Below, piece after piece: positions 1 to 64,000 of a stretch of DNA of 64,000 nucleotides (its first letter is position 1; the number at the start of each line of letters is the position of its first letter). The position numbers were made by a program, and so were the translations under genes. The DNA is from Methanosarcina sp. MSH10X1 (GTDB lineage Archaea; Halobacteriota; Methanosarcinia; Methanosarcinales; Methanosarcinaceae), in NCBI RefSeq assembly GCF_004099695.1, contig NZ_SCHL01000006.1, forward strand, positions 124,001 through 188,000, read 5' to 3'. The notes under the pieces are model-generated. The model was not told the origin of the DNA and made no database searches. It saw nothing but the letters and a program-made list of their open reading frames with translations.

Positions 1-2
1 TC

Positions 3-944
3 AGGAAATTCTCAAAATACGACCCGTTAAATATCGCATCTATCTATGGCGGTGTAGGGATCAATTCACAAATTAAAGAATTAAAGAATGCCGAGGTTGT
101 TGTGGGAACACCCGGTAGGCTACTCGATCATATCAGCAGAAATACTATCAAATTGAATAATATGAAAACCCTTGTCCTTGATGAGGCAGACCATATGTTT
201 GATATGGGATTCAAAGTGGATGTAGAAAAAATTATCAAGGAATGTCCTCAAAACAGGCAGACCCTTTTGTTCTCTGCGACCATTACAAAAGATATTGTCC
301 GGCTTTCCCGCAAGTACATGGAAAACCCGGTTCAAGTATCAACAGAGTCTTATATCGACCCGCAAAAATTGAATCAGGTCGTTTATAAAGTACAGGATGA
401 CATGAAATTATCTCTGCTCGTGTACCTTCTGCAAAATGAGAAGTCAACCCTCGGGATGGTTTTCTGCAACACAAAAAGAAATACTGACAAAGTCGCAAAA
501 AACCTGAGAAAATCAGGTATCAATGCCGTGGCAATTCATGGCGGATTGACACAGAACGAACGAACTCGCATAATGGAAAAATTCCACTCCGGGAACATAG
601 GAGTCCTTATATGTACGGATGTAGCCGGAAGAGGTCTTGATATACAGGGTGTTTCCCATGTTTACAATTATGATATTCCCAGGGAGAGTAAACAGTATAT
701 TCACAGGATTGGAAGAACTGCACGAGCAGGAACAGAAGGAAAAGCGATAAATATCCTTTCCAGAAATGACCATGCTAATTTCATGAGTGTACTGAAAGAC
801 AATGATGTAAATATTAAGGAACAGGCACTACCTGCTCTGAAGAAGATTGTAATTGAAAGACCGGAAATAAGATTGCCAAAGCCGGTAAATAGGATGAACA
901 ACCCCTCCAGAAAAGGTAATAAACCGAGGCACAAAAACTGTTAG
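3..944 (+). CDS. DEAD-box ATP-dependent RNA helicase, 5' end cut by window
   Basis: ATP-dependent unwinding or remodelling of RNA. The frame is open from base 3, so the start and the Walker A motif lie outside the window. Visible motifs in order are GG (YGG, near base 48), TPGR (bases 108-119), DEAD (VLDEADHMF), SAT (LLFSATI), and the second RecA domain with VFCNTK, TDVAGRGLDI and the HRIGRTARAG motif VI. A short basic tail rich in K/R/N follows. The protein ends at TAG. Methanosarcina relatives of this type are often cold-inducible helicases acting on structured mRNA or rRNA (family knowledge); nothing here shows the specific target. An internal GTG at 102 falls within the VVGTPGR strand and is not the true start. 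Confidence 0.95.
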   Translation, partial: RKFSKYDPLNIASIYGGVGINSQIKELKNAEVVVGTPGRLLDHISRNTIKLNNMKTLVLDEADHMFDMGFKVDVEKIIKECPQNRQTLLFSATITKDIVRLSRKYMENPVQVSTESYIDPQKLNQVVYKVQDDMKLSLLVYLLQNEKSTLGMVFCNTKRNTDKVAKNLRKSGINAVAIHGGLTQNERTRIMEKFHSGNIGVLICTDVAGRGLDIQGVSHVYNYDIPRESKQYIHRIGRTARAGTEGKAINILSRNDHANFMSVLKDNDVNIKEQALPALKKIVIERPEIRLPKPVNRMNNPSRKGNKPRHKNC

Positions 945-1265
945 ACACCGTTCGTCTGTGCATTGCATTATAACTAACCATTGATCGATTGGCATCGGCA
1001 GGAGCAATGGACTGCTCCTGTAAAACCCGGGCACGAGAATAAGAACGACAGCCAGTTCGTGCCACTACGATATCAAAATGCACCCTTCCGATGCCTTCGG
1101 ACAAATGGGCAGAGTTCGTTGACTCCGGGATGGGAGATTTATGCTAAAATCAAATTGCGTACGGCACTCCAACTTAAACAGGCTATTCCCCTGGGCCTCT
1201 GGGCATATGAAGAAAGTGAAGAAAGTTTTCAAGGAGCTGCCAGAAAAATAAACAAAATTTCGAAG
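945..1265. other. Intergenic stretch with one hairpin, no gene supported
   Basis: Between the helicase and the toxin gene. A 111-codon frame (981-1316) runs through it and into the toxin on the other strand, but it matches no family I recognise and has no ribosome binding site. The only clear structure is the hairpin at 999-1020. Confidence 0.5.
999..1020 (+). terminator. Hairpin downstream of the helicase gene
   Basis: Perfect 8-bp inverted repeat (CAGGAGCA ... TGCTCCTG) with a 6-base loop, 55 bases after the helicase stop codon. No T-run follows, so it may act in RNA stability rather than termination. Confidence 0.35.
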
Positions 1266-1526
1266 TCAATATATTTTATCGTGATGATCGTAATCTTCCA
1301 GGGTTATAGTTTTTGATTCCTCATCAATAGAGAAGACTAATACAAAATGTTTATCGATATGCACTCTTTTTAAATGGTTCATCGGAGCTCTTAAATTTTT
1401 GTACCGATGTGGATTTTCTAAGATCTCATTTACTTTACTTAAAATAATTTCAAGTTGTATTGTATTCTTTTTTGCTAATTTTTCAAATTTACTATCAAGT
1501 TCCGATCTGATTTTTAAAAAATACAT
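1266..1526 (-). CDS. RelE/ParE-type toxin (mRNA interferase family)
   Basis: Small basic protein of about 86 residues with the RelE-fold pattern: an N-terminal helical region (FEKLAKKN..LEIILSKVNEILENP), a central YKNLRAP..LKRVHIDKHFVLVFSID strand series, and the closing ITLEDYDHHDKIY strand with C-terminal His/Tyr. The family cleaves mRNA on the ribosome (family knowledge). It lies directly downstream of the antitoxin gene on the same strand. A TTG at 1535 would overlap the antitoxin stop (TTGA), but the ATG at 1526 is three codons inside and is the more conventional start. No strong ribosome binding site is visible, suggesting coupled translation. Confidence 0.8.
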   Translation of the reverse strand: MYFLKIRSELDSKFEKLAKKNTIQLEIILSKVNEILENPHRYKNLRAPMNHLKRVHIDKHFVLVFSIDEESKTITLEDYDHHDKIY

Positions 1527-1531
1527 AAAAA

Positions 1532-1780
1532 TCAAAGACCATATCGTTTCCTTAAGTTTTCAACCGTGCCCAATTCTATAGTTTCCTGTTTTTCTACTTT
1601 CTTCAGTTTTTCAATGTATTCAGGCTTTAACTCTGGCTCTAATATCTCTTCTTCATACTCTTCAGCCATTTTAATAATAGCAGCACTTTTGTCTTTTAAA
1701 CCGTATTTAGCCTTGATAATATTCAAAACTCGATTCGTTCGCTCATCAATGTTTATTATCGCTTGAACCATATATACCAT
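1532..1780 (-). CDS. DUF2683-type antitoxin
   Basis: An 82-residue protein. The N-terminus (VQAIINIDERTNRVLNIIKAKYGLKDKSAAIIKMAEEY) looks like a ribbon-helix-helix or short helical DNA-binding dimer, followed by a charged helix rich in E and K that should wrap the toxin. It matches my memory of the archaeal DUF2683 family, which is found beside RelE toxins in Methanosarcina. It ends where the toxin begins, the usual antitoxin-first order. A second ATG four codons in (1771) is an alternative start. The upstream sequence contains the near-palindromic TTAATA / TATTAA region, a plausible operator for autoregulation (inference). Confidence 0.8.
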   Translation of the reverse strand: MVYMVQAIINIDERTNRVLNIIKAKYGLKDKSAAIIKMAEEYEEEILEPELKPEYIEKLKKVEKQETIELGTVENLRKRYGL

Positions 1781-1900
1781 ATTAATAAGAGGTTAATGCC
1801 CTATTAATATATATCGTTCTGCCTCACTAAAGAATAATTATGTTCTCCAGATCCACTGGAGAAAAAGCGCAGTCCATACTTAGTTAGGGAAATATCATGA

Positions 1901-2011
1901 AAAAGAAGCAGATTGATGCCTTTTGCAGTCCAGGTTCATCATGCATTTATTGATGGTGTTCATACTGGCAAATTTGCGGATAAGCTGGAGAGATGCCTGG
2001 ATGAAGTGTAG
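1901..2011 (+). pseudogene. Chloramphenicol acetyltransferase-like C-terminal remnant
   Basis: In the frame ending at the TAG of 2009-2011 the translation reads RLMPFAVQVHHAFIDGVH and then TGKFADKLERCLDEV. This is the signature of the type A chloramphenicol acetyltransferase family: the conserved MP.(S/A)VQVHHA..DG.H segment carries the catalytic histidine and is followed by the terminal amphipathic helix. The rest of the roughly 210-residue protein is missing; an in-frame TGA sits at 1898-1900 and nothing upstream matches the family. It is therefore a remnant of a decayed or deleted gene. The catalytic HHAxxDG motif is intact, so decay may be recent. Confidence 0.7.
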
Positions 2012-2105
2012 ATTATAAGTATAATAGGAGAACCGGTAGTTCACTTATTTTTACTTTCTGAAGTTATGTTTTCAGAATACATAGGTTTTACATGAGAGTA
2101 AGTTA

Positions 2106-2432
2106 TTATTTCTTTTTCACGTCCTCTCTCTTTCCTTTTTCCTCAAGCAAAGCTCCAAAAGCCACTCCGAGGGAAAGTCCGAGAGCAAGTCCCAGGCCTA
2201 TATTGTCTATCATAAGGCCAAGTATCAAACCGAATGACATACCAAAAGGAATCCCAAGCGCCAACGAATCCTCTTCTTCATTCTCGCTCTCATTTTCTTT
2301 CTCTTTAGTAGAGCTTTCAATGTATTTTTCAGCCTTATAGAGCCTTTTCCTTAAACGTGAGAATATAAGTAAAATAGCTATAACAATGAGAATAAAAATT
2401 GCAATTATTCGTAAAGATGCAGAATCAATCAT
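2106..2432 (-). CDS. Small membrane protein with glycine-zipper-like C-terminus
   Basis: A 108-residue protein: an N-terminal transmembrane helix (LRIIAIFILIVIAILLIF), a basic cytoplasmic hinge (SRLRKRLYK), an acidic linker (about residues 38-55, E/S/N rich), then a strongly hydrophobic Gly-rich segment with repeated GxxxG-type spacing (FGMSFGLILGLMI, GLGLALGLSLGVAFGALL) and a charged tail. Such glycine-rich paired helices pack tightly in membranes. I cannot assign a function; it stands alone, with the CAT remnant upstream in the window and rsgA divergently beyond it. Confidence 0.6.
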   Translation of the reverse strand: MIDSASLRIIAIFILIVIAILLIFSRLRKRLYKAEKYIESSTKEKENESENEEEDSLALGIPFGMSFGLILGLMIDNIGLGLALGLSLGVAFGALLEEKGKREDVKKK

Positions 2433-2629
2433 TATTTTGAATTAGCTACTTTACTATAAAAGGAGTTTGAAATAGATAGAAAGAGAAGTAGAGAAAAGGG
2501 ATGTATAATTGAGCGGTTATCGGGCAGAGAATTTTTGCAGCTGGTAGGAAAGATGTTTTCAGGAACTCTCGAACTGAGAAAGGACAAAATATCAAAATAT
2601 TTAACCATTTAACCGGATATTTCCATTTT

Positions 2630-3739
2630 ATGAACAATCATAGCGAAACAGGAAACTCAGGTGATATTTCAGCCTACAGTAGCGCCGATACTATTCCAGG
2701 ATGGAATAAAGAGCTTGATCTTGCTTTTTCTGCCTACAGAGGTTCCTACACTCCCGGAAGAGTTGCATCGAGGCATAAAACGGTCTGCGAGGTTCTTATC
2801 CCTGGAGCTGTCGTACAGGCTGGAATTTCCGGTGCACTCCAGCGAATAGGAAAGCAGCCGGTCGTAGGGGATTTTGTCGTTTTGCTTGACCAGCCTGAAC
2901 TGGGCTCACGAGTAGTTGTAAATATCCTTCCCAGAAGAACCTGCTTTTCAAGAGGAGCAGCAGGGGATGGGGGCGGAGAGCAGGTAATTGCTGCAAACCT
3001 TGATACCATTTTTATCGTGACCTCCGTTGGTAAGGATCTCAACCTGCGGAGGCTTGAGAGATATCTAGCCGTTGTCTATTCTTCCGGGGCAAATCCGGTG
3101 ATTTTACTTAACAAGATTGACCTTGCGGATGACCCTGCCAGGCTGGTAGAAAAAATCCAGTCTATTGCAGGAAACGTGCCGGTTGTTTCCTTAAGTGCCC
3201 TTTCGGAAATCGGACTCGATACACTAAGTCCTTATCTTAAGCCGGGGGAAACGGTTGCACTAATCGGCTCCTCAGGTGTTGGAAAATCTACAATTATTAA
3301 TGCTCTTCTTGGCGAAGCCGTCCAGAAAACGGCGGGTATCAGGGAAGACGATCAGAAGGGCAGGCACACAACTACAGTCCGCCAGCTATTCCTGCTTCCA
3401 AATGGCGCGGTTCTTATAGACAACCCCGGAATCAGGGAAATCCAGCTCGGAGATTCTTCCGAAGGGCTTGAGAAAGCTTTTTCCGAAATCGTTGATGCAG
3501 CCCGAGATTGTAAGTTTAAAGACTGCACTCACCGCGACGAGCCGGGCTGTGCCGTACTGAAGGCGGTTGAGGATGGGCTTATTCCTGAAGAACGGCTTGA
3601 CAGCTATCACAGGTTAACTGAAGAACTTATATTCCAGACGAAAAAAGCCGAGATAGGGCTCAAGCGGCTTGAAAAGGAAAAACACAGGGAAATCGCAGTG
3701 AATATTAAAAAATATAAAAAATTTACTGGAAAGCCATAA
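2630..3739 (+). CDS. rsgA: Ribosome small subunit-dependent GTPase A (RsgA/YjeQ)
   Basis: Circularly permuted GTPase of 369 residues that in bacteria acts late in 30S subunit maturation. An N-terminal OB-fold (about residues 30-115) precedes a GTPase domain in permuted order: NKID (G4, near residue 161), SALSEIGLD (G5-like), GSSGVGKST (G1, residues 213-221), the TTT switch (G2) and DNPGIRE (G3). The zinc motif is C294-x4-C299-x-H301-x5-C307, which is canonical, followed by a basic helical tail. The family is mainly bacterial, so its presence in an archaeon suggests old lateral transfer (inference). The ATG at 2630 lacks a good ribosome binding site. It appears monocistronic. Confidence 0.95.
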
Positions 3740-3822
3740 GATAAGGATCATAAATAAGGCGATTTCAGGCAGGATTTGTCAGGAATTTATTATTATTTTA
3801 GCATATCTTTATATTTTTACAG

Positions 3823-3852
3823 ATTCGATGTGCTGTGTGGACTTCATCGAAT
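3823..3852. terminator. Inverted repeat after rsgA
   Basis: Perfect 8-bp arms ATTCGATG / CATCGAAT with a 14-base spacer, about 85 bases past the rsgA stop and 125 bases before the DUF362 gene. No T-run follows. It could be a terminator or a protein site; the spacing argues against a ribosome binding site role. Confidence 0.35.
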
Positions 3853-3963
3853 GTAATAACATCTATCTTCTTCTCCTGACAGCGCAATACCTAAAAACTA
3901 AAAACACTTTCTTAAATCCACATTTTTAACTTCACACTTCAGGATAAAGCACAAATCTAGATT

Positions 3964-3979
3964 AGGAGGGACTTAGACG
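3964..3979 (+). promoter_or_regulatory. Strong ribosome binding site placed on an ACG start
   Basis: AGGAGG at 3964-3969 is followed after 7 bases by ACG at 3977. An in-frame TAG sits immediately before the ACG, so the reading frame cannot start further upstream. The same layout, AGGAGG-N3-TTAG-ACG, occurs on the minus strand at 29456-29471. Confidence 0.7.
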
Positions 3980-5086
3980 GCAAGTAAAGTTTATTTTGCA
4001 GACCTGAGGGCAAGAAACCCGCAGGATAGCACCATCAGTAAGATTCAGAGGCTTTTTGATGAGGCAGGTTTCATTGAGCTTCTGGGGTCCGATGACCTCA
4101 CTGCAATTAAGGTTCATTTCGGTGAATACGGAAACGACGGATACGTAAATCCGGTCTTTGTGCGGCAGGTTGTGGAAAAGATCCGGGCAGCCGGGGCAAA
4201 ACCGTTTATTACGGACACTAATACGCTTTACTCAGGCAGCCGGCATAATGCCGTCGATCATCTGACAACAGCCATAGAGCACGGTTTCGATTATTCTGTT
4301 GTCCGGGCTCCGCTTATCATATCGGACGGCTTGAGGAGCCAGAACGCGGCAGAAGTCGAGATCGGGCAGAAGCATTTCAAGTCCGTAAAGATAGGGTCGG
4401 ACATTGCTGCTGCGGACTCTATGATTGTGATGTCCCATTTTAAGGGGCATATAGTAGCCGGTTTCGGAGGGGCTATCAAGAATCTTGCTATGGGCTGTGC
4501 TCCCGCGGTCGGCAAGAAAGAACAGCATTTCAGGACAAGCCCGCATGTAATTGAGGAAAAATGCGTAGCCTGCGGGAAATGTGTTGAGATCTGCCCTGTC
4601 GGGGCTTCTGCCCTTGTAGGGGAGGTTTCAATGATAGAGCCCAATGTCTGTATAAGCTGCGGGCAGTGTATGGAAGCCTGCCCTTCAAGCGCTATTGATA
4701 TCGACTGGGAACATGATATCCCGGAGTTTCTGGAGTGTGTCACGGAATATGCATACGGCGCAGTAAAGGGAAAAGAAGAAAGGGTCGGTTATATTAATTT
4801 CCTGCTTAAAATCACCCCTGACTGCGACTGCGTACCCTGGAGTGATGCTCCTGTTGTGCCGGACATAGGAATTCTCGCCTCAACCGACCCTGTTGCCCTT
4901 GACCAGGCAAGCTACGACCTTGTAAATAAGCAGAAAGGGCTTGTCAGCTCCTCCCTGCACTTCAACCACGAAGCCGGGGCTGATAAATTCAGGGGTATAT
5001 GGCCAATGGTTGATGGAACCCACCAGCTAAGGTATGGAGAGGAAATCGGGCTTGGAAGCCGGGAATATCAACTGGTTGAGATTTGA
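3977..5086 (+). CDS. DUF362 protein with two 4Fe-4S ferredoxin motifs
   Basis: About 369 residues. The N-terminal DUF362 region begins ASKVYFADLRARN after the ACG codon and continues without a stop into the better-known part (TAIKVHFGEYGNDGY). The 4Fe-4S dicluster lies near residues 195-240: CVACGKCVEICPVGA and CISCGQCMEACPSSAI. A C-terminal DUF362 segment with DIGILASTDPVALDQASYDL follows. Family members are iron-sulfur proteins of unclear substrate, probably redox or metal-centre related. The first ATG/GTG inside the frame (4160) would delete about 60 conserved residues. The strong AGGAGG supports the ACG at 3977, a start that automatic callers will miss. Confidence 0.9.
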   Translation, partial: TASKVYFADLRARNPQDSTISKIQRLFDEAGFIELLGSDDLTAIKVHFGEYGNDGYVNPVFVRQVVEKIRAAGAKPFITDTNTLYSGSRHNAVDHLTTAIEHGFDYSVVRAPLIISDGLRSQNAAEVEIGQKHFKSVKIGSDIAAADSMIVMSHFKGHIVAGFGGAIKNLAMGCAPAVGKKEQHFRTSPHVIEEKCVACGKCVEICPVGASALVGEVSMIEPNVCISCGQCMEACPSSAIDIDWEHDIPEFLECVTEYAYGAVKGKEERVGYINFLLKITPDCDCVPWSDAPVVPDIGILASTDPVALDQASYDLVNKQKGLVSSSLHFNHEAGADKFRGIWPMVDGTHQLRYGEEIGLGSREYQLVEI

Positions 5087-5089
5087 AGT

Positions 5090-5187
5090 GGTTAAAAAAA
5101 TTTGAGATTATTGGCTGAAAAGGTTGAGATTTAAATTGGCTAAAAAAGTTGAAATTTAAATTGACTAAAAAAGTTGAAATTTGAACT
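5090..5187. repeat. 25-nt tandem repeat, about four copies
   Basis: Copies begin near 5090 (degenerate, about 23 nt), 5113, 5138 and 5163. Each has the pattern GGCTAAAAAAGTTGAAATTT followed by AAATT. The first copies resemble the last codons of the DUF362 gene (GGTTGAGATTTGA), so the array may have grown out of the gene's 3' end. The rest of 5188-5438 is AT-rich with no gene. Confidence 0.85.
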
Positions 5188-5438
5188 GGTTCAATCCGGT
5201 TAAAACCCAACCAGATCAAATTGTCAACTTTCGATTTTTTCTTTTTGTTATTTTGATTGTAAAGAACCAGGGATAGCGGCTCAATTCTATGATTTTCCGG
5301 AGTTGATTCAAAGACTAATACTCAGATCAACTTTACTTTACTTAATCACAAATCTATTTTTTAAAAAGATAAATATAGCAGATGCCACAACTTAGTATAT
5401 GAGTTAATCTTACCCAACTTTACTGGAGATGAATTAGA

Positions 5439-5624
5439 ATGACCATCTGGGAATATGATGTTAAAGAGATAAGGTTCAGTGAGTGGTCAAAGACGAAAGA
5501 AGATCTTAACAGCCTCGGAGTTGAAGGCTGGGAGCTCATCAAGTTTGCGGACGAGATCGACGAAGACGGAATGATAACAGCTGTTTTTAAAAGGCCGGTC
5601 GATTATGTTGACGCAGCTTTCTAA
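5439..5624 (+). CDS. Small DUF4177-like protein
   Basis: A 61-residue soluble protein, MTIWEYDVKEIRFSEW..KEDLNSLGVEGWELIKFADEID. The pattern of a WEY strand, an LN.LG.EGWEL turn-strand and a closing VFKRP strand is that of the DUF4177 family, a small alpha/beta protein of unknown function common in archaea and bacteria. A GGAG motif about 12 bases upstream of the ATG supports the start. It is monocistronic and converges on the histidine kinase gene. Confidence 0.8.
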   Translation: MTIWEYDVKEIRFSEWSKTKEDLNSLGVEGWELIKFADEIDEDGMITAVFKRPVDYVDAAF

Positions 5625-5683
5625 ATTTTTTTAAATTTATTGTTTTTTGCCCTGTTTTTCCCATGTAAAAGTTCTTTCGGTGC

Positions 5684-5757
5684 ATTAGCTATCGGCTTGA
5701 AGACATGGTTTAGAGCCTGTAATTAGCTATCGGCTTGAAGACGGTTTAAAGCCCGTA
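5684..5757. repeat. Two-copy direct repeat between convergent genes
   Basis: Two adjacent copies of 38 and 36 bases starting at 5684 and 5722. They share ATTAGCTATCGGCTTGAAGA and end in GGTTTAGAGCCTGTA or GGTTTAAAGCCCGTA. Each copy can fold on itself (GGCTT ... AAAGCC), so the pair may serve as a terminator for both converging transcripts. Confidence 0.7.
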
Positions 5758-5761
5758 TGTA

Positions 5762-7819
5762 TTATCTTAGATGGGAAATCTCATTTTTTTGCTTTCTGAA
5801 CAGTATCCTGAATTCCGTCCCTGAGTCCTTTTTAAGTTTAATACACCCGTCGATCTGTTCCACCAGAAGATTTACGAGCTGAAGCCCAAGGGAATCAGTG
5901 TTCCTGATGTCAAGATCTTCCGGAATGCCAGTTCCGTTATCAGCTACAATAAGAATAAACTCCTGGGGTGCTTCATTTTTGCAGCCAGTCCCTCTTACGT
6001 CTTCTCCGTTACTGTCCTTTAATGCGAAGAGGCTTATATGGACTTCTCCGCCTTCGCCTGCAGGAAATGCATGCTTCAGAGAATTTGAAACAAGTTCGTT
6101 TACTATAATTCCCAGGGGTACAGCCGTATCCATTCCAAGGTAGACCTGTTCAAGTTGCAGTTTTAAGCTTATCTTCCTATTTCCTGAATTATAGGATTTA
6201 ATAAGGTCACCAGTCAGCCTGTGCAGGTAAGCCGAGAACTCAAGGGTCTCCATGTCCTTACCCTGATACAACTCCTCGTGGATTAGAGCCATAGAGGTTA
6301 CACGGTTCTGGCTTTCTTTAAAAGCCTCAAAAACTTCTGAGGATTGGAGGATTTCTCTATCATGGAGTTTTTCAGCCTGAAGGCTAAGTAAAGAGGAAAT
6401 AACCTGCAGGTTATTTTTAATCCTGTGGTGAATTTCTTTTATACGGATTTCTTCACTTCTGGTGAGACTTTCTTCAGCCATTTTACGCTGGGTGATATCG
6501 TGAATAAAGCCCTCGAATTTCTCGGAAGTGCCGGATTTTCTGGGAATAAGTTGCATGATTTCCCGAACCCATCTTATCTCTCCATCTTTTCTCCTTATCC
6601 TGTATTCCAGTTCCAGAGAGGAATCTTGATTTGACTCCACTGTTTCTATAGCTCCGACAAATAAAGGGCGGTCTTCAGGTACCACTATTTCAGCCCATTT
6701 CATTTTGCCGGAAACAAAGTCCTCTCTGCTATAAGCAGTAATTTCTTCCACAGCCCCATCCATAAACACAGGAATGCGTCTCTCGTTGAGGCGGAAGTAT
6801 AAGAATCCGTGAAGATTCTGCATAAATGGCTTATATTGCTTTGTTTTATCCTGCAAGCTCTGATCCTGCAGTATCTCAATCTCAGGCTCGGGTATATGCC
6901 TATCAACCCCAAGCATTCTGTAAATCCGCCCCTGATCATCCTTCAGAAAAATCGTTTCTTTTCTCAGGGCTTCTTCCCTGAATTTAAGTTCTCGGAAAAG
7001 AAGAGTGCAGGGATCTTCAAAGCCTGTTTTCACTATTGCTATGTAAATGAGATAAAAAGACAGGGCATATAGAGTCAGCCCGAAAAAGTTCAAAAATTCC
7101 TCGGTATTTGTGTAGTATATAAGGGCAAACTCCGAAAGGATTGAAATTGTTATGGCCGTTGTAAGTATCCTGTAAACATGATCCTCAAACCTGTCCTTTT
7201 TCCTGTACAGGAGAACCAGTGAACCAATAAACAGGAAAGAGATAATATACTCGCTGATTATCTTAAAGCTGGTTAATCCATAATCTTCAATATAAGACAC
7301 AGGGAAGTTTCTGTACTTGAAAATTGACAGCAGAAGAACTGCCGTAATTATAGAATAGATAATGAACACTTTCTGGGCAAAATGACCACTTACACTGGTC
7401 TTTTCATTCCTTTTTCCATCCCCTGGAAATTGTGTTAAAAGCAGAGGAGCCACAAAGAATGAGATGCTTGCAAGGTATCTCATAACTATCCAGAGCTGCA
7501 CCGGAAGATTTGTCCCGTATTCGGGAAACACGCCCATTTCTCTATATGAAAATGCGCGCAAAAAACCCAGACCTGCTACGAAAAAGAGGGCTGTTCCGAT
7601 AAAAGTAAGGTATCGGTTTTCGGAAATAACTTTTGACTTCCATACAATTATGAAAACCATGTAAGCGATTATAACATTAAATAAATTTACAATAATGCGG
7701 AAGAGTAGATAATTCTCAAGACTGATCACGTAGAGTACGCACGCTATTAATAGAAATAGTCCAAGCTTAAAAACAGGAGTATTGAAAATCGTAAGACTTT
7801 TCATTTCTCCATATTCCAT
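5762..7819 (-). CDS. Membrane sensor histidine kinase, MASE3-PAS-HisKA_2-HATPase
   Basis: About 685 residues. An N-terminal block of some seven to eight transmembrane helices (residues 5-260) has the MASE3 look (VFPEYGTNLPVQLWIVMRYL). A PAS domain with PAC extension follows (about 350-450; ELEYRIRRKDGEIRWVRE). Then comes a HisKA_2-type dimerisation helix with the phospho-acceptor in IHHRIKNNLQVISSLLSLQ (first His near residue 464) and an ATPase domain with NELVSNSLKHAFP (N box), DNGTGIPEDL and LGLQLVNLLVEQ. It autophosphorylates in response to an unknown membrane or PAS signal. No response regulator is adjacent. TTG 7840 is an alternative start; ATG 7819 has AAGAGAT upstream. Confidence 0.9.
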   Translation of the reverse strand: MEYGEMKSLTIFNTPVFKLGLFLLIACVLYVISLENYLLFRIIVNLFNVIIAYMVFIIVWKSKVISENRYLTFIGTALFFVAGLGFLRAFSYREMGVFPEYGTNLPVQLWIVMRYLASISFFVAPLLLTQFPGDGKRNEKTSVSGHFAQKVFIIYSIITAVLLLSIFKYRNFPVSYIEDYGLTSFKIISEYIISFLFIGSLVLLYRKKDRFEDHVYRILTTAITISILSEFALIYYTNTEEFLNFFGLTLYALSFYLIYIAIVKTGFEDPCTLLFRELKFREEALRKETIFLKDDQGRIYRMLGVDRHIPEPEIEILQDQSLQDKTKQYKPFMQNLHGFLYFRLNERRIPVFMDGAVEEITAYSREDFVSGKMKWAEIVVPEDRPLFVGAIETVESNQDSSLELEYRIRRKDGEIRWVREIMQLIPRKSGTSEKFEGFIHDITQRKMAEESLTRSEEIRIKEIHHRIKNNLQVISSLLSLQAEKLHDREILQSSEVFEAFKESQNRVTSMALIHEELYQGKDMETLEFSAYLHRLTGDLIKSYNSGNRKISLKLQLEQVYLGMDTAVPLGIIVNELVSNSLKHAFPAGEGGEVHISLFALKDSNGEDVRGTGCKNEAPQEFILIVADNGTGIPEDLDIRNTDSLGLQLVNLLVEQIDGCIKLKKDSGTEFRILFRKQKNEISHLR

Positions 7820-8266
7820 CCCAAATTTATCTCTTAACAATAATATAAAAACCTTTTTATTTTTATATAAATATGTGTAGAGATCTATAGCCGGTTTTCA
7901 TACCTGTCCCCAATATTTTCAATTCTCGTTTATAACTCTAAATGACCCAGATCATCTTATAAAAGCTAAGCCCGAAAAACCGGATCTCTGTGCAGGTTTC
8001 CATGTGTACCCGCTTCTGTATGACACTGTTTTTTATTGTTCCAATCTTTTATAAATTTTCGATCACTTTCCAATCTTCAATTATTTTCTCACAGTATCAC
8101 TTTGAGTTAACAATGTTTACTTATTTTGGCATAAAATAAACTTCTTATCTTATTAAGTATTACAATAATTCACTAAATTAATATTTATTGTCGTTAACAC
8201 AGGAAACTAAGTTTTTAAGATTTATGTTCAGAATATGTGCAGAAATTAGTAAAAAGGAGATAGGGT
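7820..8266. other. Divergent intergenic region between kinase and methyltransferase
   Basis: AT-rich, with several TATA-like runs on both strands (for example around 7850-7870 and 8150-8190) that could serve the two divergent genes. No RNA structure or gene is evident. AAGGAGAT at 8253-8260 is the ribosome binding site of the methyltransferase. Confidence 0.5.
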
Positions 8267-9559
8267 ATGGAAGACGAAGTTGGAAATAAAATACAGCCTG
8301 ATATGGGAGTTAAAAGGCAGGTCATGGAGAAAAACACGTCGGAAGATGACTTAAGTATCAGTAAAGGACTTAAAAATTCTACAGAGCCTGAAAAAGCTGC
8401 GGATTTAATGCAGAGACCTGAAGTAGATTCTGACCGTTTTTTCAAGCTTATCGACTCTTCTGTTCAGGGTTTAAGAGAGTACAGGCTGATTGTTTCCGCT
8501 CTTGAGCTCGGGGTATTTGAAGCGCTTAAAACTCCTTTATCAGCAGGGGTTCTGGCTGAAAAGCTTGGCTGCAAGCCTGCACTCATGCCCCATTTCTGTG
8601 AAGCCCTTTGCAGCCTTGGCCTGCTTGACCGGTTTGAAGAAGGAGCACTTGAGGAAGAGAGCAACATACACAGGCAGGAAAGAAATGAAAACGATGAAAA
8701 AGACGGATTCGCTCCCGAGGAAGAATATGAAGACAAACCTGAGGGCAGGGCTCAAAGTTACGGCTCAATAGATCCTGATGCCGTGTACCTGGTCTCCGAG
8801 TTAAGTGCGGCTTATCTTCTGGAGAGGTCTCCGTTCTCGCAGCAGCACTACCTTGCCGGAACGTTAAGGACTGTCGGTCTCTGGAACCGCCTCCCGGAAA
8901 TCATTAAAAACGGACCTGAGATTTTTGAGAAAGGGACCTTTTTCGGAGAAGTTGTTCAGTCTATGGCTGAGAACGCACGCTGCGGAATGCTTCAGGAGAC
9001 TGTCAAACTCGTTGCAGAAAATGTTGATCTGGAGAACATCAAAAAGCTGCTTGATCTCGGAGGAGGGCATGGGCTCTATGCAATTGCCTTTGCCAGACTG
9101 AACGAAAACCTGCAGGCCTTTGTGTTTGACCTGCTTCCTGTAACGGAAAAAACAAAGGAATTTATCGAAAAGTATGGAGCAGCGAATGTGAAGGTAATTC
9201 CGGGAGACTTTTTTAAGGACGAAATCGGGGATGGGTACGATCTTATCTTTTCTTCCTTTAACCCGGGGGGAAAAGTCCCTTCCCTTATCCCGAAGATTTC
9301 CAGAGCCTTAAATCCGGGGGGCATTTTCGTAACCCGGCAGATGCCTGATGAAAAAATGAAATCCAGTCCCCTTCTCAGCCTTGACTGGAATCTCTGGACG
9401 TTTGAAGGTGTGAAAAAAGGAGGATCGGGTTACAGTTTCGAAAACAGCGTACCTTTCAATGAATATATAGATATGCTTGGCAATTACGGGCTTGAGGTTT
9501 TTCACTCACTTGATATGAAGGAGGGATCAAGAATTGTATTTGCACGTAAAACAGGATGA
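8267..9559 (+). CDS. SAM-dependent methyltransferase, O-methyltransferase family
   Basis: A 430-residue protein. An N-terminal winged-helix dimerisation domain (about 65-125; EYRLIVSALELGVFEAL..LSAGVLAEKLG) precedes the class I methyltransferase fold with motif I LLDLGGGHGLYAIAFA near residue 263, an acidic strand end (FVFDLLPV) and the D(F)FKDEIGDGYDLIF post-motif. This is the plant/bacterial O-methyltransferase (methyltransf_2) layout used on small aromatic or corrinoid-pathway substrates; the substrate is not evident. The insert at about residues 125-165 is acidic and poorly conserved-looking. The strong AAGGAGAT site fixes the ATG. It lies 270 bases ahead of amrS on the same strand. Confidence 0.85.
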   Translation: MEDEVGNKIQPDMGVKRQVMEKNTSEDDLSISKGLKNSTEPEKAADLMQRPEVDSDRFFKLIDSSVQGLREYRLIVSALELGVFEALKTPLSAGVLAEKLGCKPALMPHFCEALCSLGLLDRFEEGALEEESNIHRQERNENDEKDGFAPEEEYEDKPEGRAQSYGSIDPDAVYLVSELSAAYLLERSPFSQQHYLAGTLRTVGLWNRLPEIIKNGPEIFEKGTFFGEVVQSMAENARCGMLQETVKLVAENVDLENIKKLLDLGGGHGLYAIAFARLNENLQAFVFDLLPVTEKTKEFIEKYGAANVKVIPGDFFKDEIGDGYDLIFSSFNPGGKVPSLIPKISRALNPGGIFVTRQMPDEKMKSSPLLSLDWNLWTFEGVKKGGSGYSFENSVPFNEYIDMLGNYGLEVFHSLDMKEGSRIVFARKTG

Positions 9560-9685
9560 AATTAGAGGGGGAAATTAGCTGCACCGAAAAATCTGATTTC
9601 GAAAATCATAATTCCTAGCCTTCAACTGGTAGATATTCCCAGAAATCAGTCAGAGGCATTACACCTCCCTGTAAAGTTTTTTTTC

Positions 9686-9820
9686 TCAATAGGCACGGTA
9701 CTGTTCCGGATCGACTGCCTCAAAAGCATTACCAGCGCAGAAAACATAATTGAGGCTTATCATTTCTTCCTGCGCGGCGGGAAAAATCTGAAACAGCAAC
9801 GTTATTATGCTGTAATACAA
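9686..9820 (-). CDS. Possible 44-residue peptide, unrecognised
   Basis: On the minus strand, starting at a TTG, the frame gives a hydrophobic N-terminus (YYSIITLLFQIFPAAQ) then EEMISLNYVFCAGNAFEAVD and PEQYRAY. The composition looks protein-like and resembles a signal peptide plus short mature part. There is no ribosome binding site and no family that I know. It would be divergent from amrS. It could equally be a remnant. Confidence 0.2.
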   Translation of the reverse strand: MYYSIITLLFQIFPAAQEEMISLNYVFCAGNAFEAVDPEQYRAY

Positions 9821-9827
9821 TTTCTAA

Positions 9828-10892
9828 ATGGGGATTGATGTGATAAAAGAAGCCATGCTCTACGAGAAAATCGGAGACAATAAAGTACACTGCAATCTCT
9901 GTGCCCAGAGTTGCAAAATTCCTCCGGGAAAAAGAGGCTTTTGCGGGGTCAGGGAGAACAGGGACGGAGAATTATATACTCTTATTTACGGAACAGTCTC
10001 AAGCGAGGCAGTTGACCCAATAGAGAAGAAGCCGCTTTATCATTTTCATCCGGGATCTTATGTTTATTCAGTCGGGTCAATAGGATGCAATTTCCGCTGC
10101 AAGCACTGCCAGAACTGGGCGATTTCCCAGGCCTGCCTGGAAGATGCATACACAATGGATATCTCTCCTGAGGAACTAATTGAAAGAGCGCTCCTCTCAC
10201 GCTCAGGCTCAATTGCCTGGACATACAACGAGCCCACAATCTGGCACGAATACACCTACGACTGTGCTAAAATGGCAAAGGATGCAGGGCTTGCAACGAT
10301 TTATGTGACAAACGGATATATGACACCCGATGCCCTAAGGCATATTGCGCCCTATCTGGACGCCGCCAATATTGATATCAAGGCATTCAATGAAAAGTTT
10401 TATCATGATGTCGCCAGCGCAAAGCTGGCTCCTGTGCTTGAGGCTTCTGCCCTTGCAAAAGAACTCGGGATCCATGTAGAGATTACAACCCTTATTATTC
10501 CTGGTGTAAACGATTCCCTTGATGAGCTCAGGGAACTCTCAAAATGGGTCTACAAAAAGCTGGGGCCTGAGACTCCCCTTCACTTCACGCGCTTCCATCC
10601 CCAGTACAAAATGCAGAACCTCTCCCCGACACCTGTTAAAACTATGCAGGATGCCTGTAAAATCGCAACCGAGGAAGGGCTGAAATATGTATATATGGGC
10701 AATGTTCCCGGCAGCGAGAAAAACAATACTTTCTGCCCGAACTGCGGGAAAATGCTGATCACGCGCGGCTATTTCGAGATCGAAAAGTATGAAATCACAC
10801 CTGAGAAAACCTGCCCGAAATGCGGGGAACATATTCCGATAATAGGTGAGTTTACCGGTTCAAAAGAAGCACCAAACGAATACGAATACTGA
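9828..10892 (+). CDS. amrS: AmmeMemoRadiSam system radical SAM enzyme
   Basis: A 354-residue radical SAM protein. An N-terminal Cys cluster (CNLCAQSCKIPPGKRGFCGVR) precedes the radical SAM cluster CNFRCKHCQNW (C87, C91, C94). The barrel continues with WTYNEPTIW, VTNGYMTPDAL and DIKAFNEKFY. A C-terminal zinc-ribbon-like extension (CPNCGK ... CPKCGEH, near residues 304-335) follows. AmrS is the radical SAM member of the AmmeMemoRadiSam trio (AMMECR1, Memo, AmrS), whose exact reaction is unsettled; neither partner gene is in this window. The ATG at 9828 lacks a good ribosome binding site; a GTG at 9840 is an alternative preceded by GGGGAT. Confidence 0.93.
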   Translation: MGIDVIKEAMLYEKIGDNKVHCNLCAQSCKIPPGKRGFCGVRENRDGELYTLIYGTVSSEAVDPIEKKPLYHFHPGSYVYSVGSIGCNFRCKHCQNWAISQACLEDAYTMDISPEELIERALLSRSGSIAWTYNEPTIWHEYTYDCAKMAKDAGLATIYVTNGYMTPDALRHIAPYLDAANIDIKAFNEKFYHDVASAKLAPVLEASALAKELGIHVEITTLIIPGVNDSLDELRELSKWVYKKLGPETPLHFTRFHPQYKMQNLSPTPVKTMQDACKIATEEGLKYVYMGNVPGSEKNNTFCPNCGKMLITRGYFEIEKYEITPEKTCPKCGEHIPIIGEFTGSKEAPNEYEY

Positions 10893-10987
10893 CCCCGGAG
10901 TATAAAGAGCCAGAGCAGGAAAATATAGAAAAAGATTTATCTTTCAAAAAATTAGTGCCCGGTTTCAGGAAAGTAATTTTTATTTTT

Positions 10988-11509
10988 TCAGAAAAGAAAT
11001 CTTCCGTATCCTTCCTGAAAAATCTTCATAATTCCTGCCCGCAGGGAAGGCGTATATTTTTGAGGTTCGGTTTTAACGGCCCTGTGCAGTTCCTCCAGTT
11101 CTATCCATTCTACATAAACGGCTTCTTCCGGATCAAACCGGACTGAATTTGCAAGTTTTTTCGAACACCTGGCTGAAAATACTGTGTGGAAGGCACCTTT
11201 GCTTTCGAAGATACAGGGAATTTTAAATAGTGTCCTGAAAGGAACCGATATTCCTATCTCTTCAAGCATTTCCCGCTTCATGCAGGCTTCATAAGACTCA
11301 TCCGCTACAGTACCGCTTACCGAATATGTATATCGGTCCGGATACCAGCGCTTTTGAGGCGACCTCTTCTGGATAAGCATTTTATTTTCAGGGTTGAGCA
11401 GGATAAGCTGAGCAGCCCTGTGGATATGCTTTCCTGAATAAAACTCCTCTCGCTCGCGCAGCCCGAGAAAATTATCGTTTTTATCGACTTCGGTGATCAG
11501 CTCTACCAC
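10988..11509 (-). CDS. Nudix hydrolase (isopentenyl-diphosphate-isomerase-like group)
   Basis: About 173 residues. The family Nudix helix is visible as SGTVADESYEACMKREMLEEIGI, retaining the REMLEEIG metal-binding glutamates, although the first glycine is one residue out of register with the canonical motif. The surroundings (VDKNDNFLGLREREEFYSG..IHRAAQLILLN) resemble the YfcD/IDI branch acting on nucleoside or isoprenoid diphosphates. An ATG at 11539 exists, but GGGAGG lies 6 bases ahead of GTG 11509, which I take as the start. It converges on amrS. Confidence 0.85.
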   Translation of the reverse strand: MVELITEVDKNDNFLGLREREEFYSGKHIHRAAQLILLNPENKMLIQKRSPQKRWYPDRYTYSVSGTVADESYEACMKREMLEEIGISVPFRTLFKIPCIFESKGAFHTVFSARCSKKLANSVRFDPEEAVYVEWIELEELHRAVKTEPQKYTPSLRAGIMKIFQEGYGRFLF

Positions 11510-11668
11510 AAAAAGCCTCCCTGATGGACATCTTACCATCCGGATACGGTTAAGAATAAAAAGTAAGAGTTTCGGTTAAAATAAAATTAAAAATGATGGG
11601 CTTCAATAAAGGTAAACCTGAATTAAATGCCTTGAAAAGCAGGGAAAAGCTCACTTTTCAGGGACTTT

Positions 11669-11974
11669 TCAGGGTTCGGAGACTTCTTTCGGCCTTTCTG
11701 TGGATTTCTGGATCTCATCCAGAAGCTGTTCGTCGGTTTTACCTCTTATCTCAATCCCAAGTTTCTGTGCGGTTTCCTGTACCTTGCTCTTCGGCGCTGC
11801 GGGTTCCTTCAGAGATTTTTCAAATTCCTTCAGGTTTAGCTCCGATTCTTTCTGGGCTTTTTTAAATTCTCCCATTGAACTTCCCATGGACCGGGCAAGT
11901 TCAGGAAGTTTGGCTGCCCCGAAAAGGAGTACAATTACTCCGAAAATCATTAAGAGTTCATTTGTGCCTATCAT
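11669..11974 (-). CDS. tatA: TatA-family twin-arginine translocase subunit
   Basis: 101 residues with the TatA plan: a short N-terminal membrane helix (IGTNELLMIFGVIVLLFG), the FG..KLPELARSMG hinge, an amphipathic helix (SSMGEFKKAQKESE) and a charged tail. It forms the pore-like oligomer of the Tat system, which exports folded proteins. The ribosome binding site GAGGT is 6 bases before the ATG. It follows a second TatA-like gene and tatC on the same strand. It could serve as TatA or TatB-like partner. Confidence 0.92.
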   Translation of the reverse strand: MIGTNELLMIFGVIVLLFGAAKLPELARSMGSSMGEFKKAQKESELNLKEFEKSLKEPAAPKSKVQETAQKLGIEIRGKTDEQLLDEIQKSTERPKEVSEP

Positions 11975-12212
11975 TGGCTTGACCTCAATATCGTTTTCTT
12001 AAATAAATATAATCAATTCAGCAGGTGATAATGATGTGAGAACTGTAAATATCGCTAAGTTAAGCTAAGATTTTTTATGATATATAAAGTTTCTATTTTT
12101 AGTTATTATTTTGGATATTTTATATATTTAACTCTTTTTATTTTGTTTTTCCTCTCAGTCTATAGCCTCCACCTCTGACCGTCCCCTTTTATCCTGGCTC
12201 TGTCCCGGTATT

Positions 12213-12593
12213 TCAGTTTTTCCGGGGCTCTTCCTGTCCGGAGATGGTTTTCCCGGTTTCCTGCTTATTTTCCAGACTCGCTTCGGGTTTTGAATCCGCA
12301 CTGTTGTTTAAATCGGTATCGGCTTTTAAACCCTTATCGGTATTTATTTCTTTACTGCTACCCGCAGTATCTTTCTGTTCTTTCTCTTTCTCTTTTTCCC
12401 CGGAAGTAGCCGTATTTGCGGCCTTTCGGGTATAGGCGTCGAATTGATTGAGTTCAAGCTCAGCAGCGCGCTGTGCCTTTTTAAATTCCCCCATTGCACC
12501 TCCCAGAGACCGTGCAAGTTCAGGAAGCTTCTGGGGCCCAAAGAGGAAGAGAGCAGCAACGATGATTGCTATCAATTCTGCTGTACCTATCAT
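12213..12593 (-). CDS. Second TatA/TatB-family subunit
   Basis: 126 residues: membrane helix IGTAELIAIIVAALFLFGPQ, hinge KLPELARSLGG, amphipathic helix MGEFKKAQRAAELELNQF, then a long low-complexity polar tail of about 75 residues (K/E/S/T/D rich). The longer tail and the acidic amphipathic helix recall TatB-like division of labour, but archaeal TatB is not separable by sequence alone. No ribosome binding site is visible. It lies 132 bases after tatC and 238 bases before tatA, probably in the same transcript. Confidence 0.9.
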   Translation of the reverse strand: MIGTAELIAIIVAALFLFGPQKLPELARSLGGAMGEFKKAQRAAELELNQFDAYTRKAANTATSGEKEKEKEQKDTAGSSKEINTDKGLKADTDLNNSADSKPEASLENKQETGKTISGQEEPRKN

Positions 12594-12725
12594 TGCTGGT
12601 TATTATCAACAATCAAATATAAAAGTTCTTGTAAAAAGATCAGGGGACTGGCTTAATTTTAAGATTCCTTTGAATAACCTATCTTTTAAAGAAAAGAAGC
12701 AGGAACTAAATAGACGTGCCTGTTC

Positions 12726-13508
12726 TTAGAATAGCCGGACCACCAGCAGGCTGAACTCAAACAGGAATCCCAGTAATAGCGCTACAACCATCTGAGCGAT
12801 GAAAGTGGGATCAGGGGAAAGGAATAATGAAACTGCAAGAATTGCACTGTAGACCAGCATTCTCTGCTTTTTCAGGGTCTGGTACTCTACAAGCCCCATC
12901 TTCACGGCAAAGACCACAAGCAGAGGAAGCTGGAACACAATTCCGAAACCTGCCAGAATTGTGGTCACGGCTGAGAGAGTGTTCTGGACTGAAAGCTGCG
13001 CTGTAGCCATATCGCCCGAGTAAAGGAGGATGTATTTAAACATCACAGGCAGGACGACAAAGAAACCCAGAGCCGTTCCGAAGAGGAAAAGCAGGAAAGA
13101 TGCCGGAATAACTTTGAGGAAAAACCGCTTCTCATGCGGATAAAGCCCTTTGCCTGCAAACCTGTAAAGCTGGTAAAAGAGCTGCGGAATCGAGATCGCA
13201 AGGGCAAAGACCAGGCAGAGCTTGAGGCGGGCAAAGGTCCATTCAAGGGGCGAGTATGCTGTCATGTAAAGATCAGCACTTATAAATTCCTTCCAGATAA
13301 TCAGCATCCCTTTTGCCGAAAATGGGAAAGCGAGAATTATTCCCAGGAAGAGCCAGATTAAAACGATTGCCAGCCGGTTCCTCAGCTCAAACAGGTGAGC
13401 CGTAATGGGTTCTTCCATATCTCCCGGGACGCCGGAAGTATACGTATTCATTCCCGATGTTTTTCCGGTAGAGGCTGTTGTTCCATTGCCTGTGTGCTGT
13501 GAGTCCAT
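12726..13508 (-). CDS. tatC: Twin-arginine translocase receptor TatC (copy 1)
   Basis: 260 residues with six membrane helices. The signature HLFELRNRL (near residue 40), PLEWTFARLKL, YRFAGKGLYPHEKRFF and FFVVLPVMFKYILLY place it in the TatC family, the receptor for twin-arginine signal peptides. Both cytoplasmic glutamates that contact the signal peptide in E. coli TatC (in HLxEL and in the HE(K/R)R loop) are present. The family glutamate in the fourth helix (FGVSFEVPV in E. coli) is glutamine here (FGIVFQLPL). The N-terminus is unusually long and Ser/Thr/Gly rich; MEEPITAHLF at residue 31 is a possible alternative start. Confidence 0.93.
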   Translation of the reverse strand: MDSQHTGNGTTASTGKTSGMNTYTSGVPGDMEEPITAHLFELRNRLAIVLIWLFLGIILAFPFSAKGMLIIWKEFISADLYMTAYSPLEWTFARLKLCLVFALAISIPQLFYQLYRFAGKGLYPHEKRFFLKVIPASFLLFLFGTALGFFVVLPVMFKYILLYSGDMATAQLSVQNTLSAVTTILAGFGIVFQLPLLVVFAVKMGLVEYQTLKKQRMLVYSAILAVSLFLSPDPTFIAQMVVALLLGFLFEFSLLVVRLF

Positions 13509-14516
13509 TTTTTCCGCTCTTAAATGTACCTGGATAAATATATTAATATCGGAACATAATATTAAATCTGAATCTGCAACCCATCCGCAGGATTCCGATT
13601 CGCCGTTGCAGGAGAACTTCGGAGTGCAACTTATGATTCCTTTTCACAATATCTTTCTACTATATATTTGCATACCTGATAGCCGATATACCTGAGAGGG
13701 CATATCTGAAGTTATCACCTGGGGTTATTATAATGGAAACACTTAAAATGATTAATATAGCTGGATTAAGATAATTTATTAATCAGATTATGGAAATTAA
13801 TATAACTCAATTAAGATAATTTATTAAATATAGTTATCGGAATTAATATAACTTAGTTGAGAAGTTTGTTTAATATAGTTGTGGTAATTACTATAACCCA
13901 ATTAAGATATTAGTACAATCACCCGATTAAGATATTAGTAGAATCTGATAAGGTGTGAGACCTGATTAAGATAATTGACACAATCTGATAAGCTGTGTGA
14001 TTTGATTAAGATAATTGACACAATCTGATAAGCTGTGTGATTTGATTAAGATAATTGATATAATCTGATAAGGTGTGCGACTTAATTAAGATAATTGATA
14101 TAATCTGATGAATTGTATGACTTGACCAGGATAGTTAATAGAATCTGAAGCATTGATAACTTGATTAGATAGTTAATATAAATATTAATATAATATACTT
14201 ATTATAATTAATATAACCTATTAGGGTAAATGCATCTCCCGGTTTCCGGCACCTGGACCCCACTGTTTCAGGACTTGAACTTTGTGGCTTCCGCTACCCG
14301 AATTTCCCCTTAAAGGCTGATAATTTCAGGAAATATTTCAAGGATTCCATGAAAAGAGCCGGACAAATCCAAAACGAAAAAACAAAATAGGTAAAAGAAA
14401 GTTGATGCTAGAAGTCACTGCAGCGAATAGGGCTCCCTGATCTCCTGGCAATGAATAAAAAAGACCCTTAAATTGGATGAAGAACTTTCTTTTGCTTTTC
14501 CGGATAGGTACTCCAT
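13509..14516. other. Intergenic region between divergent tatC genes
   Basis: About 1 kb, AT-rich. Apart from the tandem arrays at 13751-14190 it holds no gene that I can support. AGGTACTCC at 14506-14514 lies ahead of the second tatC start. Confidence 0.6.
13751..14190. repeat. Two-register tandem array (about 46-nt then 40-nt units)
   Basis: From 13751 about three degenerate units of 45-47 nt begin ATTAATATA. From 13925 units of 39-40 nt begin GATTAAGATAATTGA; copies start near 13925, 13964, 14004, 14044, 14084, 14124 and 14163. The units at 13964 and 14004 are identical over 40 nt. Each 40-nt unit holds ACACA ... TGTGT arms, a small inverted repeat. The block ends about 330 bases before tatC copy 2. 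No unique spacers, so it is not CRISPR. Confidence 0.9.
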
Positions 14517-15302
14517 ATGTCTGAAGCCATTGAAAATCTCAGTGTAATCCTGCTGACCCTGCGAAATAAGCTACTTGTGATTGCAGGGGTCCTTATCACA
14601 GGTATAATTCTCTCATTTCAGTTTACCGGACCCCTGATAGAGAGAATGAAAGAAGATCTCCTCCCCGAGGGTGCAAAACTTATTTACATTTCCCCTCTGG
14701 AGGTAATGATGCTGCAGCTTAAGCTCTCGGTCATTATCGGGCTGCTCATTACTCTGCCTCTTATTGCATTCTATACTTACAGAGCCGTTTCGAGGCGGTA
14801 TTCAATTCAGGTTCCGGTCTCGATCGGAAAAGGCCAGTTTGTTGTACTGGGCATAGGTGCAGTCATCATGTTTATCCTCGGGGTTTCATACGCCTATTTC
14901 CTCATGCTGCCCCTCTTCCTCAAGTACCTTTATATGGATGCAGCTGGCTCAGGGGTGACTGCAACTTACTCGATTTTCAAGTTTATCTCGTTCGTAGCCT
15001 CAGGCACGGCAATGTTCGGTCTGGTATTCGAACTTCCGATAATACTTACCTTCCTGACCCGAAACGGATTTGTAAAATACAGGACCCTTGTGACCTACAG
15101 AAGACATCTTTATGTCCTCATAATGATTATTGCAGCTACCATAACTCCAGGAGCGGACGTACTGAGCCAGATAATGCTTGCTGTGCCCATGGTAGTTTTC
15201 TTTGAGATAAGCCTGGTTATTGTCAGGATACTGGGGGTAAAGAATAGCGTTCCCAAGCCCGACCCGTCAGCATCTGCATTAGGAATTACGAGAAAAAATT
15301 AA
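14517..15302 (+). CDS. tatC: TatC family protein (copy 2), atypical
   Basis: 261 residues, six membrane helices, clearly TatC-like: IYISPLEVMMLQLKL, FLMLPLFLKYLY, FGLVFELPIILTFL, TPGADVLSQIMLAVPM. The two cytoplasmic glutamates of the receptor are absent: the first motif reads LLTLRNKLL instead of HLxELRxRL, and the first cytoplasmic loop (TYRAVSRRYSIQ) has no HExR glutamate. The helix-4 glutamate (FELP) is present. It may therefore be a structural partner of copy 1 rather than an independent signal-peptide receptor (inference). AGGT 11 bases ahead supports the ATG. It is divergent from the main tat operon. Confidence 0.88.
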   Translation: MSEAIENLSVILLTLRNKLLVIAGVLITGIILSFQFTGPLIERMKEDLLPEGAKLIYISPLEVMMLQLKLSVIIGLLITLPLIAFYTYRAVSRRYSIQVPVSIGKGQFVVLGIGAVIMFILGVSYAYFLMLPLFLKYLYMDAAGSGVTATYSIFKFISFVASGTAMFGLVFELPIILTFLTRNGFVKYRTLVTYRRHLYVLIMIIAATITPGADVLSQIMLAVPMVVFFEISLVIVRILGVKNSVPKPDPSASALGITRKN

Positions 15303-15764
15303 AAGAAATGAAGAGCTGAAAATAAGAAGAGTTCAGGAATAGAAAGAAGAGCTCAAGCGTGAAAGAAAAATAAAAAGCGGAATACAGTAATTCAAGAGAT
15401 TAAAGCGCAAAAAAGATGTTAAGAGATTATAAGGGAAAAACCGTTCTCTCAAAGCTGTAAAAAAGAAACAGTGCCTTCAGGGAGATGGCGGATGAGAAGC
15501 ACAGGCGTGTTTGGGGGTGATGTGATGATAATCGAGAAAGCAATCCAAACACGCCTCTTACTGTTCTTTTTCCGCACTCGCCTATCAGTTCATATTCTGT
15601 TTTGACAGGATTTAAGGTTATCGAAATTACTTTTATAAAATAATTTTTTGGCAGTATTGTTAATTATGATTTAGAAAATGCCAACTGCCAGAAGCCCATG
15701 TCCTGAAATTCCTTTCAACAGGATCAAAAAGTCTTATTTAACCTAATTTCCTATCCTGGGAGCT
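15303..15764. other. Intergenic, A-rich, with one long inverted repeat
   Basis: Purine-rich, no gene supported. The notable element is the inverted repeat at 15503-15556. Confidence 0.5.
15503..15556. other. Perfect 12-bp inverted repeat with 30-nt loop
   Basis: AGGCGTGTTTGG (15503-15514) pairs with CCAAACACGCCT (15545-15556). It is followed by CTTACTGTTCTTTTTCC, a modest T-run, so it could terminate tatC copy 2 transcription or be part of a small RNA. Confidence 0.6.
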
Positions 15765-16156
15765 ATGGAGCCTCAGCATATAAAGGCAGATCTTCAGGTG
15801 ATTGCCTCATCCGTCGTCTACGGGTTTTCAGGAATTTTTTTCATGCACGTGAAAAATGACGGCAGGATCTGTTGTATTTTTCCAGCTTCTTTCCGGGCTG
15901 TTCGCGCTTGCAGGTTATCTGGCAATTCCGGGGAGGCTGTAAGGAATTAGATTCCAGGGAAAAAAGAAAATCTTTATGCTGCCTGGAGCATGGCAGGCAG
16001 GTATAATGTCTCTTATTATACGGCTGTGAGCCTTACAAATGCCTTGATATCCGTACTTCTGCTTTATACGGCTCCTTTTTATGTTTTATTGCTCGCCCCC
16101 ATCTTCCGGAAAGAAAATATAGCAGAAACAATGGTTGCGTTCGAAGTTCTGAGATA
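15765..16156 (+). pseudogene. EamA/DMT-family transporter fragment, frameshifted
   Basis: Three reading frames in succession give pieces of one EamA (drug/metabolite transporter) domain: HIKADLQVIASSVVYGFSG; then MTAGSVVFFQLLSGLFALAGYLAI with an in-frame TAA soon after; then YYTAVSLTNALISVLLLYTA followed by PFYVLLLAPIFRKE. These match the family order of first helix, A.(S/T)xxFFR helix, and the A.sltnAsia.LLytaPf segment. At least two frameshifts and stops, and no C-terminal half. It is a decayed transporter gene. Confidence 0.75.
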
Positions 16157-16405
16157 AGTAATCGTAACATAGAGAAAAACTCTAATAGTAGGGAAATAGT
16201 TTTCAGATATAACAAGGAAAATATTCTTAAAAGTATTATTCTTAAATATGTTATTATCAAAGGAGATATCCCTGATCCGGGTTGTATTTTCCTCCTTTCT
16301 AAGCTCTATGTCCGGCGAAACAGAATAAAATTTATTTTAGATACTCTGCATCTTATTAATCGTAAATTTATTTTATTGATTATTTGAAAATAGCCTGGTA
16401 TTCTT

Positions 16406-19400
16406 ATGGTAGACGTAATTAAGGAATTGGAAGCACTGAGGCAGAATTTGCTTGATCTGTCCCTTCGAAATAATCTTCTCAATTACCGCCCTTCCCAGAA
16501 AAGGACCATCTCGATTGCAGGTCGAAAGCCGGAGGAGATTTACGAACTCATTGTCCTCCAGGAAAAATCAATGAGATTCAGGGCAAAAGGCCGGTCCAGA
16601 AAAGTCAGGAAAATCGCAAATGAGGAAGAAAACGAGGCTTCCGGGAAGGAAAGCAGGCTTTTAAAGACAATAGGAAAGATTCTGGTTTCCGAAGAAGAAA
16701 AACTCCAGAAAGAAGACAATTCCCGGAGTTCCCGTTCCGAAACTTTCCTGGAAACCCCGGATGACAGCGAAACTCTTGATAAAAAGCTTTTTTACGTATT
16801 TAACCAGGCAAATTCCATTTTCGAAGAACAGGGTTATCCTGTGCTCTACCTTGCGCTGGGTTTTCTGCAGTGGAATGATACCCGGACAGCCATAAAAAAT
16901 CCTAAAGCCCCCCTTCTCCTTGTTCCTGTGGAGCTCAAACGCATAGGAAAAGGGCGAATTTTCAGCATCCAGTGGACAGGAGACGAGATTTTCACTTCAA
17001 TAACTCTCCAGGCAAAAATGAAAGAATTCGGAATCGTGCTTCCCGAGTTTGAGCTGCCTGAGGAGGCTTCAGGTATTGGGGAATACTTCAGGGCTGTATT
17101 CAAGGCAGTCCGGGGAAAAAAGGACTGGAAGCTCCTGCCAGAAATCTGCCTTGACCTTTTTAACTTCAGGAAGTTTGTGATGTATAAGGATCTCGATCCT
17201 GCGACCTGGCCTGAAGACATGACGCCTGCGGACCATCCTCTTATCCGGAAAGTCTTTAACCCTGAAGACCCCGAGTGCGAGGATTCCGGCTTCCGGGAAG
17301 AAGAGGTTGACCTCAAACTTTCAGCGAAGGATACCTACCAGATAATGGATGCTGATTCTTCCCAGATCGCAGTCATTGAAGATGTAAAAGCCGGAAAAGA
17401 TCTTGTTGTCGAGGGCCCTCCGGGAACCGGCAAGTCACAGACAATTGCAAATACCATTGCAGAACTTATGGCTCAGGGTAAAAGCGTACTTTTCGTAAGT
17501 GAAAAAATGGCTGCCCTTCAGGTGGTAAAGAGCAGGCTTGATTCGGCAGGTCTGGGAGAACTCTGCCTTGAGATCCACAGTAACCAGACCCGGAAAAAAG
17601 CCGTGCTTGAAGAACTGGAAAGAACCCTGAACCGGGCAGCTCCTTCCCCAATACGCCCAGAAAGGGATCTTAACGAGCTCGAAAAGCTGAAGCATGAACT
17701 CGACCAGTATGCCCTATCCCTTGGAGAGCCTGCGGGAAGAATCTATCCCAGCCTCTATACCCTTTATGGCATAAGGGAGAAAACGAGAGCTTATTTCGAA
17801 TCGAAAAGCCTTAAAATGCCCGGCTATAAATTTCAGGAGCCTGAAACCTGGGAACCTGAAGCCTGGACCGATGCAGAAGCTATTCTGGAAAAACTGGAAC
17901 AGGTACTTCCCTTCCTCAGCCCGATCCGGAAAAATCCCTGGTATGGCTGCGAACCCGGGCTTGTACTGCCTTCGGATCTCGGAGAAATTGAAGCTCTTAC
18001 AGGCGAATGCAATGCAGCTTTCGAAACCCTGGAAACGGCAATAAAAACCTTTAATGACTTCTCCGCAACCTCAAAACCAGCTACTCTCGAAGGGATTACT
18101 GATATAATCGATGCCGCACGATTTCTAGGAAACTCAAAGCCTCTGCCTGAGAAAATGCTTCAAAATCCGGAATGGGAGTCCGAACCTTCAAGAACAGAAG
18201 CCAGCATTCTGGTTTCGAAACTCAGGCAGTACCTGGAACTCAGGACTTTCACGGAGAAGACTTTTAATCCATCAATTTTTGACGTTGAGACCTGCAGATT
18301 CGAGGAACTTTCCGGCAGTCTCCTGAAGCTTTTAAATCCGAAATACAGGAAGCTCAGAAAAGAGGTTTCAGCCTGCTATCGCTCAGGCGCACCCTTAAGA
18401 GACAGTAAAATCCTGCTTGACCTTGCCTCACTTTCCGAATATAAAGCTTGCAAGCAGGAGCTTGAGGAATCAAACGCAAAAGGCAAAAAATACTTCGGAG
18501 ACTACTGGAAAGGCTTTGAAAGCGACCCTGCTCAACTTGAGGAGCACAGCCAGTGGATAGTTACCTTCCGGAAATATTTGAGAGAAGGCATTCTGACGGA
18601 AAGGAGTTTCAGGCTAATAGCAGCCGGAATTGACAGCACTGCCCTTGAATCCGCAGCCAGCCGGGTACTTGCTGCAAAGCAGGAGTTTCTGGAATCTTTC
18701 AATAAAGTTGGGGATAGCATAGGCGCGGATTTTGGCAAAATGTTTGGGAAAAGCCTGGAAGCCGCAAAATTGAGTCTCCTGAAATCCCGTATAACACGAT
18801 GGAAAACCGAAACTTCTTCCCTGGTGCTCTGGAGCCAGTATCTCGGATACAGGCAGGCTTGCCTGGAAACAAAAGCAGCTCCTATGATAGAGGATCTCGA
18901 ATCCGGAAAACTCGATGTCTCTGATGCAATCCCTGCTTTTGAAGGCGGCTACGCCGAGATCCTCCTGAACCGCACCTTCAGGGAGAGACCTGCACTTTCT
19001 ACTTTCATCCGGGAACTCCACGAAGGCAAACTTGGGAAATTCAGGGAGCTTGATAAGAAGGTGCTTCTGGAAAACCGGAAAAGGATAAACTGCTCGGCTT
19101 ACGAAGAAGCCCCAAAACTGACCTCAGGCGCGTCAAGGGCTTCGGAAGCCGGAATTTTACTTAATGAGTTCAATCGGAAAAGAGGGCATATGCCTATCCG
19201 CGCCCTTATGAAAAAGGCAGGCGGTCTGATCCAGAAGATCAAACCCTGCTTCCTCATGAGCCCGCTTTCCATTGCCCAGTACCTTGATCCCAGGAGCACC
19301 CGCTTTGATGTGATTATTTTTGATGAAGCCAGCCAGGTCAGGCCCGAAGATGCGGTCGGAGCCCTCCTTCGCGGAAAACAGGTCGTGGTAATGGGGGACT

Positions 19401-21895
19401 CAAAACAGCTCCCTCCAACCGATTTCTTCGATACCGTGCTCGACTCTCCTGAAATTGAGCCCGATGACTATGCTACAGCAGGGGATATGGAAAGCATACT
19501 GAATGTGTGCAAACGCAGTTTCCCGGTAAAAACCCTGCGCTGGCACTACAGGAGCAGGCATGAATCCCTGATTGCGATTTCAAACCAGGAATTTTACGAT
19601 AACCGCCTCTATGTTTACTCCTCCCCCATGCAAAAAGATGAAAGACTCGGGCTGAAGTTCGTGCATCTTCCGGATGCGGTTTATGACAGGGGTAAAAGCG
19701 GAGCCAACCGGATAGAAGCAAGAGCTGTTGCAAGGGCGGTCTTAGAACACTTCAGCAGGTATCCCGAGAAAAGCCTGGGGGTCGGGACTTTTAATATAAA
19801 ACAGCAGGAAGCCATCCAGGAAGAAATTGAGGCCCTGCTTAAAGCAAATCCGGGATTTGACCTCAATTCTGGAAACGGAAGAGGCGAGCACTTTTTTGTT
19901 AAAAATCTTGAGACCATCCAGGGCGACGAGAGGGATGTTATACTTCTGAGTGTAGGTTTTGGCTTTGACGGTAACCGAAGACTTTCCCATAATTTCGGCC
20001 CGCTTAACCGTGAAGGAGGGGAAAGGCGCCTGAATGTTCTTATTACCCGGGCCAGGGAAAAATGCATTGTTTTTGCTAACTTTACAGCAAGGGACCTGAA
20101 TCTGGAAGAAAATTCACCTTTCGGGCTCCGGGCCTTGAAAGTCTTTCTTGAGTTTGCAGAGAGTGGCAGGCTCCCCTTGCCTGCATATAGCAAGGAGACC
20201 CCCGATTTACCTTTCGAAGAAACAGTTTCCGGTTTCCTTACCGAAAACGGTTTCGAAGTCCACAGGCAGATTGGCTGTGCCGGGCACAGGCTCGACCTTG
20301 CAGTGCCTGATCCCGCCCATCCGGGACGGTATGTACTTGGAATCGAGTGTGATGGAGCCAGTTATCATTCCCTGCATGTTGCACGGGATCGCGACCGTCT
20401 GCGCCAGCAGGTGCTCGAAGGACTGGGCTGGAAAATCTACAGGGTCTGGTCAACGGACTGGTACCTGCACCCGAAAGAGAGCAGAGAGAAGCTGCTTGAA
20501 GCTGTGAAAGGAGCCATAAAAAAGGCAAAAACTCAGGCAAGATCCGAAACCAGATCCGAAGTTCCGGTAATTAAAGAACCTGCAGCATGGGCCGAATCCG
20601 TAAACCAGAGTCCTGCAAGAAAATACTCCGGTTCTCCTTTAAACCAGGATTTACCTGCAATTTCGGCTTTATCCGGAATGAGTGCTGAAAATGCAGGTGA
20701 TGAAGAATTTGAAAGCAGATTTTTTGAAAGAAGTGCCCTTCCGGAAGCTTTCGAAGCCGAAATTCTTCCAGAGGCTTCGTTTGAAGCCGAGGAGGAAGAA
20801 CCTTATTCAGGCTCACTTTTCAAACTGGAAGAAGGGCTCACAACTCCTTCAGGCATGGACTTACTGCCGGAAATGGCTTCAAAAACCGAATCAATGGCTC
20901 TTGTAGTCAATGCAAATTCTCGCAAGAAACCTGTGAGAAGATCAGGAAAATCAAAGCTTCTTAAATTCAGTGCAGATCCCCGCTCTGACGGGGACGAGCC
21001 TGAACTCATACCTGAGCCTGAGCCTGAGAAAGTGAGTTTTTTCCAGGCTTATCCCGAGATTGATTTCAGTGCAGGTCCTGAAAAGAAAAAGAAACGCAGG
21101 CGGCTTAATGAATTTGCTTATATCTACGGTTCAGGAGGCGATTTCGAATCCGAGCTTGATTACGGGGAAGAAAATTATGCAGATGAGGACGATAGTTATG
21201 CAGGCATATGGGATTCGGATACTGAAACTGAGCCCGAAACTGAATCTGAGATTTTGCCCTCAGTTACCGGATCGAGAACTGTTGAAGTCCCTGACATTTC
21301 TGAGAATGAGCCTGAAAAACCGTCCGTGAAAGAAAATTTACTCGAAGATACCGTACCCCTCTACAGGGCTTGCCTTTCCTCAGGACTTCCGCAGTCCGTC
21401 GATCTTTCCGAAGTTTCTGACAGGCAGCTTGAGGAAGCAATTATACGGATTATAGCGTGTGAGGGTCCTATTCATGCAGAACTCCTGCCGCTGCGGATAA
21501 AATCACATACTGGAATTCCCCGCATGCTCGGGAAAATAAAGCAGCGAATATTTGATGCCGCGGACACTGCCGAAAACTCCGGAAAAATCCGGATAAAGGG
21601 CGAGTTTTACTGGCCGGTTTCGGAACCTGCCTGTCTCCTGCGCAGGCGTGATGGGGACGCATCTGCAAAAATTGAATGGATCTGCGACGAGGAAATAAAA
21701 GAAGCTATTCGTTTTGTCCTGAACAGTCAGTATTCAACCCCTCTTGAGGAGCTTATTGTCCAGACTTCAAGAGTTCTCGGGATAAAAACTACCCGCAAAA
21801 ACACCTCGGAAAGGATTGAGAACCTTATCCTTTCAGGAATCGAGGACAGTGAGCTGACCTTTCTGCCCAACAACATGATCGGTTTTGCAGAATGA
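16406..21895 (+). CDS. Giant SF1 helicase-nuclease (DUF4011 / COG1112 / MTES_1575 / DUF3320)
   Basis: 1829 residues. The N-terminal DUF4011 region (LRQNLLDLSLRNNLLNYRP) is followed by a split SF1 helicase: Walker A EGPPGTGKSQT (near 336-344), a long helical insert, Walker B IIFDEASQVRPEDA (D973/E974), MGDSKQLPPT, LRWHYRSRHE, VKNLETIQGDERDV and LNVLITRAREK (near 1208). Next is a Vsr-like MTES_1575 nuclease (about 1270-1360; RLDLAV..GIECDGASYH..RDRDRLRQQVLEGLGW). A disordered Glu/Ser/Pro linker of some 250 residues and a C-terminal DUF3320 domain end the protein. Such proteins are suspected DNA or RNA processing or anti-phage enzymes (family knowledge); no partner gene is adjacent. There is no ribosome binding site at the ATG. 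Confidence 0.93.
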   Translation: MVDVIKELEALRQNLLDLSLRNNLLNYRPSQKRTISIAGRKPEEIYELIVLQEKSMRFRAKGRSRKVRKIANEEENEASGKESRLLKTIGKILVSEEEKLQKEDNSRSSRSETFLETPDDSETLDKKLFYVFNQANSIFEEQGYPVLYLALGFLQWNDTRTAIKNPKAPLLLVPVELKRIGKGRIFSIQWTGDEIFTSITLQAKMKEFGIVLPEFELPEEASGIGEYFRAVFKAVRGKKDWKLLPEICLDLFNFRKFVMYKDLDPATWPEDMTPADHPLIRKVFNPEDPECEDSGFREEEVDLKLSAKDTYQIMDADSSQIAVIEDVKAGKDLVVEGPPGTGKSQTIANTIAELMAQGKSVLFVSEKMAALQVVKSRLDSAGLGELCLEIHSNQTRKKAVLEELERTLNRAAPSPIRPERDLNELEKLKHELDQYALSLGEPAGRIYPSLYTLYGIREKTRAYFESKSLKMPGYKFQEPETWEPEAWTDAEAILEKLEQVLPFLSPIRKNPWYGCEPGLVLPSDLGEIEALTGECNAAFETLETAIKTFNDFSATSKPATLEGITDIIDAARFLGNSKPLPEKMLQNPEWESEPSRTEASILVSKLRQYLELRTFTEKTFNPSIFDVETCRFEELSGSLLKLLNPKYRKLRKEVSACYRSGAPLRDSKILLDLASLSEYKACKQELEESNAKGKKYFGDYWKGFESDPAQLEEHSQWIVTFRKYLREGILTERSFRLIAAGIDSTALESAASRVLAAKQEFLESFNKVGDSIGADFGKMFGKSLEAAKLSLLKSRITRWKTETSSLVLWSQYLGYRQACLETKAAPMIEDLESGKLDVSDAIPAFEGGYAEILLNRTFRERPALSTFIRELHEGKLGKFRELDKKVLLENRKRINCSAYEEAPKLTSGASRASEAGILLNEFNRKRGHMPIRALMKKAGGLIQKIKPCFLMSPLSIAQYLDPRSTRFDVIIFDEASQVRPEDAVGALLRGKQVVVMGDSKQLPPTDFFDTVLDSPEIEPDDYATAGDMESILNVCKRSFPVKTLRWHYRSRHESLIAISNQEFYDNRLYVYSSPMQKDERLGLKFVHLPDAVYDRGKSGANRIEARAVARAVLEHFSRYPEKSLGVGTFNIKQQEAIQEEIEALLKANPGFDLNSGNGRGEHFFVKNLETIQGDERDVILLSVGFGFDGNRRLSHNFGPLNREGGERRLNVLITRAREKCIVFANFTARDLNLEENSPFGLRALKVFLEFAESGRLPLPAYSKETPDLPFEETVSGFLTENGFEVHRQIGCAGHRLDLAVPDPAHPGRYVLGIECDGASYHSLHVARDRDRLRQQVLEGLGWKIYRVWSTDWYLHPKESREKLLEAVKGAIKKAKTQARSETRSEVPVIKEPAAWAESVNQSPARKYSGSPLNQDLPAISALSGMSAENAGDEEFESRFFERSALPEAFEAEILPEASFEAEEEEPYSGSLFKLEEGLTTPSGMDLLPEMASKTESMALVVNANSRKKPVRRSGKSKLLKFSADPRSDGDEPELIPEPEPEKVSFFQAYPEIDFSAGPEKKKKRRRLNEFAYIYGSGGDFESELDYGEENYADEDDSYAGIWDSDTETEPETESEILPSVTGSRTVEVPDISENEPEKPSVKENLLEDTVPLYRACLSSGLPQSVDLSEVSDRQLEEAIIRIIACEGPIHAELLPLRIKSHTGIPRMLGKIKQRIFDAADTAENSGKIRIKGEFYWPVSEPACLLRRRDGDASAKIEWICDEEIKEAIRFVLNSQYSTPLEELIVQTSRVLGIKTTRKNTSERIENLILSGIEDSELTFLPNNMIGFAE

Positions 21896-22037
21896 AAGGT
21901 GTTTTCAAAGATTTCAGGAAATCCTATTTTTCTCAGGCTATTCTATTCTTTAATCTTAAAACTCTTTACTGATTTTTAACTTTTCTTCAATAGATTGGTT
22001 TTTAAAAGTTTTCAATCCATACAGTCAAATCTCCGAT

Positions 22038-24307
22038 ATGAGAATCAAAATATATGAATTAGAAAAAATAAAATACATTCTGGAAATTGGGGGAGGCAAT
22101 TTAGCGGAGATAGAAAAATTATCTAATCCGGAGGAAGATCCAGGTTATAAGAATAAGCATCCTGGCAATTTCCAGGAATATTTTCTGGTGGGGATATCAT
22201 ATGTACTTTTAACAGTTATTCTTGCCTATCCTGTAATATTTAAGATAAAAACCAATATTCCTGGAACAGGTGAGGATTCTTTTCAGTGGATGAGGATTTT
22301 ATGGTACACAAAAAAGCAGTACAGGAGGTAAATTTAACAGCTTTTACACATGATAATTTGCTTTTTTATCCGAATGGTATAGAATCTATGCCATTTCCCT
22401 CGGCATTTAATCAAATCTTATATTTGCTGCTCTCCCGGTTTCTGGACTTGCATGTCATATACACGATATTATGGCTCCTGACTTTCATAATAGGAGCTGC
22501 TGGTGCGTATTTGCTCGTAAAATACCTTACGGATAATAAATACGCTGCCTTTATTGCAGGAATTGTATTTGCATTCTCCCCATATCACTTTTCAAGAGGG
22601 CTATGTTTCTTTGGAGCCGCAACAATTCAGTGGATCCCTTTCTGTGCATTATTTCTTATGAAAACGGTTAAAGAGGGAGGGACGAAAAACTCGGTTATTG
22701 CAGGAATCTTTTTTGTCCTTGTCGCAATGAGCGACCTGCAGTATCTGATATTTATGGGAATCTTTGCAGGGCTGGTGCTTTTATAAGATATTTACACGAA
22801 TCTCAGTTCCGAGAATACTTTTATTTATTCTGTGATAATATCAGTTAAAAAATATTTCCTTTTTGGCGGGGTCGCTCATCTCGGAGTATTGCCTTTAACC
22901 GTCAATGAAATACTTATTGCCCTTTGAAACGAAAACTTCTTAAAACCAGATGCTCAGGAAATTCTGAAATTATCAAATGACTTGATGACCTTCTTTCTCC
23001 CTTCGAAACTACATCCTCTGGTTGGTCAATTTACAGTAGATTTATATTTAAACTTACCAAACTGGCATGCAGAAAAAGTAAACTTCATAGGATACGTCGT
23101 TCTGGGGCTTTCGACCCTTTCATTCCTGAAATCAAGGAAAAATCCTGACTTAGAATTCTGGTTAATAGCTACAATTTTCTTTACAATACTTAGCCTGGGA
23201 CCTGTACTGCATTTTAATGGCATTCTTTCTTTCACTGATTTCAATCTGAAGATACTCCTTCCGCATCGGCTATTAGATGATACGGTTCCGTTCCTGCAAA
23301 ACTGCAGGACAGTCGGCAGGTTTTTCGTCATCGCAACACTTGGATATTCCGTCCTTGCCGGGCATGGCATTTCGGAATTACTTAAGTATAAGCCCGAAAG
23401 AAAGAAGTTGATCTTTACAATAACCGGTTTATTGTTGATTTTTGAATATATGTGCATCCCGTACCCGACTGCGCAGGCAGATGTCCCTGATTTTTACTAT
23501 GAAATCAGTGATGATACTGAGAACTATGCATTGCTCGAAATACCACAGAGATACAATGCAGGATATATGGATTTTCATCTCCTGTACTATCAGACAGTCC
23601 ATAATAAACCTCTTGTCGGCGGATTTGCAGCAAGGTATCCAGCCAACATAAGTTACTTTCAAAGTAGTACCCCCTTTATTAGAGAATTAAACTATTATTC
23701 CCTGCAGAATAATGGGATTTTAGAACAAAATATTACTGAAATAGGTACTTCAGTCCTGAATGCTAACGATATAAGGTACGTTATTCTCCACAGAGATCAA
23801 TTGTCCAGCAAAGAGCTGCATTTTACAAACGAGTTACTGAAAAAGACACTTAAAACCGAGCCACGTGTATATCCTGAAGATGGGCTTGTTGTTTACCAGG
23901 TTCCGGACGAGACAATTCTCCCCTATATGCTTCTGGGTGACGGATGGAATCGTCGGGAGAACCGGGATGGCATAACAACTGCATGGGTAGCAAATAATGC
24001 TACAATACTGATTTACTCGGATGTTACTGAGGATGCGGTATTAAAGTTTAAAGCCCTGAGCTTCCACTCTCCAAAAACACTGGAGGTTTATAACGGCAAA
24101 GCTCTCCAGAATAAACAAACCGTAAAAACCAGTTTAAGTACAGTAAATATTCCAATCGACTTAAAGAAGGGAAAAAACACCATTCTTCTGCATATGCCTG
24201 AAGGCACAGAAAGACCGTGTGATTTACCAGAGCTAAAGAGCAACAATAATGCGGAATTAAGTATAGGAATCCAGAAGGTTCAATTAATTCATTCACTTGA
24301 AAATTAA
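22038..24307 (+). pseudogene. Multi-pass membrane protein (YfhO/PMT-like), broken three times
   Basis: A single coding sequence of about 750 codons. The first part (LVGISYVLLTVILAYPVIF..GEDSFQWMRILWYTKK) shifts frame at the A-run 22310-22315; adding one A restores KAVQEVNLTAFTHDNLLFYP. The second frame then runs on past TAA (22784-22786) and TGA (about 22925) in the same phase to 24307. It has multiple membrane helices, a lumenal NxT-rich tail and overall resemblance to oligosaccharyl or YfhO-type glycosyltransferase membrane proteins. Function is not assignable. Because stops are TAA and TGA rather than TAG, pyrrolysine readthrough does not rescue it. Confidence 0.85.
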
Positions 24308-24491
24308 TCCTCAGGAGGAAAGATCACCTGAAGAATTTTATCAAGCCATAGAAATATGTTCTGGAGACATTAAGCTCCAGACAACTCTACCTTTTGTTAG
24401 CCGTACCAGGGAAGATCGGAACATTCCCTTCCAGCCCTGCATTTTTTACAAAGTTGGGGAAGCTGTAATTCCTTCCCCTGACCTCAACTAA
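24297..24491 (+). CDS. Possible short ORF or remnant, unrecognised
   Basis: A 64-codon frame (TTG start) overlapping the end of the preceding pseudogene; later residues read TLPFVSRTREDRNIPFQPCI and FYKVGEAVIPSPDLN. An AGGAGG at 24313-24318 lies inside it without a suitable start following. It is protein-like in composition but has no recognised family; it may be the tail of another decayed gene. Confidence 0.2.
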   Translation: MKINPQEERSPEEFYQAIEICSGDIKLQTTLPFVSRTREDRNIPFQPCIFYKVGEAVIPSPDLN

Positions 24492-24528
24492 AACTTATGT
24501 TTATTTGATTTACCTTTTCAGTTAACTC

Positions 24529-25074
24529 TTATTTTGTAATAAAAACCATTGCAGCTACAACGGTAGTCCATTTCCCGTCCTTATCGCCATTTGAGGTCTG
24601 GCAAATATGGAACGTATCGAATATATGCCCGCTTGCCTTGTAGACCTGCTCTCTCTCATGCCAGGCCATTTCTGCGTCGAATTCTATACCAAGGGTTGTT
24701 GCAAGCATTGTTGCTGCCAGGTCCTCAGCATATTCTCCTGCAATAATCTCTTCTTCTCCAAAAGAGTGATGTTCGGAAATGTACCCGTAGTTTTCTTCAT
24801 TTACAGGGACTGCAGTTCCTATAGCTGAAGCCATTAAACGATGAGGTTCGTCAGTATCGTTTCTTGCAAGTACACAATGGACAATGGCGCCAGGTTTTAA
24901 CTCTAAGAGCCCTTCTTCTCTCGGTACTAGTTTGCAGTTGGGAGGCAGAATGCTTGAAACACTTACAAGGTTGTATTTCTCGATTCTTGCATCCCTCAGT
25001 GCAAGTTCAAAGGATGCTAATCGGTCTTTATGTACCCCGGTACCCTTTGTCAAAAATGCTTTTCTTGGGATCAT
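24529..25074 (-). CDS. pdaD: Pyruvoyl-dependent arginine decarboxylase
   Basis: 181 residues, the usual family length. It converts arginine to agmatine, the first step of archaeal polyamine synthesis and of agmatidine formation on tRNA-Ile2. The proenzyme self-cleaves at the Ser-Ser in LVSVSSILPPNC (S40-S41), leaving the pyruvoyl group on the alpha chain. Other family marks: KGTGVHKDRLASFELALRDA, VPREEGLLELKPG, EHHSFGEEEIIAGEYAEDLA. GAGGAG lies 6 bases ahead of the ATG. It is monocistronic, with no agmatinase-like gene in the window. Confidence 0.95.
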   Translation of the reverse strand: MIPRKAFLTKGTGVHKDRLASFELALRDARIEKYNLVSVSSILPPNCKLVPREEGLLELKPGAIVHCVLARNDTDEPHRLMASAIGTAVPVNEENYGYISEHHSFGEEEIIAGEYAEDLAATMLATTLGIEFDAEMAWHEREQVYKASGHIFDTFHICQTSNGDKDGKWTTVVAAMVFITK

Positions 25075-25270
25075 GTTAACTCCTCAAGGGATTTATGCGT
25101 CTGCTGTGCGGGTTCCATTGTATGAGCAACCAATACACACATAGATAATTTAAAGCTTTTAAGCAGTAAGCTGAACTATTGGGCTGATAGTTCTATCTTT
25201 CATGACTCAAACGTACACCAGAGTTATGAACTTTATCCTATTAACTCTCAGCTTTTGAAAACGGAATACT

Positions 25271-27310
25271 TTATACTGGAGATACATCCAGAAGAGAGTC
25301 CTGCTCGCTTAGTTCCTTAAAGCCTTCATCAAATTCATTCTGTCCGGATAGAGCTTTTTCATAGACATCGGAATTTGCAATCCCTTCAAATATAAATCTG
25401 GTTTCTACTGGAATCTCACCTGCATGGACCTTTATATCCTTTTTATCTACACGAATTGTAACCTGGTCAGGGAAAAGTCCGGACTCGGCCATGTAGTCAA
25501 GTATTAGCTTTTTCCCGAACTCTTCAGCAAAATCCAGGGCTTCACTCCTTATCACGAAATGCCTCCTTCCTGCAGGGGTATATACAAAGATACCTTTCGT
25601 TTTAAGGTCGTACTTTGATTCACTATAAAGCGTACGCACAGTTATCTCGACACGCTTTGTCCCTTTGCCTGCAAGAGCTCCGACCGCATTTCCGACATTC
25701 GAATATTCCGGAATAAGAATCTCAGCATCAATCAGCTGCTTCAGCTCTTTCACATAAGCCCGGACCGGGCCTCCCAGAAGGACAACAGGGATATCCACTT
25801 TAAACCGGGCGAAAAAACTGCCTTCAAGCATTTTTTTAATTTCGGTCCTGTCTACTCCTTCCATCAAAAAAGCGATAAGGTCTCCTGCCATGTTCCTGGC
25901 AAAGAGCTGTTTCACTTCCAGACAGAACTCTTGCCTGTCAATCCCTGAGAAGTTTGCAAGCAGGGTAGCTCCGATTTCAGAGGCTTCGGCATTCCACTCA
26001 GTATACTCTCCAAGTGCATGCAGGGCATCAGTGGGGGTAAAACCTATCACCTGAACGAGACGCTTCTGGATTAAAGAACCCATCACCTTTTTTGAAGGCA
26101 GGATATTTCGGTCCCAGTAAATATCTTTGAGGGAAAGCGGTTTATTTCCTATAAGAGCAAGGAGTTCTCCTTCTTCCCGGCTCAAACTGGCAGGCTTTTG
26201 CCCTGTCCGGACAAAAAATTTTGTTGCCTGGATATGTTCATCCAGTTTGAGCCTGTCCGGAATCCAGCGTTTTTTCAGGGTGCTCATGAAATCGGGGTAC
26301 AGGACTGCTGCCCTGCAAAGAGGAATGACACGTCTGGGACCTATATTTATATTGCCTCTCTGAACCCAGATGTGACTGTCTCCTCCCATAGCCGACGTCT
26401 CCATACGCAGCGCTCTGACTTTTGTTTGCCAGCCGCCCACAACTGCACCGGTCTCGCTGAGGTGAGGAAGCCCTTTATGTATCAGAGAGACATCCGTGCT
26501 CGTGCCGCCAACATCTATTACAGTGCAGGTCTCATGCCCTGACAGATAGGAAGCCCCGAGAAGACTTGCTGCAGGCCCTGAAAAGACCGATTCTATGGGT
26601 TTTTTCAGGGCTTCGTGCATACTTACTACCGAACCGTCGCAGCGGAGCATGGCAATCCTGGGGTTTAGTCCTCTACTTTCGATCTCACTTACTACCGTTT
26701 TTAAGAAGCCCTCCGCTACAGGCAGGAGCTGGGCATTGAGGTAGGCAGTAACTCCCCTTTCATAAGCTCCCAGAGACTGGGCCAGCTCATGCCCGCAGAC
26801 AACAGGCAATCCCGCAAGCTCCTGAATAAGGGTTTTAACGCGTAATTCATGCTCAGGATTTCGAACACTGAAATAAGAAGAAACCGCAAAAGCCGAAACC
26901 CTGTTTCTTATTTCAAGCACGAATTTTTCTACTGCTAACAGGTCAAGAGCTGCTGCTTCCTCCCCATTGCTGTCATGTCCTCCCTGTACCATGATGCAAT
27001 TCTTAATTCCCGAATCGGAAGGAATCTCATAATTTCCTATAAGGATCAGCCCTACGGGATATCCTGTGCTTTCAAGGATGGTATTGGTTGCAAGGGTGGT
27101 AGAAACCGAAACAACAGCCACGGATTTCAGCTTTTCAGGATCAAGTCCGTCAATCGATTTTTTAATTCCTTCAAGAGGGTCAGGATAGGTGGTAAATGCT
27201 TTATTTGAGCATACGACCTTTCCATCCGACTTCTGAATTAAAACCGAATCAGTATAAGTTCCACCTGCATCAATGCCAAGGTCATATGCCATTTTTGGAT
27301 TATACGCCAT
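25271..27310 (-). CDS. Hydantoinase/oxoprolinase family protein, HyuA-like (copy 1)
   Basis: 679 residues. The ASKHA-type ATPase begins LGIDAGGTYTDSVLI (phosphate-1) and has VSTTLATNTILEST, ERGVTAYLNAQLLP, VFSGPAASLLGASYL and VIDVGGTSTDVSLI (phosphate-2), followed by a C-terminal domain ending in an acidic tail. HyuA proteins use ATP to open lactam or hydantoin rings, usually with a HyuB partner; no hyuB is in the window. The start is preceded by AAAGGCGA; a nearly duplicated AAAAATGGCRTAT gives a second in-frame ATG six codons on (27292). It is 55-60% similar by eye to the upstream copy. Confidence 0.9.
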   Translation of the reverse strand: MAYNPKMAYDLGIDAGGTYTDSVLIQKSDGKVVCSNKAFTTYPDPLEGIKKSIDGLDPEKLKSVAVVSVSTTLATNTILESTGYPVGLILIGNYEIPSDSGIKNCIMVQGGHDSNGEEAAALDLLAVEKFVLEIRNRVSAFAVSSYFSVRNPEHELRVKTLIQELAGLPVVCGHELAQSLGAYERGVTAYLNAQLLPVAEGFLKTVVSEIESRGLNPRIAMLRCDGSVVSMHEALKKPIESVFSGPAASLLGASYLSGHETCTVIDVGGTSTDVSLIHKGLPHLSETGAVVGGWQTKVRALRMETSAMGGDSHIWVQRGNINIGPRRVIPLCRAAVLYPDFMSTLKKRWIPDRLKLDEHIQATKFFVRTGQKPASLSREEGELLALIGNKPLSLKDIYWDRNILPSKKVMGSLIQKRLVQVIGFTPTDALHALGEYTEWNAEASEIGATLLANFSGIDRQEFCLEVKQLFARNMAGDLIAFLMEGVDRTEIKKMLEGSFFARFKVDIPVVLLGGPVRAYVKELKQLIDAEILIPEYSNVGNAVGALAGKGTKRVEITVRTLYSESKYDLKTKGIFVYTPAGRRHFVIRSEALDFAEEFGKKLILDYMAESGLFPDQVTIRVDKKDIKVHAGEIPVETRFIFEGIANSDVYEKALSGQNEFDEGFKELSEQDSLLDVSPV

Positions 27311-27535
27311 TTTTATATCGCCTTTTATATTACCGATGTTCTACGCTATCTATACCATGCCGTCCGTAATCTGTTATGCTGCGTATTCCATTTCTTAGAA
27401 TCAAGGGTTTACCAGTTCGGAACATAACATCCGCTCAGAGGCAGGCACAAATTCAAGAACAAATAATGAATTCAGCATATACATTATTTGCGCTATAGAG
27501 GGAAAAATATAAATGTTCCGGGAGCTTTCCGGAAC

Positions 27536-29458
27536 TCAAACCTCCGGCATCCCGATGCCCACGAAAACAAGCTTTGTCTCTACGGGTATTGCCCCTGCTT
27601 CACTCAAAGCGATATCTTTTTTGCTGACCTCGATCTGGACCTGTCCTTTATCGAGCCCGGCTTCGGTCATGTATTCCATGACAAGCCTTCTCCCGAGAGC
27701 ATTGGCATGCTCCAGAGCCTCGGGATAGCTTCCGAAGGTTTCCCTGCCCCTGGGAGAGAATAAAAGAACCAATCTTTTCTTATCTTTTGAGTAGGTGCTC
27801 TTGATCAGGATTTCAAGCCTTTTTATACCCTTTCCCACAACGGCTCCGACGGCATTTCCTACTTCGGCGTATTCAGGGACTATTATATCAGCATCGAGAA
27901 TCTGCTTCAACTCGTTGATATATGCTACCACAGGTCCTCCTATCAGCACGACAGGAATTTTCATTCTGAATTGCGTAAACCTGTCGGACAGGAGGATTTT
28001 TTCGATTTCCCTGGGGGGCACGTCCTTCAGGATAAAGGATACCAGGCTTAAAGCCATATTCCGCGCAAAATCCTGTTTTATCTGTTTGCAGAGCTCGATA
28101 TAGTCGGTCTGGGTATAGCGTTCCAGAAGTTTTGCCCCCACTTTTGAGGCTTCTTCATCCCATTCGGTATATTCCCCGAGCACGTGGAGGGCATCGGTAG
28201 GAGTGAAGCCGATTGCCTGGATGAGGCGCCTCCTTATGAGCGAATCAAGTAGAGCAGGAGAAAGCGTTTTCTGGGTTTCCCAGAAGATATCGTTAAGCGA
28301 TGCAGGGAAATCTCCTATTCTGTCAAAGAGTTTTTTTTCAAGCTTTCCAAGATCTGAAGGTTCGACCCCTGTCCTTACAAAGAACTTGGTAGGCTGCACG
28401 TTTTCTTCAAGGTGCATAGTCCCCGGGATTCTCCCTTTTTTCAGAGCTTCAAGAAAACCAGGATATTTGACAGCTGCAACGCAGAGCGGGATAACTCGCT
28501 TTGGGCCGAGATTTATTTTCATGTTCCTGACCCAGACATGGCTGTCTCCTCCCATTGCCGAGGTTTCCATCCGGATGGCTCTAACCTTTGTCTGCCAGCC
28601 TCCGACTACAGCCCCGTCAGCACAGAGTTCCGGAAGCCCGTTTTCGAACATCGAAACGTCGGTACTTGTCCCGCCTACGTCAATAACCGCACAGGTCTCG
28701 AGCCCTGAGAGGTGAGATGCCCCTACAAGGCTTGCTGCAGGACCCGAAAAGATAGATTCGATCGGTTTTTCCAGAGCCTCGTTAATGCCCACGACCGAAC
28801 CGTCGCATTTGAGCATGAGCAGCCTCGAATTCATTCCTCGCCTGGAGATTTCTTCCCTGATTGAGCGGATGAACTGGTTTGCGATAGGAATAAGCTGGGC
28901 GTTCAGGTAGGCTGTAATTCCTCTCTCATAGGCTCCAAGGTCAAGGGAGAGTTCATGCCCGCAAACCACAGGCATTCCCGTAAGTTCCTGTATGCGGGCT
29001 TTGACTGCCAGCTCATGGACAGGATTTCGAACACTGAAGTATGAAGAAACTGCAAAAGCCGAAACTTTATCCTTCACCTTACGGACAAAAGCTTCTACAG
29101 CTTCCAGGTCAAGAGAAACAAGTTCAGCTCCATGGTGGTCGTGCCCTCCTTTTACAATAGTATGAAATTCAACATGCGTTTTTTCCGGGACTTCATAGTC
29201 TCCTACAAGGATCAAGCCTACAGGATAGCCATTTTTCTCAAGGATCGTGTTTGTTGCAAGCGTTGTTGAGACTGAAACCATTTTTACGTCTTTTAAATAT
29301 TTTCCATCCAGCCCGTCTATGGAGCTTTCTATTCCTGCAAGCAGGTCGGGGTAGGTGGTGAGCGCCTTGCTGGAATCCATCACTTTGCCATCGGAATCCC
29401 GGATGATGATCGAATCCGTATAGGTGCCTCCTGCGTCAATGCCCATGCTGTACTGCGT
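27536..29458 (-). CDS. Hydantoinase/oxoprolinase family protein, HyuA-like (copy 2), ACG start
   Basis: About 640 residues, paralogue of the next gene downstream: GIDAGGTYTDSIIIRD, VSTTLATNTILEKNG, VIDVGGTSTDVSMF and the same domain order, but it lacks the extra C-terminal acidic tail. The first ATG (29446) is GIDAGG minus one residue, too short for the first strand. The frame extends to ACG-CAG-TAC-AGC before that ATG, aligning with AYDL of the paralogue, and AGGAGG sits 7 bases ahead of the ACG (29458). TAG precedes the ACG in frame. Possibly in one transcript with copy 1, 225 bases downstream. Confidence 0.88.
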   Translation of the reverse strand, partial: TQYSMGIDAGGTYTDSIIIRDSDGKVMDSSKALTTYPDLLAGIESSIDGLDGKYLKDVKMVSVSTTLATNTILEKNGYPVGLILVGDYEVPEKTHVEFHTIVKGGHDHHGAELVSLDLEAVEAFVRKVKDKVSAFAVSSYFSVRNPVHELAVKARIQELTGMPVVCGHELSLDLGAYERGITAYLNAQLIPIANQFIRSIREEISRRGMNSRLLMLKCDGSVVGINEALEKPIESIFSGPAASLVGASHLSGLETCAVIDVGGTSTDVSMFENGLPELCADGAVVGGWQTKVRAIRMETSAMGGDSHVWVRNMKINLGPKRVIPLCVAAVKYPGFLEALKKGRIPGTMHLEENVQPTKFFVRTGVEPSDLGKLEKKLFDRIGDFPASLNDIFWETQKTLSPALLDSLIRRRLIQAIGFTPTDALHVLGEYTEWDEEASKVGAKLLERYTQTDYIELCKQIKQDFARNMALSLVSFILKDVPPREIEKILLSDRFTQFRMKIPVVLIGGPVVAYINELKQILDADIIVPEYAEVGNAVGAVVGKGIKRLEILIKSTYSKDKKRLVLLFSPRGRETFGSYPEALEHANALGRRLVMEYMTEAGLDKGQVQIEVSKKDIALSEAGAIPVETKLVFVGIGMPEV

Positions 29459-29921
29459 CTAAATGCCTCCTGTTCATCTTCTAGAGTTTTCGTAGTTGGG
29501 GTTCTCTAAAACTGGGGTTCATGAGGTAGCTCATGAGATTAAAATTGCCGGGGATATATTATATTTAAAAATATATAATAGTTGGCGGGAAATGTATTGG
29601 CTGGCTCCAAAAAAAGAGGTTTGACAGACAATTTATTCTATTATAAGATATTTTTTATTATATAACATAGAATGAAATATATTATGCATAATATAACTCG
29701 TGCAATAATATTATGCATTATATTACTGCAATTATATTATGCATATAACTACTGCAATTATATTATGCATATAACTACTGCAATTATATTATGCATATAA
29801 CTACTGCAATTATATTATGCACATAACTACTGCAATTTTCGGTTAATACGGAAATTTCCGATTATATGATTTTATATACGTATTCAGTAACAGATTCTTC
29901 TTAAATGATGGGGGGTCAAAT
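29459..29921. other. Divergent intergenic region with TATA-rich stretches and a tandem array
   Basis: It carries the promoter side of the HyuA pair and of the subtilase. It is very AT-rich (ATATATAAT runs near 29560-29580 and 29640-29680) and is dominated by the 26-nt array at 29690-29836. GGGGGGT at 29910-29916 lies 5 bases ahead of the ACG proposed as subtilase start. Confidence 0.6.
29690..29836. repeat. 26-nt tandem repeat array upstream of subtilase
   Basis: About five copies built on ATTATGCATATAACTACTGC followed by AATTAT; the first copies are degenerate (TGCAATAATATTATGCATTA), the central ones identical. Each unit contains the palindrome ATGCAT. The array ends about 85 bases before the subtilase start. 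Confidence 0.9.
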
Positions 29922-31421
29922 ACGTCTAGAAAGAAATCTGAGTTTCCTGTAGAGCCTGCTGTCCGTAAGGATGGAACAAAAGAAGGCGAAGTTGTTAGTT
30001 TTGAAGCGTTAATCCGCAGTAAAACGGATATTTCCATGTTTGAGCCCGGCCAATTTTTGACGCCGGAAAATATTGAGGAATTTATTCCTGAAGGCGGAGC
30101 AACCCAGAAAGCCGCCAAAATCTTTCAGGATATGGGCTTCAGAATTATCCATGTCGGGGTGTTCAGCGTCAGTGGGGAAGCTACCAGGGATCTTTGGGAG
30201 AGCACGTTCAATACCGAAGTTAAGAAAGTTACAGTTCCGGCAGATAATATTCATCCTGAGCGGGGAAAAAGAGTCTTCCTTTCTAACGTTGCCGGGGCTC
30301 CTTTTGAGATCCCTGCGGAAGTATCCGATCTGGTTGAAAGAGCTTACCCGCAAAAACCTCCGGTTTTTTTCGGATCTCCCCTTCCTCCTATCGTATCTTA
30401 CCATTGCCTGAATGTTCCCGGTGACATATCTATGCTGCTTCGGGCTGGAAGGGTCAACCAGGAAGGAATTACCGGTAAAGGTGTTCTGGTAGCAATGCCG
30501 GATACTGGTTTTTACGCTCACAAGTTTTACGAATGGAGGGGGTATAATTACAACAGGACCATAGCTGAAGATGCCGTAGATGTGGATGTTGATAATAACG
30601 GGCATGGGACTGCAGAGGCTGCTAATATATTTTCATCGGCTCCGGGCATTGATTTTGTAGGCATAAAGATGGGACTTAATCCAACGCTTGGCTTCAAAAA
30701 GGCAATGGATCTCAGTCCAGCAGTTATTAGCTGTAGCTGGGGATGGGATATCAGGGAACGGTCTCTACCAAACTGGCTGAAGCCGCTCGAAGCCGCAATA
30801 ATTTACGCAGTAAGGAAACTGGGAATAACCGTCGTGTTCTCGGCAGGGAACGGGCATTACGGGTTCCCAGGTCAGATGCCTGAAGTTATATCTGCCGGTG
30901 GTGTTTATGTTAGCAGGAAGCTTGCGGGAGACGATTTTGAGTTTAAAGCATCCGACTACGCTTCAAGTTTCACCAGCCCTATTTATCCTGGCAGAAGGGT
31001 ACCGGATGTATGCGGCCTTGTAGGTATGAAGCCAAATGCCATTTACATAATGCTGCCTGTCCAGCCGGGATGCTCAATTGACAGGGAGCTGGCAGCGGGA
31101 GGTGCTCACCCGAACGGTGATATGACAGAATCTGAGGACGGATGGGCGGCAATAAGCGGAACCAGTGCGGCAGCTCCGCAAATTGCGGGCGTGTGTGCTC
31201 TCTTAAAGCAGGTACAGCCGTCTTTATCGCCTGAATTGATAAAACAGATCCTGATCGCATCGGCAAGGGATGTCAGGGAGGGTGAAAGTTCTATGGGCGA
31301 TACTGCAGGTAAAGGGTTTGACAGTGCTACCGGAGCAGGGCTTGTAGATGCCTACAGTGCATGCAAACTTGCCCGGTCAATCATGGTAAGACCAAGGTTT
31401 ACGGTTCCTCCGCCAATGTAA
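29922..31421 (+). CDS. Subtilisin-like serine protease (S8) with N-terminal propeptide
   Basis: About 499 residues if started at ACG 29922 (SRKKSEFPVEPAV...). The catalytic triad is visible: D194 in AMPDTGFYAH, H228 in NGHGTAEAA, S415 in GTSAAAPQIAG; the oxyanion Asn lies in FSAGNGHYG. Residues ~45-145 form a propeptide-like domain (ATQKAAKIFQDMGFRIIHVG ... PQKPPVFFGSP). No signal peptide is evident, so it may be intracellular or exported by another route. The first ATG in frame (30036) would cut 38 residues of clearly coding sequence. It ends on a hairpin and converges with a small gene encoding a propeptide-like protein. Confidence 0.92.
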   Translation, partial: TSRKKSEFPVEPAVRKDGTKEGEVVSFEALIRSKTDISMFEPGQFLTPENIEEFIPEGGATQKAAKIFQDMGFRIIHVGVFSVSGEATRDLWESTFNTEVKKVTVPADNIHPERGKRVFLSNVAGAPFEIPAEVSDLVERAYPQKPPVFFGSPLPPIVSYHCLNVPGDISMLLRAGRVNQEGITGKGVLVAMPDTGFYAHKFYEWRGYNYNRTIAEDAVDVDVDNNGHGTAEAANIFSSAPGIDFVGIKMGLNPTLGFKKAMDLSPAVISCSWGWDIRERSLPNWLKPLEAAIIYAVRKLGITVVFSAGNGHYGFPGQMPEVISAGGVYVSRKLAGDDFEFKASDYASSFTSPIYPGRRVPDVCGLVGMKPNAIYIMLPVQPGCSIDRELAAGGAHPNGDMTESEDGWAAISGTSAAAPQIAGVCALLKQVQPSLSPELIKQILIASARDVREGESSMGDTAGKGFDSATGAGLVDAYSACKLARSIMVRPRFTVPPPM

Positions 31422-31438
31422 GTAAAAAAGCTACTTAC
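31419..31438 (+). terminator. Hairpin overlapping the subtilase stop codon
   Basis: Perfect 7-bp arms GTAAGTA (31419-31425) and TACTTAC (31432-31438) with a 6-base loop; the TAA stop lies in the first arm. It sits in the 48-base gap between the convergent genes and may terminate one or both. Confidence 0.5.
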
Positions 31439-31469
31439 CCGGGGGTTAAAACGAGTTTTTGAGCCGATA

Positions 31470-31763
31470 TTAGAAGTATTCGGGCGGTTCGGGGAAGAAA
31501 ATTTCTTTAATAAAGAGTTTAAATTCCTCAGGAATTAAGGGTTGTGTGACAGGTCTGTAATACTCTACCATTGAGTCAGTGAGACCTGGAAGCACGGACT
31601 TGGAGGTTTTTTCCAGCTTCATATTAAAAAAATCTTCAAATTTTTCCGGAGAGCCTTTAATTGTGATTGTTTCACCAATTGAGAGAATATCAAATCCCTG
31701 CTCTTGTAGTTTCAAAGCAACAACATTTTTATTTTTAACAGGAATTACGTCGGCTGTTAGCAT
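31470..31763 (-). CDS. Free-standing propeptide-like protein beside the subtilase
   Basis: 97 residues. The segment VVALKLQEQGFDILSIGETI / TIKGSPEKFEDFFNMKLEK aligns by eye with the subtilase propeptide AAKIFQDMGFRIIHVGVFSV / SGEATRDLWESTFNTEVKK. Its tail PLIPEEFKLFIKEIFFPEPPEYF matches PFEIPAEVSDLVERAYPQKPPVFF of the protease. This is a ferredoxin-like beta-alpha-beta propeptide fold without a protease. By analogy with I9-type propeptides, it could inhibit or help fold the neighbouring enzyme (inference). A TATA box lies about 24 bases before the ATG, so the mRNA is probably leaderless. The genes converge. Confidence 0.75.
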   Translation of the reverse strand: MLTADVIPVKNKNVVALKLQEQGFDILSIGETITIKGSPEKFEDFFNMKLEKTSKSVLPGLTDSMVEYYRPVTQPLIPEEFKLFIKEIFFPEPPEYF

Positions 31764-31776
31764 ATAATTTATTCAG

Positions 31777-31796
31777 AGTCCAATATATATAGGACT
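31777..31796 (-). promoter_or_regulatory. TATA box flanked by an inverted repeat, leaderless promoter
   Basis: On the minus strand AGTCC-TATATATATT-GGACT: 5-bp inverted arms enclosing the TATA element, centred about 24 bases before the ATG at 31763. Occupancy of the inverted repeat would block TBP access, a plausible operator. Confidence 0.55.
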
Positions 31797-31987
31797 TGCG
31801 AACTTAAGCCGTTGCAAATATATAAAAACTTATCACGATTTTTAGCCTGCTACTTTCTGAGCTTATATTAAAAACCCGAAATTTATATAAACGAGTATAT
31901 TAAAAACTCACCTTTAAAAGCTGGTCCCAAAATACTACCAGAGCTTTAAAGGGCTTGAGTCGAGAGCTTTAAAAGTTTTGAATTTGC

Positions 31988-32066
31988 CGGGTTAATCCGG
32001 GGAATTGGACGAGCTAATCCGGGAATTAATTCAGCCAGCTGGAAATTGGCTGGGTTAGTCCGGGAA
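31988..32066 (+). promoter_or_regulatory. Three direct repeats ahead of the second toxin/antitoxin pair
   Basis: GGGTTAATCCGGGGAATT, GAGCTAATCCGGGAATTA and GGGTTAGTCCGGGAAATG occur in series at about 31989, 32011 and 32052. Evenly oriented repeats just before an antitoxin gene are typical operator sites for antitoxin autoregulation (inference). Confidence 0.45.
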
Positions 32067-32294
32067 ATGGTTAGACGGACGTATGAATTGAGCGAGTTGA
32101 TGAGTATGATACTTGAAGAAGTATTCAACCAGCTGAAAGAGCTTGAAAAGAAATTCAATGAGGTAAAATATCCTCCTGAAACTGCTTTTCAGCCATCCTT
32201 TTCCTCTAAAATCCGGAAAGCGGAAAAGGACAGTTTACTCCACCGTCTGCCTGCCCTGGAGCTTGATGAACTTCTGGAAAAGGTAGAGGAATGA
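32067..32294 (+). CDS. Antitoxin-like small protein
   Basis: About 75 residues (MVRRTYELSELMSMILEEVF NQLKELEKKFNEVKYPPETA): a helical N-terminal part then a proline-containing linker and an amphipathic C-terminal helix (KAEKDSLLHRLPALELDELLEKVEE). It is adjacent to a RelE/ParE toxin with an ATGA overlap, the usual antitoxin-first order. The DNA-binding family is not clear to me. TTG 32046 and ATG 32100 are alternative starts; no clean ribosome binding site decides among them. Confidence 0.65.
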   Translation: MVRRTYELSELMSMILEEVFNQLKELEKKFNEVKYPPETAFQPSFSSKIRKAEKDSLLHRLPALELDELLEKVEE

Positions 32295-32572
32295 CATACA
32301 AAGTAGCGCTTCACCCCTCAGTCCGCAGAAACCTTAAAAAATTGTATCGGCTTGACAGGCCAGGCTACAATTATGTGAAAGACCGCCTCCGCCTTCTTGC
32401 TTACATGCCGGAAATGGGCGTTCCCCTCAAAACCGGATTTGAAGGAAAATGGAGAATTCATATCGGTCCCTTCGTGCTGGTCTATACTTTCGACAAAGCC
32501 ACTAACGTCATTACCCTTCTGGTTTTTGAACATTATACAGAGGCATATGACATATATACCGCATATGCGTGA
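32291..32572 (+). CDS. RelE/ParE-type toxin (second pair)
   Basis: 93 residues: MTYKVALHPSVRRNLKKL..LDRPGYNYVKDRLRLLAYMPEMG, VPLKTGFEGKWRIHIGPFVL and VYTFDKATNVITLLVFEHYTEAYD. The order of helix-helix-four-strand sheet with a central RIH(I)GPFVLVY strand and a closing HYTEAY motif is that of RelE/ParE toxins acting on translating mRNA or on gyrase. Its ATG overlaps the upstream stop by four bases (ATGA), so translation is coupled. It is unrelated by simple eye comparison to the pair at 1.3-1.8 kb beyond the family fold. Confidence 0.85.
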   Translation: MTYKVALHPSVRRNLKKLYRLDRPGYNYVKDRLRLLAYMPEMGVPLKTGFEGKWRIHIGPFVLVYTFDKATNVITLLVFEHYTEAYDIYTAYA

Positions 32573-32589
32573 GGTCAACAAAACCCCGC

Positions 32590-32945
32590 AAGCCTTTTCA
32601 AGAAATAGCTTGACCGCAAGCCTTTTCAAAAAAGGCTTGAGCGAAAACTTTTTCAAAAAATCCTTGACCGCAAGCCTTTTCAAAAAATCCTTGACCGCAA
32701 GCCTTTTCAAAAAAGGCTTGAGCGAAAACTTTTTCAAAAAAAGTTTGATCAAAAACCATGCTTTATCTAAGCCGATGTAACCGGAGCGTGATAAACCGGC
32801 GCAACGGTTTCAACACAAGCCTTTTCAAAAAAGGCTTGAGCGAAAACCTTTTGAGAAAAGGTTTTATCGAAAACTCTGATGTATCTGAACCGGTGTAACC
32901 GGAGCGTGATCGACCGGCGCAACGGTCGAGGCACAACGGTTTGTT
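32590..32945. repeat. Hairpin-forming repeat cluster
   Basis: About eight copies of a 30-nt module alternating AAGCCTTTTCAAAAAAGGCTT (a self-complementary hairpin of 9-bp stem), AAAACTTTTTCAAAAAA and TCCTTGACCGC, followed by two copies (near 32765 and 32885) of a longer block containing GTAACCGGAGCGTGAT and CCGGCGCAACGGT. It fills the space between the toxin and the metallopeptidase gene; open frames through it are repeat artefacts. Confidence 0.85.
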
Positions 32946-33020
32946 GAGAGAAAAGGGAAAGGTTAAGGTAAAGCCGGATGTAAGATCAGTCAGGGATCAG
33001 GATTTTAAGAGGTAACCGGA

Positions 33021-33758
33021 ATGAAGAAAAACGATAGCATCAAGGCATGTGGTCGGACTATAAGTTACGAGATCGTTTATAGTGAGAACAGAAAGAGGGC
33101 AGCTATATTAGTCCGCCCGGATCTGAGAGTTGAATTCCGGGCACCTCAGGCGCTGGGTACGGATGCAATCCGGAAAATGGTTCAAGGGAAGGCGCAGTGG
33201 ATAGTCAGGAAACTTGAACTGTTTGAGGCAAACAGGCAGCCTGAGCAGGAAAAGCAATATTTGGATGGCGAAAGCTATCTTTACCTGGGCACGGAGTATC
33301 CTTTGAGAATAGTATTCGCGGATAATGCAAAAAGACCTCTCGCTTATTTCAGGGATTCCGGACTCACGGTTGAGATTCCGGAGGGTAGTCCAGCAGATAG
33401 AGTTCCCTTTCTGGCGAAAGAAGCGATCTGGAATTTCTATAGCAAGCGTGCCGAAGAGGAAGTCGAGAAAATTCTGGCGAGTTATTCGAAAAAGCTCGGG
33501 GTTGTTCCTCCGGCTTTTAAAGTGAAGCACCAGAAGCGGCGATGGGGCAGCTGTTCTGCAGGCAATATCCTGAGGATAAATTTCCAGCTCCTGATGGCTC
33601 CGCCCGAGCAGCTTGAATATGTGGTAGTACATGAACTCTGCCACGTAAAAGAGAAAAATCATTCTGCCCGTTTCTGGAAACTGGTCAGGGAACTCATGCC
33701 TGATTATAAGGAATACAGGAATAGCCTGAAAAAAGACGGCTGGAAATATGTGCTTTGA
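33021..33758 (+). CDS. YgjP-like zinc metallopeptidase (DUF45)
   Basis: 245 residues. The N-terminal beta-rich region (ISYEIVYSENRKRAAILVRPD) precedes a zincin domain with KRRWGSCSAGNILRINFQLL and VVHELCHVKEKNHSARFWKLV: HELCH (H204, E205, H208) plus the downstream His. This is the SprT/YgjP family of M48-like metallopeptidases, a group found beside restriction or replication loci in bacteria, with unsettled substrate. GAGGT 7 bases ahead of ATG supports the start. It stands alone in the window. Confidence 0.9.
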   Translation: MKKNDSIKACGRTISYEIVYSENRKRAAILVRPDLRVEFRAPQALGTDAIRKMVQGKAQWIVRKLELFEANRQPEQEKQYLDGESYLYLGTEYPLRIVFADNAKRPLAYFRDSGLTVEIPEGSPADRVPFLAKEAIWNFYSKRAEEEVEKILASYSKKLGVVPPAFKVKHQKRRWGSCSAGNILRINFQLLMAPPEQLEYVVVHELCHVKEKNHSARFWKLVRELMPDYKEYRNSLKKDGWKYVL

Positions 33759-34244
33759 AGCCAGAGGATCAGGATTAACTTTTGAGAATGCTGTGCTTTA
33801 AAAACATTTTATGGTTCTGTATCTTAAAAGGCCTATGAGTTCATACATTATAAGCATTTTAAAGGGATGGCACATGAAAATATTTTGATGTAGATGGCTT
33901 TATAAAAATATTATAGGCATCGGTCGAATATTTTATTAAGTTTTACAGATAGCAGTATAAAATTTATTAATCTACCAGGATATTAAGATACGGTATACTT
34001 TCAGATACCTTCATGTTATATACTCAAAAGGTGATGATAGATAAGGATGTCTGAGAAGGCACGCTTCAAAACAAATAGAGAGTTTTGACAGACCCTCTGA
34101 TTTCGTCCTTTTACAGATGACCATTCTCTATACACACCACCTTTTATTTTTTATTTTTTTATTTTGTCCTGAGAGATTAAAGTTTAAAGAATATTTAGTT
34201 CTGTTGAATTCGTTTTTATAAATTAATTCTGTTTATCTTCCAGG
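33759..34244. other. Intergenic region with long-range inverted repeats
   Basis: No gene. It contains the candidate structured RNA at 34026-34165 and T-rich runs at 34144-34168. Confidence 0.5.
34026..34165 (+). ncRNA. Possible structured RNA with nested inverted repeats and T-run
   Basis: Outer arms AAAAGGTG (34026-34033) and CACCTTTT (34138-34145); inner arms ATAGAGA (near 34075) and TCTCTAT (near 34126); followed by TTTTATTTTTTATTTTTTTA, a terminator-like T-run. A TATA-like TTATATA lies just ahead of the outer arm, too close for a full-length transcript, so the 5' end is uncertain. Confidence 0.3.
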
Positions 34245-34771
34245 TCATCTGTATAATCCTTTCTGAACTAACCCTTTCTGAACTAACTCTTTCTCAGATA
34301 ATATAGAGCAACGGGCAGGGACAATCACCCCGATTAATCCCCCGATTAATCCTCCGATTCCTCCAATCAGGCGGTTGTAATCCGGATAAAGTATTGTCCA
34401 GACCCCATATGCCTGTGCATTGAAAACTCCGAGCATATATGAAGCTAGAAGAATGCTTTTATGTTCCAGGGGAAGGGCTGCTATATAAATTCACGGCAGG
34501 GTGATAAGAGTAACAAAATAATACCCCCTGCGAGCCTGTCAGGATAGCCTCCAATATCGATTGGAAACACGAAAAGCAGGTGCCAGAGTCTCCAGATTAG
34601 TCCTGAATAAGGGCTTTTTCCCTCCCGAGGAGCAACAGCCTGGGGAGCAGGTAGCCCCTCCAGCCAGATTCCTTGCCGAAAACCGGGATTGAGTTTATTC
34701 CTTACAATGGAAACCGAAATCCCGGGAAAGAAGATAATTGTGAGCAGAAAAAGGCTGTAATAACCCGTCAT
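34245..34771 (-). pseudogene. Frameshifted membrane protein, unrecognised family
   Basis: On the minus strand ATG 34771 opens MTGYYSLFLLTIIFFPGISV and continues to LLLLSPCREFI, then TAG (34481-34483). Reading from two bases further on resumes AALPLEHKSILLASYMLGVF NAQAYGVWTILYPDY and a Gly-rich helix (IGGIGGLIGGLIGVIV) to 34245. The join is natural (REFI-AALPLEHK), so one indel near 34480 has split the gene. At least four membrane helices; no family recognised. It overlaps the preceding small ORF by ATGA. Confidence 0.65.
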
Positions 34772-34884
34772 TCTCCCTCAAGATTAATCTGCAAGCTTCG
34801 AATACCCAGGGACACGGCAACCGTGGGTATGAAAGCAAAAGCATAGAACCGGAAAATGCCTTTGAGGTCAATTCCGCTACTCAT
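34768..34884 (-). CDS. 38-residue peptide, possible N-terminal partner
   Basis: ATG at 34884 gives MSSGIDLKGIFRFYAFAFIP then TVAVSLGIRSLQINLEGE. It has one membrane-helix-like segment; the stop overlaps the next ATG (ATGA), and GAGGGAG near its 3' end is the binding site for the next gene. It may be a genuine small protein or the front end of the broken membrane gene after another frameshift. Confidence 0.4.
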   Translation of the reverse strand: MSSGIDLKGIFRFYAFAFIPTVAVSLGIRSLQINLEGE

Positions 34885-35093
34885 CTTTTCCCCCAGAAAA
34901 CTATATTTCGTGTTATATTCGGAGCGCGCGGCATAATTAAATCAGAATTATCTCTTAATTTCAAAAAATGCCATTAAATTAAAACCCTGCAAAATAAATT
35001 GGAACAGTAAGCTTTAATTTAGGGGGGGTTGTATTATTAATAGCCATTATAAAGCAACTAACTCTAAAAGCATCCTGGAATGGGGTATTTTTG

Positions 35094-35408
35094 GTGGACA
35101 ATGACATAGCTACTTCAAATAATATAAACTCTGAGAGTGCTGCTTCGGATAATTGCATTGTTTCAAGCACCTGCACGCCCGGCGCAGAAAGATACTTTCC
35201 CCGTGAAATCCTTGAACATCTCTTTAACTCGAATAATGAAGAATCGTCTGTCTTCCTATTGAGCGTATTACTGATGGCTTCAGGGCTCATTTTATTTATT
35301 TACGGCCTTATTAGCGGGAAGCCTTACCAGTTTATTATGGCTTTTTTCTTCCTGGTTCCAGGGCTTGTTCTGGACGACGTAAGACAACAGCAAATGTGTG
35401 AGAGGTAA
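35094..35408 (+). CDS. Hypothetical two-helix membrane protein
   Basis: About 104 residues. The N-terminal part is Ser/Asn rich (DNDIATSNNINSESAASDNC) and polar, then YFPREILEHLFNSNNE and two hydrophobic helices (VFLLSVLLMASGLILFIYGL; FIMAFFFLVPGLVL) with a short DDVRQQQMCER tail. There is no recognised family. GTG 35094 or TTG 35091 are the available starts; no ribosome binding site is clear. Conservation would be needed to prove it. Confidence 0.5.
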   Translation: MDNDIATSNNINSESAASDNCIVSSTCTPGAERYFPREILEHLFNSNNEESSVFLLSVLLMASGLILFIYGLISGKPYQFIMAFFFLVPGLVLDDVRQQQMCER

Positions 35409-35674
35409 ATTCCTGATTTCGAGTATTTATCTTTATTTTCCCAATTACTCTTATTTCTCTTTTTTTTATAAGTTGATTTTTTATTCGCTATTATTATATT
35501 TCCTATTTAACCTGCGACTGTCTGCAGTGCTGCAGGGAATCACTCCAGGGAGACTCGTTAAATCCTGATTCTCTTATATAATATAGGATATAGAAAAAGG
35601 CGGGAGAAAGTAACAAATAGATATGGGGCATATTTCATTATCGAGACGCGAGCTCTTAAAGAGGTAATGGCTTT

Positions 35675-36022
35675 ATGCGAGCCGAAGAAAGAGACCCAGA
35701 GGACTTTTTGATTGACATTCTTGATTCAATCGAAAAAATCGAGAGTTTTATTGAAGGATTTGAATTTGAAGACTTTTCTACAGATGATAAAACCATATAC
35801 GCCGTAATTCTAGCTCTCGAAATCGTTGGAGAAGCAACAAAAGATTTGCCGGATTCTTTAAAAAAGAGACATCCTGAAGTTCCATGGAGAGAGATGTCAG
35901 GGCTGCGCGACAAAATGGTCCACGGCGATCTCGGGCTTGACCTTGAAGCCATCTGGAATATAGTAGTGGAATATATTTCCTCCTTAAAGCCATTAATTGT
36001 CAGGATTTTGAACGAGGGGTAA
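35675..36022 (+). CDS. HepT-like (DUF86) protein, orphan
   Basis: 115 residues, all-helical: DFLIDILDSIEKIESFIEGF, YAVILALEIVGEATKDLP, and WREMSGLRDKMVHGDLGLD. This is the HEPN-type DUF86/HepT fold, whose RNase site is R-x4-H-x-Y. Here RDKMVH keeps Arg and His but the Tyr position is Asp, so the AMPylation target of the partner MntA is missing. No nucleotidyltransferase (MntA) gene lies beside it. It may be a decayed or rewired toxin. GAGGT about 10 bases ahead of the ATG. Confidence 0.8.
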   Translation: MRAEERDPEDFLIDILDSIEKIESFIEGFEFEDFSTDDKTIYAVILALEIVGEATKDLPDSLKKRHPEVPWREMSGLRDKMVHGDLGLDLEAIWNIVVEYISSLKPLIVRILNEG

Positions 36023-36175
36023 TCTATCTTCCCGGATTTCAGTGTCAGTTCCCCAGATTAATCTCCTGAAGTAACACAACATCTACGAACATTATCCCTT
36101 AAATAATACGCCGTATTCGGAGTCGTAAATATTAATACAAACATATAAAGGCTGCCGCAAATCCGAAGTTTTATA

Positions 36176-36191
36176 TGGGGTATCTACCCCA
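36176..36191. other. Perfect short palindrome after a TATA-like run
   Basis: TGGGGTA-TC-TACCCCA: 7-bp arms with a 2-base loop. TTTTATA precedes it directly. It may be an operator overlapping a start site. Confidence 0.4.
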
Positions 36192-36269
36192 ATCTCAGGG
36201 CCATTTTGCCCCCGTTTATTTTTTATAAGGTTCGGCTATACTTTGCCAACATGTGATTAAATCTTTAAG

Positions 36270-36390
36270 TTTATATATTATGAAGTACTGTAGAATATTG
36301 GGCATCTGGGAAGGTCATAAGAGACCTTTTAACTCTTTTTAATAACCCCCCCATACCCCCCAACTCCCCAATATCCAGATGCCCAATCCC
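36270..36390 (+). ncRNA. Candidate small RNA with own promoter
   Basis: A TATA box TTTATATAT at 36270-36278 predicts a start about 25 bases on, near 36297. Exactly there begins ATTGGGCATCTGG (36297-36309), which pairs perfectly with CCAGATGCCCAAT (36375-36387). Inside lies a second hairpin, AAGGTC-ATAAGA-GACCTT (36311-36328) followed by TTAACTCTTTTT, and a C-rich single-stranded segment. No open frame. The agreement of promoter and stem edge is the main support. Length about 90 bases. Confidence 0.55.
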
Positions 36391-36604
36391 CATTAATGTC
36401 ATGTTTTCTTAATATCTTTCCTGGCGATATCGTTTTCTGTTGCATACGCGAAAGAATATCTTCGTTTTCTTCTAGATACGATTTCACACAGATTCTGCAG
36501 CCTTTGAATCTCGTTTCCGGCTAAAAATTATTTTTTTATACCATTATCTTTCGAGGTTTCGGCCCATTCAGGAATACGCATGCAATTGAAACCAGCATAG
36601 TATT

Positions 36605-36739
36605 ATGCATGCTATCTGCCGCGCCTCGAACCTCTACTGCCTGCTTGAAAACGCTTTTGAAAAAGCCGTATCACTTTCATTAACGCAATTGATGAAAAGG
36701 GCACCTGAGACTCTGCATCCTGAACTCTACGCAGCCTGA
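36605..36739 (+). CDS. Possible 44-residue ORF, unrecognised
   Basis: MHAICRASNLYCLLENAFEK then AVSLSLTQLMKRAPETLHPE and LYAA. The composition is protein-like and helical, but there is no ribosome binding site and no family. An in-frame TGA closes the frame just upstream. It could be the tail of a lost gene. Confidence 0.2.
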   Translation: MHAICRASNLYCLLENAFEKAVSLSLTQLMKRAPETLHPELYAA

Positions 36740-36900
36740 ATGCGAAAATGCATGGGGCGAGCGGCGCCATAGTGTGCAGGACCCTGAGATAGCGGTCCGG
36801 GATTCAGGTCAAGAGAATCTACAGCCGGAGCAAAGCCGGGAAACTGATATGAGCCAGCAACCCTGATAGAGAGCTGAAAAAAAGAAGGCTTGCCGCATAT
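36740..36900. other. GC-richer block with stem-loop potential
   Basis: It stands out in base composition from the AT-rich surroundings and carries short complementary arms (GGACC..GGTCC near 36780-36800; CAGC..GCTG near 36855-36875) and purine-rich GNNA-like loops, with stops in all frames. In AT-rich archaeal genomes such islands often mark structured RNAs; here it is only a suggestion. Confidence 0.25.
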
Positions 36901-37440
36901 GCCACTGATATATCACCCAGACTGCGTATAGCCCCGTGCTTTCGATGATCTAAGGTAATTTTTATACCTGTGCTTGAAACCTATCGATAAGCAAATATAA
37001 TACTTATTCTCCAGCACATACCATTTTCAGAAGGCTTTAGCAAATCAGGTAAATTTTTTAAGTCCAGACCTGAGATGAAAGTTTAAAAAAGCTTGTTTCC
37101 TTGAATGCTCCCTTTAAAATCATTTATATCTGAAACATCCTGGGTTTTAGGTAAGAAAATTCCTTGACTGATGACCAGCAGAGGTGTCTGGAAGAGGCTC
37201 AGAGTATGAGTAGTGAGACAGAAGATATAGTATTCAGGGTGAATATTTAATCAAATCTGAAAAGCAAACACATTTCTATGTTCCGGGAAATGTAGAGAGA
37301 TTTTTATGCCTGAAATTTCAATAACTTGCCTTCAAAACCTGAAGTTTAAGGTGTTTATGAGTATTAAACTTGCCATAAAGAGATATAAATAGGTTTAAAA
37401 CTTTAAAAATGATTATTTTTTGAATCAAACCTTTTAAATT

Positions 37441-37515
37441 GATTATTTAATTAATTAAACCCCTTTAAGCTGTTTTTTAGTATAAGTATATTTATATTTA
37501 ATCTGGTTAATTCTT
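37441..37515 (+). promoter_or_regulatory. Conserved promoter module, forward copy
   Basis: ATTATTTAATTAATTAAAC-CCCTTTAAGCTG-N6-GTATAAGTATATTTATATTT, ending near 37515. The same module occurs in reverse at 40670-40738 ahead of another secreted-protein gene. It includes a TATA element (TATTTATATTT). The transcript leader to the gene at 37755 would be about 220 bases and contains CCGGCAGATAGCCGG, a small hairpin. Confidence 0.7.
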
Positions 37516-37754
37516 GCATTGTCAAGCCGCAGGTAGTCGGCAGGACAACTGGATTTAACTCCGGTAACCGGCAGATAGCCGGAAAGACAATTTAAAACGA
37601 AAACGGAACCGGTGGTCTCAGAAATAAATCTGGAGGATCTATCGGTATTGATATTAGTATATTAGATTGAAGGTATATTAGATCGAACATTAAAAGGGTA
37701 TAAAAAATCTTTGAAGAGTTTTGAAGAGTTTAACATTTTGGGAGTGGATAAACG

Positions 37755-38135
37755 TTGGAAATGAGAAAGATAATTGGAATCTTCCTGGCAGTCTGTTTTG
37801 TATTGTCAGTAACAGTTGCATCAGTAAGTGCAGCACCCTGGGACAAAGACAAGAACAAGCGGGATGACGGCAAGAACAGGTTTGACAACGACAAGAAAAA
37901 GTTCGACAACGACAGGAAGAAGTTCGACAACGACAGGAAGAAGTGGGACAACGACAGGAAGAAATGGGACAACGACAGGAAGAAGTGGGACAACGACAGG
38001 AAGAAATGGAACTTTAAGAAACACGGCAACGATTACAAGAGATGGAACATTCAATATATGAAATGGTACCAGATGTACATGAAATGGCTCTTCGGCTATA
38101 ATAAATTCTTTGGCAGCTACCACAAATACTACTGA
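37755..38135 (+). CDS. Secreted heptad-repeat protein
   Basis: 126 residues. Signal peptide (MRKIIGIFLAVCFVLSVTVA then SVSAA, cleavage near APWDK). The mature part begins with very hydrophilic 7-residue repeats, KKFDNDR / KKWDNDR, about seven copies encoded by 21-nt DNA repeats, and ends in a Trp/Tyr-rich segment (YKRWNIQYMKWYQMYMKW..YNKFFGSYHKYY). Charged heptads suggest an elongated helical rod. TTG 37755 has GGAG 10 bases upstream; ATG 37761 is the alternative. It shares signal-peptide core and promoter module with the gene at 40.1-40.4 kb. Function unknown. Confidence 0.8.
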   Translation: MEMRKIIGIFLAVCFVLSVTVASVSAAPWDKDKNKRDDGKNRFDNDKKKFDNDRKKFDNDRKKWDNDRKKWDNDRKKWDNDRKKWNFKKHGNDYKRWNIQYMKWYQMYMKWLFGYNKFFGSYHKYY

Positions 38136-38274
38136 AGCTGGCTGTGAAAACTGGTTGAAGAAATAAGCCAATGAAATAAGTATATTATTTTGTACATCCT
38201 CTGGGGTAAAGAAGCAATAATTTAGATAAGAATCAGTAAAAATCAGAGCAGTAGAATCTTATTGCTCAAAGAGC

Positions 38275-38332
38275 GAGGTACCACGAATACCCCGATTGAG
38301 GGGATAGTAACCTCCTCTCCAGTTTCTTTTTT
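38275..38332 (+). terminator. Hairpin plus T-run after the heptad-repeat gene
   Basis: GAGGT (38275-38279) pairs with ACCTC (38310-38314) around an inner CCCC-GATTGA-GGGG hairpin; TTTCTTTTTT follows at 38323-38332. About 140 bases after the stop codon. Confidence 0.55.
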
Positions 38333-38413
38333 CAATTCCGTTCAAGACTCTGTTTTCAATTCCGTTCAAGACTCTGTTTTCAATTCCGTTCAAGATTCTG
38401 TTTTCAATTCCGT
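38329..38413. repeat. 24-nt tandem repeat, three and a half copies
   Basis: Units begin at 38329, 38353, 38377 and 38401, each TTTTCAATTCCGTTCAAGA followed by CTCTG. It lies between the terminator above and the end of the convergent membrane regulator gene. Confidence 0.9.
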
Positions 38414-38438
38414 AATATTGTCGGGAAATCTCTGTTAG

Positions 38439-39407
38439 TCAGTTTTTATCGTTTCTCGTTCCTTTACCGTTCCCTGTGTATCCCTCGTTTGTCAAAACAA
38501 CAATATTCTCACGCCCATGTTTGAGCTTCTTAATCAGTCCTCTCTTTTCCAGTTCTGAAAGCAGGAGGCTGACTTTTACTTCGGAATACACCAGCCTGCT
38601 ACGAAGGTGTTTCTGGGAAATCCTGCCTTTATGACCCCGGATTATATCCAGAACCTCACACAGATCAGCAGAAAGGGGAAGTTTCTTCAGAGCAGCAATT
38701 TCAATCTCGGAATTGTCTGCAGTTTCTGTAACCGGCTCTGTTACTGACCCGGCTGCGGAGGTTGCTTCTCTTATGTTTCGTGATTCAGGTTTTACTCCAG
38801 AACCAGGGCTTCTATGGAGAATTTTCGCCATAATTCCGGTAGTATCGGACTTTTCTGCCTGAGACCTGCTTCTTTTAATCTCACTGCGCTTTCTGGAAAG
38901 TTTATAGCCTCCACCGAGCAGGAAGAGAAAAATAAGGGCTACTGGCAGGTAACTTATAGTAGAAGAGCCGGTCCTGGGCTTTTCGGCGGGATTCTCATCA
39001 CTGGCATAATCCGTTTTATCTCCGATTTTCTCAATTGCCTGGTTTTCGGACACAGGATAAAGCAGAAGATCGAAGACATAGTTACCTTCATCTTCAATCT
39101 TTAAGGTTGTTTGTTTTGAATAGAGTATGGTTCTGTTACGGTAGTACCTGGCTGTAATAATATAGTCTCCAGGCCCCAGTTCAAAGGAATATGTACCGTT
39201 TTTTGCCACTATGGATTGAGGAGGGTTAGAATTGATATCAATTACTGTATCGTTCAGGGATTCAAGCGTATCCCATGCATACGTTGCCCCATGTATGGTT
39301 GCAGTGACGTTACCGTCCGCTAAGAAAGGTATCCCTGAAGCAGGTAAAGCAAATACCCCCAAGGCGAGTAAAGCAGCAGTGCAAAGAATACAGAACCTCA
39401 GATTCAT
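38439..39407 (-). CDS. Exported sensor-regulator: PEGA-like domain, membrane helix, winged helix
   Basis: About 322 residues. Signal peptide (MNLRFCILCTAALLALGVFA), an extracytoplasmic beta-sandwich of the PEGA / carboxypeptidase-regulatory type (ATIHGATYAWD...NGTYSFELGPGDYIITARYY), one membrane helix (ISYLPVALIFLFLLGGGY), a basic low-complexity linker, and a C-terminal winged helix (LPLSADLCEVLDIIRGHKG RISQKHLRSRLVYSEVKVSL) typical of a Methanosarcina regulator family. It probably links a surface signal to transcription in one polypeptide (inference). TTG 39419 is an alternative start. It is convergent with the heptad-repeat gene. Confidence 0.85.
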   Translation of the reverse strand: MNLRFCILCTAALLALGVFALPASGIPFLADGNVTATIHGATYAWDTLESLNDTVIDINSNPPQSIVAKNGTYSFELGPGDYIITARYYRNRTILYSKQTTLKIEDEGNYVFDLLLYPVSENQAIEKIGDKTDYASDENPAEKPRTGSSTISYLPVALIFLFLLGGGYKLSRKRSEIKRSRSQAEKSDTTGIMAKILHRSPGSGVKPESRNIREATSAAGSVTEPVTETADNSEIEIAALKKLPLSADLCEVLDIIRGHKGRISQKHLRSRLVYSEVKVSLLLSELEKRGLIKKLKHGRENIVVLTNEGYTGNGKGTRNDKN

Positions 39408-40072
39408 TTCTACCAGCAAACCCAGTATTGTGAGTTGAGGCTATGGGGATCAGCTGTTAAAAATTATAAGCATAAAATCTATAAAGTTTCCCGAATGCAG
39501 AAATCCGTTTGTTTTTTTCGGATTTATCAATGACTTTCCCCCATGACCCAGTATCGATTTTGATTAATAAGCACGTTTTAAATTGCTTCAAGTCAGATCA
39601 AATATAATTTGAAACCGGCTAACTGAAACTTTCCTTATTTTTATAGATTTCATGGCTACGGTCCACAATTAAGTAAGTGTAAATTATAAATAAATATTTC
39701 GTCTATTATTTATTTCTATTTTAAATAAAAAATACAAACGATACGGTAGCCTTATGAGTAAAATATATTTTTTTAATAATGTAGTAACTATTAAAAACGC
39801 GACAGAAAAGGATTATTAAACGAGATCACCAGATGGATCATTAAACGAGACCACCAGAAGGATAATTAAACGAGACCACCAGAAGGATTGTTAAACGAGA
39901 TCACTAACGGGGTCACCAGAACAGGAGCTTATTAACAGAATCTCCATTCCGGTATTTTTAGTGGCTTATCAGGAATTAGTATCTTTTTATTCTGGTTTTG
40001 GAAGCTCTTATTCCTTAATTCAGGGTTTCCAGTCTTAAAATGCTTATTTTAGGGATAAAGTCATAACATGTA
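39408..40072. other. Intergenic region with a 25-nt array
   Basis: AT-rich, no gene supported. It contains the tandem array at 39810-39909. Confidence 0.5.
39810..39909. repeat. 25-nt tandem repeat, four copies
   Basis: Units begin at 39810, 39835, 39860 and 39885: GGATTATTAAACGAGA then YCACCAGAA with small changes. A partial fifth (GGGGTCACCAGAA) follows. Confidence 0.9.
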
Positions 40073-40399
40073 TTATTTTAAACATAAATATCTATTTTTG
40101 TTGTAGCCATCGAGGTATCCTCTCTGGTATCCTCTGTTATAGCTGTCTTTGTAGGTTTTGGTCCAGCTGTGATTAATGGACGGGAAAGGAATTTTCGAGA
40201 GGACTTCTCTCATTCCATACTTAATGCAGTCTTTGTGACCCTGTTTTTTGCCACCATCGTAGCCTTTTCCATAGCCATCGTCGTATCCCTTGCCATTATC
40301 AGCTGCGCTTGCTGATTCAACTGTTACTGACAATACAAAACAAAGCCCCAGCAAGACAGCAAGAGTTTTTTTTAGTCTAGCAGATTTCTTATTCATCAT
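40073..40399 (-). CDS. Small secreted Gly/Tyr-repeat protein
   Basis: About 108 residues. The signal peptide (LKKTLAVLLGLCFVLSVTVE then SASAA) is close to that of the gene at 37755. The mature part starts with GKGYDDGYGKGYDGGKKQGH, a GY/DG repeat, and ends SYNRGYQRGYLDGYNKNRY, another YxxGYxxGY repeat that flanks a short central domain with two Cys. AGGAG is 7 bases ahead of ATG 40399, which is a better start than ATG 40405. It shares the promoter module at 40670-40738. No known family. Confidence 0.8.
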   Translation of the reverse strand: MMNKKSARLKKTLAVLLGLCFVLSVTVESASAADNGKGYDDGYGKGYDGGKKQGHKDCIKYGMREVLSKIPFPSINHSWTKTYKDSYNRGYQRGYLDGYNKNRYLCLK

Positions 40400-40498
40400 A
40401 AACATACTCCTGATGTATTTGATTAAACGGAAAAGTCATTTAAGTCATTTATATACGTTTTATATATACGCTTGAAAAGCTCTTTCCTAGAACCGGTA

Positions 40499-40533
40499 AT
40501 TCTGACCCGGTGATTCTGACCCGGTGATTCTGG
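40499..40533. repeat. 14-nt direct repeat
   Basis: ATTCTGACCCGGTG occurs two and a half times in tandem, in the leader region of the small secreted protein gene. Confidence 0.7.
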
Positions 40534-41031
40534 CTTATAGTATAGTGACTCAACTTTTAAACTGGAAAATTTGAAAACCTCATTTGCCTGCAATCTATCT
40601 GACTTTTCGTGTTTGTGGAAGTTGCTTATGTTTTTTGACGGCTATCCGTCAATTTATGATTCTAATATTTGCCGGATAAAATATAAATATACTTATACCT
40701 GAAAGCAGCTTAAAGGAGCCTTATTAGTTAAATAAATCTTTCTAAAACTTTAATTAGGATTCAGAGGACATATACCCATTAAGAAGGCAATATATCCATT
40801 AAAATATCTCTATTCCTGTATTTAGGTAACTTAAAGGCTTTTCTGAGTCATTATAATTGAAAATAGTTATACAGCTTAAAAACTACAATAAGAATGGAAA
40901 AAATAAAAGAGAAAAATTTTCTTAGCTTGTGATGCCGAAAAAAAGAAAAATCAAAAACAGGCAGGAAGAAGTAGACAAAACAAGGAACTTATCTAATGAG
41001 CCGTTCTGAGTTTGAATCAGTGTTTTTAAAC
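40534..41031. other. Leader and intergenic region
   Basis: It includes the reverse copy of the promoter module (40670-40738) and a hairpin TTGACGG-ATAG-CCGTCAA near 40636-40653 (plus-strand reading) within the leader of the small secreted gene. Beyond 40740 I see nothing else. Confidence 0.5.
40670..40738 (-). promoter_or_regulatory. Conserved promoter module, reverse copy
   Basis: Read on the minus strand: ATTTATTTAACTAATAAG, CTCCTTTAAGCTGC, then GTATAAGTATATTTATATTT and ATCCGG. It matches the module at 37441-37515 almost base for base over some 65 bases. The start codon it would serve is at 40399, implying a leader of about 270 bases. A second TATA-like run (GTATATATAAAACG) lies closer, near 40463, and may be an alternative promoter. 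Confidence 0.7.
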
Positions 41032-42045
41032 TCAGGCATCAGGCCTTTCCAGCTTTTCCAGTATATCCGCCTGTCCTGTATGTTGCTTTTTAGACTGCTC
41101 CTTAAGCTGCTTCTCGGAGGATGGAAGCCTGAAAGACTCAATATCCCAGTTTGCCCTTTTTGCTCCTGCCTGATAGACGCTCTCAAGAAAATCCAGAATC
41201 GCCTTTTCCGGCGAATCGGCTGCATTTCGAACATCCTCATATCTTAGAAGCGCAAGCCCGGCCTGATGGCTCCAGAAAGCTTCTTTCGGGCTTAACGGCT
41301 CATTCATGAAACCTGCCGGCTGCGGGTGCATGTACGCATAAAAAGCCGGCTCCCTTATATTCCGGTCTCCTGCCCAGAACCCGAAGCTTATCATTTCATG
41401 CGAGGAAGCTTCAAGTTCTACAGGATTTGCTCCTTCTCTTACAGGCACAGCCCTGCCTGAAAACAGGGTGAGGGCAAGGTCGGCATGGTGCCAGAAGAAG
41501 TGTACAGACGAACTTTTTCCTGTAAACCAGCCTCTGAAAACCTGAAAAACGGAGGAGACCTGCACAAGGATTCTCCAGAATCGGTTTACATATTCTTCGT
41601 CATAGGACGCATGCTGGTAATCCGACGTAAAAGGCTCGGTACTCACTTCAGGTATATCATACGGCACTGGCCTGATGCCCGCCACTATCCCGAGTTCGCC
41701 CAGGCTTGAAAAAACCCTATCATAGAAACCGGCAACTGACAGCCCCTTTAATGGCACGGTTTTTGAGTCCCCTTCGCTCGTCTCAATCCTCAAAACGTGC
41801 TCTTCGTCACGGAAATTGAACTCCATTTCGAAAACCATGTCCTCGTAAGGAGTAGGCCCGGTCGTGAGCCCGCGCACGGAAACATAAAAAGGGACATGCC
41901 ACCAGTGGTTCATTTTCGGAAACAGAGCAAGCTTCACCTTCCCCACGATTTGCAGAAACAGGTGCAGCGTATTCTTCGTATCTTCCCATTCCTCAAATGG
42001 CAAAGGCGGAAACTGAACATCCCGCGTAAAGCTAGTACTTACCAT
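41032..42045 (-). CDS. DUF5996 family protein
   Basis: About 337 residues, soluble. Characteristic segments: LPFEEWEDTKNTLHLFLQIV GKVKLALFP, NHWWHVPFYVSVRGLTTGP, DFNF-type FRDEEHVLRIET, FYDRVFSSLGELGI, SVHFFWHHADLALTLFSGR, SHEMISFGFWAGD and FYAYMHPQPAGF. This is the DUF5996 pattern; its function is unknown. GGAGGGGG lies 5 bases ahead of ATG 42045, which I prefer over the upstream TTG/ATG at 42081. The C-terminus is charged and rich in K/Q (KEQSKKQHTGQ). It stands alone. Confidence 0.85.
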   Translation of the reverse strand: MVSTSFTRDVQFPPLPFEEWEDTKNTLHLFLQIVGKVKLALFPKMNHWWHVPFYVSVRGLTTGPTPYEDMVFEMEFNFRDEEHVLRIETSEGDSKTVPLKGLSVAGFYDRVFSSLGELGIVAGIRPVPYDIPEVSTEPFTSDYQHASYDEEYVNRFWRILVQVSSVFQVFRGWFTGKSSSVHFFWHHADLALTLFSGRAVPVREGANPVELEASSHEMISFGFWAGDRNIREPAFYAYMHPQPAGFMNEPLSPKEAFWSHQAGLALLRYEDVRNAADSPEKAILDFLESVYQAGAKRANWDIESFRLPSSEKQLKEQSKKQHTGQADILEKLERPDA

Positions 42046-42247
42046 GATTACCCCCTCCGGAAAAACTTCCGAATCACTCAATCAGTGATTTTAGATTTAC
42101 CTGTGATGCTGTTAAAATTATAAAATTATGAATATAAGCTATAATTCCCGTTATTTTCTAAGTTTAAAATCTTTCCCATCCGACTAAAAAAATTGTGTTT
42201 TTGATTTCGGAGCAGGCTTTTAAGATACAATGCCTGATTCTTATTTT

Positions 42248-42610
42248 TCAGGCCGGGTTTGAGTGTTCCACATATTCTACTACCGACCCGTCGGGATGTC
42301 TTACTGTCATATTCCTGCCGGTCGGAACCTTATCCGGTCCCCGGAGGATTTCTGCGCCTTTTTCTTCCAGATAAACCCTGAATTCATCAAGAGAATCGAC
42401 AAGAAATGTAGCCTGCGTACTTCTAAAGGGCTTCAGAGCTTCATCTGTACCGGCAATGAGCAAAATATCTCCTATCTGAGCCAGTTCTAAACCGATTTGT
42501 GGGATTTCAAAACGTAGGGCTGCTGGTGTGCCGAAGAGTGTTTCATAGAATTCGAGGGCTGAGTTAAGGTCGTTTATGTAGAGGCGGGAGAGAGTTTGAA
42601 GGATTTTCAT
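42248..42610 (-). CDS. VOC-family (glyoxalase/bleomycin-resistance-like) protein
   Basis: 120 residues: KILQTLSRLYINDLNSALEF YETLFG, LELAQIGDILLIAG, TFLVDSLDEFRVYLEEKGAE and NMTVRHPDGSVVEYVEH. Two beta-alpha-beta-beta-beta modules, with the closing strand carrying the metal-side Glu. VOC proteins bind metals for isomerase, lyase or resistance reactions; the substrate is not evident. GGAG is 9 bases ahead of ATG 42610. Confidence 0.87.
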   Translation of the reverse strand: MKILQTLSRLYINDLNSALEFYETLFGTPAALRFEIPQIGLELAQIGDILLIAGTDEALKPFRSTQATFLVDSLDEFRVYLEEKGAEILRGPDKVPTGRNMTVRHPDGSVVEYVEHSNPA

Positions 42611-42745
42611 TTTGTTATTCTCCAATAAAAGTATTTAATCTCAACATCTGTTTCAATAATAAATATTCCACAACAAATATTACTAACCTCTCTTATTATC
42701 TGGCTTCAGGTTCCCAAGCTGAAGAACAAAGGAAAGGTTAGAAAA

Positions 42746-43972
42746 ATGATAATCCTCGACTCCCCCTATGTCTCCGAATTTTTAAAAAATACTGCCGCCG
42801 AGTTACAGATTCCTGTTTTAAAAAACGACATGGCAGCCGGACTGAATCCTGAAAAAGGGCTGAGGCTTCTTGAAGACGCTGAGTTCATCGAATTTGTAAA
42901 AGAGAAAGGTGAATCTGCTCTCTATTCCAATTCTGAAAATTCAATTGGCTGGATTTCGGAAAATCTCGGCTTTACCGGACTTCCTGAAAAAATTGAGCTA
43001 TTTAAGAACAAAATTAAGTTCAGAGAGTTGCTGGAAAGGCTCTACCCCGAATTATATTTCAGGGGTGTTAAGTTTGAAGAGCTGGACAAACTCCGGGTTG
43101 AGGAAATCGAAAAACCGTTTATCATAAAGCCTGCTGTAGGCTTTTTCAGCCTGGGCGTGCATAAGGTTTCCACGGATGCGGAATGGGATTCTGTGTTGAA
43201 GCATATAAAGGCTGAGGTTGGGGAAATTAAAGAGCTTTATCCGGCGCAGGTGCTGGATATGGAGAATTTCATTATCGAGGGGAATATTGAAGGGGAAGAA
43301 TTTGCGGTTGATGCTTACTTCAACAGCGAAGGAAAGCCGGTAGTCCTCAATATCTTAAAGCATATCTTTTCCTCGGAAAATGATGTTAGCGACAGGGTCT
43401 ATTTTACCTCAAAAAGAATTATAGAAACGTACCGGGAAGCCGTCGAGGATCTTTTAAAGGAGATCGGAAAGCTGGCAGGGCTCAGGAATTTCCCGCTTCA
43501 CCTGGAACTGCGGATAGGAAAAGACAGGCGAGTCCAGCCGATCGAACTCAATCCGATGCGTTTTGCCGGTTTATGCACTACGGATATTGCATACTTCGCT
43601 TACGGAATCAATAATTACAGGTACTTCCTTGAGCAGCTTGAGCCGGATTGGGAAACAATTCTTGCCGGTAAGGAAGGAAAAAACTTCTGCCTTATCATGC
43701 TGAACAGGCCTGAGAATTTGAATTTAAAGGCAGTAAAGGCTTTCGATTACAAAAAACTGCTTTCGGATTTTGAAAAGCCGCTGGAACTCAGGGAGGTTGA
43801 TCATGAAAAGTTCGGCTTCTTCGGATATATGTTTACGGAAACCAGAGATACCGGCTGGAAAGAGATAGAAAACATTCTTAAATCGGACTTAAGGGAATAT
43901 ATCACTTTTAAGGAAATAGCTCAGGCTGTTCCGGTGCTCAAAGATGAATGTAAAGCTGTAAAAGGCCTTTGA
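42746..43972 (+). CDS. ATP-grasp domain protein
   Basis: 408 residues. An ATP-grasp fold is visible: NKIKFRELLERLYPELYF, KPFIIKPAVGFFSLGVHKV (ATP-binding lysine and small glycine loop), FIIEGNIEGEEFAVDAYFN, and the metal-binding LHLELRIGKDRRVQPIELNPMR. Such enzymes ligate a carboxylate to an amine or thiol through acyl phosphate. The N-terminal 80 residues are a pre-ATP-grasp domain. The substrate is unknown and no biosynthetic partner is adjacent. AAGGTTAG lies just ahead of the ATG. Confidence 0.88.
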   Translation: MIILDSPYVSEFLKNTAAELQIPVLKNDMAAGLNPEKGLRLLEDAEFIEFVKEKGESALYSNSENSIGWISENLGFTGLPEKIELFKNKIKFRELLERLYPELYFRGVKFEELDKLRVEEIEKPFIIKPAVGFFSLGVHKVSTDAEWDSVLKHIKAEVGEIKELYPAQVLDMENFIIEGNIEGEEFAVDAYFNSEGKPVVLNILKHIFSSENDVSDRVYFTSKRIIETYREAVEDLLKEIGKLAGLRNFPLHLELRIGKDRRVQPIELNPMRFAGLCTTDIAYFAYGINNYRYFLEQLEPDWETILAGKEGKNFCLIMLNRPENLNLKAVKAFDYKKLLSDFEKPLELREVDHEKFGFFGYMFTETRDTGWKEIENILKSDLREYITFKEIAQAVPVLKDECKAVKGL

Positions 43973-44089
43973 AAGACTCTGGGAGCTTTTACAAAGAAAT
44001 TAAAGCAGGTCAAAGCAAGTTATATGAGCAACTTTATATAATTCTCTGGGCAAATTCTCATACTTAATCATTAAAAGGAAGGTGAGATT

Positions 44090-44572
44090 ATCAGGAAGAT
44101 AAAGCTCTTCAGCTTTCTATTTATTACGCTGATACTTGTTTCACTAATGCTGTTTTCTTCCGGCTGCTTTCAAAATGTACCGGGAAACGAAACTGGAAAC
44201 TTAGAGGGCATAAAAGAAAACTTAACTGAGGAAAAAAATAACCTGACGAATAAAATTCAAGAAATAAACGAGAACTTAAAAGGTGAAAAAGAAAACTTAA
44301 CAGGTATAGAAGAAAACTTAACAGGCATAGAAGAGAACTTAACAGGTATAGAAGAAAACTTAACAGGTGCAAAAAAAGACCTGATAAGTAAAAAAGAAAA
44401 TTTGACAACTACAGTTGAAAGTGTAAGAGAAAACATAACACGCGAAAAAGAGAATTTAACAAATTTAAATAAGAACTTAACGGATATAAAAGAGAATTTA
44501 ACAGATATAAATGAGAACCTGACGAGTATAAAAGGCAACTTAACGAATATAAAGGAGATTCTGAAAAGATAA
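44090..44572 (+). CDS. Lipoprotein coiled coil with N-glycosylation sequon array, ATC start
   Basis: 160 residues if read from ATC 44090: RKIKLFSFLFITLILVSLML FSSGC is a complete lipoprotein signal with lipobox (SSGC). The mature chain is heptads of the type GIEENLT / DIKENLT / SIKGNLT, giving about thirteen N-(L/I)-T sequons seven residues apart, encoded by 21-nt repeats. The first ATG in frame (44147) lies inside the signal peptide and would destroy it. AAGGAAGGTGAG is placed correctly for ATC 44090. Predicted to be a lipid-anchored, possibly heavily glycosylated coiled-coil rod. Confidence 0.8.
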   Translation: MRKIKLFSFLFITLILVSLMLFSSGCFQNVPGNETGNLEGIKENLTEEKNNLTNKIQEINENLKGEKENLTGIEENLTGIEENLTGIEENLTGAKKDLISKKENLTTTVESVRENITREKENLTNLNKNLTDIKENLTDINENLTSIKGNLTNIKEILKR

Positions 44573-44692
44573 AAGCAAAAGCTAACAGATCAACTGAAGA
44601 GGTGGAATGTTCCTCAGTCAGATAAAATCAGCCATATAAGATGTTTATATCCGCAGAGAAGGGAACGAGTGAAAAGACAGATGTCAGAAAAT

Positions 44693-45055
44693 TCATTCAC
44701 TGACCCAGGCTTTTGCTTCAGAAAGCTCTTCATTACTATAGGTCTTCACCGGAAAAGGAATAACAAACTTAAGCATTTCGACGGCACTGTTCATCCAGTC
44801 TACGTCTGAGACAAGTGCTATCTTCTCAAATGCCGTGAAGCTTCTTATGCCAATTTTAGCGTCCTCCAGTATGGCATTCAGGGTAAACCACTCGAGATCC
44901 CTGTCGAGATGGTAAAGCATACGGATTTTCCCATGCTTCTTTATTTTGTCTTCAACAGCAGGAATTAACACCTTGCTGTAGTCTTCTCCGGTTACCTCTC
45001 CACTCACATGGACTGCTACAACGTTCTCCGGCAAACCCTGTATAATTTCGATCAT
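44693..45055 (-). CDS. STAS / SpoIIAA-like (SEC14-like) protein
   Basis: 120 residues: MIEIIQGLPENVVAVHVSGE VTGEDYSKVLIPAVEDKIKK HGKIRMLYHLD, FTLNAILEDAKIGIRSFTAF EKIALVSDVDWM and FPVKTYSNEELSEAKAWVSE. It matches the SpoIIAA-like / STAS superfamily, small alpha-beta proteins that bind lipids or regulate by phosphoswitch. Family members are widespread in archaea and bacteria with no fixed role. GGGGGAG is placed 5 bases ahead of the ATG. Confidence 0.85.
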   Translation of the reverse strand: MIEIIQGLPENVVAVHVSGEVTGEDYSKVLIPAVEDKIKKHGKIRMLYHLDRDLEWFTLNAILEDAKIGIRSFTAFEKIALVSDVDWMNSAVEMLKFVIPFPVKTYSNEELSEAKAWVSE

Positions 45056-45227
45056 TCAACTCCCCCTTTTAATATACCTTTTAATTCTGGTTTTGATTAT
45101 TATCTTGAACGAATATAATCTTGACTCGAACCCGTACAGGATTCACGGAAGCAAAGAATCTATTTATCATTGGAGGTTTAATCTTTCCTAGGGGAAAAAG
45201 TAAACGGGGTAAAATGGGGTACTGGCT

Positions 45228-46214
45228 CTGGAAGACGATATAATAGAGGTGAATGACCTTGAATATTTTTTCGGCGAGGTAAAAGCGGTCGATAATATCA
45301 GTTTTACGGTGAAAAAAGGGGAGATTTTCTCCTTTCTGGGACCGAACGGGGCAGGGAAAAGTACTGTGATCAATATTCTTACCACCCTCCTGCCCGTACA
45401 GAAGGGAAGTGTGAAAATAGCAGGCTACGACTTGAAAAAAGAGCCTGAAATGGTCAGGGAGTCCATAGGGATAGTTTTTCAGGAGCTGACCCTTGACAGG
45501 GATATGACTGTGAGGGAAATACTGGAATATCACGGGAGGCTCTATTCCATGCCGAAAACTGCAAGGCAGGAGCGGATCGATGAACTGCTCGGTCTGGTCG
45601 AACTTGAAGGAAAACGGGATGTCCTGACAAGGCATCTAAGCGGCGGGATGAAGCGCAGGCTTGAGATCGCACGGGGGCTCATGACCCGGCCGAAAGTGCT
45701 TTTCATGGACGAGCCTACAATAGGGCTTGACCCTCAGACCCGAATAAGGATCTGGGATTATGTAAGGGATATAAACCGGCAGGGTACAACCATTTTCCTG
45801 ACAACCCACTATATGGATGAAGCTGACCAGCTCAGTGACAGGATAAGCATTATAGACCACGGAAAAATCGTTGTCACAGGGAGATCCTGGGAACTGAAGA
45901 ATACACTTGGAGAGGACCTTATATATCTGGAAACCAGCGACAACTGGACAGCATCGGATCTGCTTAAGAAGCTCGATAGTGTAAAAGGAGTTCGGGAAAA
46001 ATCAAAAGGGTTAATCATCATGGTCAATGTCGACGGCACCTACCTGCTGCCTGAGATAATGGATAAGCTTCGAAGCGGAGGGATCAGGATCAGCGCCGTA
46101 AACCTCAAAAAACCGTCGATGGACGATGTCTTTGTCCACTACACAGGCAGGGAATTGCGGGACACCGGCATGGAGAAAGGGTCGACTGTATCCCTCAGGG
46201 CAGGGGGGCGCTAG
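45228..46214 (+). CDS. ABC exporter ATP-binding protein (DrrA-like)
   Basis: About 328 residues. Canonical ABC ATPase: Walker A GPNGAGKST, Q-loop FQEL, signature LSGGMKRRLEIARGL, Walker B VLFMDEPTIGLDP, H-loop TTHYMDEAD, and a C-terminal regulatory stretch common to DrrA-type (antibiotic or lipid) exporters. The first conventional start, GTG 45249, would begin at NDLEYFF and lose the first strand; the frame continues back to CTG 45228 (EDDIIEVNDLEYF), with GGGGT 7 bases ahead. I therefore prefer CTG, with moderate certainty. It is followed after 2 bases by its permease. Confidence 0.88.
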   Translation: MEDDIIEVNDLEYFFGEVKAVDNISFTVKKGEIFSFLGPNGAGKSTVINILTTLLPVQKGSVKIAGYDLKKEPEMVRESIGIVFQELTLDRDMTVREILEYHGRLYSMPKTARQERIDELLGLVELEGKRDVLTRHLSGGMKRRLEIARGLMTRPKVLFMDEPTIGLDPQTRIRIWDYVRDINRQGTTIFLTTHYMDEADQLSDRISIIDHGKIVVTGRSWELKNTLGEDLIYLETSDNWTASDLLKKLDSVKGVREKSKGLIIMVNVDGTYLLPEIMDKLRSGGIRISAVNLKKPSMDDVFVHYTGRELRDTGMEKGSTVSLRAGGR

Positions 46215-46216
46215 AT

Positions 46217-47053
46217 ATGCACACCGGTTTCCTTACCATTTACTGGCGGGATATGCTGAGGTTTATCCGGTTCAGGACTCTTCTGTTTGCTTCACTTGTT
46301 CAGCCTGCCCTCTGGCTTGCTTTCTTCGGAATCGCAATGTCAAACAACTTTGAAAGATTGACTGCAACCATGCCAGCCGCTCCCGGGGTCAGGACTGTAG
46401 GTTACCTGACCTTTATAGGCGCAGGCGTTATTGCCATGACCACGCTTTTTACAAGCCTCTTCGCCGGAACAGTGCTGCTTTTTGACAAAAACTGGGGGCT
46501 TATGCGGGAGACTCTTTCAAGTCCTCTTCCCAGAATCCATATAATCATAGGAATAGGGCTTTCAGCCATGACAAAGTCCTTTATCCAGGCAGGTGTTATA
46601 ATGGGTTTCGGGCTTCTGCTTGGAGTCCAGTTTTTTGAAGGTTATACTCCTGCACAAACTTTTTTCTCGCTGTTGGGAATCATGCTTTTTATAGGGACGT
46701 TTTCGCTCGGGTTTCTGTTCCTTTCAGCTGCAATAGCTATAACAATGGAAAGCCCGGAAGGAATGCAGGCTGTAATAACCCTGCTTACCATGCCTTTTTT
46801 TTTCACAAGCAATGCGCTTTATCCTGTGAACTCGTTTCCTCCCGTGCTCCGGGCTCTGTCCACAGTAAATCCCCTCACGCACCTTGTAAGCGGAATAAGG
46901 TACTTTGCAATAGGGAGTGATTTTTCATCAATCGGACTCCGTTATACCTATACCCGGGAAGAAGTTCTTGTTTCCTTCCTGGCTCTACTGGCTTTTGCGG
47001 GAATAATGTTTCTTATTGCAAGATGGAGGTTTACCAAGGTTACAGTTACATAA
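46217..47053 (+). CDS. ABC-2 type permease of the exporter
   Basis: 278 residues with six membrane helices, starting right after the ATPase stop. The ABC-2 signature is visible in the C-terminal half: MPFFFTSNALYPVNSFPPVL RALSTVNPLTHLVSGIRYFA. It pairs with the ATPase as a DrrA/DrrB-like exporter of a hydrophobic or lipid substrate (family knowledge); the cargo is unknown. Start ATG preceded by GGGGGGC. No accessory gene follows. Confidence 0.92.
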   Translation: MHTGFLTIYWRDMLRFIRFRTLLFASLVQPALWLAFFGIAMSNNFERLTATMPAAPGVRTVGYLTFIGAGVIAMTTLFTSLFAGTVLLFDKNWGLMRETLSSPLPRIHIIIGIGLSAMTKSFIQAGVIMGFGLLLGVQFFEGYTPAQTFFSLLGIMLFIGTFSLGFLFLSAAIAITMESPEGMQAVITLLTMPFFFTSNALYPVNSFPPVLRALSTVNPLTHLVSGIRYFAIGSDFSSIGLRYTYTREEVLVSFLALLAFAGIMFLIARWRFTKVTVT

Positions 47054-47108
47054 TCCTCACTTTCAAAAACAATCCTCACTTTCAAAAACAATCCTCACGT
47101 TCAAAACG
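47052..47108. repeat. 19-nt tandem repeat, three copies
   Basis: AATCCTCACTTTCAAAAAC repeated three times right after the permease stop, the last with ACGTTCAAAACG. The rest of 47109-47393 is A-rich with short AAACGATCG repeats and no gene. Confidence 0.85.
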
Positions 47109-47393
47109 TATTCTGAATAAAAGCTGGCAGCCGGCGGGTTGAAGGCGCCAGTTCTTATCTCATTAAAAGAACCTCTTTTCAGAAACTTAATTTCAAAAAA
47201 TATATCCCTTTTTTACCCGTTTTATCTTTGATTAAATAAAAAACAATTAGATAAAAGTAGACTGATAAATAAACTGCTCAAGAGATAAATCAATCAAGAA
47301 ATAAACCAATCAAAGAAAAACAAACGATCGAAAAAAACAAACGATCGGAGAAAAAAGCAATAAAAAGAAGATAAATGCATAAAAGGGGTAGCA

Positions 47394-48104
47394 ATGACTT
47401 TAGCAGGTCAAACAGCTCTTGTAACCGGGGGGAGCAAAGGGATAGGAAGAGCTATCTGCCTTGCTCTGGCAAAAGAAGGAGCAAACGTCATCATTGCAGC
47501 AAGGAATGAGAATGAGATAAAAGAGATGATAGATAAATTAAAAGCAATGGGCAGCAAAGCCCTGGCTATTCAGGCTGATGTCCGCAGTGAAGAGGACGTA
47601 AGGCGTCTGATCTCAATGACAATCGATAAATGCGGCAGGCTTGACATTCTTATTAATAACGCGGGAGTGGCTTACAAAAAAAGGCTGGAAGAAACTACTC
47701 TTGAAGAGTACGATAAGATTATGGATACTAACTTAAAGGGAGTCTTTCTCTGCGCGAAATATGCGATCCCGTATATAAGAGAAAGTAAAAATGGAAAAAT
47801 CATCAATATTTCTTCTGTAGGGGGATTACACGGGCTTCCGGATTTTTCCGTATACTGCGCCTCGAAGTTCGGGGTAAACGGCTTAACGGAATCCATTGCC
47901 GCCGAACTGGAAGGAGAAATAAAAGTCTATGCCGTCTGTCCCGGCGCTGTGGATACGGACATGTACAGGTCAATTTATGCAGAGAGGCCCCCACTCAAAC
48001 CCGAGCATATTGCGGAAAAGGTTCTGGAACTTGCCTCGCCTGATTCAAGAGTTACATCAGGCAAGATAATCGAGATTCAGGCTCCTCCAGTCCCTCAGCT
48101 TTGA
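47394..48104 (+). CDS. Short-chain dehydrogenase/reductase (copy 1)
   Basis: 236 residues, classical SDR: TGGSKGIGRAICLALAKEGA (NAD(P) site), NNAGV, catalytic S in INISSVGG and YCASK (Tyr/Lys), followed by VCPGAVDTDM. It is FabG-like in size. The substrate is unknown. GGGGTAGC is 4-9 bases ahead of the ATG. Its paralogue follows at 48394. Confidence 0.9.
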   Translation: MTLAGQTALVTGGSKGIGRAICLALAKEGANVIIAARNENEIKEMIDKLKAMGSKALAIQADVRSEEDVRRLISMTIDKCGRLDILINNAGVAYKKRLEETTLEEYDKIMDTNLKGVFLCAKYAIPYIRESKNGKIINISSVGGLHGLPDFSVYCASKFGVNGLTESIAAELEGEIKVYAVCPGAVDTDMYRSIYAERPPLKPEHIAEKVLELASPDSRVTSGKIIEIQAPPVPQL

Positions 48105-48287
48105 TTGTGAAATAGGAGAGCATAGTCCGGCAGTTCCGGTTGATTTACAGAAGCTCTTTAACAGACCCTGTTAGTCTCTTTTTGCCGGAGATGCTGTTTT
48201 CTTTTTTAAGGCCGAAATCGCTCTTGATTATAGTTCAGAAATATTGCTTCAAAAGATATATCCTTGTCCTGCCTGATAATTAGTCAG

Positions 48288-48390
48288 GTGACTGTTAATA
48301 AAGTAACTGTTAATAAAGTGACTGTTAATAAAGTGACTGTTAATAAAGTGACTGTTAAGTGACTGTTAATAAAGTGACTGTTAAGTGACA
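48288..48390. repeat. 15-nt tandem repeat running into the next start region
   Basis: GTGACTGTTAATAAA repeated about six times, with two shortened copies (GTGACTGTTAA), ending 3 bases before the ATG of the second SDR. The array occupies the place of the ribosome binding site. Confidence 0.9.
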
Positions 48391-48393
48391 GCT

Positions 48394-49104
48394 ATGAAAC
48401 TGAAAGGTCAGACAGCCATTGTAACCGGCGGGGGAAGAGGAATTGGCAGGGCTATCTGCCTGGCACTGGCAGGAGAGGGAGCCAACATTGTAATTGTCGC
48501 AAGAACCGAGAGAGAAATTAGAGAAACTGCCAGGCTGGTGGAAAAGCAGGGTGTAAGGGCTCTTGCGGTAAAGACGGACATTCGAAAAGAAGAGGAAGTC
48601 ATTGACATGGTTTCAAAGGCAGTTAACGCCTTTGGAAGAATTGACATCCTCGTAAACGATGCAGGAGTAGCTTACCGAAAATATCTTGAGGATACTTCAA
48701 CCGAAGAATATGATGAGATTATGGATACAAATGTAAAGGGAATGTTTTTCTGCACTAAGTACGCTCTTCACCATCTGCTTAAAAGGGGAGAAGGCAGGAT
48801 CGTAAATATATCTTCAGGGGCGGGAAAGCACGGCATACCAAAATTATCAATATATTGCGCCTCGAAATTTGCGGTTATAGGTTTTACCGAGTCTGTTGCT
48901 TATGAAACCGGAGGAGGGATTCAGGTATATGCGGTCTGCCCTGCAAGCGTGGATACCGGCATGTACCGGTCGCTGCATACTGATGAGCCAGTCCTCAAAC
49001 CCGAAGATGTTGCAGGAAAAGTATTGGAACTCTGTTTGCCTGAAACAACGCTTCCTTCAGGCTCCTCAATCGAGATTTACAGGCGGCCTGTAAGGATAGT
49101 TTGA
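48394..49104 (+). CDS. Short-chain dehydrogenase/reductase (copy 2)
   Basis: 236 residues, paralogue of the previous gene: TGGGRGIGRAICLALAGEGA, NDAGV (the family Asn becomes Asp), VNISSGAG, YCASK and VCPASVDTGM. Start ATG 48394 (a GTG at 48385 is part of the repeat array). No ribosome binding site remains; the 15-nt repeat occupies that place. Tandem duplication with divergence is the simplest origin. Confidence 0.9.
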   Translation: MKLKGQTAIVTGGGRGIGRAICLALAGEGANIVIVARTEREIRETARLVEKQGVRALAVKTDIRKEEEVIDMVSKAVNAFGRIDILVNDAGVAYRKYLEDTSTEEYDEIMDTNVKGMFFCTKYALHHLLKRGEGRIVNISSGAGKHGIPKLSIYCASKFAVIGFTESVAYETGGGIQVYAVCPASVDTGMYRSLHTDEPVLKPEDVAGKVLELCLPETTLPSGSSIEIYRRPVRIV

Positions 49105-49165
49105 TTTTGACATCTGTATAGAATCTGTACAGAAAAGGGAAATTTTGTGGACTTAAGGTGAAACC

Positions 49166-49834
49166 ATGTTCAAAAACCGTAAAGATGCAGGGGAAAAGCT
49201 TGCAAAAGCTCTTGAGAAATACAGGGAAGAAAGACCTGTTATTCTTGCAATCCCGCGCGGGGGAGTGGAAGTAGGACTGCAGGTTGCAGCGAAGCTGAAT
49301 GCTAATTTCTCCCTTATCATTGCAAGGAAACTGCCTTTTCCTGACAACCCCGAAGCCGGATTCGGGGCAATAGCCGAGGACGGGAGTACGTTTATTTTTG
49401 AAAATGCACACTACTGGTTTGAAGGGGAAACCATTGAACGGATAAAACAGCAGCAAATTGCTGAGATCGAAAGGCGCATAAAAACTCTCAGAGGAGGGAA
49501 TCCCCTGCCCGAAATCGAGGGAAGAACCGTAATTCTTATTGATGACGGTATTGCAATGGGCTCAACAATGCGGGCAGCTATTGAGCTTTGCAAAAACAGG
49601 AAAGCCGGAAAAGTCGTGATCGCAGTGCCTGTAGCAGGAAAAGAGGTAGCAGAAGAACTGCGGAAGAAGGCAGACGAACTTGTAGTGCTTGAGGTTCCTG
49701 CAAATTTCAGGGCTGTCGCTCAGGTTTACGAGAGATGGTACGATGTTTCGGATGAAGAAGTACTCGACCTGCTCAGGGAGAGGATAAGGCAAAAAGAACG
49801 AAAAGATCATGAATTTCATGGGCTCGAAGCCTGA
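49166..49834 (+). CDS. Phosphoribosyltransferase family protein
   Basis: 222 residues. The PRPP loop is VILIDDGIAMGSTMRAAIEL; the N-terminal part (VILAIPRGGVEVGLQVAAKL and ARKLPFPDNPEAGFGAIAED) is that of the type found fused to or beside dienelactone hydrolases. It probably transfers phosphoribosyl to a base or acts as regulator. AAGGTGA is 5 bases ahead of the ATG. Confidence 0.88.
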   Translation: MFKNRKDAGEKLAKALEKYREERPVILAIPRGGVEVGLQVAAKLNANFSLIIARKLPFPDNPEAGFGAIAEDGSTFIFENAHYWFEGETIERIKQQQIAEIERRIKTLRGGNPLPEIEGRTVILIDDGIAMGSTMRAAIELCKNRKAGKVVIAVPVAGKEVAEELRKKADELVVLEVPANFRAVAQVYERWYDVSDEEVLDLLRERIRQKERKDHEFHGLEA

Positions 49835-50546
49835 AAGACATCTCTGTCTATAAACCCTCCTTTGTATTCCTGTTGCATCAATCAGGAAATCCATAAAAAA
49901 GAAATCTTAAAAAAGAGGTCCTGCTGCAGTTAACATTGTTATATTAACCTTTCTGTTTTTCTCAAAGAAATACTCGATCAAATTTTTAAACCCTTTATTG
50001 AATTTCTTGTTAGAACTTCTTTGCAATTTTTTTAAAATCCCTTCCGGAAAACCAGATTACTGGCGTAGATAAATATCAAAATGCAAACCCATGGAAAATA
50101 AACTTTTCAAACATCTTCTTCAGATGCATCAGGACTTCATTTGCATTTAATAATCTTTTTGCGACCCGTAAATTCCCCGAAAGGCACATCCGGATAAAAA
50201 CCTTACGTTATTTTGAATAACAAAAAAGCTTTGTTCTACCAGAGCTTGTCCTTCTTATCCTTATATAGAAACTTGAAGCTGTTAAAGTTGGGATAGAGAA
50301 TATAAATATACTAAAAATAGTCGTATATAGGGCTATAGATTATATAGAGCGCTTCAAAATATATGGAAACTATAAAATATAATGAAATTGTCTGGGATAC
50401 CATACAGGTTCTAAATTTAAATAAGTATTCCCAAATTATAAAGATTTTACACTATGATTCATTACTAAAATTGAAAAAATTGGATTTTACAGTAATTATA
50501 GTAATTTATAGCAATTTCAAGTTTGAAATTTGTGGAGTAAGAAAAA
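49835..50546. other. Intergenic region and long leader of the phosphate operon
   Basis: About 700 bases, AT-rich. A TATA element AATATAAATATA (50299-50310) could drive pit with a leader of over 200 bases. A frame at 50363-50614 overlaps pit and is not supported. Confidence 0.45.
50299..50310 (+). promoter_or_regulatory. Probable TATA box for the pit operon
   Basis: AATATAAATATA in a run of AT-rich sequence, about 240 bases ahead of the pit start codon. No other good TATA element lies nearer. Confidence 0.4.
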
Positions 50547-51581
50547 ATGGATTTACTTATCATAGCGCTTATTTTAGCAGGTCTTTATATGGCCTGGAAT
50601 ATAGGGGCAAATGACCTCGCAAATGCTATGGGGACTTCGGTTGGAACAGGCTCCTTATCAATCAAACAAGTGATTGTTATTGCTGCTGTCTTTGAACTTT
50701 TAGGCGCCGTATTCTTCGGTGAGCGAGTTACTGAGACGATTGCAAACGGCATTGTTCCAATTGATACTATCGGAAGCATCCATCCCAATATAGTTGCAGT
50801 CGGGATGCTGGCCGCAATTCTTGCAGCAAGCTTCTGGGTAACCCTGGCAACCTTTTATAACCTTCCCGTTTCAACCAGCCATTCTATTGTTGGTTCTGTA
50901 CTCGGCTTCGGGCTGGTTGCAGCCTACAACGGAACTATCGCTTTTTCTGACATCCACTGGGGAGAACTTGTAAAAATTGTTGCCAGCTGGTTTATATCTC
51001 CGGTTCTTGGGGCTGCTTTTGCTTATTTAATCTTTTCCATAATAAAAAAGATCTATCTTCACAGGGCTATAGACCTGCCTTTCGTTGAGAAAAAATTCAT
51101 ATCCTTGCAACTCATAACTGGCTGCTATATTGCATTTGCGCACGGGTCAAACGATGTAGCAAACGCTGTAGGTCCTCTCGGTGCAGCGCTTAGGGTTATG
51201 GGTGTGGCAGGAACAGAAACCGGAATCCCCATCTGGGTGCTTGTAATGGGAGGTCTTGGAATGGTAGTAGGAATGGCCACCTGGGGTTATAAAGTGGTTC
51301 TAACAATCGGCTCCAAGATTACGGAACTCACTCCAACACGTGGTTTTTCTGCTCAGTTTGCAACAGCCACTGTGGTTCTGCTTCACAGTTACAGTTCCCT
51401 TCCGATCTCGACTACACATACGCTTGTAGGCGCGGTTATAGGGGTGGGGCTTGCAGGTGGGATTGCAGCGGTTGACCTGGGCGTGATCTGGAGGATTATT
51501 TCCTCCTGGATAGCAACAGTTCCTATAGCTGCCCTTACATCGGCGTTGATCTTTGTGGGGCTTGAGGTGATCTTCTTATGA
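50547..51581 (+). CDS. pit: Low-affinity inorganic phosphate transporter, PiT family
   Basis: 344 residues with about ten membrane helices and the two inverted PiT signatures, GANDLANAMGTSVGTGSL and HGSNDVANAVGPLGAALR. It imports phosphate, usually as metal-phosphate, with protons or sodium. GGAG is about 9 bases before the ATG. Its stop overlaps the next gene by four bases, so the two form an operon. Confidence 0.95.
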   Translation: MDLLIIALILAGLYMAWNIGANDLANAMGTSVGTGSLSIKQVIVIAAVFELLGAVFFGERVTETIANGIVPIDTIGSIHPNIVAVGMLAAILAASFWVTLATFYNLPVSTSHSIVGSVLGFGLVAAYNGTIAFSDIHWGELVKIVASWFISPVLGAAFAYLIFSIIKKIYLHRAIDLPFVEKKFISLQLITGCYIAFAHGSNDVANAVGPLGAALRVMGVAGTETGIPIWVLVMGGLGMVVGMATWGYKVVLTIGSKITELTPTRGFSAQFATATVVLLHSYSSLPISTTHTLVGAVIGVGLAGGIAAVDLGVIWRIISSWIATVPIAALTSALIFVGLEVIFL

Positions 51582-52267
51582 AAGACTACATCCGTTCCGT
51601 CCTTGACGTGGTCGCTGACTCTCCCTTTGTCCCTCTTGAGGCACACGCTAAAAAGGGAGTGATGGCAGTTGAAAAACTGGCTGAAGCAATGGAAGCCTAC
51701 TGTGCAGGAAATTATGCCATCCTGGAGGAGAGGACAATCGAGATTGACAGGCTGGAACATGAAGCTGACAAACTCAAACAGAAAATAAGGGCAGGCATTC
51801 CTGCTTCAGTCAGGCTTCCAGTGAACAAGAAAGATCTCCTGTCCTTCCTTAAGCAGCAGGATTCTATTGCCGACTTCGCCCAGGCTGCTGCCTACTGGAT
51901 GACCCTTCGATCCTGTAATACCCTCCCTGAGGAAATTAAAGAAGGCTTTCTGGAACTGATGGCGGCGTCCCTGAAGACCGCAAGGTTATATGACGAACTC
52001 ACAGGTGAGGTTTATAAGCTTCTAGCGACTTCTTTCAGTAAGGAAGAGATCAAAGAAACCCTGTCCATTATCCCTGAAGTCGAAAAGCTAGAACATGATG
52101 TGGATGTGCTTGAAACAGCCCTCTTAAAAAGGATCTTCGAACATGAGGAAGCAATCGGAGGTGCGGGTGTTTGCCACCTTATAGGGCTTGTCGAAAAGGT
52201 TGGAGGCATTGCAGATAAGTCCGCAAGCGCTGCTGACAGGCTGAGAACAATGATTCTTAGAAGATAA
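51578..52267 (+). CDS. DUF47 / PhoU-like protein (TIGR00153 family)
   Basis: 229 residues, mostly long helices: FVPLEAHAKKGVMAVEKLAE AMEAYC, RTIEIDRLEHEADKLKQKIR, VNKKDLLSFLKQQDSIADFA and VEKLEHDVDVLETALLKRIF. DUF47 proteins accompany PiT transporters and are thought to gate or regulate phosphate uptake, as PhoU does (family knowledge). The start overlaps the pit stop (TTATGA), with GAGGTGATC ahead of it. Confidence 0.92.
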   Translation: MKDYIRSVLDVVADSPFVPLEAHAKKGVMAVEKLAEAMEAYCAGNYAILEERTIEIDRLEHEADKLKQKIRAGIPASVRLPVNKKDLLSFLKQQDSIADFAQAAAYWMTLRSCNTLPEEIKEGFLELMAASLKTARLYDELTGEVYKLLATSFSKEEIKETLSIIPEVEKLEHDVDVLETALLKRIFEHEEAIGGAGVCHLIGLVEKVGGIADKSASAADRLRTMILRR

Positions 52268-52617
52268 ACTTTCATTTATTCTCTTTTTCGAATATACTTT
52301 TTTCTAACTCTTACCGGCTGAGAAACAATTCTCAGGAAAGAGATTTTCATTTATTTTTTTCTAATATGTTTTTCCTTTAGTTTCTTAATAAATTATTCTG
52401 GTTGAAATTTCAAATTTGTATATAGAATTATTATATTTACAGAATTTTCTCAATGATCGATATGCTGTTAATTAATCGGAGCTGTAATGCCCGAAATTTT
52501 CGCGTTCGGAGGAATTAAAGATATGCACCTTAAAGACATGCAATTAAATGTTTAAAAAGATATATTGAAAGATACAAAGTGAAACGCTAAATGAAAATAT
52601 GAAATGAGGAGGCTATC
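52268..52617. other. Intergenic, nothing recognised
   Basis: T-rich after the operon end (possible terminator runs near 52280-52300), then AT-rich. GAGGAGG at 52606-52612 is the binding site of the next gene. Confidence 0.5.
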
Positions 52618-54111
52618 ATGAAGAGTAAAATCGTGAGTTGCGTAATCTTATTGAGTATCACTATAGCTGGCCTGGGATGTACTTCACAGTCAGATGGGTC
52701 GCAGCAAGACAGTTCACAACTAAATGATCTGCACGATAATAATGCTGAAGATATCAGGAATATAGAAGGCGTCTGGATGGGAAATTTAACAGTCCCGGGT
52801 GGGTTGCAGTTAAGGATGGTATTCAATATTTCCACTAATCCCGATGGGTCTATCAACGCCAGTATGGACAGCCCTGATCAGGGAGCAAGCGGTATACCTG
52901 TTGAAAATGTGAGTTATAAGAACGGAAATGTAAGCCTTGATGTGAAATCCATCAGGGGAAGTTTTGAAGGGATATATAAGGAGAATAATGATACTATAGA
53001 AGGAGAATGGAAACAGGCAGGATCAGCTTTTCCACTTGTGCTTAACAGGACTGAGAAAGCTCCTGATATGCACAGACCGCAGGACCCTGTAAAACCTTAC
53101 CCATATACCGAAGAAGAGGTTGTTTACGGAAATAACGAAGCAGGAATAAAACTGGCAGGAACGTTAACCTTTCCCCGGTCAGAAGGACCTTTCCCGGCAG
53201 TCATACTCATAACAGGGTCAGGATCGCAAAACCGTGATGAAGAAATTCTCGGCCACCGCCCGTTCCTTGTACTTTCAGATTACCTGACCCGCCAGGGCAT
53301 TGCCGTACTCAGAGTCGATGACAGGGGCGTTGGAGGTTCAACCGGAGACTCCTTGCAGGCTACTACCGAGGACTTTGCAGGGGATGTGCTTGCAGGTATC
53401 GAATACCTTAAAAGCCGCAAGGAGATAGACCCGGCCCGGATAGGTCTTATCGGGCACAGCGAAGGAGGCATAATTGCTCCCATTGTAGCGGTGCAGTCTC
53501 CGGATGTTGCATTCATTGTTATGATGGCAGGTACCGGCCTTACAGGAGAAGAAATCATTTACTTGCAGAGTGGTCTAATTAACAGGGCAGAAGGAGCAGA
53601 CAACGAGACCATAGCAAGGAATGAAGCTTTAACTGGAAAAATATTTTCCATAGTAAAGCAGGAACAAAATAATACAGTTGCCGAGGAAGAAATCCGCAAG
53701 CTCCTCAAGGCTGAAATGGCCAATATGAGCGAGGAAGAAAAAAAGCTCTCCGGGTATTCCGAAACTAACCTGGATGCCCAGATCGAGGCAATCTTAACAC
53801 CATGGATGCGTTTTTTCCTGACATATGACCCCCGACCCACATTGATGGAGGTTAAATGCCCCGTACTGGCAATTAATGGCGAAAAAGACCTTCAGGTTCC
53901 CCCGGAGGAAAATCTCCGTGCTATTGAAGATGCCCTCAAAGCCGGAGGCAATAAGAACTATACCGTAAAGGAGATGCCAGGGCTCAACCATCTATTCCAG
54001 ACCGCTCAAACAGGGTCTCCTACGGAGTATGCAAAGATTGAAGAAACCATCTCTCCGGCTGCCCTGGAGTTTATAGGAAACTGGATTCTGGAGCATACAC
54101 AGGAGAAATAA
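52618..54111 (+). CDS. Lipoprotein alpha/beta hydrolase
   Basis: 497 residues. Lipoprotein signal (SKIVSCVILLSITIAGLGC, cleavage before Cys). A small beta-barrel-like domain (about 40-135; GVWMGNLTVPGGLQLRMVFN) of the type found in surface hydrolases precedes an alpha/beta hydrolase: LITGSGSQNRDEEILGHRPF, VDDRGVGGSTGD, GHSEGGIIAPIVA (nucleophile Ser), CPVLAINGEKDLQVP (Asp) and PGLNHLFQ (His). It probably hydrolyses esters or peptides outside the membrane. The GAGGAGG site fixes the ATG. Confidence 0.9.
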   Translation: MKSKIVSCVILLSITIAGLGCTSQSDGSQQDSSQLNDLHDNNAEDIRNIEGVWMGNLTVPGGLQLRMVFNISTNPDGSINASMDSPDQGASGIPVENVSYKNGNVSLDVKSIRGSFEGIYKENNDTIEGEWKQAGSAFPLVLNRTEKAPDMHRPQDPVKPYPYTEEEVVYGNNEAGIKLAGTLTFPRSEGPFPAVILITGSGSQNRDEEILGHRPFLVLSDYLTRQGIAVLRVDDRGVGGSTGDSLQATTEDFAGDVLAGIEYLKSRKEIDPARIGLIGHSEGGIIAPIVAVQSPDVAFIVMMAGTGLTGEEIIYLQSGLINRAEGADNETIARNEALTGKIFSIVKQEQNNTVAEEEIRKLLKAEMANMSEEEKKLSGYSETNLDAQIEAILTPWMRFFLTYDPRPTLMEVKCPVLAINGEKDLQVPPEENLRAIEDALKAGGNKNYTVKEMPGLNHLFQTAQTGSPTEYAKIEETISPAALEFIGNWILEHTQEK

Positions 54112-54754
54112 AAGTAAGCGAATGAGAAGGAAACAAAAGTACTGCAAAATGTATAGACCGGTTTTTCTACTATGGTTTCCTTCTCTTTTATGATACTCGA
54201 CCAGCTCTTTTTACCAGTACTTAATTCAGGGTTTTAATTTCATCTTGATCCGACCTTAAATACCTGTGTTTGAAGTTCTATAACCTGAGGCTGTACCCGG
54301 AAAACAGTGTCCAACTGGATTTTCTGCTTAATCGGGAAAAATTGACAGCCATTATACTTTAAAGGCTTAAATGATATTTTTGGAGCTATATCTTCATTAA
54401 ACACGGGCTCCCTGATTTCCTTAGAGAATTAAGGGCTTTAATAATCGGTATTTTCAGAAGATAACCGTATATAGAAGATCTGCTCAAATATGGAGGACTG
54501 TATCAGGAATTTGGAGAATACAAGCTCATGAAAAGACGTATATTTGGTTTTTAACTGGCTGGAGACATAGTTCAATACAATTTAGAATGTCATAATCTTT
54601 TAGGTTCGGGAATAAAGCGTTATAAAGCTTTAAACTCCTTTTGCGATTTTTATAATACGTTATGGAAATAAGTATGTATATATGTTAATTTATCCAGTGG
54701 GTTTTTGATTACGGGTATTCTCGGATCAAATGTAAGCAAATCAGGAGGAAAAAA
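54112..54754. other. Intergenic, no gene
   Basis: About 640 bases without a supported feature. ATGTATATATGTTAAT near 54673-54689 is TATA-like and could serve the cysteine-rich protein gene; AGGAGG sits at 54742-54747. Confidence 0.5.
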
Positions 54755-55429
54755 ATGGATTTTAACAGAAAGTCAATCTGGAAATTTACGGCATCTGTTT
54801 CTGTTGTATTAATGTTATTGACTTTAGGAGTTTCTGCAGCCTCAGCATGTCACGCTGAGGAATCTCCCGCCTACTGTGATCAAAACAGCCCCTTCCCTGG
54901 CGACTGCGACCAGAACTGCCCTGGAGATGGAGCATTACCATTACCCGCTAATGAGGTTGTCAACTGTAATGGCGGCTTCGACCAGGAAGACTGCACTGGA
55001 AGCTGCTGTGACGATTGTATTGAGGCAGACTGTGCAGGCGACTGCTGTGAAAAATGTACAGAAGTATGCGGTCAGGATACCTGCACCGGAGATTGCTGTG
55101 AGAAATGTGCTGAAAACTGTGAGAAGGCAGAATCTACAGGCGACTGCGCACTGACTGAGTGCAAAGGCGACTGCTGTGATGACTGTACAGACATCTGTAA
55201 AGAGACAGACTGCACAGGCGACTGCTGCGATACCTGTACTGAAAACTGCGATGATGGGAACTGTGCAGACGATTCCGATCTGACAGAGTGCAACGGTGAC
55301 TGCTGTAAAGATTGTACAGAAGAATGTGGCCAGGCATGCGACCAGGAAAGCTGTGCTGGCAACTCCGAAGAGACCTGTGATCAAACCGACTGCACGGCTG
55401 GCTCTGAACAGCCCGCATGCAGCAAGTAA
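54755..55429 (+). CDS. Secreted cysteine-rich repeat protein
   Basis: 224 residues. Signal peptide (FTASVSVVLMLLTLGVSAAS) then a mature chain with about 41 cysteines in ~188 residues and very high Asp/Glu. The repeated module is (D/T)C(T/A/K)GDCC(E/D)KC(T/A)E.C, six to seven copies with 2-3-residue spacers between Cys. It has few hydrophobic residues. This pattern suggests metal binding or a disulfide ladder; it matches no family that I know. Strong AGGAGG 7 bases ahead of the ATG. It stands alone, suggesting its own regulation. Confidence 0.85.
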   Translation: MDFNRKSIWKFTASVSVVLMLLTLGVSAASACHAEESPAYCDQNSPFPGDCDQNCPGDGALPLPANEVVNCNGGFDQEDCTGSCCDDCIEADCAGDCCEKCTEVCGQDTCTGDCCEKCAENCEKAESTGDCALTECKGDCCDDCTDICKETDCTGDCCDTCTENCDDGNCADDSDLTECNGDCCKDCTEECGQACDQESCAGNSEETCDQTDCTAGSEQPACSK

Positions 55430-55655
55430 AATCATTGAAAGGCCCTGATCGCCTATTCAAACCTGATAAAAAACAGGATTGAGAATTTCGAGCACCATTA
55501 TCTTGAAAACCCCTACATTTCCAGATATATTACAGTTTATCGGAATTCTCTCATTTCTTTTTTAATTTACACGGTATTTAGTCACTTCATTTTTCATCTC
55601 AAACCATATTTTTCAAACTTTAGAGCAGATTTCAGTCAATTCCGGGAAACAGGAT

Positions 55656-56987
55656 TCAAGCTTGAGGATCAGATCCCCAAGCCTCAGAAGCCGGAGGAAT
55701 TCGCGTTACCAGCACCTTATCTATTCGGTTGCCGTCCATATCCACAACCTCGTACCGCAGTCCCTCCAGTACAATATGGTCTCCAGTTGTCGGGATTCGC
55801 TGCAGAATGAAAATAATCAGCCCGGCGATGGTCCGGTAGTATCCCAGCCCCTCCCCTGGAAAAGAGCCCGCAGAGATGAAATCTTTAAGCTTTTCAATAG
55901 GCGTATCCCCATCGATCAGCCAGGAGCCGTCTTCCCTAACTCTAATCTGCGCCTCCAGAGGTTCGCCGAAAGAATGGACTTCGCCTACAATAGCCTCAAG
56001 TATGTCGTGCAGGGTTATTACACCCTGAATGCTCCCATATTCGTTAGTTATAAGGGCGGTATGCACCCCTGATTCCTTGAATAATTCAAGAAGTTTCAGA
56101 ACCGAGGCGCTTTCAGGCACAAAAAGAGGCTTTGTTGCCAGCTCTCTGAGGTCAACGGTACTACTTTCCACAAATTTCTCAAGAACCTTTTTTACGGAAA
56201 CCATTCCGGCAATATTATCCAGGTCTCCTTCATACGCCGGGAAATTAGACCTGCCACTGTCGATCATCTTTCGCAGGTTTTCGTCAGTCGAATCTTCAAG
56301 ATCAAGCCCGATGAGATCGGCACGGTGCGTCATCAGGGAATCAACGCGAAGGTCACCAATCTCAAGCACGCCTTCTATCATGCTCAGTTCGGCTCTCTCA
56401 AACACTCCGGCTTCGGTTCCTTCCTCAAGCATGATCTTGATTTCCTCTTCCGTTACAGGCGGTCCGGTGATTTTCCTGATCTTCATTACCCTGAGCACAG
56501 CCTCGGTCGATTGGCTGAGAATCATCACAAAAGGCTTTGCAATAATCGAAAGAGAGAATATGGGTTTTGCGACGGCAGAAGCAATCGATTCAGCATTGCT
56601 GAGTGCAAGCCGTTTTGGAACAAGTTCCCCGAAAATCAGGGTCAGGTAGGTGATAATGAGTACCACAAGCGTGATGCTGAGACCACCACTGTATGGAGCC
56701 AGAGCAGGGAATTCCACAAGATAAGCCGCGAGCCCTCTTGCTATTGTAGCTCCACCGAATGCGCCTGCAAAGATCCCTACAAGGGTAATTCCTATCTGGA
56801 TCGTTGAGAGAAAGGGCGTGGGCTCGTTCGCGAGCTTAAGCGCAGTATCTGCCCGCGTATCCCCTTCTTCCGCCCGCTGTTTAAGGCGAGTTTTCTTTGC
56901 AGAAATCAGGGCAAATTCTGACATTGAAAATAGACCATTGAGTGCAATCAGAAATAGGACGATTGCGATCTCAAGCAAATATGACAT
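55656..56987 (-). CDS. CNNM/HlyC-CorC-type transporter (hemolysin family)
   Basis: 443 residues: DUF21 membrane domain with four helices (LFLIALNGLFSMSEFALISA, LVGIFAGAFGGATIARGL), two CBS domains (SLMTHRADLIGLDLED..., VPESASVLKLLELFKESGVH with EYGSIQGVITLHDILEAIVG), and the C-terminal CorC_HlyC domain. Proteins of this layout are Mg/Co efflux or transport factors (family knowledge). The start ATG has no ribosome binding site. Confidence 0.92.
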   Translation of the reverse strand: MSYLLEIAIVLFLIALNGLFSMSEFALISAKKTRLKQRAEEGDTRADTALKLANEPTPFLSTIQIGITLVGIFAGAFGGATIARGLAAYLVEFPALAPYSGGLSITLVVLIITYLTLIFGELVPKRLALSNAESIASAVAKPIFSLSIIAKPFVMILSQSTEAVLRVMKIRKITGPPVTEEEIKIMLEEGTEAGVFERAELSMIEGVLEIGDLRVDSLMTHRADLIGLDLEDSTDENLRKMIDSGRSNFPAYEGDLDNIAGMVSVKKVLEKFVESSTVDLRELATKPLFVPESASVLKLLELFKESGVHTALITNEYGSIQGVITLHDILEAIVGEVHSFGEPLEAQIRVREDGSWLIDGDTPIEKLKDFISAGSFPGEGLGYYRTIAGLIIFILQRIPTTGDHIVLEGLRYEVVDMDGNRIDKVLVTRIPPASEAWGSDPQA

Positions 56988-57248
56988 TTTGAAGGTATTG
57001 GGCGGATAATAATTTAAATCTATTTATAGTATTTATGAAAATTTATTTTTTGTAGGCTTATATTCGTAATCACTCGTTTTTCATTGAGGACTTATTCCCT
57101 GCGATTTCTGCCGTCTGCCTGCGGCTCCGGAACCTCTCTCCAGAATCTGGGATTTTAAGCCCGGTTCTCCTTCAGTCCCGGCTGAGAAAATCTCTCCAGT
57201 TCTATTAAGGATAAGTTTTTTAAAACCCACCGTTCCAAAAGTCATTAT

Positions 57249-58052
57249 CTAGAAAATCTTTCCTGGTGTATTTTCATTAAGGGCTCTGACCCTTCTAACC
57301 AGAGCAGGATGTGTTGAAAATAAATTCGTTGACCAGATCCAGAAACCTTCGGGGCTTCTTGCAGTCTCAAGATATTCCTCGTAATTAACCGCCTTATAAA
57401 GGTGTTCGCCTGCGGAGAGGACTATAAGCCCTTTTTTGCCTGAAGGGACAAGCCGGTCTGCAATCCTGTCTGAAGTGTATTCCCTTGCCCGGCTGAGGGC
57501 AGTCCATAAAAGGTTCTTGAGAACGGGTACAAAGGCTATAGGAAAGATTGAGAGGTTGTAGAGCAGGGTAACATGGCCTGCTTTTATGTGCGCCAGTTCA
57601 TGGGCAACTATGAACTCCAGAGAATCAAAATCTCCTTCCCGGTATGCGACTTCAACCACATCCGCATAGAAAACCACATAGTTTTTCCTGAAGTACAGCC
57701 GGGTAGCAAACGCATTTATCAATCCTCCCTCCTGGATTAAGAACGCATCCGGAACTTCCCTGAGGTTCAGCTCAAAAGAAAGTCGTTTTATGACTTCGTA
57801 GAGTTCGGGGAACTGCTTTTCTGAAAGCCTGATCGCATTTGCCATCATCCCTCCGTAAGTCTGCCCGGAGACGAATGAGAGAAAAGCAATCGCTGCCGGC
57901 ACCACCAGTATATATTCCGGTCCCAGTTCCTCGGGATACAGCACTGGAACTGCCATCAGTGTGACATAGATAAGAATACTCACCAGCAGACATATAATAA
58001 AAAGAGGTATTTCGGCAGGATGCCTCAAGTACTTTATTTCGTTCTCAAGCAA
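57249..58052 (-). CDS. M48-family membrane metalloprotease (HtpX-like)
   Basis: About 267 residues: two N-terminal membrane helices (IPLFIICLLVSILIYVTLMA, YILVVPAAIAFLSFVSG), FIVAHELAHIKAGHVTLLYN (zinc site HELAH, with a downstream Glu in the SRAREYTSDRIADR region), further helices and a soluble tail. HtpX-like enzymes degrade misfolded membrane proteins. GGGAG is 8 bases ahead of TTG 58052, preferred over TTG 58067. It is divergent from the regulator below. Confidence 0.88.
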   Translation of the reverse strand: MLENEIKYLRHPAEIPLFIICLLVSILIYVTLMAVPVLYPEELGPEYILVVPAAIAFLSFVSGQTYGGMMANAIRLSEKQFPELYEVIKRLSFELNLREVPDAFLIQEGGLINAFATRLYFRKNYVVFYADVVEVAYREGDFDSLEFIVAHELAHIKAGHVTLLYNLSIFPIAFVPVLKNLLWTALSRAREYTSDRIADRLVPSGKKGLIVLSAGEHLYKAVNYEEYLETARSPEGFWIWSTNLFSTHPALVRRVRALNENTPGKIF

Positions 58053-58320
58053 GTTATTGTCTCCCAATTCTCAGAAAATATCTTTTAATCCCACTAAAAC
58101 CTGTCGAACAATATAATTTTTATCAGTATGTTTAGTTATACTTTGGATTTGCAGTAATATACCTTTTACTGTCAAAAAATGGATCTTATTATAAAAAAGA
58201 TTTCTTTTTACAAATATTTCATTTTTCAAAGATACTTCTTACTCTCGTTCACACGGAGTTTCCCCCGGGGAAAAGTAAGGCAGTTTATCTAATTTCAGTG
58301 CAATTAATTGGCTGAGCAAG

Positions 58321-58659
58321 ATGTCAATCGATCAAATTCCAATCGGAAAATTTTCTTTTATGACCCGCCTCTCGCAAAAAGCTCTGAGGCTCTATGACCG
58401 GAAAGGGCTGCTGGTTCCGGAAGCAAAGGACCCTTTTACCGGATACAGGTACTATACAGTCTCCCAGCTGGAACAGGGAATGAAAATTAAAACTCTGAGT
58501 TTCCTGGGATTTTCCCTGGAAGACATCTCCCTGTTTCTGGATGCGGAAAGCAAAGGAAACTTTGAGTTCATAGGTGCAGGCTTCAGGAAGAGACTTGAAC
58601 AGACCCGGCTGGAAATAGGACAGCTGCAGAGGATTGAAGGCATCTTGCAGGGAGCCTGA
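58321..58659 (+). CDS. MerR-family DNA-binding half of a BmrR/BltR-like regulator
   Basis: 112 residues: GKFSFMTRLSQKALRLYDRK GLLVPEAKDPFTGYRYY is a MerR winged helix, followed by the dimerisation coiled coil (FRKRLEQTRLEIGQLQRIEG). The stop TGA (58657-58659) is in the same reading frame as the GyrI-like half that follows, with 11 open codons between it and the next possible start. In many archaea these are one protein of about 280 residues. Confidence 0.88.
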   Translation: MSIDQIPIGKFSFMTRLSQKALRLYDRKGLLVPEAKDPFTGYRYYTVSQLEQGMKIKTLSFLGFSLEDISLFLDAESKGNFEFIGAGFRKRLEQTRLEIGQLQRIEGILQGA

Positions 58660-58692
58660 AAACATAGTGGAAAAGTTGTGGAGTTATTCAAG

Positions 58693-59175
58693 ATGTCGGT
58701 TACAGAACCCGTTATTAAGGAAATACCCGAACTGCGGGTAATAAGCAAGCGTGAAAAAGGAGCTTTCAAGGCAACCATTGAAAAACTCATAGGCGAAATC
58801 TGTGCATGTGTCGAAAGCCCTGAAAACCAGCGAAACCATGTAAGAGTCACAGGTCCTATAATGTTCATCTATCATGATGAAGAGTATAAAGAAACCGGGG
58901 CTGATATCGAGATCTCCCTGCCGGTATCAGGCAGGATTTCAGTAGAAGACCCGAAAATGGAAATAAAAACCCTGCCCGCCATAAGGGCTGTCTCGGTCAT
59001 TTACCGGGGACCATACCCAGGAGTTGAAGCCGGCTACAATCGAATTTTTTCGTATGCCAGGGAGAACAAGCTTGAAACCCTGAGCCCTAGCAGGGAACTT
59101 TATTTCAATGACCCTGCTGAAGTCCCCGAAGAGGAACTTATGACTGAGGTTCAGATTCCGGTAAGCGAGAAGTAA
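58693..59175 (+). CDS. GyrI-like effector-binding half of the regulator
   Basis: 160 residues from ATG 58693: SVTEPVIKEIPELRVISKRE, FIYHDEEYKETGADIEISLP and AVSVIYRGPYPGVEAGYNRI, a GyrI/SOUL-like ligand-binding domain that in BmrR-type proteins binds small hydrophobic compounds. GGAG is 9 bases ahead of the ATG, so it can be made separately; GTG 58678 is an alternative. The frame is continuous with the MerR half except for one TGA. Confidence 0.85.
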   Translation: MSVTEPVIKEIPELRVISKREKGAFKATIEKLIGEICACVESPENQRNHVRVTGPIMFIYHDEEYKETGADIEISLPVSGRISVEDPKMEIKTLPAIRAVSVIYRGPYPGVEAGYNRIFSYARENKLETLSPSRELYFNDPAEVPEEELMTEVQIPVSEK

Positions 59176-59876
59176 TCTATTCATTGCTCCGGCTCTCCGG
59201 AGCAGTTATCTTTTCTACCAGAAGCCTGACTATATAGATTTCTCAGTTTATGCTACTTTTAAGGTTTAACTTAAAACATAAATATTAAAGTAAAATCTGG
59301 CTGATAACCGAACAATTTTGATCAAATTACAAAAGGTTACCTTCGGTCTTTCCTAATTTAAAAAATTTATTATGGATGTTATAAAAGGATAAAATAATAT
59401 TTTTGATCAGGAAAGGAATGGTTTGAGTAAGATATATGAAGTCATGAAATGAATTTGCAGACATAACTAACGTATTTGATTCAGGTCTATATTAAACTCT
59501 TGTTTTTTTCATATATAGATGATAGGTAATATTTTCCTTAGTCTTTTTTAAAATAATGAAGTATGTTAAAAAAATATATTGTTTATATATATTTATACTG
59601 ATTGGTCAATAGACTTTAAAGCTTTTATTATTATAATATTCTTAATTATATTTCTTTAATTATTATATCACATAAAAAGAATTTTCTCCTGATACAATTT
59701 TGAAAGCCTTTCGATAGCTGTACTAATTGCATAAAGTTCTGGAAATAATTTTTAAAAATTAATGTGAACGGTAAATTTGTAAGAAATGTTTACACAGTAG
59801 ATCAACTGGATGGGAATGGGTCAAATAACCAGGTCAGAATTGTATCAAACTTAGTAAAGTTTGGAGTGTGTAATAA
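59176..59876. other. AT-rich intergenic region
   Basis: About 700 bases. Several TATA-like runs (59575-59600). It presumably contains the promoter of the surface protein; I see no RNA or gene. GGAG 9 bases ahead of ATG 59877 is the binding site. Confidence 0.45.
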
Positions 59877-61706
59877 ATGGGGAAACAAAGGTTTGACAGA
59901 ATACAGAAAATATTAAGTGTCCTCACGGTGACTTTTTTTTTGATATCAGTGACGGCTGTATCAGTAATCGCACAGAATGGAGAAACGCTATTACCAACAG
60001 CACCGGGAGCTAATGAAACGGAAACGGAACCAGTTGTGCCAGAACCTGCCGAGACAGAAGCACCACCAGAACCTGTCGAGACAGAAGCACAACCACCAGA
60101 ACCTGTCGAGACAGAAGCACCACCACCACCAGAACCTGCCGAGACAGAAGCACCACCGCCACCAGAACCTGCCGAGACAGAAGCACCGTCCGAAGAGAAT
60201 GTAACAGTACCAGAGGAAGTAATCGAGGAGAATTTAACAGTACCGGAAGAAAACTTAACAATACCAGAAGAGAATGTAACAATACCAGAGGATGTAATCG
60301 AGGAGAATTTAACAGTACCGGAAGAAAACCTAACAATACCGGAAGAAAACCTAACAATACCGGAAGAAAACCTAACAGTACCGGAAGAAAACCTAACAGT
60401 GCCAGAGATTATTGAGACAATACCACAGGAGAATGTAACAGTATCAGGGGATAATGTAACAGTACCGGATGAAAATATAACAGTACCAGAGAATTTATCG
60501 GTACCAGAAATTATATCGCCAGCAATCGAAACTAACGGTACTGTCACAATCGTTAACGAAGACACAAATACTACAACCAATTTGAGTACAGGCCCCAATG
60601 CTGGAGGAATCGCAGTCAGTCCAAATGGAACATATGCGTATGTGACTAATATTAACAACAATACTGTCTCTGTAATTAACACAATAAACAATAATGTCGA
60701 AGCCACAATTAATGTTGGAAATTATCCTGCTGGAATTGCATTTGCAGGAACAAATGCGTATGTGACTAATGTTAACAGTAACACGGTCACTGTAATTAAT
60801 ACAATAAACAACAATGTGATAGGCACAATTAATGTCGGAAATTCTCCTGCAAGTATTGCAGTCGCAGGAACAAATGCTTATGTGACTAATGTTAACAGCA
60901 ACACGGTCACTGTAATTAACACAATAAACAACAATGTGATAGGCACAATTAATGTCGGAAATTCTCCTGCCGGAATCGCAGTTGCAGGAACAAATGCTTA
61001 TGTGACTAATGCTAACAGCAACACTGTAACTGTAATTAATACAATAAACAATAATGTTATAGGCACAATTAATGTTGGAGAATATCCTATCGGAGTTGCA
61101 GTCGCAGGAACAAAGGCATATGTTTGTAACGCCAACAGCAATACTGTTACTGTAATTAATACAATAAACAACAATATTATAGGCACAATTAACGTTGGAG
61201 AATATCCTGCCAGTATTGCAGTAATAGGAAGCGAAGCACATGTGACAAACCTTAACAGCAATACTATCACGGTAATTAACACGATAAACAACAACATTAT
61301 AGCCACAACGCCTGCAAAGAGCATTCCTGTTCCACCCGGACATTGTTTGTGTCCTATTCCGGTACCAAAACCACCATGTCCTACATGTCCATGTCCTACG
61401 TGTCCTGTAGTACCGAAATGTCCTACTGCAAACTTCAGCAGCAAGCTTGTTCTGCTGGTGAAATTCACGGACCTATCAAAGGATGCGACTAAATGGTACT
61501 GGACCTTTGGAGACGGGACAAATTCAAGCGAGCAGAACCCTCTGCACATATACGAGAAACCTGGAAACTACAGAGTCAATCTGACTGTAAGCAATAAAAA
61601 CTGTACAGTCGTAAAATCTTCTATAGTCAACGTCTGTGCCTGTCCTAAGGTACCAGCAGCAAACAATACACAGGTACCGCCAGGAAGTAGTGCACCAATA
61701 TACTGA
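59877..61706 (+). CDS. Secreted repeat protein: PE repeats, sequon array, YVTN propeller, PKD
   Basis: 609 residues. Signal peptide (KILSVLTVTFFLISVTAVSV then IAQ), then in order: Pro/Glu/Thr/Ala-rich repeats (PEPAETEAPP type, ~50-105); a sequon array (~105-215) of PEENLT/PEENVT six-residue units, about 13 sites; six or so YVTN-type blades of ~42 residues (NAYVTNVNSNTVTVINTINN NVIGTINVG) forming a beta-propeller; a Cys/Pro stretch (CPTCPCPTCP); a PKD domain (ATKWYWTFGDGTNSSEQNPL); and a short polar tail. A cell-surface adhesive or S-layer-associated protein is likely. A long minus-strand frame across it is a repeat artefact. Confidence 0.9.
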   Translation: MGKQRFDRIQKILSVLTVTFFLISVTAVSVIAQNGETLLPTAPGANETETEPVVPEPAETEAPPEPVETEAQPPEPVETEAPPPPEPAETEAPPPPEPAETEAPSEENVTVPEEVIEENLTVPEENLTIPEENVTIPEDVIEENLTVPEENLTIPEENLTIPEENLTVPEENLTVPEIIETIPQENVTVSGDNVTVPDENITVPENLSVPEIISPAIETNGTVTIVNEDTNTTTNLSTGPNAGGIAVSPNGTYAYVTNINNNTVSVINTINNNVEATINVGNYPAGIAFAGTNAYVTNVNSNTVTVINTINNNVIGTINVGNSPASIAVAGTNAYVTNVNSNTVTVINTINNNVIGTINVGNSPAGIAVAGTNAYVTNANSNTVTVINTINNNVIGTINVGEYPIGVAVAGTKAYVCNANSNTVTVINTINNNIIGTINVGEYPASIAVIGSEAHVTNLNSNTITVINTINNNIIATTPAKSIPVPPGHCLCPIPVPKPPCPTCPCPTCPVVPKCPTANFSSKLVLLVKFTDLSKDATKWYWTFGDGTNSSEQNPLHIYEKPGNYRVNLTVSNKNCTVVKSSIVNVCACPKVPAANNTQVPPGSSAPIY

Positions 61707-61770
61707 AAAAACTGGAGCTCACCAGTAGCCCACAAAAAGAACCCTACTAAGGTTCAGCTGGAAAAGAATC

Positions 61771-62646
61771 TCATAATGCTCCAGTTTTCGGAGCATTTAA
61801 TTTTTTCTCTACAAATACGACTGTATTGTATGCAGGAGGCACGGGCCGGACTCGCATATATTCCCTGTAACCTTCAGGCAAATCAAGCAGAAAATCCCGA
61901 TTTACCAGTTTCATCAAGCCTTTCTCATAGATCCTGTAAGAAATCCTGCAGCCTTCGGGTATTATTTTTAACAGGTGACTGAGAATCTCTTTTTTAGGTT
62001 CAGCCTGGGCAGCTATCATGAAAGCCCTTGCTCCGGTGCCTGAATCCGTGAAATCAACCGGGGTAATCGAAAGATGATTTCCATTAATTATGGTGATATT
62101 TTCCGAAAGCCCCAGCTTATCGAGCACTTTTATTGAAAGCTCTGCCCTTGCAGGGTCCTGCTCTATCCCTGTGCTTTCTATCCCGTGATATCTGAGGAAA
62201 ACGATAAGTGTAAGTGGAAGAGGCCCGCTCCCTAGAAAGAAAATCCTGTCCCCGGAGTTTAGTCCGAATCCTTTGTGTTCTGTCCGGACAAGCCTGAGAT
62301 AATTTCTGTAAAAGGGATATTTTTCAAGTTCGTCCCATGGCGATTGGCTTGCAAGGATTTCATTTGAGTACCTTGTCTCCAGTCTCACGGTATATAAATT
62401 CCTGAACCTGCTCATGTGAGCAAAAACCGGCTCCAGTTCCCGTTTGCTCAGAAGGGTAGACACTACGTTATTCTCTACATTCCGGGTTATTAAAGCATCC
62501 AGTCTCAGGAACAATTTCTCAACCCTGTCCGAAGGGCAGGAGAGAATCTCTTCATCAGAAAGCTCACATATCTCCTGATATACATCAAAGATTTCTTTGC
62601 AAATAGCTTCTGAAAGTTCCAGATCCTCACTAATTACACCGACCAT
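61771..62646 (-). CDS. Nicotianamine-synthase-like enzyme
   Basis: 291 residues. LEKYPFYRNYLRLVRTEHKG FGLNSGDRIFFLGSGPLPLT LIVFLRYHG is the family SAM-binding core (LGSGPLP), followed by IESTGIEQDPARAELSIKVL DKLG. NAS-like enzymes use the aminobutyrate group of S-adenosylmethionine to build metallophores such as nicotianamine (plants), thermonicotianamine (Methanothermobacter) or staphylopine precursors (bacteria). GGGGG is 6 bases ahead of the ATG. Metal handling is therefore a reasonable guess for this gene and the regulator upstream of it. Confidence 0.85.
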   Translation of the reverse strand: MVGVISEDLELSEAICKEIFDVYQEICELSDEEILSCPSDRVEKLFLRLDALITRNVENNVVSTLLSKRELEPVFAHMSRFRNLYTVRLETRYSNEILASQSPWDELEKYPFYRNYLRLVRTEHKGFGLNSGDRIFFLGSGPLPLTLIVFLRYHGIESTGIEQDPARAELSIKVLDKLGLSENITIINGNHLSITPVDFTDSGTGARAFMIAAQAEPKKEILSHLLKIIPEGCRISYRIYEKGLMKLVNRDFLLDLPEGYREYMRVRPVPPAYNTVVFVEKKLNAPKTGAL

Positions 62647-62803
62647 ACAACCCCCGAAGAGTATTACGGCGCGCCTGAATATATTCCTGTTGAGAATTTT
62701 CCTGAACCCGGAAATAAGAAGATTGGGAATTATGTACTTATTCAGGGAATCGAAAAGTCGGATAACGCGGAAAATAGACCGAAGTCCAGTAAATGCTCAG
62801 GTT

Positions 62804-63097
62804 TTATTCGAAAATCCGCTTTAAATCTTCAATCGATAGAGAAACTTCAAACGTTTTCAGCCTGAAAAACTTCTTGGCTCGCATATCGTCGTCATCAAGC
62901 CTTAAGTCACTTTCAACAAACCCGGCTTTCTCCAGGCGTTTTAAATGGAGGTTTACTACCTGCCTTGAGAGGTCCAGATCCTTGGCGAGTTCATATACAT
63001 ACCTCTCCCTCTCAGCAAGCAGGTAGAGCAGTTTTAGCCTTATGGGATGAGATATGGCTTCGCCAATTTCCACTATCTGTTGAAGTGATCTTTCCAT
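62804..63097 (-). CDS. ArsR-family winged-helix regulator
   Basis: About 97 residues: ISHPIRLKLLYLLAERERYV YELAKDLDLSRQVVNLHLKR LEKAGFVESDLRLDDDDMRA KKFFRL: winged helix of ArsR type with recognition helix SRQVVNLHLKRL. No clear Cys metal site. GTG 63112 (RIHRMERSL) is an alternative start. It lies between the NAS-like gene and a small membrane gene on the same strand and may regulate both. Confidence 0.85.
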   Translation of the reverse strand: MERSLQQIVEIGEAISHPIRLKLLYLLAERERYVYELAKDLDLSRQVVNLHLKRLEKAGFVESDLRLDDDDMRAKKFFRLKTFEVSLSIEDLKRIFE

Positions 63098-63170
63098 CCG
63101 GTGTATCCTCACGTAATTCTGGTTTCACCTGACATCGAGGCTTCGCAGAACCTCTGGCAGGCGTAAAGTT

Positions 63171-63386
63171 TTAGATTTCTTCCAGCTTTGATTTTATGTC
63201 TTCGACCGTCTTTTTGATTTCTTCAATGTCCTTTTCCATTTTCACGATTCGCTCATTGTCCCTTGGAGCTGCGTACCCGGACCTGTTCAGCAACACTACC
63301 ACCGCACCTACTATAAGAAGGATAAGTAGAAGATTCAGGAAAAATCCCCAGAACGAGCCCATCATGCCGTATCCCATACCATTCAA
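63171..63386 (-). CDS. Small membrane protein with C-terminal coiled coil
   Basis: 71 residues: one membrane helix (FWGFFLNLLLILLIVGAVVV) and a charged coiled coil (NERIVKMEKDIEEIKKTVED). GAGGTGG sits 6 bases ahead of TTG 63386, preferred over GTG 63395 inside the binding site. It is one of a minus-strand run with ArsR; the partners suggest metal or envelope response, unproven. Confidence 0.65.
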   Translation of the reverse strand: MNGMGYGMMGSFWGFFLNLLLILLIVGAVVVLLNRSGYAAPRDNERIVKMEKDIEEIKKTVEDIKSKLEEI

Positions 63387-63655
63387 ACTTTCCACCTCGA
63401 AAAAGACAGGTTTTCTTAATATTACCCGCTTTTCTTATTTCATCGACTTTTTTCTCAGATATTGCTAACCAGAAATATAAAAGAATATCCTGTAGAGAAG
63501 TAACCGCTAATATAAAACGTCCGAAGGGGTTGTTTCGATAAAGATGCAATAAATTTAATTTTACCTTTTAAACTGAAAATTAGATCTGAGGAAAATAAAA
63601 AGAAGAATAATATTAAGAGTTAGCTCAGGTATTCAACAGGTAACCATTGCTCTCA

Positions 63656-64000
63656 TCAGGTATATGCCCTGCAATAGCCCTGACCCCTGCCGTGCCTGCC
63701 TCCTGACTGTGCCCCGGGGCAAACAGGATAGTCGGTAAATACTTTACCGCTGACGGCATCAATTCTTGCCTGCTTGTAAACCCCTTCCTCATCCTGATAA
63801 GAAACAATCCACCAGCGGCGCATCTGAGAAATATCTTCTTGAGAAATCTTACTGTCGATTTCTTTCCTGGCTATTTCGAGCGCTTTATCGGCAGTCCCGA
63901 CCTCAAGTTCCGCAGTATTACCTGAGTTGGAATAAGGGCAATAGGAGAAATTTCCTTCACCCGGACCCAGATCCGTGCATCGTGCAGCCCACCTGTGCCT
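63656..64000 (-). CDS. PepSY-like protein, 5' end cut by window
   Basis: On the minus strand the frame is open from base 64000 to TGA 63656-63658, 114 residues: NTAELEVGTADKALEIARKE IDSKISQEDISQMRRWWIVS YQDEEGVYKQARIDAVSGKV FTDYPVCPG. The RWWIVSY..DEEG..KQARIDAVSGKV segment is a PepSY-like strand pattern, as in periplasmic or membrane-associated PepSY proteins. The tail is Gly/Arg rich with two Cys. The true start lies beyond the window. Confidence 0.75.
   Translation of the reverse strand, partial: RHRWAARCTDLGPGEGNFSYCPYSNSGNTAELEVGTADKALEIARKEIDSKISQEDISQMRRWWIVSYQDEEGVYKQARIDAVSGKVFTDYPVCPGAQSGGRHGRGQGYCRAYT

Follow-up and report, generated by a model that had tools for sequence, protein, structure and literature searches.

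Subtilisin propeptides fold their proteases, and the propeptides of Tk-subtilisin and BPN' end in the P1 residue, which is bound in the active site. Propeptides also inhibit in trans at nanomolar concentrations or below, and the C-terminal tails of YIB2 and POIA1 influence the potency of these proteins (PMC10580911). Stand-alone propeptide-like proteins that inhibit subtilases are known from yeast, Pleurotus, Arabidopsis, Toxoplasma and Plasmodium, and the gene for the Plasmodium protein adjoins subtilase genes (PMC6993865). All the stand-alone inhibitors of this type that we found in the literature are eukaryotic, and our text searches, whose reach into subscription journals was limited, returned no description of a prokaryotic stand-alone prodomain family. 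Here, we describe a two-gene pair that recurs in many archaea and bacteria and points to a dedicated inhibitor of an apparently intracellular protease.

The pair lies in a 64,000-nucleotide stretch of Methanosarcina sp. MSH10X1, called the window below. The relevant features are as follows:

29910 to 29924, + strand: SD-like G-run with the probable ACG start of the subtilase, judged from the same G-run and ACG at the homologous place in Methanosarcina sp. KYL-1
29922 to 31421, + strand: S8-family subtilase with N-terminal prodomain, 499 aa if started at ACG 29922, first in-frame ATG at 30036 (PF00082, E 1.2e-21, above cut-off; open frame; AlphaFold2 pLDDT 92)
29991 to 30371, + strand: subtilase prodomain, homologous to the small protein by sequence and profile comparison, ending at the predicted cleavage site PPVFF/GS
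30474 to 31337, + strand: Peptidase S8 catalytic domain with Asp at 30501-30503, His at 30603-30605 and Ser at 31164-31166, a triad invariant in 41 relatives
31470 to 31763, - strand: standalone propeptide homologue of 97 aa with ATG start, a predicted inhibitor (homologues at 45 of 50 subtilase loci including the window; purifying selection)
31473 to 31493, - strand: C-terminal tail PEPPEYF of the small protein, predicted to act as a product-like tail in the active-site cleft (aligned with the prodomain end PQKPPVFF; model residue 97 meets the last residue of the Tk-subtilisin propeptide (5..69) and BPN' prosegment (7..77) chains)
31784 to 31792, - strand: TATA box-like CTATATATA of the small gene, its centre about 24 nt before the ATG

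The two genes are convergent, with 48 bp between their stop codons (31419-31421 for the subtilase, 31470-31472 for the small gene). Methanosarcina sp. KYL-1 has a small-protein homologue of 67% identity, also convergent on a subtilase that is 74-75% identical. In the comparison of both small genes, pN was 0.19 and pS 0.77; since pN is far below pS, the small ORF is a real gene under selection at the protein level. The TATA box reported in an earlier note on this DNA is indeed present, CTATATATA being found in a single copy in the window, where 0.52 copies would be expected by chance anywhere. A leaderless transcript of the small gene is plausible but unproven, since relatives have no counterpart of the box at the same position. 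Beyond the small gene, two small overlapping ORFs at 32046-32572, the second one matching ParE_toxin (E 8.5e-8), probably form a toxin-antitoxin pair adjoining the protease pair, and repeat units like aagccttttcaaaaaaggcttgagcgaaaac occupy 32580-32930, between these ORFs and a gene for a YgjP-like metallopeptidase.

Ahead of residue 39 of the subtilase there is no in-frame ATG, and no in-frame GTG or TTG precedes 30036 either, though the frame is open and conserved there. Relatives of the subtilase have a complete first prodomain strand, and a Methanotrichaceae relative carries an ATG after GGAGG at the place homologous to ACG 29922, which is the probable start. A frameshift at the G-run after an ATG at 29905/29908 could also explain the missing start codon and was set aside as less likely, since the G-run together with ACG recurs in KYL-1. 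A weak start at ACG could hold the protease level below that of the inhibitor. D194, H228, S415 and the oxyanion Asn N310 were invariant in 41 members of the family, which makes the enzyme an intact member of Peptidase S8. Peptidase S53 (sedolisin, with a Ser-Glu-Asp triad) was considered for the protease and ruled out, because the Asp is invariant and so is the His of GHGT; the likeness to S53 is limited to the prodomain. By 15-residue mean hydropathy with a cut-off of 1.6, a crude test of localisation, no subtilase of the set has a signal-peptide-like hydrophobic stretch, and among the standalone proteins only that of locus L063 (1.62) touches the cut-off. Since such a stretch is missing, both proteins are probably cytosolic.

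The small protein was compared with the prodomain at increasing depth. Direct BLASTP against the adjacent subtilase gave a weak match (19% identity over 83 aa, E 0.024), collinear right up to the last residues of the small protein at its C-terminus, where PPEYF is aligned with PPVFF. A phmmer search with the small protein as single sequence against all ORFs of the gathered loci matched not only the small ORFs next to the proteases but also prodomains of subtilases (L045, E 6e-5; L065, E 4e-4). Comparison of a profile of 42 standalone proteins with one of 38 prodomains gave a probability of 99.5% and an E-value of 4e-23, the latter to be taken with care as both sets came from one iterative search. 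For that reason, the independently built Pfam family PF09286, which matches 14 of 42 standalones and 9 of 41 prodomains, and a profile match to kumamolisin (1t1e, E 9e-4) are useful controls. PF09286 is the only Pfam family recurring among members; its matches to the standalones were counted at E up to 1, the best being 6.5e-5, and the window protein itself is not among them. Searched alone, the small protein gave nothing informative in Pfam, NCBIfam or PADLOC, and no match in genome_contigs, viral contigs, phages or plasmids. These comparisons confirm that the small gene is a conserved homologue of the N-terminal prodomain of the neighbouring S8 subtilase, as had been proposed for this 97-residue convergent gene. 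The label "I9-type" given to it has to be replaced, as Inhibitor_I9 (PF05922) matches none of the 42 members at E up to 1; the small protein is nearer to the S53/pro-kumamolisin prodomain and should be called a pro-kumamolisin-like member of what is probably the same fold.

The AlphaFold2 model of the small protein is confident (pLDDT 91). VIA-align matched it to the prodomain of pro-kumamolisin 1t1e with Z 9.0 (89 residues, 2.8 A) and to TPP1 with Z 8.0, which assigns it to the prodomain fold. The Tk-subtilisin propeptide (Z 6.7) and the BPN' prosegment (Z 5.5) followed; a Z of this size may reflect a mere common arrangement, and a Z under 8 is weak by itself, although for the small protein sequence and context agree with it. 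With Foldseek alone nothing was found for this model at E <= 0.001, the best match being the PCSK1 prodomain (0.23). For the whole-subtilase model, the best Foldseek match is pro-kumamolisin (E 6e-20). The docking of the prodomain seen in 1t1e was not reproduced in this model, the whole-chain superposition having an rmsd of 27 A, so that the model gives no firm position of the prodomain relative to the catalytic domain.

All four VIA-align matches extend to model residue 96 or 97, and F97, the final residue of the small protein, falls at the C-terminal end of the Tk-subtilisin and BPN' propeptides. Of 45 standalones, 30 stop at the position aligned with the prodomain end, or one residue past it (..PPEYF-stop versus ..PPVFF/GSPLPP), while eight (Massilia, some Alphaproteobacteria and L057) extend 4-13 residues beyond the P1-equivalent position; for seven of the 45 the best matches were fragmentary and the offset was not properly computed.

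To see how far the arrangement extends, 50 loci, the window's own and those of 49 relatives, were gathered from the protease sequence alone (L066 falls outside the family). In an iterative search, a separate standalone homologue was found beside 45 of the 50 family subtilases. In Massilia sp. H-1 (L054, 3230-5359) the standalone gene lacks a stop and runs in frame into the subtilase, giving an open frame of 710 aa; in L058 the homologue sits on another contig, and three family genomes have a prodomain and no standalone. The set spans Methanobacteriota, Bathyarchaeota and Thermoplasmatota, and among bacteria Cyanobacteriota, Deinococcota, Actinomycetota, Planctomycetota, Nitrospirota, Bacteroidota, Rhodothermota, Pseudomonadota, Gemmatimonadota, Thermodesulfobacteriota and Myxococcota, so that the pairing is wider than the earlier reading of one sequence could see. 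Moorena and Massilia are over-represented, and locus counts are therefore not counts of independent events. Among the 45 pairs, the small gene lies upstream on the same strand in 24, downstream on the same strand in 14 and convergent in 7. As gene order varies, tail-to-tail placement is not essential, and its interpretation as a device for playing the expression of one gene against the other is not supported. ORF clustering revealed no third gene common to the loci, mostly shadow ORFs and Massilia synteny being recovered.

Within Methanosarcinaceae, the small gene was found only alongside the subtilase (the window's own genome, KYL-1 and the divergent pairs of G085 and UBA10923), and all Methanosarcina genomes in which a family subtilase was found have the small gene, and none has it without the subtilase. 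The structural match between the small protein and the prodomain region, seen in the confident model, the profile comparison and VIA-align, and the co-occurrence in Methanosarcina were thus both found, so that neither outcome which the earlier note had named as speaking against its reading (no such match, or a small gene missing whenever relatives have the subtilase) occurred. Sampling of 393 genomes from the phylum gave three with the pair and a fourth (G216) with a marginal partial match. Of 17 genomes of Massilia, the genus of L046, 12 have both genes and 5 neither; in 299 genomes of Streptosporangiales, the order of L025, an adjacent pair was found in eight, the other matches lying within longer frames. 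In a genome-wide survey of 16 genomes, none had more than a single standalone or more than a single prodomain. A pair is also carried by a Calothrix plasmid typed as mobilizable, and no match to the subtilase was found in viral contigs and phages.

Two groups at the margin of the family were also observed. In a divergent branch (L059, 3995-7639; L060, 1410-5117; L061; Methanosarcina UBA10923 and Deltaproteobacteria), the subtilase has a long C-terminal Cys-rich repeat (CYRAPICYRAP.., CLRGPIQ..) and is followed by a radical SAM/SPASM-like protein and then by the standalone prodomain, the intervening gene being seen directly in L059 and L060; the arrangement resembles a peptide-modification operon that would act on the repeats of its own protease. 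On plasmids of Rhizobium and Aminobacter (L094, L096), more distant subtilases with a prodomain, weak in Aminobacter, lie in purine/folate-like biosynthetic gene clusters and have no standalone homologue alongside. The pairing rule is therefore limited to the family studied, and, given also the three family members without one, a standalone is not obligatory.

A tree of 80 domains, whose deep forks are poorly resolved, separates standalones and prodomains mostly into mutually mirrored subclades, with 5 label changes versus 26.9 after shuffling. Standalone distances are correlated with catalytic-domain distances (r 0.67) and with prodomain distances (0.76), at values that none of 2000 permutations attained. 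This fits one or more old duplications, after which the two genes would have been inherited together and transferred as one unit.

Taking the computed homology, fold, linkage, co-inheritance, P1-equivalent end and intact catalytic triad together, we consider it quite likely that an S8 subtilase, probably cytosolic and bearing a pro-kumamolisin-like prodomain, is accompanied by a dedicated inhibitor acting in trans, namely the adjoining separate copy of the prodomain fold. The docking, inhibition and regulation that we infer would proceed as follows. The cis prodomain would assist folding of the subtilase and then be cut off; the standalone would dock on the surface of the catalytic domain that the cis prodomain had used, and its C-terminal tail PPEYF-COOH, aligned with the predicted cleavage site of the prodomain itself, would enter the substrate cleft like a bound product. 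A separate gene could thereby keep the protease silent after maturation, with activity set by the ratio of the two proteins.

A broader proposal, which we put forward tentatively and hold to be rather unlikely, is that the pair constitutes a horizontally spread prokaryotic regulatory or conflict module, in which the cytosolic subtilase is held inactive by the co-diverging free prodomain until a trigger (stress, attack or loss of the inhibitor) releases it to cut cellular proteins. Such a module, with its effector role, would be a prokaryotic counterpart of the stand-alone propeptide inhibitors of eukaryotes.

It is unlikely that the small protein serves as a trans chaperone for the catalytic domain, or as a stabiliser of the precursor, rather than as an inhibitor. 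The fold and linkage data are identical to those behind the inhibitor reading, co-inheritance would also fit a chaperone or an activator, and the upstream co-directional order in 24 of 45 pairs would suit a chaperone made first. However, downstream and convergent orders are frequent, and a second chaperone would be redundant, as each protease already has its own prodomain. Mainly because the standalones end at the P1-equivalent position, which suits inhibition, the product-like inhibitor is preferred. Thus, of the two roles initially offered for the small protein, that of inhibitor stands as the best reading, and that of folding partner has become less likely in view of the protease's own prodomain.

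We assign a similarly low likelihood to an immunity or antitoxin function, in which the protease would act as a toxic effector, either sent into competing cells or set free under attack, and the small protein would protect the producer from it. The patchy distribution in the sampled phylum, the spread over many phyla and onto the mobilizable plasmid, and a precedent proposed for protealysin and emfourin (PMC9505478) would agree with it. Nevertheless, neither protein has a segment resembling a secretion signal, no delivery genes are common to the loci, phage and viral collections gave no match, and the PADLOC matches are generic subtilase domains only; moreover, immunity would itself be a sub-case of inhibition. 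That the small gene is a decayed, functionless duplicate of the prodomain, as its low identity to the prodomain might suggest, is hardly credible given a pN much below pS, a linkage recurring over great phylogenetic distance, a confidently folded model and an old origin.

Pairs of a protease gene and a putative inhibitor gene occur in at least a dozen prokaryotic phyla, so that the sequences allow cognate partners to be predicted and then tested individually. The pairing also offers a probable function for small ORFs annotated as "hypothetical protein", as is the case in the Calothrix pair, and reveals a pro-kumamolisin-like prodomain in the service of S8 enzymes.

Among known systems, SUB1-ProM of Plasmodium, a potent and selective SUB1 inhibitor, is likewise a stand-alone propeptide-fold protein encoded beside subtilase genes (PMC6993865); it is, however, eukaryotic and has a secretory signal, whereas the present family is prokaryotic, has no signal peptide, is pro-kumamolisin-like and is paired across many phyla. 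The MEROPS I9 stand-alones (yeast Pbi2/IB2, Pleurotus POIA1 and Arabidopsis SPI-1; also TgMIC5) probably share the overall propeptide fold, and the tail matters for their potency (PMC10580911). In contrast to these eukaryotic proteins, the family described here has no Pfam Inhibitor_I9 match, and its genes adjoin and co-diverge with that of the protease. PF09286 of the S53 sedolisins and TPP1 provides the best structural match to the small protein, but there it is the N-terminal part of S53 enzymes, while in the present family it also occurs as a separate gene, and the protease carries the S8 triad of Asp, His and Ser. Emfourin is not known to have a related fold or to be a copy of a prodomain, and its target protealysin is an M4 metalloprotease. 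Nevertheless, the protealysin-emfourin operon of Serratia resembles the arrangement proposed for our pair in that an intracellular protease is encoded beside its own inhibitor, with emfourin binding the active-site region (PMC9505478).
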